From the IMG/VR virus record IMGVR_UViG_3300008267_001048, positions 1-31,696 of that record: DNA of 31,696 bases. One strand, given 5' to 3'. This document shows positions 1 to 31,696 of the stretch, in pieces. The notes below the pieces were generated by a model, which saw only the letters and a program-made list of their open reading frames with translations, was not told where the DNA came from and searched no databases. This DNA is from a virus. The position numbers were made by a program, and so were the translations under genes. The first letter of the stretch is position 1. Each line of letters opens with the position of its first letter.

Positions 1-357
1 TGAACCTGCCATGTCGTAGCTGTTGCTCTGTTCAATACGTTGCCCCACGCCCACGGCTGTTACAGATGCTGCGCCAGTGATTTGGAGTCGGTACTGAGTA
101 GCGCCAGAACCAGCTACTTGAGCCGCTGTGACGTTAGCACCAGTGGAGTAGACAAAGAAACGGTCAACGCATGGGTAGCCAGTTGATGCTGTGGGTACAG
201 TAGTTCCTGCGGTCACCGTGGCTGATGTGGCACGTTGTGACAACGCCATGCTTCCATTTATCAGCCGGTTCTTAAACCCAAACCCTGTTGCTGCTGTTGC
301 CTGTACCGAGGCATCGTTGAACGTGATGCCTGTTGTGCCGCCTATTGATGTGGTCAT
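1..357 (-). CDS. Tail fibre/adhesin-like protein, 3' end outside window
   Basis: Seen: an open frame of 119 codons starts with ATG at 357 and runs off the left edge without a stop, so only the N-terminal part is present. It begins MTTSIGGTTGITFNDASVQA, then reads GFGFKNRLINGSMALSQRA, and is rich in Thr, Ala, Gly and Ser. Known: phage tail proteins often carry a short collagen- or fibre-like leader followed by an N-R-L-I-N-G-x-M segment opening a beta-sandwich domain of the carbohydrate-binding type. Inference: this is a receptor-binding or fibre-tip protein at the distal end of the tail-gene cluster. The start is supported by a 4-bp ATGA overlap with the gene at 354-611, which implies translational coupling. 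The exact domain family cannot be named because the C-terminus is missing. Confidence 0.7.
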   Translation of the reverse strand, partial: MTTSIGGTTGITFNDASVQATAATGFGFKNRLINGSMALSQRATSATVTAGTTVPTASTGYPCVDRFFVYSTGANVTAAQVAGSGATQYRLQITGAASVTAVGVGQRIEQSNSYDMAGS

Positions 358-611
358 TTTGGAAACTCCTCTTTCACCGCTGTGATTGCTGCCTTCCAAG
401 TGTCCATGCCACCGTGATACAGCAGGTCAAGCTGGTCTGCAATTGATGGGTATGCTTTGGCACGTTTGTCTTTGTATGCGTTAGGGTCAACCCAAGCATT
501 AACAGCAGCCGTATCAATAGCTACTTGGTTTCCGTCTTTATCAAATGCGCCAGTACCATCATCAACAGTGACAACCTGCGGATAAAGTGCGTAAATTGCT
601 TTGTGGTTCAT
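354..611 (-). CDS. Small conserved tail-cluster protein, possible fibre assembly factor
   Basis: 85 aa, soluble, no membrane segment. The C-terminal half holds the motif YPSIADQLDLLYHGG (about residues 54-68) followed by a helix ending KEEFPK. Known: a YPSI-x2-QLDxLx-HGG segment is widespread in small phage proteins encoded beside tail-fibre genes, and similar segments occur in tail-fibre-associated proteins of myoviruses. Inference: an accessory, possibly chaperone-like, factor for the fibres encoded on both sides of it. It is joined to both neighbours by ATGA overlaps (start at 611 overlaps the stop of 608-1165; stop overlaps the start at 357). No enzymatic motif is visible, so the function stays open. 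Confidence 0.7.
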   Translation of the reverse strand: MNHKAIYALYPQVVTVDDGTGAFDKDGNQVAIDTAAVNAWVDPNAYKDKRAKAYPSIADQLDLLYHGGMDTWKAAITAVKEEFPK

Positions 612-1165
612 GCTGCAATCTCCATAACAGTTATTGTGCTAACACCACCGTAATATTGGTCTGTTGCTCTAACATTGATATATACCGTTTGATTTGACGG
701 GTTTATTTGTAGTTTGTAAGTAGTTGCAGAAGTAGTTGCAGGCGAATCTAAAAATACAATCGGCAGTGTTTGCATACTATATGCGCCACCTTGGTTAGCT
801 GCAACTGTTTCGTTGTCAGTGCCGCTAGTGCTTTGTGCAATATTTGTTGAGCCTCTGACTAGATTAAACAAAGTATTACCAAGAGCAATTCCAGCAGCAA
901 CTACAACTTGAACTAATATTTTGCTTGTTGCACTTGTTGGTGTTATGGATACGGATAAACCAGTGATATCCACAAAAGCACCAACACCTAACGTAGAAAA
1001 AGAATTTGTTTTAGTTGTGCTTACAACCTGCAATACAGTGCCAGCAGTTGATGTTGTAAGCATAGTGCCTGTTGAGGCAGGTACTGTCACCGTAAAGTTA
1101 CTAGCTGTGTTTGTTGGGACAAGTTCGATGCTTCCACCGCTTGCCGCTGCGAGTTTAACTCCCAT
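608..1165 (-). CDS. Tail fibre/adhesin protein
   Basis: 185 aa. It starts MGVKLAAASGGSIELVPTN and continues with a segment on the pattern TVPASTGTML that is typical of phage fibre leaders, then a predominantly beta domain with VLQVVSTTKT and GLSVSITPTSATSKILV. Known: this beta-rich module recurs in fibre proteins of environmental phages and is thought to be a small jelly-roll tip domain. Inference: a fibre-tip or receptor-binding subunit. The stop of the preceding gene and this start share a TAATG junction at 1165, with GGAGAAC as the ribosome-binding site 5 bp or so upstream. No catalytic residues are apparent. It lacks an S74 chaperone of its own, unlike its upstream neighbour. Confidence 0.7.
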   Translation of the reverse strand: MGVKLAAASGGSIELVPTNTASNFTVTVPASTGTMLTTSTAGTVLQVVSTTKTNSFSTLGVGAFVDITGLSVSITPTSATSKILVQVVVAAGIALGNTLFNLVRGSTNIAQSTSGTDNETVAANQGGAYSMQTLPIVFLDSPATTSATTYKLQINPSNQTVYINVRATDQYYGGVSTITVMEIAA

Positions 1166-2142
1166 TATTTGTTCTCCAGTGCTGTGAGTCGAGTGGTCAG
1201 GGATGTGATGAGGGCTTGTTGTTCTTGAATTGCGGCTGTCAGTGTGGCAACCAAGAAGCTGGTGTCGATGCCTTGGTATAAAGGCACAGTACGTGTACCC
1301 ATTACTGCTCCTGTGATTACGTTTCCTTCTTCGTCTTTGACGGCGGGTGTTACTTCATACGCTTGTTCACGAGTTGCGTCTTTAGTTCCAGTAACGCAGC
1401 CCTCGACTACTTCTTGCAGTTCATGGGCAATAAACCCTTGACCATCTGAGCCGTCATTCTTCCACTTGTAAGTAACAGGTTTAAGTTGAGCAACAACCCC
1501 CAAAGCATTTACCATCGGAAGGATGTCTTCTTTTAAACGGTAATCAGATGCTGTAGCGTAATTAGTTGCGTTGTTTGTTGTTGATATATTTCCAGCAGAA
1601 GGGTTTGACGCATTTCCAAAATTAGCGTGATAACTTATTGTGTTTGCGCTTGCAATAGATTCAATTCCATAACCGCCAGTGACCCATACTAATTTAAGTC
1701 TTGCTGCGTTAACATTTGTCGTAGTCCCCACCAGCAAGTTACCGCTGGAGTCGAGGGTCATTGCTTGGGTGAATGTGATGGCGTTGCCTGCTGTTCCAGA
1801 TGCGGCATTAAACCAAGCCTGAACTCCATTGATACTTGAAAATCGTGTTGCAAAACCGTTTGAAATATATCTATCTGCTCCAGAGTTATAAACAACATTT
1901 ACATCTTGATATGCAATTGGCCCAGCATATGTAGATTGACCAGCATTCTTCAAAAACAACGTACTGCTTGCGGAAGACGTACTAGGTGTAACACCAATCC
2001 CCACGTTGCCGCTGGCATCTTTTACCAAATCCCCGTTACCGACATTGAGTGTGTCAGTGGATGCGTCACCAAGGATGGTGTTGCCTGTTGTTGTCAACGC
2101 AACAAGCGTTGATGTTGCACTGCCTGAAATAGTTGCTGTCAT
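1165..2142 (-). CDS. Tail fibre/spike with C-terminal S74 intramolecular chaperone
   Basis: 325 aa. Residues 1-195 are a Gly/Ser/Thr/Asn-rich fibre region with GNVGIG and SSGNLLVGTTT repeats typical of trimeric fibres. From about residue 198 it carries a peptidase S74 (endosialidase-type intramolecular chaperone) domain: the segment SDYRLKEDI gives the Ser199-Lys204 dyad, followed by LKPVTYKW, GFIAHELQEV and a C-terminal helix with EQQALITSLTTRLTALE that would form the trimeric coiled coil. Known: S74 domains trimerise the fibre and then cleave themselves off just before the Ser. Inference: mature protein of about 198 residues plus a released chaperone of about 127. Start is ATG at 2142 with AAGGAAC upstream, 9 bp after the previous stop. 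Confidence 0.9.
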   Translation of the reverse strand: MTATISGSATSTLVALTTTGNTILGDASTDTLNVGNGDLVKDASGNVGIGVTPSTSSASSTLFLKNAGQSTYAGPIAYQDVNVVYNSGADRYISNGFATRFSSINGVQAWFNAASGTAGNAITFTQAMTLDSSGNLLVGTTTNVNAARLKLVWVTGGYGIESIASANTISYHANFGNASNPSAGNISTTNNATNYATASDYRLKEDILPMVNALGVVAQLKPVTYKWKNDGSDGQGFIAHELQEVVEGCVTGTKDATREQAYEVTPAVKDEEGNVITGAVMGTRTVPLYQGIDTSFLVATLTAAIQEQQALITSLTTRLTALENK

Positions 2143-2151
2143 GTTTGTTCC

Positions 2152-3204
2152 TTATACGACCACCCAAGTGCTGCCACTTGAGACTGTCACTGTGATTCCA
2201 GAATTTACCGTTACGGGGCCAGCACTCATGCCGTTGTTGGTTGCTGCAATAGTGTAGTCCGCTGCTATCGTATTGGCGTTCACTGTAATGCCGTTAGATG
2301 ACACCATTGCTGTGGCTTGTAGTTCGCCAGTAGAGGGCTTGTACAGGAGTTTTGCGTTGCTTGTAAACAAGCTCGACGCTGTGCCAGTTGTTGCATTTGC
2401 AAACAGTGGGAATACGTTGGTTGCGGTTGAGGTGTCGTTACTCAGTGCCGCGCCACCTACAGACGCAAACGCTGCGCCGTTGTACCCTTCAAACTCAGCT
2501 GTCGTGGTGTTAAACCGGAACATGCCCGCAACAGGAGAGCCGGGGCGCTCGCCCGTTGTACCCTTGGCAATTGTGACTGACCCCGTAGATGTAAAGGCCG
2601 AGTCTGCCGTAGCGGTCAGGGTGGTAACCGTGGCTACTGCAGGGGTCGTAGCACCTACGGTGCCGTTGATGTTGATGGAAGCCGTGCCGGTCAGGTTGGT
2701 GACCACGCCGCTTGCGGGAGTGCCAAGAGCCGGCGTTACCAGGGTGGGGCTTGTTGCAAGTACGTTATCCCCGGTGCCTGTATTAGTTACACTCACCACG
2801 TTCTTGCTTGCATCCAAGGCTAGCGCTGTAGAAGCTGTCAGGCCAGATAGCGTGGCTGTACCTGTTAGGGTAGTTGTGCCAGAATTGCTTAGCCCAGCCA
2901 ACGCTAAAGTAGTACCGTTAAAGGTCATGTTGACAGAACCAACAAGCAACTTTGAAGCATTCAAATACTGGACCTGATTGGCTGTGCCATAAGACAGGGT
3001 TGTAGACGTGACGACCGTTAACTGATCTATCGTTGATGAAGCCGCGTTTGTACCAAGCTCGACAACGTTGCCTCCGCTGTCTTTTGTATAGATGCGCTTG
3101 GTAGCTGTGTTAACAGCAATCTCAGTGCCCCCAGCTGCATTAGTTAGGTCACCGGCCGTAGGGGCCCCCGCCGTGTCCTTTTTCTTAATTAGGATTGTGG
3201 TCAT
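2152..3204 (-). CDS. Tail fibre protein
   Basis: 350 aa. The N-terminus, with KKKDTAGAPTAGDLTNAAGG and then EIAVNTATKRIYTKDSGGNV, matches the short hairpin module that opens many phage fibres and adhesins (structural subunit that describes counted 'layers' of virion attachment). The rest is low-complexity beta-fibre sequence rich in Thr, Ala, Val, Gly and Ser, including ATSPTLVTPALGTP, a module also present in the neighbouring 733-aa fibre. No catalytic motif. Start ATG at 3204 forms a TAATG junction with the upstream stop; GGAGG lies 9 bp upstream. Inference: side or distal fibre segment; it could form a hetero-oligomeric fibre with the products of the adjacent fibre genes. Confidence 0.8.
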   Translation of the reverse strand: MTTILIKKKDTAGAPTAGDLTNAAGGTEIAVNTATKRIYTKDSGGNVVELGTNAASSTIDQLTVVTSTTLSYGTANQVQYLNASKLLVGSVNMTFNGTTLALAGLSNSGTTTLTGTATLSGLTASTALALDASKNVVSVTNTGTGDNVLATSPTLVTPALGTPASGVVTNLTGTASININGTVGATTPAVATVTTLTATADSAFTSTGSVTIAKGTTGERPGSPVAGMFRFNTTTAEFEGYNGAAFASVGGAALSNDTSTATNVFPLFANATTGTASSLFTSNAKLLYKPSTGELQATAMVSSNGITVNANTIAADYTIAATNNGMSAGPVTVNSGITVTVSSGSTWVVV

Positions 3205-5405
3205 TAGTAAGTTCCTCCAGAGATTGTGCTAGTCCAGGTAGGTGAACCAGTACCCCCTGAAATTATAAAGTCACCTGTTGTACCGGCCAAGCTAAAGTTG
3301 TAAGCCGTCCCGGTACCATAAGCTACGGCTCCAGAAGTCGGCGTGGCTGTTCCATTTGTGCCCCCGTTTGCGATTGGCAGAGTACCGGTCACTCCGGTTG
3401 TCAAAGGCAAACCAGTTGCACTAGTAAGGACAATTGACGAGGGTGTTCCAAGAGCTGGAGTGACCAGCGTTGGCGACGTTGCAAACACCAAGGCCCCTGA
3501 GCCTGTCTCGTCAGTTACCGTAGAAGCCAGATTTGCGGATGAAGGAGTTGCTAGCCAAGTAGCAACTCCAGTACCCAAGCCAGTGATTGAACCAACTGCC
3601 GGTGTGACAGTCGCGTTGGCAGCCAAAGTCAATTGGCCCTGTGCATTGACCGTAAATGTGCCAACTTGCGTGGCCGAGCCGTAAGAGGCAGCAGCCACAG
3701 CCGTATTAGTAATACTAAATTGAGTGCCCGCTAATGTCAGACCAGTGCCTGCCGTGTAAGAACCCACACCAGCAAATTGCACCCAAGTGATGGGAGTTGT
3801 CCCCAAAGTGCCGCCAGCGTTTGAGGTGCAGACCCAGCCAGTGTCGGCGTATAAGGTTCCCTGCTCGATGAAAGTGAACGCCCCCGGCACTTCTGCCCAT
3901 GCGTCCATATCAGTGGCCCGAGTCCAGGCCCCTGCAGCAACTACGTAGAGGCCGTTGTTTTGGCTCAAGGTTTGGTCTTTAACCAAACACCTGTCTCCAG
4001 CAAGCAAAGCTACACCGTCAATTGTCTGGGCCCCTGATAGAACAATGTCTGCAGTAGTGGCAGCAACACAAGAACCCTTAGGATCGAGGCCTTGAGCAAT
4101 TGCATCCACGTATTGCTTGGTGGCCAAGTCAAGAGAGGCAACAGGATCTTGAGTTACGGCAACCGAAGTCAATCCCCCCAAAGTCAATGAAGAAGCCCCG
4201 AGAGCAATTGCTGTAGTGCCAACGGTAACCGAGCTATTCGTCAGCGAAGCATTTGCAATGTTGCTCAGCGTATTGCTGCTGCCGCTGATGGTCTTATTGG
4301 TCAGCGTTTGGGAACCAGTAAGCGTAGCCACCGTGTTGTCAATGGCAATGGTCACGGCAGTCGAGCCGTTGTAGCTGGTTCCAGACAGACCCGTGCCAAT
4401 AGTCAGTGCGTTGGTTGCCGTAGCCGTAATCGTGCCGGAAGCCCCTAGAGCGACAGTTTGGCCGTTAAAGGTGATTGACGAATTGGTTAGGGCGGCATTT
4501 GGGATGCTGCTAAATGTGTTAGTTGCTCCGCTCATTGACTTGCCGGTCAAGGTACCTGGGATGTCGGCGTTGACGAGCAAGCGGAAGGTGGTTGTAGCTG
4601 AGCCTCCGGATTCTGGACCGGCGTACACGTAATTGGCGGGCTGGGGAGATACAACTAAGGCAGAGCCCCAAGAAGGAGCAGAAGCTCCATTTGAGACCAC
4701 AACTTGGCCTAAAGAACCTTGCACCATCTGCAAGAAGCCGTTGCTGCCGTCAGAGTACCAAAGTGCCCCAGCAGTCAGGCCATTGACCTGCACGCCGGTT
4801 CCGCCGCGTGTCAAAGGCAAAAGACCTGCGTACTCGGTCAGGTTTGCAAAGTTAAGGGCTGGGTGGACGTGGTCTCCCCTAGCCGCATTGTTTTCTGCTC
4901 CTGCCGAGGCAGTGCTCAAGGCCGCCGGCGTCGTAGACGAAAAGACCATCGATATGGTCCGATCTGCCTGCAAGTTACCGCCGCCGGTCAAGCCGGTACC
5001 CGCAATGATCTGGCGGGTGTCAGGAACATACCCAGAAATGACTAGGGCGGTCGTAGAGACACTCGTAACCAATCCCTTACTGTCTACAGTGACTACTGGA
5101 ACTAACGCGCCAGAGCCATACGTACCAGCAGTCACGCCGCTGACGGCTAGTTTGTCGTTAGTCACGCCACCGGTTGCAATGCTTAAGGTGCGGTCTTGCG
5201 AAAGATCTCCGCCGCCCTGGAGTCCGCCGCCTGTGTTGATTAAGCGAGAAGCGGGGACCGAGACAGTCGATTGCAGGTCAATGAAAGGAACCTGGTACGT
5301 GACGCCGCCAATCACGCAGACCATAGTGGCGTTTGGCGTGGGTACGGGAGCGACCGGAAGGTCACTAATCTTCGTTGGGACCAGGTTTGATGGTACGGTC
5401 GTCAT
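3204..5405 (-). CDS. Large tail fibre protein with repeated fibre modules
   Basis: 733 aa, the longest fibre gene here. The N-terminus TTVPSNLVPTKISDLPVAP is a typical virion-attachment leader. The middle contains repeats of the type LTNKTISGSSNTLSNI and ALTNSSITFNGQTVALG. Around residues 420-550 there is a compact domain with ATKQYVDAIAQGLDPKGS, GDRCLVKDQTLSQNNGLYVV and RATDMDAW, known from many phage fibres. The C-terminus has GTLPIANGGTNGT and ends in a short Gly-Thr-Tyr tail. All of this marks a long trimeric fibre, not an enzyme. It starts at 5405 with an ATGA overlap to the gene at 5402-5713. Its ATSPTLVTPALGTPS module is shared with the next gene, suggesting duplication or exchange of modules. 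Confidence 0.85.
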   Translation of the reverse strand: MTTVPSNLVPTKISDLPVAPVPTPNATMVCVIGGVTYQVPFIDLQSTVSVPASRLINTGGGLQGGGDLSQDRTLSIATGGVTNDKLAVSGVTAGTYGSGALVPVVTVDSKGLVTSVSTTALVISGYVPDTRQIIAGTGLTGGGNLQADRTISMVFSSTTPAALSTASAGAENNAARGDHVHPALNFANLTEYAGLLPLTRGGTGVQVNGLTAGALWYSDGSNGFLQMVQGSLGQVVVSNGASAPSWGSALVVSPQPANYVYAGPESGGSATTTFRLLVNADIPGTLTGKSMSGATNTFSSIPNAALTNSSITFNGQTVALGASGTITATATNALTIGTGLSGTSYNGSTAVTIAIDNTVATLTGSQTLTNKTISGSSNTLSNIANASLTNSSVTVGTTAIALGASSLTLGGLTSVAVTQDPVASLDLATKQYVDAIAQGLDPKGSCVAATTADIVLSGAQTIDGVALLAGDRCLVKDQTLSQNNGLYVVAAGAWTRATDMDAWAEVPGAFTFIEQGTLYADTGWVCTSNAGGTLGTTPITWVQFAGVGSYTAGTGLTLAGTQFSITNTAVAAASYGSATQVGTFTVNAQGQLTLAANATVTPAVGSITGLGTGVATWLATPSSANLASTVTDETGSGALVFATSPTLVTPALGTPSSIVLTSATGLPLTTGVTGTLPIANGGTNGTATPTSGAVAYGTGTAYNFSLAGTTGDFIISGGTGSPTWTSTISGGTY

Positions 5406-5713
5406 TGCTGCGGATCCGGAAAGAGGTAGCCGTTGTTTGAGCTAATCAAGAAGCTGTTGTCATCTTCGGTGACAAGGCCATCTGGATTGCTGTACAAAGG
5501 AGCATCTGGTCGTACAAAGGGCAGCGTGATTTGGTCAGGCTGACGAGGGGGCAAGCGGTAAGGATCAAGCTGGTCCAGGTCCTCACGGCAGACGCGAAGA
5601 CCCGGCGAATTTGGATCAGACATCAACTGAGTCAGCGACATCTTCCGGCTGCAACGATCACAAAGACCAATGCCCAGAGTGCTGAGTCCGCGAGTGTCTA
5701 AGTAGATGCTCAT
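5402..5713 (-). CDS. Conserved phage protein with Cys motif, likely virion or assembly protein
   Basis: 103 aa. Near the N-terminus it has CDRCSRKMSLTQLM (a CxxC pair at residues 18 and 21) followed by LRVCREDLDQLDPYRLPPRQ, so a third Cys at about residue 41 and nearby acidic residues could complete a metal site. The rest is Pro-rich with no membrane segment. I recall this Cys plus D-P-Y-R-L-P-P-R-Q pattern as recurrent in small phage proteins near neck and tail genes, but no function is established to my knowledge. It is coupled by ATGA overlaps to the neck-type gene upstream and the long fibre downstream, which suggests a structural or assembly role in the tail. Confidence 0.7.
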   Translation of the reverse strand: MSIYLDTRGLSTLGIGLCDRCSRKMSLTQLMSDPNSPGLRVCREDLDQLDPYRLPPRQPDQITLPFVRPDAPLYSNPDGLVTEDDNSFLISSNNGYLFPDPQQ

Positions 5714-6696
5714 CGGGTATAGACTGCAATGTTAGGAGTTAGATAGATTGGCGAATCATCGCGTTCCTCGTTCTCGGCTTCCAGCAGCGCACGTTGGGCC
5801 TTTTGGTCCAAGATAGCAATCATCTGAGGATCTACTGTTGGGGTCTCTTCAGCTAAACGCGCTGCCAATACGTAGACAACGGCGTCGTACCAACGTTGGG
5901 GGATCTCAATCTCTTGAGTCATCGAGCCTACATCCATGATGTATCGTTTGACCCACACGATCACTTGGGCGGTGATGAATTGGTCTGAGGGCACTGGCCA
6001 CAAATTTAAGATGGGATTATTGAGCTGCCGGTTTACCCAAAACTGCAATGGGCGACCTTGAAAGGCCTTGTTGGGCAAGTTGACGTAGTCGTCGCGATTC
6101 AGGCGAGCCATTGGAATCTCTGTTGGCGTGTTACCAAGAAAGACCCTGGATTGGTTAAGAACTCCTGTGGTGGCTCTAACTCTGAAATAGAGGGTCGCTA
6201 TGGACCCCTCAATGTCAGTCCATGTAGTTTCATTAGCAACTGTTCCTGGATTGGCTACGGTGGCCAGAGTGGTCCAGGTGGCACCATCGTTTGATGTCTC
6301 TAAGGCGTAGCTTGTTGAGGCTCCATTCCAGTACACGCCGACGTTAGTGACTTGAGTGGCTGTGGTAAAGACCGTCAGGTAAGTTGTGGACGTAGTAGTT
6401 GACGTGCCGCTGACTTCTTGCAGGGTCCGCAAGTTAGTGTTGAGGATGTCGACGATGCCGTTGGGCATCTCAATCAAGCCTTGCGCTTGATAAAGAGGCA
6501 TGATGTCTTTTTCAATACACCACAGTTGTAGGCCACGATTGGCCAACATGCTTAAGATCAAATAGAGTGTGTCAAGAGCAAAGCTAACCTGCTCAGACGA
6601 TATGCCTTCAGGAGGCATGCGGCAGCGACGATAAGCGTGGTCAACGACCTTGCGCGTATTAAAAACCGTCGTGCTGACTGTGCCTGAAACTGCCAC
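5710..6696 (-). CDS. Putative neck/tail protein with discoidin-like insertion
   Basis: 328 aa. The start is GTG at 6696 with AGGAG 8 nt upstream. The first ~90 residues are helical and resemble neck or head-completion proteins of podoviruses (VVDHAYRRCRMPPEG, then LDTLYLILSMLANRGLQLW). Residues ~95-195 form a beta-sandwich-like stretch with GVYWNGASTSYALETSNDGA, TTWTDI and LYFRVRATTG, the pattern of F5/8 type C (discoidin) carbohydrate-binding domains. The last third, with LNLWPVPSDQFITAQVIVWV and YDAVVYVLAARLAEE, returns to the first fold. Inference: a connector or tail-accessory protein (P22 gp4/gp10-like role) with an added surface-exposed sugar-binding domain. Assignment to a specific P22 counterpart is uncertain. 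Confidence 0.65.
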   Translation of the reverse strand: MAVSGTVSTTVFNTRKVVDHAYRRCRMPPEGISSEQVSFALDTLYLILSMLANRGLQLWCIEKDIMPLYQAQGLIEMPNGIVDILNTNLRTLQEVSGTSTTTSTTYLTVFTTATQVTNVGVYWNGASTSYALETSNDGATWTTLATVANPGTVANETTWTDIEGSIATLYFRVRATTGVLNQSRVFLGNTPTEIPMARLNRDDYVNLPNKAFQGRPLQFWVNRQLNNPILNLWPVPSDQFITAQVIVWVKRYIMDVGSMTQEIEIPQRWYDAVVYVLAARLAEETPTVDPQMIAILDQKAQRALLEAENEERDDSPIYLTPNIAVYTR

Positions 6697-6763
6697 CGGA
6701 TCTGCTCCTATTCATTAAGTTTCGGCTTGCCGTCAGTGGCAGACCCCGGGGATTACTCTTATT

Positions 6764-7252
6764 TTACTTCATTTGTCCGAATTTTGGAACTTTTGAGTAA
6801 GAAGGCACACCACCTTTGGCTAGCTTTTTGCCTGCTCCTGGACCGTGAGCTTTTCCGGCAGGCATATTGGCATGCTTTTCAAGCTTTGCCTCAACTTTGA
6901 CAGAGCCGCCTTTTTTCATGCCAGATGGCTCCATCATTTCTTCTTTAATCATGGTCAGAGGTGCTCTTGCCTTACGCGGCATGCCCACTTCAGCACTTTT
7001 AGTGGCTGGAGTGTCCATCTCGCCGGACATTTCACGCACTTCGTGGCTCACCATGGCTTTTGGTGCTCCAGACTTGCGCAAAAGGGCCACTTCCTTGCGG
7101 ACAATGGCTTCTGGTTCGCGCTTTGCCTTCTTTTTTGGACCGCCTTTGGCGTATCCCTCTGTAGGCGCACACATTCCACCCTTTTTCATGCCAGTTGGGC
7201 GAGCAGGTGAAGATGGGAACGTGAATTCCCCGTACTGTATATTTTTTCCCAT
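6764..7252 (-). CDS. Lysine/glycine-rich basic protein (KGG motifs)
   Basis: 162 aa from ATG at 7252, chosen over an in-frame upstream ATG because AAGGAA lies 8 nt before it, inside the end of the preceding gene. The protein is highly basic and low in complexity: MKKGGMCAPTEGYAKGG near the N-terminus, KKKAKREPE, then a second MKKGG at about residue 112 and KKLAKGG near the C-terminus, with Met-rich helical stretches between. No known domain. It is the last of three consecutive small KGG-containing genes. Known: Lys/Gly-rich short proteins with repeated KKGG occur in many environmental phage genomes without assigned function. Inference: nucleic-acid-binding or virion-packaged protein; not demonstrated. 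Confidence 0.7.
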   Translation of the reverse strand: MGKNIQYGEFTFPSSPARPTGMKKGGMCAPTEGYAKGGPKKKAKREPEAIVRKEVALLRKSGAPKAMVSHEVREMSGEMDTPATKSAEVGMPRKARAPLTMIKEEMMEPSGMKKGGSVKVEAKLEKHANMPAGKAHGPGAGKKLAKGGVPSYSKVPKFGQMK

Positions 7253-7253
7253 G

Positions 7254-7451
7254 TTATTTCCTTTTTGCGGCTGCCCGCATGTTGTCAATTAGGTTAGGAT
7301 AAGGGCGTCCGGCTGCGGCAGCTGCGGCCTTTGCACTAGCTTTTGCAGCAGGCGCTAGCTTTTTAGGCTTTGGCAGGTCCTTTGGCCTTGGCTTATTCCA
7401 AGGTGCTTTTACTTTGCCCCCTTTTGCGAAGGCCATTTTGTTTCCCATCAT
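7254..7451 (-). CDS. Small basic Ala/Lys/Pro-rich protein
   Basis: 65 aa if translation begins at ATG 7451 (a second ATG follows directly at 7448), 1 nt after the upstream stop. It has FAKGGKVKAPWNKPRPKDLP, then KPKKLAPAAKASAKAAAAAA and ends AAAKRK. The Lys/Ala/Pro composition resembles histone H1-like tails. No Shine-Dalgarno of quality is seen, so expression probably depends on coupling to the preceding gene. Inference: DNA- or RNA-binding; could be packaged with the genome or be a linker of the capsid. Nothing enzymatic is visible. Confidence 0.6.
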   Translation of the reverse strand: MMGNKMAFAKGGKVKAPWNKPRPKDLPKPKKLAPAAKASAKAAAAAAGRPYPNLIDNMRAAAKRK

Positions 7452-7452
7452 A

Positions 7453-7764
7453 TTAGCAATCCCATTTGTTAAGGGCAAGGGCTTTTCTAGTTGGCTGGCC
7501 CTTGTCATCTTTCATTGGACCAGGCATGCCTGACATGCGCGCACAAAAACTGGCGCGACGTCCTGCAGCCTTGGGGCTTTTTGCTGCCTGCTTAGACGAT
7601 ACTGGAGGCTTTAGGTTGCCGCCGGTCTTGCTGTTGTAGGCATCACGACCTTTTTGGTTTAACCCGCCTTTAGGATTTTGTCCTTCTTTGCGAGCCCAGA
7701 CAGCTCCGCCCTTTGCTACAAACAAAGTGCCTCCGCCTTTACCAAACTTGTGATCGTTTACCAT
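7453..7764 (-). CDS. Small conserved phage protein with KGG motifs and C-terminal Cys motif (DUF6321-like)
   Basis: 103 aa from ATG 7764, which overlaps the preceding stop by 7 bp; a more upstream in-frame ATG would need a long overlap. The N-terminal part has FGKGGGTLFVAKGGAVWA. The C-terminal half is the recognisable part: NPKGGLNQKGRDAYN, then GGNLKPPV, then ASFCARMSGMPGPMKDDKG and PTRKALALNKWDC at the end. I recall this C-terminal block as widespread in phages infecting aquatic bacteria and recorded as a domain of unknown function (probably DUF6321). The two Cys and basic residues suggest a nucleic-acid or metal-binding role, but there is no direct evidence. It is first of three neighbouring KGG-rich genes. 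Confidence 0.75.
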   Translation of the reverse strand: MVNDHKFGKGGGTLFVAKGGAVWARKEGQNPKGGLNQKGRDAYNSKTGGNLKPPVSSKQAAKSPKAAGRRASFCARMSGMPGPMKDDKGQPTRKALALNKWDC

Positions 7765-8318
7765 GTTGCAATCGCCACTCGTTCCCACGTGTTAGCTGCT
7801 ACGCATACGTAGATGTAACTTGCATCCCAGCAAATGTCCCCCGCTGTACCAGTAGCGGAAGCCGACGCAGGAGTTCTGGAGACTGGAATGTTGAGGGTGT
7901 TGCCTGTAATACCAAAATTGCCGTTACTGTTGAAGGTAGCAACGGCAGTTGCCGCTGAGCCGGCAGCCATCAACAGGACTTGCAAGTTGAAGGCCTCGGT
8001 GCCAGCTCCTACGTTTGTGGTAACGGCTGAAAGCAAGGCGCCAATTTCGTTGTTGCTAGCAGCGGTCTCACATTGGAAAGCAAGACGGGTTCCAATACCT
8101 GCTGCTGCCGTACCTGAAGTCTGGTGACTTAAGGTTGCTGCAGTAGCCGGCGTATTGGTGTTGGCTGTCTCAACCAGCAAGGTGGGAACTGAATTGGCAA
8201 AGGCCTTAACCTGGTCAGATGTGAGCTTGACAGACGAGGATGACTGGACCGACTCAAAAAGTTCGGTGCCAGCAAGACTGGAGCCTGCAGGTAGGTCCGT
8301 GATCTTTAGGTTTGCCAT
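7758..8318 (-). CDS. Virion structural protein, head or tail fibre-like
   Basis: 186 aa. It starts MANLKITDLPAGSSLAGTEL, a leader common to phage fibre and decoration proteins, followed by a Ser/Thr/Ala-rich region. The C-terminus TAGDICWDASYIYVCVAANT and then WERVAIATW is a small module that recurs at the ends of phage fibre or capsid-fibre proteins. No enzymatic motif. Its position between a virion protein upstream and basic proteins downstream, outside the main fibre cluster, would fit a head fibre as well as a tail fibre. It starts 3 bp after the stop of 8322-9029 with only a weak ribosome-binding site, suggesting coupled translation. Confidence 0.7.
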   Translation of the reverse strand: MANLKITDLPAGSSLAGTELFESVQSSSSVKLTSDQVKAFANSVPTLLVETANTNTPATAATLSHQTSGTAAAGIGTRLAFQCETAASNNEIGALLSAVTTNVGAGTEAFNLQVLLMAAGSAATAVATFNSNGNFGITGNTLNIPVSRTPASASATGTAGDICWDASYIYVCVAANTWERVAIATW

Positions 8319-8321
8319 GGC

Positions 8322-9029
8322 TTAGTCCGCGTTTTTGATGTAGATGCCTTCAAACTCGGCAGACACGTTTGAAGCCCCCGCCGAAGCAATCGCCCTAATT
8401 TCAATGTCTGTCTTTTCAGTAAAAGCAAGGGGTGTGTGTAGGTCAAGTATGAAGTCTCCGTTGCCAGCGGTACGCGCTGAACTTTGTATCCTAAACACAC
8501 CACCAAGCGGGCGTTGAATTAACTGAAAGTTGGTTGATGCGTTTGCAGTTGAGTTTGCGGACGTAAAGAAAACTCCCATCAAATACAAGGTGTATCCTGC
8601 TGGCACTGTCCAAAACGCCATTTGTGTTTGGTTTGCGGTAAGAGCAATCATGCCGTAGACGGTTGCAGGTACACCAGAAGTGACGCTGCCTGTACCTGCA
8701 TAGATAGTTCCTGCAGCAGTTGCACCAGAACCAGCGGTGGTCACGTACATTCTAGAAATACGCAAATAACTGTTGCCAGTGTTGACTGCTGTTTGCCCAT
8801 CTAAAAGGACAGACTCGCTAATTTCGTTGTAATTTGCATCAAGACCAAAAATAGCAATTGATCTTGCGCCAGTTCCAGCATGAGCCCAAACTGTTTCAAC
8901 AGACGTGCCGACATCACCGTTAATGCCAAACTTAAATAACGCCTTGTGCGCGTCAATCTGGCCTCTAGCTACTTGTAGCTCAAATGGCTCGTACTGGCCC
9001 TGCCTTGATACTGAGGAATAAACTCCCAT
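8322..9029 (-). CDS. Conserved virion structural protein
   Basis: 235 aa. The N-terminal motif SVSRQGQYEPFELQVARGQI is one I recognise from virion proteins of podoviruses and cyanophage-like phages, where the gene lies just downstream of the capsid genes. The body is a beta-rich protein with Gly/Thr/Ala-rich loops (AHAGTGARSIAIFGLDANYN) and no membrane or catalytic motif. A clear AGGAG lies 8 nt before the ATG at 9029. A GC-rich hairpin with a TTCG loop lies just upstream. Inference: a decoration, head-fibre or tail-tube-related protein. Function is unproven. Confidence 0.75.
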   Translation of the reverse strand: MGVYSSVSRQGQYEPFELQVARGQIDAHKALFKFGINGDVGTSVETVWAHAGTGARSIAIFGLDANYNEISESVLLDGQTAVNTGNSYLRISRMYVTTAGSGATAAGTIYAGTGSVTSGVPATVYGMIALTANQTQMAFWTVPAGYTLYLMGVFFTSANSTANASTNFQLIQRPLGGVFRIQSSARTAGNGDFILDLHTPLAFTEKTDIEIRAIASAGASNVSAEFEGIYIKNAD

Positions 9030-9042
9030 GATTCAATCTCCT

Positions 9043-9064
9043 AAAGACGGGGGCCGAAGCCCCC
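9043..9064 (-). terminator. GC-rich hairpin with TTCG loop, possible attenuator
   Basis: On the minus strand the sequence GGGGGCTTCGGCCCCC forms a 6-bp all-GC stem closed by a C(UUCG)G tetraloop. It is followed by only three T residues, so it is a poor intrinsic terminator; it could act as an attenuator or as a 3'-end-stabilising or processing hairpin between two virion genes. Confidence 0.55.
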
Positions 9065-9071
9065 TGGTTAA

Positions 9072-9809
9072 TTAGGCCTGAGTCACGCCAAGAGCACCGG
9101 TGCGAGTCGCGTTAGGACCAGCTGCCAATGCAGTCAACAGGACAGCTACGACAAGACGCTTAGCGCCGTCAGCCGCAGTCGAAGGAGCCACTGTGCCGCG
9201 AACGTCGCCAGTAGTTGTGGTCGCAGTAGTAGTTACTCCAACAGCCACTGTGGCAGCGTCTTCAGCCAAGACGTTGTCCCAACCCACGCGAGCCAAATAG
9301 CCGCGGTTAGTGAAACGAACTGGAGAGCCAAACACGTCGCCTGTACCAATGGACACGGTCACGACTGGAGAGCCGCTGATAGTCGCTGTTGAGATCTGGT
9401 GAAATGCTTTTTTGCCAGCAGTTGTAGTTGAAGCAACAGCACCGGTGGCGATCACTTCGCTCATGGCTTGGCCGTAGATGTCAAAGCCGGACACGGTCAC
9501 GTTGCGAGTTGTTGGTGAACCTGCGCCTGTTGTCACGGTCACTACGCGAGGCACGTCCATCTGAAGCACTGTAGTTCCTGCAGCAGTGGTAGTCGATGTG
9601 ACGCCAGTGCCGGCAGTAAGAGTCACTGCGCTAGTCCAAATGGTAGCGGCAGCAATGTTGGCAGCACCTTTGGCGAGGGGCACGGAGTCCCACACGTAGA
9701 TACGGCCAAGAGGTCCAACGCCTTCGGACATAGGCGAAGGATCACCTAAGTTCATACCCATGTAAGTGGTGGCGGAACCTAAAAAGAGGTCATCTGAAAA
9801 TTGAGGCAT
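9072..9809 (-). CDS. Virion structural protein
   Basis: 245 aa. N-terminus MPQFSDDLFLGSATTYMGMN, followed by PMSEGVGPLGRIYVWDSVPL; the remainder is Thr/Ala/Val-rich beta sequence (TTTAAGTTVLQM, RNVTVSGFDIYGQAMSEVI). I recall this type as a structural protein directly following the major capsid protein in phages with similar gene order. No catalytic motif or membrane segment. Start ATG 9809 has GGAG about 9 nt upstream. It lies just after an intrinsic terminator that follows the capsid gene, so its expression depends on read-through or on its own promoter, which I could not identify. Confidence 0.75.
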   Translation of the reverse strand: MPQFSDDLFLGSATTYMGMNLGDPSPMSEGVGPLGRIYVWDSVPLAKGAANIAAATIWTSAVTLTAGTGVTSTTTAAGTTVLQMDVPRVVTVTTGAGSPTTRNVTVSGFDIYGQAMSEVIATGAVASTTTAGKKAFHQISTATISGSPVVTVSIGTGDVFGSPVRFTNRGYLARVGWDNVLAEDAATVAVGVTTTATTTTGDVRGTVAPSTAADGAKRLVVAVLLTALAAGPNATRTGALGVTQA

Positions 9810-9840
9810 GTTGTCTTCTCCTTGAAAAGCTTGACAAATT

Positions 9841-9873
9841 AAAAAAATGAAGAAGGGGACCTTCGCCCCCTTC
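9841..9873 (-). terminator. Intrinsic terminator downstream of capsid gene
   Basis: Read on the minus strand there is a stem GAAGGGG / CCCCTTC (plus positions 9867-9873 and 9852-9858) around an 8-nt loop, followed after a few bases by a run of seven T residues (plus 9841-9847). It lies 11 bp after the stop of the major capsid gene. This would reduce transcription of the tail genes relative to the capsid gene. Confidence 0.8.
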
Positions 9874-9884
9874 CTTTTAGGTTT

Positions 9885-10799
9885 TTACAAACCAGCTGTA
9901 CCGTAGATGGTACGTGGGTCTGTCCAACCTGGGATGTAACGCTCGGTAGCCTTGTAGCGCATAGAGTCGGTTTCGAAATCGCCTTCCATGCTCTTCTCAA
10001 GCTTACGACGCATCATCAACTGCAAGCCGACCTTAGCATCTGTCTGCACCCACCAAGCGGTAGTTGAAGTCAAACGTGACAAGTTAGCTTGGCCGCCGTT
10101 GATCATGCCCATCGAGTTGATCGGGTTGATGTCGTTGTTGCCAGTACCTGCGCGCAGGACGGACTTCAACAGCACTTCACCTTGGAACACGTTGCTAGGG
10201 CTCAACACAAGCTTCTCAGGAGTCAAACGGATACGCTTACCATTGTTGTCAATGGCGTTGCGGATCTGGATGAGCATCTGCTCAAGCGAGGTCTGTGACA
10301 AGTTAGCAGCAGTGGTCAACACGTTGCTGAATGTACCGGAAGCGATGGGGTGCGCGGAGTTAACCAACGACACGCCGTCACCGCCTGCATACGAGCTATT
10401 GAAAGCGCGATTCAGGATGTTGGCACACAGGGTTTCTTTCGTCTCAATCAGGGACTGTGCCAAGTGTTTGGCGTAAGTCTGACCGATAGAGATGTGGTCG
10501 CCATCTTCTACCAAGACTTTGGTCAAGGCAAAAGCCAGACCGTAGACCTTGTAGACGTAACGAGCATTGAACAGGACGCCACCGGATTGGTAGGTCACTG
10601 GCATGCCGTCAGGCAACTCAGGAGCCGCTCCGAAACCATACAAGACGGGTTCTTCGTGGTAGTTGCGGGGGATACCATTACGCTCAGTGAAAACTTGTTT
10701 CCACTCATCAGCGCGTTGGTTATACAAGCCATCAAACTCTTCGTTTAAGATGGGCTCAACGATGGACCTAAAGTCCGTACTGCGCATTGGGACAGCCAT
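9885..10799 (-). CDS. Major capsid protein (HK97-type, Mu gpT-like)
   Basis: 304 aa. Motifs typical of major head subunits with the HK97 fold are visible: an N-terminal helix region MRSTDFRSIVEPILNEEFDG, the E-loop region with YVYKVYGLAFALTKVLVEDG, the segment GVSLVNSAHPIASGTFSN (residues ~145-162), LSQTSLEQMLIQIRNAID, and a C-terminal region with LQLMMRRKLEKSMEGDFETD followed by ERYIPGWTDPRTIYG. Known: the 'S-x-x-H-P-x-x-x-G-T-x-S-N' pattern occurs in Mu gpT-like capsid proteins. Strong AGGAG, 8 nt before the ATG at 10799. It lies downstream of scaffold, a conserved protein and a decoration-like protein, and directly before an intrinsic terminator, all as expected for the most abundant virion protein. 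Confidence 0.9.
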   Translation of the reverse strand: MAVPMRSTDFRSIVEPILNEEFDGLYNQRADEWKQVFTERNGIPRNYHEEPVLYGFGAAPELPDGMPVTYQSGGVLFNARYVYKVYGLAFALTKVLVEDGDHISIGQTYAKHLAQSLIETKETLCANILNRAFNSSYAGGDGVSLVNSAHPIASGTFSNVLTTAANLSQTSLEQMLIQIRNAIDNNGKRIRLTPEKLVLSPSNVFQGEVLLKSVLRAGTGNNDINPINSMGMINGGQANLSRLTSTTAWWVQTDAKVGLQLMMRRKLEKSMEGDFETDSMRYKATERYIPGWTDPRTIYGTAGL

Positions 10800-10810
10800 T
10801 TTTTAGCTCC

Positions 10811-11377
10811 TTAGTAAGCGTTGATTGTGGCAACGTCCTGATGCTCAGAGATCTGAACTTGGACAATTGTATAAGCATCACCCCATGCGTTATCGGGACC
10901 GGGTGTGATACCGATCACGCGCATTTGGGCAGTGCCGCCTGAAGCTACAAGTGAGGCAGTGTCCAACACAGCTGTGCTAAGACCAACCGTGGTAGAACCA
11001 GCGGTGATCGAACCAAAGTCATATTGGTTGCCGATGTTGCTAATGTTCACAGCTCCATTTGCTTGGATCTGATAAACAATCGCTTGATCGCGCGTGATAT
11101 ACGCGGTCACATCAGTTGCAGGGGTGTTCGCAATGAACTTGTTGGATACACGACGACGGCCATCGCTGTCGGTGAATTCAACACCCATAAAGGTACCGAC
11201 GAAGGCATCGCCAGCAGCGGCCGGAGTTACAACACCAGTGGAAGTATTGATCTTCACAGGTTGGTATTGCAACAAGGTCACTGCAGCGTTGTCCGCCAGC
11301 GTAAAGGCTGCCGGGCGCACGAAACCACTTGCGTGGTAAACGGGCTGGAAGCCAAACGGTGTGCTAGTAGTAGACAT
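10811..11377 (-). CDS. Capsid decoration-like structural protein
   Basis: 188 aa. It begins with FGFQPVYHASGFVRPAAFTL and has GDAFVGTFMGVEFTDSDGRR in the middle. The sequence is mostly beta and rich in Ala, Thr and Val. I recall proteins with this 'PFG-x-P-x-x-H-x-x-G' start encoded directly upstream of capsid genes in environmental phages; a head decoration or stabilising function is likely by position. It ends 11 bp before the capsid start, and a GAGGAAAAG ribosome-binding site precedes its own ATG. Function not proven. Confidence 0.75.
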   Translation of the reverse strand: MSTTSTPFGFQPVYHASGFVRPAAFTLADNAAVTLLQYQPVKINTSTGVVTPAAAGDAFVGTFMGVEFTDSDGRRRVSNKFIANTPATDVTAYITRDQAIVYQIQANGAVNISNIGNQYDFGSITAGSTTVGLSTAVLDTASLVASGGTAQMRVIGITPGPDNAWGDAYTIVQVQISEHQDVATINAY

Positions 11378-11412
11378 GTTTGCTTTTCCTCATTAGAGAA
11401 ATTAGTGGATGA

Positions 11413-11946
11413 TCAAAGCTCTTCAAATTTAGCTCGACCAGGATTTTCGCGCAATGCAGCGATACCATCACCCTCAATCACACGCCCGCCCGCGGCTGCC
11501 GCAGACTCTTTAATGCTGTCCAATATAGCCGTAAGTTTCTCATCTTCACGTGCAGGAGCGTCATGGTGAGCTTCTTGCATGAATCGTGTGTAGAGAGACA
11601 ACGGCAGCTTGAATGCGAGCATTTCGTTGACACCAATAAATCCTTGCCATTCGCCTGTCTTAATGGTTACGTATTCCCAGCCAGGCACGTCGTCGGCTTT
11701 AATAGGTTGATAACCCAACCGGATCCGTTGCTGAATGGAGTCGCGGGGGTTAGTGGTAGTCAACCAACATGTGTGAAAGCCAGGGATCTTTGGCAGATCT
11801 GGCAATGCGTCTTGGAAAAATTGAGATCTAAACATCTCAACACGATCTTCGTCGCTAATGGCACGGTCTTCAGTCACATTGCGTTCTGTGGCTCCACGTG
11901 ATTGGCGTACGAGATCAGGGGATTTTTTTAAGCGTTCATCAGTCAT
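11413..11946 (-). CDS. Conserved phage protein between scaffold and capsid genes
   Basis: 177 aa from ATG 11946; a GTG three codons upstream lies directly on the AAGGAG and so cannot use it, while the ATG is 8 nt downstream of it. Motifs: LPKIPGFHTCWLTTTNPRDS (residues ~52-71), IRLGYQPIKADDVPGWE, then GFIGVNEMLAFKLPLSLYTRF, all soluble. I recall this 'PGFHxCWLxTTNP' family in phages with the same head-gene order, without assigned function. Position between scaffold and decoration/capsid genes suggests a capsid assembly or minor virion role. No protease triad is obvious, so it is unlikely to be the prohead protease. Confidence 0.7.
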   Translation of the reverse strand: MTDERLKKSPDLVRQSRGATERNVTEDRAISDEDRVEMFRSQFFQDALPDLPKIPGFHTCWLTTTNPRDSIQQRIRLGYQPIKADDVPGWEYVTIKTGEWQGFIGVNEMLAFKLPLSLYTRFMQEAHHDAPAREDEKLTAILDSIKESAAAAGGRVIEGDGIAALRENPGRAKFEEL

Positions 11947-11960
11947 TTTCCTCACTCCTT

Positions 11961-12950
11961 TCAGCGAGTTGAATTGTTTTCACGGTCCCACTTTGCGTAC
12001 TGTTTTAAGTAGCGTTGGCGTAGGACGGGGTCTTCCCAAACTCCAGCATCGGTCATAGCTTGCTTTCGTTCTGGGGAGATGTATACTTCACGGCGGGTAG
12101 ATTGCGGAGCCTGGTCCCTGCTAGAACCAATAGGCGGACCTCTGCGTTGTCCGCGGCGATCATCGTCTTGACTGTCGTCATAGTTCCCGCCTCCTTTAAT
12201 GTCTGGCAATCGCTTGGCCACTCGCTTGTCTAGCTCGCGCCAATATGCCTCTGTTTTTGGATTATAGCCAGATTCTACCAAAGACTGATCTATTGCTAAA
12301 ACAATCTTCGAGGCCTCGTCCTTGGCGTTTGGATCGTACCAGCTATTCTTAGATACCCAGTCCTGAGCAAAGCTAGCAATGTCCGGATCTGGACCTTGAG
12401 CTTGCTGTTGGGCTGGCTGCTGAGATTGCTGATGCAGATCTTGGGCGACTTGGTTCTGCTGGTGCTTGTGGACCTGTAGCTGCTGTGCCTTCTGCATGGC
12501 TTGGTCGCGGATTCGCATGGCTTTAGCAACATCTTCGCCGTTACCGGCATCGATGGCTTGAGCAATGATTCTTTCTGCGGCCTTAACTTCTGCAAGCGTG
12601 TCGGCAATACGGTCATCAATAGTTGAGATCGCATTTCCCACAACAGACTTCTCGACCTGGAACATGCGCTTTTCAAGCGACTCGTTCCGTTGCCTCAGGA
12701 AGTTGAGCTCTGTTTTATCTCGCTCAATTGCCTGTTTTCTACGCGCTGCGCGATCTGTCTTCTCTTCGCGGCGTTTGCGACGTAGTTCTTCGCGGTCTTC
12801 ATTGTCTTCTGAGAGACGCGAATCCTCTGGGTGGTCGTCGTCATCGTCTTCGTCACCTTCTTTAGTGGTTACGGGGACAAACTCGACTTCCTGAGGCTTA
12901 CCCTTCTTTTGGTCCTCATCATCTTCGATGAGCATATTTTCTCCAGCCAT
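11961..12950 (-). CDS. Capsid scaffolding protein
   Basis: 329 aa. Layout: an acidic N-terminus (EDDEDQKK, EGDEDDDDDHPEDS), a long charged coiled coil (about residues 50-130 with EELRRKRREEKTDRAARRK), a Gln-rich segment (~160-190), and a C-terminal part with DWVSKNSWYDPNAKDE and VWEDPVLRQRYLKQYAKWD. This acidic, helical, low-hydrophobicity layout with a basic/aromatic C-terminus is that of podovirus-type scaffolding proteins, which assemble inside the procapsid and bind the coat through the C-terminus. It lies two genes upstream of the coat gene. AAGGAG lies 7 nt before the start at 12950. Confidence 0.85.
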   Translation of the reverse strand: MAGENMLIEDDEDQKKGKPQEVEFVPVTTKEGDEDDDDDHPEDSRLSEDNEDREELRRKRREEKTDRAARRKQAIERDKTELNFLRQRNESLEKRMFQVEKSVVGNAISTIDDRIADTLAEVKAAERIIAQAIDAGNGEDVAKAMRIRDQAMQKAQQLQVHKHQQNQVAQDLHQQSQQPAQQQAQGPDPDIASFAQDWVSKNSWYDPNAKDEASKIVLAIDQSLVESGYNPKTEAYWRELDKRVAKRLPDIKGGGNYDDSQDDDRRGQRRGPPIGSSRDQAPQSTRREVYISPERKQAMTDAGVWEDPVLRQRYLKQYAKWDRENNSTR

Positions 12951-12969
12951 TGCCTGCTCCTTTCAGCAG

Positions 12970-13389
12970 TTAGATAAACGCACGGATCGCAGTGGGATCT
13001 CCAGTGACCTTGGCAAGAACGTCCAGGTCATTAAACATCACAAATTCGATCTCCTCGTCACCGGACTTTACTGTCCAACGATCACCGCCGTATTTAGGCA
13101 CACGGACGTAGGCGCCAACTTCACACCAGGAGCCTTCAGGCCACAGCGTCATGGTGTTCCGATTCTTGTAAGCCAATGAGCCGACCGCCACAACTTTGGC
13201 GATCTGCGTATTACTGGCTTCTGTTTTTCTTGCTTCTTCAGGGATGTAGATACCGCCAGCCGTCTGGTTCTTGGCTTTGCGGACTTGAACAATCACGCGT
13301 GAGCCCAAAGGCTCGTGACAGCAGTCTACAGTTGGGAAGGCCTCGTCCAATGAGGCGTAAGTAAAGGACATGGGGGTTTCAAGTAGCAT
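12970..13389 (-). CDS. GroES-like cochaperonin (Cpn10 family)
   Basis: 139 aa. Residues ~28-135 match the Cpn10 fold: PLGSRVIVQVRKAKN (first strand region), then TAGGIYIPEEARKTEASN at the mobile loop position, KVVAVGSLAY, a roof/second loop segment, GAYVRVPKYGG and FVMFNDLDVLAKV at the C-terminus (GroES: 'vLivrEsDILAiv'). Known: phage cochaperonins (T4 gp31 and relatives) pair with host GroEL to fold the phage capsid protein. Location just upstream of scaffold and capsid genes fits. The start at 13389 is supported by GGAG 6 nt upstream; the next ATG (13371) has none. It has an extra ~25-residue N-terminus compared with GroES (about 97 aa). Confidence 0.85.
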   Translation of the reverse strand: MLLETPMSFTYASLDEAFPTVDCCHEPLGSRVIVQVRKAKNQTAGGIYIPEEARKTEASNTQIAKVVAVGSLAYKNRNTMTLWPEGSWCEVGAYVRVPKYGGDRWTVKSGDEEIEFVMFNDLDVLAKVTGDPTAIRAFI

Positions 13390-13410
13390 TCGCTTCTCCG
13401 TATGCTGGGG

Positions 13411-13611
13411 TTAAAGATCTCGACTATCATTCTCAACATCACGGTGGATCCGCTCAATCAGCTGGATGGCACGGTCAAGGCCTGCATAAATGCCCTGACG
13501 TTTTCCATATTCGAAGCTGATGTCCTTGCCTTCTGCTGTTGGTACTTTGATGGCCTCAACGGCCAATGCCAACTGCTCGGCTCGGATTGTCGTGATGATT
13601 TTTGCTAACAC
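13411..13611 (-). CDS. Small hypothetical protein
   Basis: 66 aa, mostly helical (AEQLALAVEAIKVPTAEGKD, then GRAIQLIERIH-type C-terminal helix). Start is GTG at 13611, directly after the TAA stop of 13612-13839; a weak GGACG is the only ribosome-binding site, so coupled translation is likely. No motif of known function. It sits in the head operon between a small basic protein and the cochaperonin. Confidence 0.6.
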   Translation of the reverse strand: MLAKIITTIRAEQLALAVEAIKVPTAEGKDISFEYGKRQGIYAGLDRAIQLIERIHRDVENDSRDL

Positions 13612-13839
13612 TTATCGGCGTCCGCCCATGACGGTGGAGATCTTGTCAGGACCTTTACCGCGCTGGCTGTTTGTGCCGCCATTGCCTTCGCCTTGGACCT
13701 TTTCGGTCTTCATCTTAGCCATGGTCTTGTAGTTTGCATCTGGCAAACCTGGGGTCGGTGAAGGATCGCTAGCGATCTTCTTGGCTTTTGGGTAACCTTT
13801 ACCCATGGCCATTTGTTTGTGTAAGCTGATTGCTACCAT
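13612..13839 (-). CDS. Small basic hypothetical protein
   Basis: 75 aa, rich in Lys, Gly, Met and Arg: HKQMAMGKGYPKAKKIAS, then PSPTPGLPDANYKTMAKMKT and QRGKGPDKISTVMGGRR. It has the same basic, low-complexity flavour as the KGG proteins at 6.8-7.8 kb and the protein at 26.8-27.0 kb. ATAAGGAG lies 8 nt before ATG 13839, a good ribosome-binding site. No domain recognised; nucleic-acid binding or a minor virion component is possible. Confidence 0.65.
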   Translation of the reverse strand: MVAISLHKQMAMGKGYPKAKKIASDPSPTPGLPDANYKTMAKMKTEKVQGEGNGGTNSQRGKGPDKISTVMGGRR

Positions 13840-13849
13840 TATTTACTCC

Positions 13850-16381
13850 TTATGAGCGCGGGTTGGGGTTTATTCCTGTCCCTGTTGAGACAGAAAATCT
13901 TTCGCCAGTTGCTACCTCTAGGGCGGCAAGCTGCTTGGCTGTTTGGTTGTCGGACTCGTTCATCTCCAAGCGAGCCTGGATCTGCGCTTGCACGCGACTG
14001 TCTTCGGCTTGTTGACGAATCTGTTCGATCTGCAATTGGTTTTGCAACTCTTGGATGCGAGCTTGGATTGTCGCCTGAGTATCCTGGCTGCGGGCCTGGA
14101 TGTCTGCTTGCTTGAGCTGCGCGTCTTGCTGCATCTTGGCCTGGGCAGTTTGCACCGTTGCCTGATCCTTGGCCTGCTGATTCTCCAACTGCTTCTGGGC
14201 AATCTGGACTGACGGATCTTGCGGAGGAGGCGGTTGCATCTGCTGCAAGGTCTGAATGGCTTGTTCAATGATCTGCGGGATCTGACCAAAGGCCTCTTGG
14301 CTTTGCTTAGTCACGATCTGGCTTGTTGTTGCCAGCAGCTTGTCAAGGGCTTGTTTCTCCTCGGTCGTCGCATCCTTCTGAATCTCACCAATGTCTACTT
14401 CGGCAGCGCCGGAAGCTTCTTGGTAGATCTGAGTTGCATACCAAAGGACCATGTGCTCCTTGATATGGTCAAGCATCATAGGGATAAATGCAGGGCCAAT
14501 GGCCTTGTTGTTGCCGAACATTGGGTTAGTCAGGAAGTCCAAGTGGACCTGCAAGTGAGCCAAGTGATCTTGCTCAGGGAAGGCCACAACAGGGCGACGC
14601 ATCGTCATCGCAATGTTCTCGTTGACCGCATTCAGCTCTAATGGCTTAGGTGCTGGCAGCAAAAGGTCCTTACCTTGAGGCACCTTTAAGCGCTCAAGGA
14701 ACATGGTCTCAACCTTGCGGAGATCGTACAGCTGAGGCATCTTCTCGGCACGCTGCATGACTGCCTGTACTTGAGCAAAGCGCTGGGCTTCGCTGAAGAT
14801 GTTGGGATCGCTGACTGGCACCACATTCATTGGGCCATCGAAGTCGCTGCGCTTGACCAACAGTTCGCCTGTGTCGTCGTAGACTTCGGCTTCTGTTAGG
14901 TAGGTCTTGTTTAGGCGGAACAACAGCTTCAGCACACGGCCCATTGAGTTGTGCAAGCGAGCATGGATCGCTGAGAACACAACCATGCCTTGTTCCATGC
15001 GAGCTAAGGTGGTTCCAACAGGGACGTTGGCATTGCTGTCAGCCAAGTCTTCAAAGGTCGTACGGACAACGTTCTGGCTTGCATCAACCAAGAAGCCAAG
15101 CAGCGTAAACAAGACCGGGCTTGGTGGGTTGTAAGGCATTGGCATAAGCATCTTGCGGATGTCGTCTTGGCCAAATGAACCTTCGATCTCTTTCACTTCG
15201 GTTGGGTCAACGCGGTCTGTTTGGCCGCCTGTTCCTGACTTAAGCTTTAGTAAGCCTGGGAAGTTGTTGATGTGGGCAGAGTCAAGCAAAGCTCGCAAAG
15301 CACCTGTTGCAGCGGCACTTAGGCCGCCAATCATGTGCGTCAGGCCAATCGGATACGCGCCGCGCCAAGGCACAAATGGAAATTCAACCATCCATTGCAT
15401 CTCTTGCTTGGTCTCGTCGTCTTTTTCCCAGTTGCGATAGATGGCCAACACGTTTTGCGTTGCCTTGTCTAAGCTGATGACATATGGAGCCAAGCCGTAT
15501 TCATCGTTGAAGTCGTGGATGATGTAGCACTCATAGGTAGTGCGTAGACCATCGATGTTGTAGCTGTCTGAAGTACGACCTTCAATCTTGTTGTTGGCGC
15601 TCTCTGCCTTTGATTCGTCCGGCGGCAGAGGACTGGCCATTAGGTCCACATCCATGTACATACCAGACTCAACCCGCGTCTGGTATTCAATGCGAGTCAA
15701 GTATTGCACATGCGTCTTGCGCTCGGATGAATAGAAGTTGGTTGCGGCAAACGGCAAGTAGACGTCATCGATTGCGACGAACTGAGGGACGGGCCGCTTC
15801 TTGTTGGTATCCCAAGTGATCTTGAGGTACTGACCGCCACCTAAGGGCAGTTGCGTTGATAGCTGCTCAAGCTCAGACCTAAACTCAGGCATCTGCTCGG
15901 TCATTTGCCAGTTCATGAACTTGACAAGGCGATCTGCTTTTTCTTGCTTCTCAAGAGTAGGCTCGCCAACGATCTTGTCTCTAGCTGGGCCATCAGGCGG
16001 AAAGAGTTCCTTCATGACGCGGGCGGAAAAGTCCACGCAGCCTTGAGTCAGCATTGGGTGAACAACCTTGCTGGCTCCTGTGAACGATGCGCCACCTGGG
16101 GCATCATCACCAAGGCCTGTACGACGCAGACCTTCTTCGTATTGCTCATCCCGCTTCTTGCGGGCTTCTTTGTCTTTTTCTAAGATGTCGCAGAGTTCTG
16201 ATCCAAGGCTTGACAGTTCCCAAGTGGGCATGTTCTCAGCAAGGTTGGCATAGAACTCAGAATCGGCTGGTGTTGGCGAGTCGTCAAGCGTGACCATTGC
16301 ACCACCGTCATCGGTATCACGGACCTTGGAGTCGTCCTCAACCTCGTACATCTCGCCGTATTCTTGTTCGTTGTCAGCCAT
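13850..16381 (-). CDS. Portal protein (head-to-tail connector)
   Basis: 843 aa. N-terminal helical region with ENMPTWELSSLGSELCDILE and KVVHPMLTQGCVDFSARVM; middle core with PFVPWRGAYPIGLTHMIGG, TGALRALLDSAHINNFPGLL and GTTLARMEQGMVVFSAIHAR; from ~690 a Pro/Gln-rich linker (QQMQPPPPQDPSVQ) and a ~130-residue Gln/Ala-rich coiled coil. Known: long portals of P22-like podoviruses (gp1, 725 aa) have a C-terminal helical barrel of this sort and act as a dodecameric DNA channel and packaging sensor. The gene follows TerL directly, the usual order. Start ATG 16381 has CGGAG 8 nt upstream. It is longer than P22 gp1 by about 120 residues. Confidence 0.9.
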   Translation of the reverse strand: MADNEQEYGEMYEVEDDSKVRDTDDGGAMVTLDDSPTPADSEFYANLAENMPTWELSSLGSELCDILEKDKEARKKRDEQYEEGLRRTGLGDDAPGGASFTGASKVVHPMLTQGCVDFSARVMKELFPPDGPARDKIVGEPTLEKQEKADRLVKFMNWQMTEQMPEFRSELEQLSTQLPLGGGQYLKITWDTNKKRPVPQFVAIDDVYLPFAATNFYSSERKTHVQYLTRIEYQTRVESGMYMDVDLMASPLPPDESKAESANNKIEGRTSDSYNIDGLRTTYECYIIHDFNDEYGLAPYVISLDKATQNVLAIYRNWEKDDETKQEMQWMVEFPFVPWRGAYPIGLTHMIGGLSAAATGALRALLDSAHINNFPGLLKLKSGTGGQTDRVDPTEVKEIEGSFGQDDIRKMLMPMPYNPPSPVLFTLLGFLVDASQNVVRTTFEDLADSNANVPVGTTLARMEQGMVVFSAIHARLHNSMGRVLKLLFRLNKTYLTEAEVYDDTGELLVKRSDFDGPMNVVPVSDPNIFSEAQRFAQVQAVMQRAEKMPQLYDLRKVETMFLERLKVPQGKDLLLPAPKPLELNAVNENIAMTMRRPVVAFPEQDHLAHLQVHLDFLTNPMFGNNKAIGPAFIPMMLDHIKEHMVLWYATQIYQEASGAAEVDIGEIQKDATTEEKQALDKLLATTSQIVTKQSQEAFGQIPQIIEQAIQTLQQMQPPPPQDPSVQIAQKQLENQQAKDQATVQTAQAKMQQDAQLKQADIQARSQDTQATIQARIQELQNQLQIEQIRQQAEDSRVQAQIQARLEMNESDNQTAKQLAALEVATGERFSVSTGTGINPNPRS

Positions 16382-16393
16382 TCAATACTCCGG

Positions 16394-17869
16394 TTAGATC
16401 GCGTATGGGTTCACAAGCCTTGGCTTGATCTCCCGTTCAACTTTGTCTTCTGCTTTTCTGGTGACTGAGAGACTATTGCGATCGGCAAGCAACCTAAGCG
16501 CTTGCGTCGTTGAGTCCACAAAGTCGTCATGCTTAATCGATCCTTCACCATGAAAGCTGCACAGCTGCGAGATTAAAGGGTCAGCCCAAGAGCGAGGGCT
16601 CCCAGGCCGTTTATCCGATTCTACCACCCAAATGAATCCGTGTGCAAATAAATGCGAGACCGCGTGCAGGCGTTGAAGCTTGTCGGCACGGCCAGGGTTG
16701 TAGGGATAGGCAAGGATGTCCTCACGGGCTAACATCTGACGCAGGCTGATGCCAGATCCTTTGTCCTCAATGATCATTAGGTCCGGCTGCTTGCCACCAA
16801 ACATCGATTGCTTTGGACCAATCAACGGCTTGATCATAGGCCTAAAGTCCTCGTCGCCATACCGCACCGCCCATTCTTTCTTGACCCGTTCGATCAGGCC
16901 AGGCAGACCGAGGTGATCTTGCCAACAGTCAAGCAGCAGGAAGGCTGGCTTCTTCTCGTGGCGGAACACGCCCCAAACAGAGCACGCGGTTGGATCAGGG
17001 TCATGGCTCTTGCGGTCAACAGACTTCTCCGTGAACGCCGTGTCAAGGCTCATGACAATGTAGTCAAGAGGCGGCAAAGGTTTATCGGCCGGCCAGAGTT
17101 TGAACCAGCTACGCTTGATGATGCCTGTTTCTTCGGGGTCAATAACCTCGGCATGGATCTCTTGTCGTCCGAGTTGAGTTCCCTCGTACTGCGTGATCTC
17201 AGCAAGAAAGGATTTGGCAAGGTTTGCGGCGTTATCATAGGTAGATCCACGGGTAATGCGAATTCGGCTGTTCTTCTTTTCAGCATCCTTGATCAGCTTA
17301 CGAACCAGGTCGATAGGCTTAGGTGTCGTTGTGATGATGACACGGGGATCGTCGCCCAGGCGCAGACCGAACTTCATCATGTCCCATGTCTCGTCAACGT
17401 ACTGCCAGGCAGCCAGCTCATCACACCAAACTCGGTGGAACTGAGGACCGCGCAAACGACTAGGCTCCTCAGCCGAGAAGCCTCTGATCGATGATCCGTT
17501 CTTCAGGGTGATCTCGCCGATGGATCGGTTGTAGTTGTCTATGAGGTAATGAGGCACCACGTTCATGATGCCTGAGTCGCCTTCAAAGCAGACGCCTCTA
17601 ATGTCACCTGAGGTTGGCGCGATGACGCCACAACGCACGCCAGGGTTGTCGGCAGCATAGTTGCCAATGTCCTCTGCTCCTGTCCTTGTCTTACCGAAGC
17701 CACGACCAGCCAAGATCAGCCAAATGCCCCAATCACCTGTCGGCGTCATCTGCTGCTCACGAGCCGTGGCTTTCCACTTCAGCTTCCAGGCTATGTGCGC
17801 CAGGTCTGCTAGATCCAGGGTCGCGAGGTTTGACTGGATGGTCGTTAACTCGGCCTTGGATAGGATCAT
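16394..17869 (-). CDS. Terminase large subunit (TerL)
   Basis: 491 aa. N-terminal ATPase: Walker A-like AGRGFGKT (residues 54-61), Walker B FHRVWCDE (~residues 146-153) and motif III VIITTTPKP. C-terminal RNase H-fold nuclease: IVMSLDTAFTEK (first Asp), LLLDCWQD, LMIIEDKGSG (second acidic site) and KHDDFVDSTTQALRLL (third). Role: powers DNA packaging into the prohead through the portal and cuts the concatemer. The start at 17869 overlaps a TGA stop (ATGA) that lies in the frame expected if a one-base frameshift in the preceding gene is corrected. 'GRGFGKT' replaces the classic GxxxxGK[ST] spacing in the way usual for TerL proteins. Confidence 0.95.
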   Translation of the reverse strand: MILSKAELTTIQSNLATLDLADLAHIAWKLKWKATAREQQMTPTGDWGIWLILAGRGFGKTRTGAEDIGNYAADNPGVRCGVIAPTSGDIRGVCFEGDSGIMNVVPHYLIDNYNRSIGEITLKNGSSIRGFSAEEPSRLRGPQFHRVWCDELAAWQYVDETWDMMKFGLRLGDDPRVIITTTPKPIDLVRKLIKDAEKKNSRIRITRGSTYDNAANLAKSFLAEITQYEGTQLGRQEIHAEVIDPEETGIIKRSWFKLWPADKPLPPLDYIVMSLDTAFTEKSVDRKSHDPDPTACSVWGVFRHEKKPAFLLLDCWQDHLGLPGLIERVKKEWAVRYGDEDFRPMIKPLIGPKQSMFGGKQPDLMIIEDKGSGISLRQMLAREDILAYPYNPGRADKLQRLHAVSHLFAHGFIWVVESDKRPGSPRSWADPLISQLCSFHGEGSIKHDDFVDSTTQALRLLADRNSLSVTRKAEDKVEREIKPRLVNPYAI

Positions 17870-17882
17870 TTGCCGCCAGCGT

Positions 17883-18101
17883 TTAGTTTGCCAATAAGGT
17901 CGGTGATCTGCCCAACAAGCTCGAGCCTTGCTTCAATGGGTCCGCCATCGGGTCGAAAGCCATCTCTGCCAATGCCTCGAGAGGATCTCCGTGCTTTTCA
18001 ACGATCTTGTCGAAGATCTCTTGGCGCTCAACGTTGCGCTTGTTGACGCTGCCTTTAGGTCGACCAGCGCCGGGAGTCTTTTCACCCTTCTTGAAAGCCA
18101 T
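17883..18101 (-). pseudogene. Terminase-associated/small terminase-like protein, apparently frameshifted
   Basis: As read, 72 aa from ATG 18101 (AAGGAG 8 nt upstream; the TTG at 18107 is too close to it). N-terminus AFKKGEKTPGAGRPKGSVNK is the basic motif of DUF5681-like proteins, often encoded just before TerL, followed by a helix with EIFDKIVEKHGDPLEALAEM. From about 17940 the frame turns into Ser/Leu-rich sequence. In the -1 frame the DNA reads PIEARLELVGQITDLIGKLN and then AGGK, ending at a TGA (17868-17866) that overlaps the TerL ATG. One extra C in the CCC run at plus 17938-17940 would join both parts into a ~78-aa protein. It may be a sequencing error, a true mutation or a frameshift site. 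Likely role: TerS-like DNA recognition; still shorter than usual TerS. Confidence 0.65.
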
Positions 18102-18131
18102 AGCCAATACTCCTTATATTTTCTTCTTGTT

Positions 18132-18160
18132 ATTCTAATACGGAGTGCGGGATCGCGTAC
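18132..18160 (-). promoter_or_regulatory. Candidate leftward promoter for head/packaging operon
   Basis: On the minus strand TAGAAT (18137-18132) is preceded at 17-bp spacing by GTACGC (18160-18155), with GCACTCCGTAT just before the TAGAAT. The same arrangement occurs at two other places (21.99 and 22.09 kb). It is 31 bp upstream of the terminase-associated gene start. The -35 hexamer is not like sigma-70 TTGACA, so an activator may be needed. Confidence 0.5.
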
Positions 18161-18172
18161 ATAGGCCCTTTC

Positions 18173-18340
18173 AAAAACGCTATAGAGTGTTTTTTTAGGC
18201 TAAACTAGTTGGATCAATACACTAAACTAATTATTATTGACTCGTTCGTTCGTTTCTTCAAATCATAAGATCTCCGTGTCTGCTAAAAGGTTGTATTGAT
18301 CCTCTTTGTTTAGCCTAAAAATATCCTCTATAGCGTTTTT
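18173..18340. repeat. Block-structured long inverted repeat in divergent control region
   Basis: Arms at 18173-18220 and 18293-18340 (48 bp each) separated by 72 bp. Matching blocks, outer to inner: 15 bp (AAAAACGCTATAGAG), 5 unmatched bp, 13 bp (TTTTAGGCTAAAC), 5 unmatched bp, 10 bp (GGATCAATAC): 38 of 48 positions identical, with both mismatched blocks exactly 5 bp in each arm. The loop contains a short TCGT tandem repeat (18242-18255). The conservation of blocks with variable spacers suggests several protein-binding half-sites rather than selection for one hairpin. Flanked by divergent genes and by TAGAAT elements 36 and 37 bp beyond the arms. Confidence 0.9.
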
Positions 18341-18376
18341 GGTCTTTTTGGCTCCTAAAACATAGTCTTACTTGTA

Positions 18377-18392
18377 TAGAATGCTGTATAAT
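18377..18392 (+). promoter_or_regulatory. Candidate rightward promoter for the 18427 gene
   Basis: TAGAATGC at 18377-18384 and TATAAT at 18387-18392 lie 35-50 bp before the ATG at 18427. No convincing -35 hexamer is present. The TAGAATGC element is placed as the near mirror image of the leftward TAGAAT at 18137-18132 about the centre of the inverted repeat, while TATAAT is the better sigma-70 -10 box. Which of the two is used cannot be decided from sequence. Confidence 0.45.
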
Positions 18393-18426
18393 TTAACTCT
18401 TATTCACTTAGAAAGAAGAAAACATC

Positions 18427-18867
18427 ATGGGCAGACCACTTGAAGCAACATCTCCTCTTGACTTAGATACGATCAAGATTATTGTTTGGGCCAGCGAATA
18501 TGGCTCAGGCCATCCAAACATCAGTCGACTGTACGATAACGAGGCAGCAGATGGTCTTGACCTAAGTCGAGGCACATTTTTTAATGCCGTTAAAGGTCGC
18601 AGGGTAACTCAGCAAGTTTTAGACAGAGTCGACGAGCTAATCGCAATTAAGGGCTGGAGGACCAAGTGGATCGAACATTGCCGCGAAGAACACAAAAAGC
18701 GCGTAGTCAAAGCTTTCGAGAACCCCATGAACTATTGTTCCGTATGCGGACATGGCTGTCCTAACTGCGGAACTCCCAAATCCGAGAAACGTCGCAAGGC
18801 CATCTTCGACTACTTGAAGACAGATCCTATCGACCTTGGCTGCAAGGTGCGTGACCGCGAGGAATAA
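18427..18867 (+). CDS. Putative DNA-binding regulator with HTH-like region and Cys4 zinc site
   Basis: 146 aa on the plus strand, opposite to nearly all other genes. Residues ~28-72 (NISRLYDNEAADGLDLSRGT, then FFNAVKGRRVTQQVLDRVDE) look like a helix-turn-helix of repressor type, with FFNAVKGRR at the recognition helix position. A CxxC-x3-CxxC knuckle (Cys104, 107, 111, 114: YCSVCGHGCPNCG) follows, then a basic tail EKRRKAIFDYL. Inference: a transcription factor binding the adjacent inverted repeat and controlling both itself and the leftward head operon. Ribosome-binding site is a weak purine stretch (GAAAGAAGAAA). The gene ends at a strong hairpin. No close family is recognised, so the HTH call is by eye. 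Confidence 0.7.
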   Translation: MGRPLEATSPLDLDTIKIIVWASEYGSGHPNISRLYDNEAADGLDLSRGTFFNAVKGRRVTQQVLDRVDELIAIKGWRTKWIEHCREEHKKRVVKAFENPMNYCSVCGHGCPNCGTPKSEKRRKAIFDYLKTDPIDLGCKVRDREE

Positions 18868-18892
18868 AAAAAGGGGGCGGTTAGGCCCCCTT
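18864..18892. terminator. Convergent terminator between the regulator and leftward small-gene operon
   Basis: AAGGGGGC (18871-18878), 6-nt loop GGTTAG, GCCCCCTT (18885-18892). On the minus strand the hairpin is followed by TTTTTTTATT, a textbook U-tract, so it should stop transcripts coming from the small-gene operon at 18.94-21.94 kb before they run antisense into the regulator. On the plus strand only TTAAAAC follows, so it is weaker for the regulator gene. Confidence 0.85.
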
Positions 18893-18940
18893 AAAACTTC
18901 TCAACCGGCAACTGCGTTTTCCCGGCAGTTCATTGTAAAC

Positions 18941-19207
18941 CTATCTCAATCCAGCTGGACTAGATGCAATGTTGTGAGAGTCTACCAAGGCCCGCAAAGC
19001 CTTGTTCTCCGCCTTCATATCCCCCAGCAGCAAGTCTAGGTCCCTGGCGTCGGTCGACAGGCCTAAACCGCGCAGTTCCTGAAGTTCTGCCAGAAGACCA
19101 TCTAGATCCCTCTTATTAACCAGGACATAGTCATCGACAGGATTTAATTCCTTGTTGACCTGAAGACCCCCTAGTGAGCCCAGGACACGCTTAATCCACT
19201 GTTTCAT
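18941..19207 (-). CDS. Small hypothetical protein with coiled coil
   Basis: 88 aa. N-terminal amphipathic segment MKQWIKRVLGSLGGLQ, then helices with DYVLVNKRDLDGLLAELQEL and LLLGDMKAENKALRALVDSH, consistent with a short coiled coil. No domain recognised. It is the last gene before the terminator and starts at 19207 in an ATGA overlap with its upstream neighbour. Function unknown. Confidence 0.6.
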   Translation of the reverse strand: MKQWIKRVLGSLGGLQVNKELNPVDDYVLVNKRDLDGLLAELQELRGLGLSTDARDLDLLLGDMKAENKALRALVDSHNIASSPAGLR

Positions 19208-19620
19208 GTGTTCTTCTCCTTTAATTTAGCTTCGATGGCTTGTATTAGGTTCATTCGGTTTGCAAAGCTGACTTCCGATGGCCTGTCATTAAATTGATGA
19301 TCTTCCCAAATATCTTCAGCCTCCTCATTCGTCAGCCCAACCCAAGGGCGTTGTTGTGGGGTGGTGTAGAGCTTGTCCCATGCCTTCAACTTCATTTGCT
19401 GGTGAGGAATTAGGCGAACATAACCAATATCATCATCCTCGCAAAAGACACCCACAGGCTCTTGTACTGGTTCATCAGGGCAGTCTTCACACTTTGTCGT
19501 GCAGCGATTCATCTTCATGCACCAAGGCTCTTGTACTGGCTGTGCCCAGACTTTATCAACATCGGATGCTAAGTAATACTCTTGACCATGCTCAGTGTCA
19601 TCTCGCGTAAATCGTTTCAT
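19204..19620 (-). CDS. Hypothetical accessory protein with repeated PVQEP motif
   Basis: 138 aa from ATG 19620, chosen because GGAGGAG lies 8 nt upstream and the ATG overlaps the previous stop as ATGA. N-terminal part has EHGQEYYLASDVDKVW; PVQEP occurs twice (around residues 29-33 and 52-56), flanking CMKMNRCTTKCEDC, a Cys-rich segment that could bind metal. The C-terminal part RPWVGLTNEEAEDIWEDHQF is a motif common in small phage proteins of unknown role. The two PVQEP copies arise from a 15-bp exact direct repeat. Function unknown. Confidence 0.65.
   Translation of the reverse strand: MKRFTRDDTEHGQEYYLASDVDKVWAQPVQEPWCMKMNRCTTKCEDCPDEPVQEPVGVFCEDDDIGYVRLIPHQQMKLKAWDKLYTTPQQRPWVGLTNEEAEDIWEDHQFNDRPSEVSFANRMNLIQAIEAKLKEKNT
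19456..19539. repeat. 15-bp direct repeat inside a coding region
   Basis: AGGCTCTTGTACTGG occurs at 19456-19470 and 19525-19539 (plus strand). The 69-bp offset is 23 codons, so both copies encode PVQEP in the same frame of the gene at 19204-19620. This may reflect a small internal duplication. Confidence 0.85.
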
Positions 19621-19835
19621 TTTGTTACTCCTCCTGCTCGAATAAATGCTGCAACGGTGTGCTTGTCGAACCCATGCCATTGCTCCCATTGTTTTGCAAC
19701 CTTCTCACGCTCGGCTTCTGCTACTAAGGCGGCAAAGGCTTCAAGGTCTTCTGTGTTTGCTTCCCATTGAGCGCCATATTGACTGCTCATCGTAATGCCA
19801 GCCTGTCTAGCCATGTCAATTAGTTCTTGATTCAT
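19617..19835 (-). CDS. Small hypothetical accessory protein
   Basis: 72 aa, helical: MNQELIDMARQAGITM at the start and LEAFAALVAEAEREKVAKQW in the middle. This 'helix plus LxxFAALVxxxEREK' type is familiar from phages and prophages of Proteobacteria, especially Burkholderiales-type hosts, but has no assigned function to my knowledge. ATGA overlaps at both ends (19835 and 19617). Confidence 0.65.
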   Translation of the reverse strand: MNQELIDMARQAGITMSSQYGAQWEANTEDLEAFAALVAEAEREKVAKQWEQWHGFDKHTVAAFIRAGGVTK

Positions 19836-20032
19836 GCTTCCCTCGCTTTCATCATTGCGTCTGCCATTTTGTATGCGTCTATTGCGTCATCTTGCATAGA
19901 CGCACGTTCGTTTAGCAAAAATGTTTGCATAGCCTTGGCTGCAAAGTAATCACGCAGGGTCATGCCGTTGTATTGGATTAGTTCTTTTGGTCGGTCAACA
20001 ATCAAAACCGGAAATGCTGGTGTGTTGTTCAT
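19832..20032 (-). CDS. Small hypothetical accessory protein
   Basis: 66 aa with GMTLRDYFAAKAMQTFL and AYKMADAMMKAREA, a pattern I recall from many small phage proteins (a Gly-Met-Thr-Leu-Arg-Asp-Tyr-Phe-Ala core with an Ala-Asp-Ala-Met helix). No function is known to me. Linked by ATGA overlaps to both neighbours (20032 and 19835). Confidence 0.7.
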   Translation of the reverse strand: MNNTPAFPVLIVDRPKELIQYNGMTLRDYFAAKAMQTFLLNERASMQDDAIDAYKMADAMMKAREA

Positions 20033-20202
20033 TCCTCATCCTCCTCAGGTAGTTTGTCAAGTAGGTCTGCCTCGCAGCAGTCACTGACCTCCACAAGCCT
20101 GATGTCAACTCCCGTTGCTCCCCAGTACTCGTATTGGCCAATGCCTTCGTCAATGGTTATGGTACAGCATTCTTTTAGGCAATGCGCGCAGTATGTAGTC
20201 AT
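20029..20202 (-). CDS. Small zinc-ribbon-like protein
   Basis: 57 aa from ATG 20202, which overlaps the stop of the tiny gene upstream as ATGA; a more upstream in-frame ATG would run through that gene. Cys pairs YCAHCLKECC near the N-terminus and DCCEAD near residue 43 could bind one zinc ion. The middle IGQYEYWGATGVDIRLVEVS is a pattern common to small phage zinc-ribbon proteins. Acidic C-terminus. Function unknown; nucleic-acid or protein adaptor possible. Confidence 0.7.
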   Translation of the reverse strand: MTTYCAHCLKECCTITIDEGIGQYEYWGATGVDIRLVEVSDCCEADLLDKLPEEDEE

Positions 20203-20348
20203 TTCAAGTCTTTGCCGATATTCCACAGGCTGTAGACAATTAGTCCCAATCCCCACAATGCCAGCCAATGGGTGTGAAGTATCCAGCCGTCAGCCATGAC
20301 AACCACCCAGCCCAGCCCGTTTATAACGCCGTGTTGAAATGCGTTCAT
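20199..20348 (-). CDS. Tiny membrane protein
   Basis: 49 aa, found by following the chain of ATGA junctions: its ATG (20348-20346) overlaps the stop of the gene upstream and its TGA (20201-20199) overlaps the start downstream. Sequence features: a short N-terminus, VINGLGWVVVMADGWIL and then WLALWGLGLIVYSLWNIG, a Trp-rich hydrophobic helix long enough to cross the membrane, and a Lys-containing tail. Function unknown; one of three neighbouring tiny membrane proteins. Confidence 0.65.
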   Translation of the reverse strand: MNAFQHGVINGLGWVVVMADGWILHTHWLALWGLGLIVYSLWNIGKDLK

Positions 20349-20458
20349 AGTGTTGCCTTCCCTTCTGCGTATCCGATCAGGTAAAAGATTGCCGCCACAA
20401 CCATTGGATGCTTGAGGCAGCGGCCACTAAACCACCAGTCAATGAACTTGTCAATCAT
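20345..20458 (-). CDS. Tiny membrane-associated protein
   Basis: 37 aa. ATG (20458-20456) and TGA (20347-20345) form ATGA overlaps with both neighbours. It starts MIDKFIDWWFSGRCLKHP and continues with a hydrophobic stretch MVVAAIFYLIGYAEG. It resembles short phage membrane peptides but no family is assigned. Too short for similarity-based calling; the support is the coupling at both ends. Confidence 0.55.
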   Translation of the reverse strand: MIDKFIDWWFSGRCLKHPMVVAAIFYLIGYAEGKATL

Positions 20459-20625
20459 CGGTCAATGAACAGGCATTCGTTGTGGTGCCTGATCCCCCTA
20501 GAGTCTACGTAAGTCTCGCCGCAACCGGCTGACCATTCCAAGAGCATGAGCACCATGAAGCCCAACATGATCATGCCAATGGTGGCTTGCAGCAGCCACA
20601 TTCCAATCGCCTTTAAGTACTTCAT
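20455..20625 (-). CDS. Small membrane protein
   Basis: 56 aa from ATG 20625 (AAGGAG upstream; overlaps the stop of 20622-21377 as ATGA). One clear transmembrane helix: IGMWLLQATIGMIMLGFMVL plus the following MLLEW. The C-terminal ~25 residues (SAGCGETYVDSRGIRHHNE) contain two Cys and would face the opposite side. Function unknown; a superinfection-exclusion, lysis-regulating or envelope-binding role is possible but unsupported beyond topology. Confidence 0.7.
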   Translation of the reverse strand: MKYLKAIGMWLLQATIGMIMLGFMVLMLLEWSAGCGETYVDSRGIRHHNECLFIDR

Positions 20626-21377
20626 ACTGTCTCCTTGTGAAAGATAATCTGTAGCAGATGCTTCAAGTCGCTGATACCGCCATTGCAATAGTGCAGGTTA
20701 GGGTGCTTGCGATACTTACTTTGGACCGAATGGTTGATGAACTTGGTCATAAGGATAGTGTGCTCCTTGTTGAATGCCTGCATGCTTACCGCCTGCTCCG
20801 CTGTCACGAAGGTAAAGTCAATCTCCGGTCTCGATTGCTTCACGCATTCCATCTGATGTCCGTTGAGTCCGACGATCAACGAGGTTGGCCGCTTGACCTT
20901 GACCTCCCTGCTGCGTATCGTAAGCTTTTCTAGGTGTGCATCTAGCCAACCTTTTTCTAGCATGACAGATGGCTTGTCAGACGCAAGCTCTTGCTCCTCA
21001 AACTGCTGCCTTGCTGCTATCTTTGCAAGGATCCGGTCAGCGAGGGCGTCAATGAACAGCTCAAAGACTTCGCCAAGCGTGTCTAGCTTCTTGGCCGGCG
21101 GCTCAGGCAACGGCAGAGGCTCTACGGTAGGCGCAGGCAGCGACTTGGCAGCCTTCTTGCGATGTTCTTCCGCCTTGGCTCGCGCAGACGCAATCATAGT
21201 CTTGTAGTTAAAGATGCGCTGGTCGCTAATAACAGACCGGCGCTCGTAGGGTATGACCTCCTCTTGGGCATTACGCAGCAAGACTTTGCTGGGGATAATG
21301 TACGGCTTGGAGTAGCACATGTCGACCATGCACTCGTGAAGCGCGCGCTTTTCTTCTTTGGTCCAAACTATTCTCAT
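20622..21377 (-). CDS. Hypothetical protein, possible DUF2325-like C-terminal domain
   Basis: 251 aa. N-terminus IVWTKEEKRALHECMVDMCY is SANT/Myb-like in pattern and could be DNA-binding. A basic-plus-Pro linker follows (KKAAKSLPAPTVEPLPLPEP, residues ~75-95), then a helical region. The last ~85 residues (TSLIVGLNGHQMECVKQS, HTILMTKFINHSVQSKYRKH, YCNGGISDLKHLLQ) have the alternating beta/alpha layout and the N-H near the end seen in DUF2325 proteins; this is a by-eye match only. It starts with an ATGA overlap at 21377. Largest gene of the small-gene operon, so possibly its main effector. Function unknown. Confidence 0.65.
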   Translation of the reverse strand: MRIVWTKEEKRALHECMVDMCYSKPYIIPSKVLLRNAQEEVIPYERRSVISDQRIFNYKTMIASARAKAEEHRKKAAKSLPAPTVEPLPLPEPPAKKLDTLGEVFELFIDALADRILAKIAARQQFEEQELASDKPSVMLEKGWLDAHLEKLTIRSREVKVKRPTSLIVGLNGHQMECVKQSRPEIDFTFVTAEQAVSMQAFNKEHTILMTKFINHSVQSKYRKHPNLHYCNGGISDLKHLLQIIFHKETV

Positions 21378-21586
21378 GATGCATCCTTCAAGTAAAAGCC
21401 GTTGATCTGGTCTTCGGTAGCGTAGAACGCATCCTTAGAAGCGTAGAGCCCAACGTACTCGTCGCTGACGACAAGCACTTGGCCGTTGCGCAGCGTGATG
21501 AAGTCAAGCATATTTCCACCGCCAGAATTTTCGGTATCGATTGACGCAATGTTGGTGTTGTCAATGGTGTTTAGATTTAGCTTCAT
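21374..21586 (-). CDS. Small hypothetical protein
   Basis: 70 aa from ATG 21586 (GAGGAAA upstream; TTG at 21592 overlaps the previous stop and is less likely). An alternative start at ATG 21511 has GGTGGAAAT before it. C-terminal part LDFITLRNGQVLVVSDEYVG is beta-rich. It shares the DFIT-x-R element with the next gene upstream, hinting at relationship. Function unknown. Confidence 0.55.
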   Translation of the reverse strand: MKLNLNTIDNTNIASIDTENSGGGNMLDFITLRNGQVLVVSDEYVGLYASKDAFYATEDQINGFYLKDAS

Positions 21587-21588
21587 AA

Positions 21589-21765
21589 TCAAATTTCCTC
21601 TTGCTGCACAACGATCTTGTAGCCAAGGGACTTGATCGCGTTGATGGTAGTAGGTGTGAGAGTCTTAGTGCCAACGAGATTGGCAAAGATCTGAGCAGTC
21701 TCGCAGACTGGGTAGACTGCTTTTGCGCCATAGTTGCTGGCGATGCGAACTGTGATGAAGTCCAT
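21589..21765 (-). CDS. Small hypothetical protein
   Basis: 58 aa from ATG 21765, with AAGGAG 6-7 nt upstream. It starts MDFITVRIASNYGAKAVYPV and ends with LGYKIVVQQEEI; between them a helix TTINAIKSL. No known domain. It is followed at 3-bp spacing by the gene at 21374-21586. Confidence 0.6.
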   Translation of the reverse strand: MDFITVRIASNYGAKAVYPVCETAQIFANLVGTKTLTPTTINAIKSLGYKIVVQQEEI

Positions 21766-21775
21766 GCTGTTCTCC

Positions 21776-21943
21776 TTAGCGGCAGCCAGAGTTGATATTG
21801 GCTTCTTTGATAGCGCGAACAATCTTCGCAGTACTAGACGCGCCCAAGCGAATGTCCATGGAGCAAAGTTCGTCGAAGATTTCCATGGCGCGTGGTTCGC
21901 TGCAGCCGATGGTCTTAATGATGAGCTTGATGTAGATGTTCAT
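21776..21943 (-). CDS. Small hypothetical protein, first gene of leftward operon
   Basis: 55 aa from ATG 21943 (AAAGG upstream). It begins MNIYIKLIIKTIGCSEPRAM and contains a helical GASSTAKIVRAIKEA segment. It is the first gene after the candidate leftward promoter at 22.0 kb. No domain recognised; early-expressed host-takeover or regulatory peptide is possible by position only. Confidence 0.6.
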   Translation of the reverse strand: MNIYIKLIIKTIGCSEPRAMEIFDELCSMDIRLGASSTAKIVRAIKEANINSGCR

Positions 21944-21992
21944 GATAAACCTTTCTTCTTTCTTAGCACTGCGGAATGCTGTGCTTGGTTGC

Positions 21993-22021
21993 ATTCTAGC
22001 GTGAAACTACGCACTGCGCGC
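21993..22021 (-). promoter_or_regulatory. Candidate leftward promoter of small-gene operon
   Basis: On the minus strand TAGAATGC (21998-21991) is preceded at 17 bp by GCGCGC (22021-22016), the latter within TGCGCGCAGTGC (22022-22011). It lies 50 bp upstream of the first gene of the operon. The same elements with identical spacing face the other way at 22066-22094. Confidence 0.5.
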
Positions 22022-22065
22022 ATTATTTGCAAAATATCTACTGGGACATGTACTAGTATTTAATT

Positions 22066-22094
22066 GCTCGCACTGCTGCACTACGTAGTAGAAT
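22066..22094 (+). promoter_or_regulatory. Candidate rightward promoter of the 22119 gene
   Basis: GCTCGC (22066-22071) within TGCTCGCACTGC (22065-22076), 17-bp spacing, TAGAATGC (22089-22096), 25 bp before ATG 22119. Spacing and elements match the divergent partner at 21.99-22.02 kb: 10 of 12 positions of the upstream box and all 8 of the -10 box are identical. Confidence 0.5.
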
Positions 22095-22118
22095 GCTTGC
22101 ATTAAAAGGAATTTCCAC

Positions 22119-22310
22119 ATGAGAGTAACAGTCGCTAAAAAGATCGCCCAAGAGAATGGCATGTCGCTGGAGTATGACAACAACATGCGCCTCTATATCT
22201 TGCAAGACAAGGAGCAAGGCTGGCCTGACCAGTTCTTCCCTGGCAGCGCGCTGCGGACCATGGACAACGACGTGTTCATGTCCTTCTTCCTGCGCATCAA
22301 AGAAGCCTAA
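22119..22310 (+). CDS. Small hypothetical protein on plus strand
   Basis: 63 aa. ATG 22119 has AAAAGGAA 8 nt upstream and a candidate promoter of its own. Sequence: MRVTVAKKIAQENGMSLEYD, then LQDKEQGWPDQFFPGSALRT; the charged helix at the N-terminus and the Trp/Phe-rich middle are not assigned to a family. Its TAA stop overlaps the TAG stop of the convergent SNF2-like gene. Only the second rightward gene in the window. Its divergent promoter suggests early or regulated expression. Confidence 0.65.
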   Translation: MRVTVAKKIAQENGMSLEYDNNMRLYILQDKEQGWPDQFFPGSALRTMDNDVFMSFFLRIKEA

Positions 22311-23743
22311 CTTAGCCATTCTTTCCACTCGTCGCCTAGCACCTGCGACGAGAGCATCTTCTTCTCACGTAAGGCCTTGACGATCTTCTCGTCAACGGAC
22401 TTCCGGCAGATCAAATCCACGTAGGTCACTGTATTCTTCTGGCCAATCCTATGCGCCCGATCCTCTGACTGCAGCCGGTGCTCCAGGTTGTAGCTGTTGC
22501 TGTAGTAGACCACGTTGGTTGCTGCCGTCAGCGTAATGCCAAAGCCGCCTGTCTGAGGGTTTCCCACGAAGTACGTGCAATCAGGGTCTGTCTGAAAGCG
22601 GCGGACGGCTTCCTGCCGATCCTCATTAGACGTGTCTCCGTAGTAAGACACGATCGCCTTCTTGCCAAACTCTTCCTGCAGCCTTGCTTCGATGTCCTTG
22701 ATGTCTGATCGGTAGTTGGCCCAGATGATGACCTTGCCGGAAGCCTCGTCAAGCACCTCCATGAGCGCCTTCATCCTGTTATTCTCAATGGGGATGACTG
22801 TACCATCGTCCGTAGTGAGGTGACCGCACACCAGCTGGTGAAGCCGAAGCAGCTTGGTAAGTACGATGGGAGCCGAGACCAGCTGGCCATCCAATTCGGC
22901 CATGGCCCGTTCCTTCAGGCTCTTGTAATGCTTCTTCTGCTCGTCCGTAAGTTCCACCTCGTAGTATTGGTAGATCTTCTCAGGCAGGTCCAAGCACTCT
23001 AGCTTGGTGCGGCGTGATGACCATGTCTGAATTGACTTAGTAAGCTCATCAAGGTTCTTGAAGCCCTTGACCTTGGTAAACGCCCTATTGCCTGCCGTGA
23101 TCTTGACCATCTCCGCGTACTTTGCACGGAACGTGTAGAAGCTGGTGAAGCCTAGCAGATGCGGATTAAGGAACCAGGCCTGGCTGAACAGGTCCAACGG
23201 GTTATTGGTCACCGGAGACCCTGTCAGGATCCGTCGGTAGTCCGCCTTCCTGCCTATCTTAAAAGCAGCCTTAGTGCGCTTGGCATCCCTGTTCTTGATG
23301 GTTGTGGATTCATCAATCACCATCAGGGTCCGGTGGCAGTTGACAAAAGATTCTGCGGTCTTGAAGCTGCGGTCAAAGGCCAAGGCCTCGATGTTCATGA
23401 CAAAGATCTTTAGAGGCTCCATGGGCGTCAGCAGCAGGTCGTAGCTCTTCTTGAGTTCGGTGCTTGCTGCCGAGTCCCAATACGTACCGACCCAATCGAT
23501 ATAGTCAGGCATGTGTTCAGGCAGCTCCTTGGTTACCCAGTTCCTGTATGAACCCTTGTTGCCCAAGATGAACACGGCGTTGATCTTGCCTGTGGCATAT
23601 AGCCACGCAGCCGTGTCGACCGTGGTCTTGGACTTGCCCAGCCCCATCTCCCAAAACAAGGCGTATTCGTCCATGTCCCTGCTGAGCAGGAAGTCCTTGT
23701 CTTGATGCTCGAAAGGCTTGGTCTTGTATTTGTAGTCAATCAT
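22307..23743 (-). CDS. SNF2-family DNA helicase/translocase
   Basis: 478 aa. Superfamily 2 motifs: Q-like FEHQ; motif I EMGLGKSKT (residues 32-40); motif II VIDEST (142-147); motif III LTGSPVTN; C-lobe VIIWANYRSDI, motif V GGFGITLTAATNVVYYSN and motif VI HRLQSEDRAHRIGQKN, the last typical of SNF2 proteins. Role: ATP-driven duplex DNA translocation, used by phages in replication fork remodelling or recombination. Ends exactly where the convergent plus-strand gene ends. The start at 23743 overlaps the stop of the UvrD-like gene as ATGA, so the two helicases are co-translated. About 480 aa is the usual size for the phage members, which lack accessory domains. Confidence 0.9.
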   Translation of the reverse strand: MIDYKYKTKPFEHQDKDFLLSRDMDEYALFWEMGLGKSKTTVDTAAWLYATGKINAVFILGNKGSYRNWVTKELPEHMPDYIDWVGTYWDSAASTELKKSYDLLLTPMEPLKIFVMNIEALAFDRSFKTAESFVNCHRTLMVIDESTTIKNRDAKRTKAAFKIGRKADYRRILTGSPVTNNPLDLFSQAWFLNPHLLGFTSFYTFRAKYAEMVKITAGNRAFTKVKGFKNLDELTKSIQTWSSRRTKLECLDLPEKIYQYYEVELTDEQKKHYKSLKERAMAELDGQLVSAPIVLTKLLRLHQLVCGHLTTDDGTVIPIENNRMKALMEVLDEASGKVIIWANYRSDIKDIEARLQEEFGKKAIVSYYGDTSNEDRQEAVRRFQTDPDCTYFVGNPQTGGFGITLTAATNVVYYSNSYNLEHRLQSEDRAHRIGQKNTVTYVDLICRKSVDEKIVKALREKKMLSSQVLGDEWKEWLS

Positions 23744-25248
23744 AGGTCAAAGTACCTTTGGGTTCGTGGTGTGATGATGTGTAGATTCTTCTTGGTCCTT
23801 GTGGCTGCCACGTAGAACACGCGAAGCTCGTCGTCTTGATTCTCTTGGTAGCCGTCGTAGGTCTTGGGGCTAAGGTCCGTGATCAGTAGCACGTTGTCCG
23901 CCTCGCCACCCTTGCTGCCATGTATTGTGCTGATGGTGATGCGGGGGTCGCCACTTAAAGATTCGCCTTGTCTTAATGCGGCCAGGAAATACTCCTTCTC
24001 CTCGTCGCTGATGCGGTCAAGGGCCACGTGCCAAATGGCCTTGGTCTGCAGCCCGTACTTCGCCTGCAGCACGTCCAAGTTGACCATGTCTTCTGTCAGT
24101 GTCTTCAAGGACAGGTGACCGTGATCGACCATCCGCTTTGACATGTGTGAGTAGACCAGCTTCAACTGATCGGCTTGAATGAACTCACCCTTGCGAAGCT
24201 TCTCCCAGGACCTTATGGCAAGCAATGCCTCGGACTTACGAGGGCTCATTCCTTGACACTCGTAGGCGTAGCCCTCACGATGGCATAAGTCAACCAATTC
24301 CTTGAGCATATAGACATTCCTAGCAAGCAAGAGCCATGTTCCTTGGCCCATGTCAACGTGCTCTATGTCGTTATGGTAAGTTATCGATCCCAGATGCGCA
24401 GCAGGTTTGAACGTCTTTTCACGCCGCCGAGTGACCGATTTAATAATTTCAAAGCTGAGGTCGTGCACAACCGCCGGTATTCTGTAGGACTGGTCAAGTA
24501 CGCGCACATTCCCAGCCAAGGATATAAAATGATCGATGTCAGCTCCTGCCCATCGAAAGATTGCTTGATCATCGTCTCCAGCAATATAAGTCTCATCCGC
24601 TTTCTCCATCATTCGTTCAACAACCATCCACTGTAGCTTGGATAGGTCTTGTGCTTCATCCACCAGCAGGGCTTTTAACTTAGGTACGAAGCCTTCTGAC
24701 CGCATCAATTCAAGCATATCCGTGTAGTCGATCAGGCCTTGGTTGTCCTTGTACTCTTTCAGCGACTTCCCAAACTGTTCCAGTTCAAACCACCCGAGGT
24801 CATCGTCATTTAAGTCTTCCCACTGCTGCTTGAGTGGCACGCACCGGATCCTGGCCATGCCTTCAACAAAACGCAGCTTATCGCCCTGAGCCATGCCAAC
24901 CAACGTACCGTCCTCACCGGTCTGGCGGCCCGTGATCTCAACGCCTAACTCATCGCAAAGTTCTTGGTAGTGGCTATGCTGCATGACCTGCTGCCGGCTG
25001 AGTCCTAGCTGCCTGAATGCAAGGCTGTGGATCGTGCGAAAGAATGGCATCTGCTCCACTGAGAATCCAAAGCGGGCCCTGGCCTTATCCCTGGCTTCTG
25101 TCGTAGCCTTCTTGGTGAAGCTGATGAAACCAATCTCATCAGGCTTGACGCCCTTCTCCAGCAAAGACTCGACGATGTTCATAAGCGTCGTTGTCTTGCC
25201 GGTTCCAGGTGGTCCAAGAATAATGTTAGGTTTAGATAAGGCTGCCAT
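23740..25248 (-). CDS. UvrD/Rep-like superfamily 1 helicase
   Basis: 502 aa from ATG 25248. Motifs in order: I GPPGTGKTTT (residues 12-21); Ia FISFTKKATTEARD; FFRTIHSLAF; II LLVDEAQDLSKLQW; III YIAGDDDQAIFRWAGAD; IV VLDQSYRIP; V ISTIHGSKGGEADNVLL; VI VFYVAATRTKKNLHI. All hallmark residues of a 3'-5' SF1A helicase are present. Role: DNA unwinding in replication or repair. The chosen start overlaps the primase gene by 17 bp; a more upstream start would need a 95-bp overlap. Sits between AEP primase and SNF2-like helicase in one transcription unit. It may serve as the replicative helicase, since no DnaB-type gene is visible. Confidence 0.9.
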   Translation of the reverse strand: MAALSKPNIILGPPGTGKTTTLMNIVESLLEKGVKPDEIGFISFTKKATTEARDKARARFGFSVEQMPFFRTIHSLAFRQLGLSRQQVMQHSHYQELCDELGVEITGRQTGEDGTLVGMAQGDKLRFVEGMARIRCVPLKQQWEDLNDDDLGWFELEQFGKSLKEYKDNQGLIDYTDMLELMRSEGFVPKLKALLVDEAQDLSKLQWMVVERMMEKADETYIAGDDDQAIFRWAGADIDHFISLAGNVRVLDQSYRIPAVVHDLSFEIIKSVTRRREKTFKPAAHLGSITYHNDIEHVDMGQGTWLLLARNVYMLKELVDLCHREGYAYECQGMSPRKSEALLAIRSWEKLRKGEFIQADQLKLVYSHMSKRMVDHGHLSLKTLTEDMVNLDVLQAKYGLQTKAIWHVALDRISDEEKEYFLAALRQGESLSGDPRITISTIHGSKGGEADNVLLITDLSPKTYDGYQENQDDELRVFYVAATRTKKNLHIITPRTQRYFDL

Positions 25249-26755
25249 TGCTAAAGTCCGGAGTCTGATGGCCCTTGTCCTGGAAGGAGAAGGCGGGCAC
25301 AGACCAGACAGTTGCTCGCTTGCCATTCAACTTAAAGGTGTGCGTCTCTCCACCGTAATCGCGGATGGCGGAGCTGATCTGATTTAGCTTAAACTCCTTG
25401 AACTTCTGCTTGTCAAGGAAGTTGATAAAGTCAGCTAAGCGGAACAGGTGCCGATTGTCGTCACGATCATGGAATGGTTTGCCAAGGAGGATCTCGTCAA
25501 GATGCTTGGCTTGTGCCTTGCCGGTGCAATAGCGTTCCAGTAGGTCAATGAACTGGCCCTTGGGGCTGGCGTCTTCAGGAGCCTCGATGACGACCACGTC
25601 AGCAAGTAGGGCCTGGATCATTTGGTTCCACTGCGTCAGGTTCATCTTTGGTGGCATGTAGTTCATGGCCTCCATACACCGCTTCTGGAAGCCCGCCTGG
25701 TTCTGCAGGTCTTCGGTGTTCAAAGACAGACGCATGCCGTTGTCCATGTCAAGAAACCAGATGGGCGGTTCCGTGTTGTACTTGCTCAGAGAAGATAGAC
25801 GCGGCGTGCCTGACGTCTGGCCCACACCATACTTACGCATGCGGCACATACCAGCATTGCAATTAGGCCGGAGCGGCGGTCGGCTGCAGGTGTACTGGTA
25901 GTCGCTGTTTTGCATTGATTGGATGACACCCATGGCCTCAGACTCTGACAACGGAGGATCCATGATGTCAATGTTCATCTGCATGACCAGTGGCTGCCAG
26001 TCATCTGGTTTCATCTTGCGTGCCAAGACGCATAGGTTAAACAGGCCGTTGTTACGTGTACCTTCTGGGAAGCCAGTTTGAGCTAGCTTCTCAAGACACG
26101 GAGGACCATCCTTGTAGGCACGCTTTTTGCTTTTAGCTTCTGCAAACTTAAGGCGCACGAAGTTGGCCCTCGTAAGCTTAATGCCCTCGGCAAAATCTAG
26201 AAAGTCAGTGATCTGAACTGGGCCGCCGTTTTCAGCAACCCCATATCTGGATGTTTGATCGCCTTCAAAGTAAGGCATGTTGATCCAGTTGCCGACGTCA
26301 CCACGTTCAGACAACACCTGATCTTGCTTTGGAAAGATCTCGCAGCTTGGATGGCCAATCACGCTGGCCAACTCGCCTAGCTTTCGTTTGACATCAGCTG
26401 CCGGTATGGGCTCGCTGAAGAACATGTAGATGTGGGCACCGCCAGATTTGCTGCGGCAGACAACTACTGGAGCCTTTGCCTTGATGCAAGCATCAACGGC
26501 ATCCTTAAGGTCAAAATTCTTATATTCGTCAATATCAATCGCACCAAAGAGGCATGTGTTGTCCTCCCTGATTGGCACAATACCGATCCCTTTTGTTCCA
26601 GCTAGGTGGCCATCCCATAGTTGCTCCGTGACCGGCGCCCTCTTTGTGATTGCTGTCCCCTGTACCTTTAGACCAGTATTCTTGCCATCGATGTCATAGG
26701 TCCCGTAGGCATTTGTGTGCCCGGAAAATAGCGCCATGAATCTTTGTGCAAGCAT
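25232..26755 (-). CDS. Archaeo-eukaryotic-type primase (AEP), primase-polymerase-like
   Basis: 507 aa. AEP signature: FGAIDIDEY (metal-binding Asp74/Asp76), VCRSKSGGAHIYMFF (the sGGxH nucleotide-binding motif, His108), CEIFPKQDQV (third acidic site region) and GNWINMPYFEG. This matches the TOTE-type/phage AEP layout. A Cys-rich cluster (YTCSRPPLRPNCNAGMCRMR and then KYGVG, ~residues 289-315) follows, as a zinc or iron-sulphur site linked to the primase C-terminal domain. The last ~150 residues are helical. Role: synthesis of primers, perhaps also DNA extension, for phage replication. It is followed by two helicases. Start ATG 26755; a weak GAGAAAGAA precedes it. Confidence 0.85.
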   Translation of the reverse strand: MLAQRFMALFSGHTNAYGTYDIDGKNTGLKVQGTAITKRAPVTEQLWDGHLAGTKGIGIVPIREDNTCLFGAIDIDEYKNFDLKDAVDACIKAKAPVVVCRSKSGGAHIYMFFSEPIPAADVKRKLGELASVIGHPSCEIFPKQDQVLSERGDVGNWINMPYFEGDQTSRYGVAENGGPVQITDFLDFAEGIKLTRANFVRLKFAEAKSKKRAYKDGPPCLEKLAQTGFPEGTRNNGLFNLCVLARKMKPDDWQPLVMQMNIDIMDPPLSESEAMGVIQSMQNSDYQYTCSRPPLRPNCNAGMCRMRKYGVGQTSGTPRLSSLSKYNTEPPIWFLDMDNGMRLSLNTEDLQNQAGFQKRCMEAMNYMPPKMNLTQWNQMIQALLADVVVIEAPEDASPKGQFIDLLERYCTGKAQAKHLDEILLGKPFHDRDDNRHLFRLADFINFLDKQKFKEFKLNQISSAIRDYGGETHTFKLNGKRATVWSVPAFSFQDKGHQTPDFSNGSLI

Positions 26756-26782
26756 ATTTCTTTCTCGTTATTGTTGATGAAG

Positions 26783-26802
26783 GGAGCGGCCTAAGCCGCC
26801 CC
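26783..26802 (-). terminator. GC-rich hairpin between basic protein and primase genes
   Basis: On the minus strand GGGGCGGC TTAG GCCGCTCC forms an 8-bp stem with one G-U pair and a 4-nt loop. No T-run follows, so it is not a classical terminator; it may modulate read-through into the primase-helicase genes or protect the upstream mRNA end. Confidence 0.45.
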
Positions 26803-26806
26803 TGAC

Positions 26807-26992
26807 TTAACCGCCTCGCGTCGCAGCTTTCAACGGACTATTAGTCACGTGATCTGTCTGCGCTGCAACCTTGACATTAGCCTTTGCAGCAGAGGGTCGG
26901 TAGCTAGACTTTGACGCCTTGCCCTTTGTGACCCCTTGCTTATGGTAACGACCAGGGCCTTTTTTAGTGGCTGATGGATTCTTGTTACTCAT
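26807..26992 (-). CDS. Small basic protein
   Basis: 61 aa from ATG 26992 (GGACAAG upstream; a TTG at 27007 is possible). Very basic and low in complexity: NPSATKKGPGRYHKQGVTKG and KASKSSYRPSAAKANVKVAA, C-terminal LKAATRGG. Its position between the SSB-like and primase genes suggests a nucleic-acid-binding accessory to replication. No family recognised. Confidence 0.6.
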   Translation of the reverse strand: MSNKNPSATKKGPGRYHKQGVTKGKASKSSYRPSAAKANVKVAAQTDHVTNSPLKAATRGG

Positions 26993-27003
26993 GACTTGTC
27001 CAA

Positions 27004-27771
27004 TCAATACGGCACGTCGTCTTCATCAATAGCCGCGCCATCTTCAGGCGGGGCAGCAACCTTAACAATACCGGCAGTCACGTCTTGACCAAACTTCTTG
27101 GCTGCGTCGTAGATGCTACGGTCTTGAACCATGCTTGGATCGTTGATCAACCAGCCATACCAGCTGTTTGTATCCTTAGTCTCCATGCCGGTACCCAAAT
27201 GATAGCTATGGCTAAATGGGGGAGGGGTGAATGACTTGTCGCCAACCTTAACTTGCAAGGCCATCATTTGACCGAGCCAGCGACGTGACTTCTTCAACTG
27301 TGTCGAAGACATAGCAATGAGGGCGCGCTCAAAACCGCCTTCTGACAAGATTAGCACATAGTGATAAGCTGTCGTGACGATCAAGTTGCCGTTGGCCAAT
27401 ACGTCTTGATTGCGTTCATTTTTCTTAGTCTTTTCAAGGATCTTGTCCTCAGTCCATTCTTTAACCAAGCCGCCGCCAGCTTCACGAGGAGTCCACTCAA
27501 CGTAGCTTTTCTTAAATGCGCAAGGAATAACTCGGATTTCTTTCATCAAGACACCTGTGACAGTGTTGATGATCAAACCCTCTTCAGCACCAGCAACTTT
27601 GGTGACTCCGCGAAGTTCTGGCGACAAAGCCTGCAGCACCTTGAGGTACGGGATAGCGACATCGTTAGCAGATACGTTCTCAAAACCGAGACCGGCATCA
27701 GCCATCATGTCGTCTGTAAATGCCACAAGGGCGGTTGGCTGCTTAACAGCCACTTCAGTTTTCTTAACCAT
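27004..27771 (-). CDS. Putative ssDNA-binding protein
   Basis: 255 aa from the second of two adjacent ATGs (27771), 6 nt after AGGAG; the first (27774) is only 3 nt away. Motifs: LGFENVSANDVAIPYLKVLQ, AGAEEGLIINTVTG, RVIPCAFKKSYVEWTPREAG and LKKSRRWLGQMMALQ. It ends in an acidic tail, AAIDEDDVPY. Known: such a tail with a terminal aromatic residue is the partner-binding tail of T7 gp2.5 and bacterial SSB; the 'VIPCxFxxxYVEWxPRE' type is common in replication modules of environmental phages. Inference: coats ssDNA and recruits the polymerase. It lies between the polymerase and primase genes. No OB-fold motif is directly visible, so the call rests on tail, family memory and context. Confidence 0.75.
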   Translation of the reverse strand: MVKKTEVAVKQPTALVAFTDDMMADAGLGFENVSANDVAIPYLKVLQALSPELRGVTKVAGAEEGLIINTVTGVLMKEIRVIPCAFKKSYVEWTPREAGGGLVKEWTEDKILEKTKKNERNQDVLANGNLIVTTAYHYVLILSEGGFERALIAMSSTQLKKSRRWLGQMMALQVKVGDKSFTPPPFSHSYHLGTGMETKDTNSWYGWLINDPSMVQDRSIYDAAKKFGQDVTAGIVKVAAPPEDGAAIDEDDVPY

Positions 27772-28319
27772 CATTTGCTCCTTTTAACTTTAGCAATTTG
27801 GCCGATGTACACGTTAAAAAGTTCAAGTGGGAATTCGGCTCCGCTTTCCACTTGCTCTTTGACAAATGCTGTCAAAGTCTGAGGATGAACACCCATCTTG
27901 CCAGAATAATCCATGCCTTGCTCTAGCAGCTGGGCTTTGAACTCTTCGGCTTTCTCGTGCTCACCGCGATTAAATGTCAGGACTACCTCGTCTTTAATTA
28001 GCGCCTCGTGGCCATGGTCTTCCAACCAGCCAAAGCACTCATCACGTTTCTCGTCACTGATCTTGGCGCTGTAGTACGGTTTAACGGTCACTTCACTACC
28101 GTCTGTAAGCGTAAACTTTGCCACACCGATTTCTGCCATAGCATCAGGCAACTGCTTTTCAGCAATGTTCTTAGCTCGTTCTTTTAAGAGCTTCAGATGC
28201 GTTTCCACATCTTTAATCTCATCATCAAGTTCTGTGTACTCTTCTGCAAGCGTACTGATCTTGCCTAAGCCTTGGTCAGTTGGCATCTGACTGTCAGCCA
28301 TCATGTCTTCTTCAAGCAT
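27771..28319 (-). CDS. Conserved phage protein with N-terminal coiled coil
   Basis: 182 aa from ATG 28319 (AGGAG 7 nt upstream). Long helix EEYTELDDEIKDVETHLKLL then ERAKNIAEKQLPDAM, followed by FTLTDGSEVTVKPYYSAKIS, an alpha/beta domain FGWLEDHGHEALIKDEVVLT, and GVHPQTLTAFVKEQVESG. I recall this family beside SSB or Gam-like genes in phages; it resembles host-nuclease inhibitors (Gam) in having a coiled coil plus small domain, but that is a loose similarity. Stop overlaps the SSB-like start. Function unproven; nuclease inhibitor or SSB partner suspected. Confidence 0.65.
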   Translation of the reverse strand: MLEEDMMADSQMPTDQGLGKISTLAEEYTELDDEIKDVETHLKLLKERAKNIAEKQLPDAMAEIGVAKFTLTDGSEVTVKPYYSAKISDEKRDECFGWLEDHGHEALIKDEVVLTFNRGEHEKAEEFKAQLLEQGMDYSGKMGVHPQTLTAFVKEQVESGAEFPLELFNVYIGQIAKVKRSK

Positions 28320-28629
28320 TTCTAACTCCTGTAAGGTCTGCCTCAAGGGCGTAGTAACGATGCTCCTGGCGATCCCATTTCAGCATCTTGATCTTGCCGC
28401 TGTTAAAGCCAGCAGCAATTGCAACGGACATACCAATGGCAATGGGGTCACCAATAGCCAGTAGAAAATCGCTGTCCGAAAAACTCTTAAGCTTGTCGCG
28501 CAGGACGCGGATGGTTGGCGCAGTGGCCATCATCACTTGCCCTGGCGGCAGCAACGTCTGAAGGTCACCATACTCCGCGGCGGGCAGCAGGTTAAACTTC
28601 GGTGATTCTTGTACGACATAGACTGTCAT
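28312..28629 (-). CDS. Conserved phage protein of unknown function
   Basis: 105 aa. MTVYVVQESPKFNLLPAAEY, then LLPPGQVMMATAPTIRVLRD, FSDSDFLLAIGDPIAIGMSV and a C-terminal MLKWDRQEHRYYALEADL. This family is widespread in phages with the same PolA-nuclease-SSB neighbourhood as I recall, with no assigned activity. The GDPxAIG segment with flanking alternating beta/alpha pattern suggests a small Rossmann-like domain. It overlaps both neighbours by a few bp (28629-28626 ATGA; 28319-28312). Confidence 0.75.
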   Translation of the reverse strand: MTVYVVQESPKFNLLPAAEYGDLQTLLPPGQVMMATAPTIRVLRDKLKSFSDSDFLLAIGDPIAIGMSVAIAAGFNSGKIKMLKWDRQEHRYYALEADLTGVRNA

Positions 28630-29033
28630 TGTTTTCCTCCAACTTGTGCATGACGCACGACAAATTCAGTGCAAAAAGGTGGCACGTTAAAAAGCAGACT
28701 ATTCATATATTCCCAATCAAATGGCTTGCTGCAGGTCCAGATCTCAAAGAGAGTCATATCTCGCTGAATCTGGAGTACCTTTAGGACACTTTCGTTGCGA
28801 GCTAATACAAACACACGTCCTCCGCTTTCTTGGCGCTTACGGTGCCATAGAACCTGTTCTGGACGTAGCTCACATTTGTTCTTGGCATCCAATACTTTTA
28901 ACTCTAGCCAAAGCTCATTGCCCTCATGGCACATGTTCACGTCTGGAGTTCCCCTGGTAAGGGCGTTCTCAACACGTTCAACATGGCCAGGCAGCTTGGC
29001 TTTAACCAGAGCCCAAAACTGGCTTTCCTTCAT
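28626..29033 (-). CDS. VRR-NUC-like PD-(D/E)XK nuclease
   Basis: 135 aa from ATG 29033, with GGAGG upstream and an ATGA overlap with the polymerase stop. Motifs: MKESQFWALVKAKLPGHVER (helix with the Glu of the fold), RGTPDVN (catalytic Asp), then ELWLELKV (catalytic E-x-K), LRPEQVLWHRKRQESGG (Gln/helix), and RVFVLARN. This is the VRR-NUC layout: a stand-alone structure-specific nuclease, proposed to resolve branched DNA. Inference: a junction-processing enzyme of the replication/recombination module. The C-terminal ~35 residues are phage-specific. Confidence 0.8.
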   Translation of the reverse strand: MKESQFWALVKAKLPGHVERVENALTRGTPDVNMCHEGNELWLELKVLDAKNKCELRPEQVLWHRKRQESGGRVFVLARNESVLKVLQIQRDMTLFEIWTCSKPFDWEYMNSLLFNVPPFCTEFVVRHAQVGGKQ

Positions 29034-30892
29034 AGCTTCACCTCCACCGCTTCTCCCCAGCTGGGTCCAAGATCGCAATCTACTTTTAATGGCACAACTA
29101 AGTCGACACATGACAACATCTCCTGACGGATCAATCTGGCGTGATCTAAGTCCCTTACGCTAAAGTCTAATTCATCGTGGATAGTCAGATGAGGTACTTC
29201 GCCTTTTTTGAACAGGTTGATCATGGCCATCTTGATCATGTCAGCTGAAGATCCTTGGATGACGGCGTTCATGGCCTTGTGCACAAAATATCGTTTTAAC
29301 GGCAGCCCGTACTTTTCCTCAGCCAAATCCTTCTTTAATGGGATCAGACCTAGCGTGTATTTAGGTGGTCCAAACAACTGGAACCGTCTGCGTCTACCTA
29401 AGAACGTCTTAACGTAGCCCCTGTTAGTTGCAATCCTCGTGCATTCCTCGCCGAGTGCCTTGATGAAGGGCACATTCGCGTGGTATTGCTCGTAGACGCG
29501 CTTTGCTTCTGCTGGTGGCAAGCCCAGTTGAGTTGCTGCCTTGGCAGCCCCCATACCGTAGGCAAGTCCAAGATTTAGCGTCTTCGCGTTTTTACGAGTG
29601 ATTCCAGCCATGTCAGCAACGAGCTGATGATAGTCAGTGTCAGGGTCGTCAAGATACCTATTGCGAGCAATCTCAGCACCAGGAAAGCCACGCAAATAGC
29701 TGTAGTGAACCGTGACACGAGGCTCTTGCTGCGAGTAATCGAAGACGCCCCACTGACACCCATCCTCAGGCACAAAGATGCTTCGGATAAGAGGAGCCAG
29801 CACTGGATCTCTAGCTGGTACTTGCTGCATGTTCGGATTAGACGACGCAAAACGCCCGGACTTTGTGCCACCCCGATCGTCACGAACCTGTCTGAATGTT
29901 GGGTAAATTTTGCCATCTTTTTCCATCTGAATGATTTTGCTATCGATAAATACACCACCAGCCCGGTCAAGCTTCCGGATCCTGGATATTAAGGAGAAAA
30001 ATTCATGTTCACTAGCTTCAAGAAACTCACCGGGAAAACTAGCATTCCCCTTTCCAGTCTTTGGGTAATCCAGCTTCAATGCATCACTGGCTGCCTGTAT
30101 ATCGTCACCAGACCAGATGTCTACATCCCGCTCTGCAACCTTCTTGAGTTGCTCCGTCAGCTTGCCTTGCTCATCAAGTAGTTGAGCCTTAACCTTGTGG
30201 GCCCGGTCAAGATCGACTGGGACCCCACGTTGGCGCATGGCCACAATCACATCGACTAACTGCGTCTCCATCTCAAAGACTTCCCACAGCTTCTCATCGT
30301 GCAGCAAGACTTCTTGTTGGGCAAAGATGCGGATAGGCAAGTCTGCGTCCTTGCGTCCGTATGGGGCCACCTCAGCAGCATGAAACTGCCAGAGGTTTTC
30401 TTTGACCTTACTCGGATGGATACCACGGCGAACGGCCGCTGCAATCAGTTCTGTCTCGTCCTTTGTCTCTCCAAGGTAAGACTGAGCCAGGGCGTCAAGC
30501 TTGTAGGTGATGCGGTCCTCATCCAGCAAAGGCTCGGCAATCTGCACGTCATACTTAGGACCTCCTACCTTGACGCCTTCTGTCAGCAACCATTCGAGGT
30601 CGTAAGGCAGGTTGGCACCAATCTTAGGAATGTCTGTCTTCAGCATGTCGCTTAGCCAAGTAAACGCATTGTCAGGGTTAAGGTTCCCACCTGCTGCATG
30701 ACGGACAGGATAGTACTCAGCAAATCCATCATCAGTTGCGACAGAAAATCCCACGATGTAGCCATCTCCGCGTACTCCTCCAGGGCCTTTAGTCATTAAG
30801 TTCGGGTCGCGCGTCTCGCAGTCGATTGCGATCCTCTTCGCTACTAACAGATTGGGAAAGTGCTTCGGCGGTTGATAAGATGATACGTCCAT
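29030..30892 (-). CDS. DNA polymerase I family (PolA), Leu762-type
   Basis: 620 aa from ATG 30892 (more upstream starts exist at ATG 30922 and TTG 30937). N-terminal 3'-5' exonuclease: IAIDCETRDP (Asp24, Glu26), IGANLPYDLEWL (ExoII) and YGRKDADLP (ExoIII). Polymerase: motif A FDYSQQEPRVTVHY, motif B RKNAKTLNLGLAYGMG, motif C LTIHDELDF. No 5'-3' exonuclease domain, as in phage replicative PolA. Motif A differs from DYSQIELR at two sites. The residue equivalent to E. coli Phe762 is Leu. Role: phage genome replication with proofreading. The start overlaps the dCMP deaminase gene by over 100 bp because the ExoI motif must be included. Stop overlaps the nuclease gene start as ATGA. Confidence 0.95.
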   Translation of the reverse strand: MDVSSYQPPKHFPNLLVAKRIAIDCETRDPNLMTKGPGGVRGDGYIVGFSVATDDGFAEYYPVRHAAGGNLNPDNAFTWLSDMLKTDIPKIGANLPYDLEWLLTEGVKVGGPKYDVQIAEPLLDEDRITYKLDALAQSYLGETKDETELIAAAVRRGIHPSKVKENLWQFHAAEVAPYGRKDADLPIRIFAQQEVLLHDEKLWEVFEMETQLVDVIVAMRQRGVPVDLDRAHKVKAQLLDEQGKLTEQLKKVAERDVDIWSGDDIQAASDALKLDYPKTGKGNASFPGEFLEASEHEFFSLISRIRKLDRAGGVFIDSKIIQMEKDGKIYPTFRQVRDDRGGTKSGRFASSNPNMQQVPARDPVLAPLIRSIFVPEDGCQWGVFDYSQQEPRVTVHYSYLRGFPGAEIARNRYLDDPDTDYHQLVADMAGITRKNAKTLNLGLAYGMGAAKAATQLGLPPAEAKRVYEQYHANVPFIKALGEECTRIATNRGYVKTFLGRRRRFQLFGPPKYTLGLIPLKKDLAEEKYGLPLKRYFVHKAMNAVIQGSSADMIKMAMINLFKKGEVPHLTIHDELDFSVRDLDHARLIRQEMLSCVDLVVPLKVDCDLGPSWGEAVEVKL

Positions 30893-31295
30893 TTTTAATC
30901 CAGAGTTGTTTTGCAGCGTCATGCGGGTATGGTTCAACGTAGACTATGCGCTTGCAGCTTGTGTTTAGCAAAAGCTTGGTACAAGTCATGCAAGGCATAG
31001 CAGTTACGTAAGCCGTGTCTATTTGTTCAACGTCCTTACATTGGAGTAAGGCGTTTTGTTCCGCATGAATAGCTTCACATACATCCAGGCCAGTGCCCGA
31101 AGGCAAAGAAGCACCGGGACAGCGAACGTCAGTGCAATGAGTATGACCACGAGGCACCCCGTTATAACCAGTACCGAGAATATGCCCACGATGAGATATG
31201 AGAACGCAGCCCACACTCCGCCGAGCGCAAGTACTCCTTCGACTAACGAGTAAAGCCAGTTGCGAAAAGTATTCATGTTTGCCTATCCTTTCCAT
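30789..31295 (-). CDS. dCMP deaminase
   Basis: 168 aa from ATG 31295 (AAGGAA about 8 nt upstream). Zinc-dependent deaminase motifs: CEAIHAEQNAL (zinc His77, catalytic Glu79) and AMPCMTCTKLL (zinc Cys102, Cys105); a nucleotide-binding GTGYNGVPRG lies at residues 41-50, typical of the dCMP deaminase family, and IVYVEPYPHDAAKQLW follows. Role: dCMP to dUMP, feeding a thymidylate synthase; the neighbouring gene is of that family. The enzyme core would end near residue 150; the last ~30 residues overlap, in a different frame, the start of the polymerase gene. A hydrophobic second frame is hidden at 31019-31276. Confidence 0.9.
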   Translation of the reverse strand: MERIGKHEYFSQLALLVSRRSTCARRSVGCVLISHRGHILGTGYNGVPRGHTHCTDVRCPGASLPSGTGLDVCEAIHAEQNALLQCKDVEQIDTAYVTAMPCMTCTKLLLNTSCKRIVYVEPYPHDAAKQLWIKNGRIILSTAEALSQSVSSEEDRNRLRDARPELND

Positions 31296-31696
31296 GTTGA
31301 TAATTCCTTGAGAAAACCGTTGTGCACATGGCCACCTGCCAGTGTCCACAAGTGATTAACTAGGTGGTCGTAGTCATCGAAATATTCCAGATCGATCGGA
31401 GCGTAATCTCCAAGGATCTCTCCATTTAAGCAAGCATCTACCTTAAACCAATTCTCTTCGTACAAGTGCTGGCTTGCTGCGTAAAAGTGCAGGGAGCCAA
31501 GCTGGACAGTCAGACCTTTCTGACGAAGAAGCAAAGCAATGCCTGCTGACAGCATACTGAAGTTAAACCAGTCATAAGGCACGCCAAGCCAAGCGTCAGA
31601 GGAGCGCATGTTCATAAAGCAATGAAGCATACCGGAGCGAATCACAAACTGGCAGCTGATCGTGCAAGGGATGTCTCTTGAAGCACGAGGGTTTGG
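31283..31696 (-). CDS. Thymidylate synthase-family protein, 5' end outside window
   Basis: Open to the right edge; 137 C-terminal residues visible. Motifs: SRDIPCTISCQFVIR, with the catalytic Cys in I-P-C; MNMRSSDAWLGVPYDWFNFS, with the phosphate-binding Arg-Ser and the conserved Asp; QHLYEENW, with the substrate-binding His and Tyr. Aligned by eye with E. coli ThyA, Cys146, Arg166, Asp169, His207 and Tyr209 are kept, but Asn177, which recognises dUMP, is Asp. An Asp at this site is the mark of dCMP (hydroxy)methylases, so the substrate may be dCMP. Role: C5 methylation or hydroxymethylation of a pyrimidine nucleotide. The stop overlaps the dCMP deaminase start by 13 bp. The N-terminal folate-binding part is not visible. 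Confidence 0.85.
   Translation of the reverse strand, partial: PNPRASRDIPCTISCQFVIRSGMLHCFMNMRSSDAWLGVPYDWFNFSMLSAGIALLLRQKGLTVQLGSLHFYAASQHLYEENWFKVDACLNGEILGDYAPIDLEYFDDYDHLVNHLWTLAGGHVHNGFLKELSTWKG

Follow-up and report, generated by a model that had tools for sequence, protein, structure and literature searches.

Here, we describe an inverted-repeat DNA element that occurs in a group of uncultured freshwater phages, in two matching copies at the heads of the early (replication) and late (head) operons. Most likely, the element serves as a paired replication origin; the main alternative is a switch shared by the genes around it. It has not previously been described in these phages; a literature search returned no description of an element of such form. 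These findings bear on the sites of replication initiation in these phages and on the timing of their two operons.

Anatomy and conservation of the element

The record analysed here, whose whole stretch we call the window, is 31,696 bases long and derives from a tailed phage. It contains one large inverted repeat, whose arms of 50 nt each (18172 to 18221, plus strand, and 18292 to 18341, minus strand) are complementary at 43 of 50 positions (86%) and separated by 70 nt; no second inverted repeat of such size exists anywhere in the 31,696 bases. Its best ungapped inverted-repeat score was 34.6; when the surrounding 800 bp were dinucleotide-shuffled 150 times, the scores averaged 10.1 and did not exceed 13.8. 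The matching runs within the arms are 16, 13, and 11 bp long, with one or two chance matches per 5-bp spacer. An earlier note on this DNA had given arms of 48 bp with blocks of 15, 13, and 10 bp; the repeat is confirmed, with lengths off by a base or two.

Searches of IMG/VR identified 31 related loci with the 146-amino-acid protein encoded beside the element and 80 with TerL. A scan yielded 45 distinct elements, a set extended to 51 distinct aligned versions of 159 to 172 bp, with the consensus CAAAWWNS-CTATAG ... GCCATAACARAG-TGTATYRATACA ... AT-rich ... TCGTTCGYTCG ... TGTATYRATACA-CTYTGTTATGG ... CTATAG-SNWWTTTG. In the window, the CTATAG of the left outer block (CTATAT in some relatives) lies at 18180 to 18185 and that of the right outer block at 18328 to 18333. 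The left inner site (18204 to 18221, plus strand) is composed of the half-site ACTAGT, which reads ACARAG in relatives, and GGATCAATACA, which reads TGTATYRATACA in relatives; the right half-site is CTTTGT (18304 to 18309; ACAAAG on the minus strand). The conserved form [A/T]ACARAG with TGTATYRATACA stands 24 bp past CTATAG in each arm, varying by one base, a spacing derived from counts of 22 and 26 bp, the reference columns being two bases off the motif. Between the left arm and the central motif TCGTTCGTTCG (18242 to 18252, plus strand), which is present in nearly all elements including those of the distant loci L135 and L139, lies an AT-rich segment (18222 to 18241; the 24-bp segment averages 77% AT) that keeps its length and composition and not its sequence. 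Accordingly, 47 of the 51 elements place TCGTTCG 62 ± 1 bp from CTATAG, whereas spacing in the other half ranges between 75 and 87 bp. That half includes GATCTCCGTGTCTG (18269 to 18282, plus strand), aligned with GATCCCCGTGTCTG in most copies B of the N type defined below.

The earlier note had also read the arms as three blocks on helical 5-bp spacers. This arrangement is local to the window: its second spacer is a CAGAG/CTCTG stretch that pairs in most relatives, and the alignment indicates that the arms of the window have diverged at this point. Blocks set 5 bp apart are therefore no general feature of the element. The same note had set the loss of the blocks with retention of the spacers in relatives against its own interpretation; the outcome favours a functional element. 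Its broader view is supported in that the DNA element is conserved, has blocks resembling protein sites, and is located before TerS/TerL and beside a likely DNA-binding protein gene. No such repeat was detected in the stretches examined of the TerL relatives Caulobacter phage RW and MW202545, and a phage collection contained neither similar DNA nor a homolog of the neighboring gene. Pattern matches at L171, L172, and L178 lacked arms and were dismissed as chance.

Both strands of the element fold far better than shuffled sequences (z of -11 and -9), as expected of a structured RNA or hairpin regulator transcribed from it. Nevertheless, we consider this explanation very improbable. Mismatches between the arms are of the G-U type in 68 cases and of the A-C type in 60, and this lack of G-U bias argues that the element acts as DNA, not RNA. 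Moreover, foreign arms match nearly as well as the true partner (0.731 versus 0.761; at most 0.758 after random re-pairing), the outer blocks differ between the arms, and inverted versions of the element are retained. The RNA hairpin was rejected, the fold being stable with no selection for pairing in one strand. No Rfam family reached its cut-off for the element, and the match to MIR2646 was discarded (30.5 bits against a cut-off of 245). As duplex DNA, the element is of low stability: in each of three genomes of about 55 kb (G002, G003, and G004), the two elements occupy the lowest two ranks when 160-bp stretches are ordered by stability, and the element region ranks first for low stability within the window.

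Two copies per genome and the flanking promoters

Each long relative genome checked carries two copies of the element, 16 to 21 kb apart. Copy B, the one in the window, lies between the TerS-like gene (17883 to 18107, minus strand) and the divergent gene at 18427 to 18867. The TerS-like gene, a small gene with a weak PHROG match of unknown function, is the first of the leftward late operon and directly precedes TerL (PF03237), which, like the gene for a portal-like protein, is transcribed leftward below the element; above the element, also leftward, are the replication genes encoding SNF2 helicase, UvrD helicase, AEP-TOTE primase, and PolA. Copy A is situated between the end of a late gene of about 1,300 amino acids and the first early gene (DUF932/TIGR03299), beyond the right end of the window at what would be about 36.9 kb in its coordinates; in G003, the stop codon of the large late gene falls inside the outer block of copy A. 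The twin elements mark the starts of both gene blocks. At fourfold sites, the coding-strand C bias is stronger in late genes (about -0.17 to -0.35) than in early genes (about -0.09 to -0.22). A GC-rich hairpin flanked by runs of A and T (18873 to 18893), between the convergent ends of the gene at 18427 to 18867 and the replication operon, is likely a bidirectional terminator.

In one lineage (L077, L089, L097, L100, L102, L110, and L112), copy B is inverted as a whole, and the A copies of this lineage (G011 and G014) are not. Since the inverted copy is kept, the element seems to work in either orientation. Copies A and B of the same genome share more of the AT-rich segment than those of different genomes (0.58 versus 0.42, p 0.0001), and the right arm is likewise more alike within genomes (0.80 versus 0.68), a pattern that points to exchange between the copies or to a common constraint. 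Locus L077, from the same genome as L032, combines a TerL near-identical to that of the window with a different type of the neighboring gene (70% identical) and an inverted copy B, a mosaic arrangement whose junction lies at the element or close to it.

Inversion, the likeness of A and B, the L077 junction, and the ends of ten contigs 326 to 600 bp upstream of TerL, around the element, would each suit a site of recombination or packaging, whether an invertible DNA switch, a site at which the two copies are resolved, or a cos/pac site next to TerS. We regard such a role as improbable. Tyrosine (PF00589) and serine (PF00239) recombinases were absent from eight records, which may be incomplete, while the control searches gave matches, and all copy-B inversions fall in one protein type, suggesting one event rather than switching; recombinase-driven inversion was rejected on both grounds. 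The contig ends are scattered and do not coincide at one base, for which reason cos ends were rejected too, and a packaging site requires neither two copies nor function in either orientation.

The promoters bear on a second alternative, a transcription switch, in which the helix-turn-helix (HTH)/zinc protein encoded at 18427 to 18867 would sit on the arms and activate or repress the flanking promoters of the early operon, the late operon, and its own gene, timing both phases. We consider this distinctly possible, if short of probable, and a close rival of the origin reading, with which it is not mutually exclusive. It accords with the presence of copies at the heads of both operons and of a neighboring gene for a predicted Cro/POU-like HTH protein. 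Likewise, the -10-like box of the TerS promoter (TAGAAT at 18132 to 18137, minus strand; TANAAT in relatives) lies 32 to 35 bp from the facing arm at 28 of 33 copy-B loci; this holds for either arm and also for inverted elements. According to a comparison among relatives, the general form of this promoter is TTTACG-18-TANAAT, the -35-like box at 18156 to 18161 (minus strand) reading TGTACG in the window and TTTACG in most relatives. On the other side, the -10-like TATAAT of the gene at 18427 to 18867 (18387 to 18392, plus strand) is accompanied by poor -35 boxes and stands 30 to 86 bp from the arm, weakly helix-phased at a soft p of about 0.04 from nine spacing groups that we chose ourselves. 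The spacing is near-constant solely on the TerS side. The early-operon promoter lies at an unphased 60 to 81 bp from copy A, and no promoter was found on the late side of this copy, whose promoterless arm is nonetheless conserved. A switch would also have no need for a fixed AT-rich segment or a central TCGTTCG.

The earlier note had stressed a symmetric pair of TAGAAT boxes. Both are present in the window (18132 to 18137, minus strand, and 18377 to 18382, plus strand), on the outer side of the 50-nt arms at distances of 34 and 35 bp. The pair, however, is not conserved: on the plus side, relatives have CAGAAT, CAGATT, or CAAATT, and the conserved TATAAT is 10 bp further out. Nor is a recognition array present once for each promoter, as the note had it; the two arms form one unit, and this unit occurs twice per genome. 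Conserved dyads before the early promoter, on the early side of copy A (e.g., L046 and L054; GCTGGTA..AAGTCC.AGC and TGCGTGGTTTTACGCA), look like further regulatory sites.

In phage lambda, OL and OR are a pair of multi-site operators at operon heads that overlap their promoters and are bound by HTH proteins of the Cro/CI type. The element described here resembles them in having multi-site control regions at two operon heads and a Cro/CI-like, here predicted, HTH protein. Unlike in lambda, its arms lie outside the promoters, the distances are variable, and one arm of copy A is promoterless.

The neighboring gene as candidate binding partner

The gene at 18427 to 18867 (plus strand), divergent from the TerS-like gene, encodes a protein of 146 amino acids with a predicted lambda-repressor/POU-like HTH domain (about residues 10 to 86) and a CxxC-x3-CxxC zinc knuckle, whose four cysteines are invariant. 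Its AlphaFold model (pLDDT 81) features a five-helix N-terminal region. A Foldseek search of the PDB gave no significant match for the protein; a second-look structural alignment of residues about 10 to 86 gave Z scores of 5.2 with Oct-1 POU and 5.8 with HNF-1A, and values of 5 to 6 are modest for an HTH fold by the alignment tool's own caution. The only homolog in BFVD was an uncultured-phage protein (80% identity), and none was confirmed on GTDB contigs.

The element is present at loci with this gene, also at L135 and L139, where protein identity is just 33 to 34%. The sister loci inspected with full upstream sequence, L133 and L136, have neither gene nor element, and further sister loci lack the gene. 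In addition, the putative recognition helix covaries with the half-site: SRGTFFNA goes with AACARAG (N type) and GRGTF[FY][GS]A with TACARAG (T type) in both arms of copy B. By our count, the two agree in copy B wherever the site is readable (6 T-type and 25 N-type loci) and in copy A of two of two T-type and eight of nine N-type genomes, the exception being G001, with T-type sites in copy A and an N-type protein. The T type requires at least five changes on the TerL tree, implying that gene and element travel together. The 146-amino-acid protein is likely the binding protein of the element; the match of helix and half-site may, however, reflect physical linkage only.

Proposed paired origins and a substitute element in the sister clade

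Our preferred reading, held tentatively as somewhat short of an even chance, is that each copy of the element is a replication origin and that the two copies form a pair resembling SPP1 oriL/oriR. We infer the following steps of binding, melting, and initiation. The two sites at the heads of the early and late operons act at the DNA level and would serve as orientation-independent docking sites for protein; a phage protein, most probably the HTH/zinc product of 18427 to 18867, would bind the paired arms at CTATAG and [A/T]ACARAG-TGTATYRATACA; the bound complex would help to melt the AT-rich segment, which one arm and the TCGTTCG motif flank at constant spacing; and the replisome would then be loaded. 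An origin pair is favoured because the two-arm unit is indivisible, the AT-rich segment is fixed, stability is lowest there, two copies exist, orientation seems not to matter, and SPP1 offers a precedent. The co-occurrence of gene and element with their joint absence from the sister clade, the match of helix and half-site types in copy B, the unbiased arm mismatches, and an alternative two-copy, AT-rich iteron element at the same junctions of the sister clade add further support.

Several observations count against origins. Strand skew (GC, fourfold sites) shows no sign change at either element, although with all genes on one strand it is uninformative as to an origin. No DnaA boxes were found among the 51 elements. 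The TerS promoter keeps its distance from the element, which hints at a link with transcription; the HTH/zinc neighbor resembles a regulator no less than an initiator; and the G001 mismatch, possible linkage of helix and half-site, and the frequent AT richness of intergenic DNA weigh likewise. The earlier note had offered an operator or activator site and an origin side by side, and both stay leading readings. As CTATAG resembles a T7-like promoter, single-subunit RNA polymerase (PF00940) was searched for and not found, a search that gave nothing in control genomes either.

Herpes simplex virus oriL and oriS have inverted binding boxes around an AT-rich spacer and are set between transcription units; this likeness is one of layout only, the virus, sequence, and proteins being unrelated. 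Bacteriophage SPP1 possesses two origins about 13 kb apart, each with repeats and an AT-rich unwinding region, and one initiator binds both (PMC6316719). The element described here resembles them in the two similarly organised sites per genome, the combination of binding boxes with an easily melted AT-rich region, and a single, here candidate, binding protein. In SPP1, by contrast, the boxes are directly repeated and the initiator gene itself contains oriL (PMC6316719), whereas the element has inverted arms and a central TCGTTCG, is intergenic at both operon heads, and has no known sequence relation to the SPP1 origins.

The sister-clade genome G013 (TerL 73%), in which no homolog of the gene at 18427 to 18867 was found, carries an element of its own, also in two copies, which are about 200 bp long and 74% identical to each other; one is located upstream of TerS and the other between a 1,349-amino-acid gene and the SNF2 operon. 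It consists of GCTAATA repeats at about 10-bp steps and the outer inverted arms TACACGTG/CACGTGTA. Both elements are AT-rich, have inverted outer arms, and occupy the same two operon junctions in two copies; they differ in that their sequences are unrelated and GCTAATA repeats replace the CTATAG arms. The comparison indicates that the layout is conserved and the sequence replaced. This raises the possibility, which we rate as rather unlikely, that twin nucleoprotein elements, one per early/late junction, both start replication and set operon timing, that this layout is older than the sequences, and that in the sister clade an unrelated repeat element has taken over from the element and its likely binder at the same two places. 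A 165-bp DNA, a 146-amino-acid protein, matched variants of helix and half-site, a natural inversion, and the sister-clade substitute constitute a small testable system.

At L183 (15784 to 15862) and L184 (15726 to 15804), both from G013, TATTAG[CT] heptamers phased at about 10 bp and inverted TACACGTG arms are found at the same two junctions. A perfect DnaA box is present in copy 2 of near-identical sister-clade genomes only and is not conserved. Repeats of the G013 type are also present in the relatives L186 to L188 and L190.
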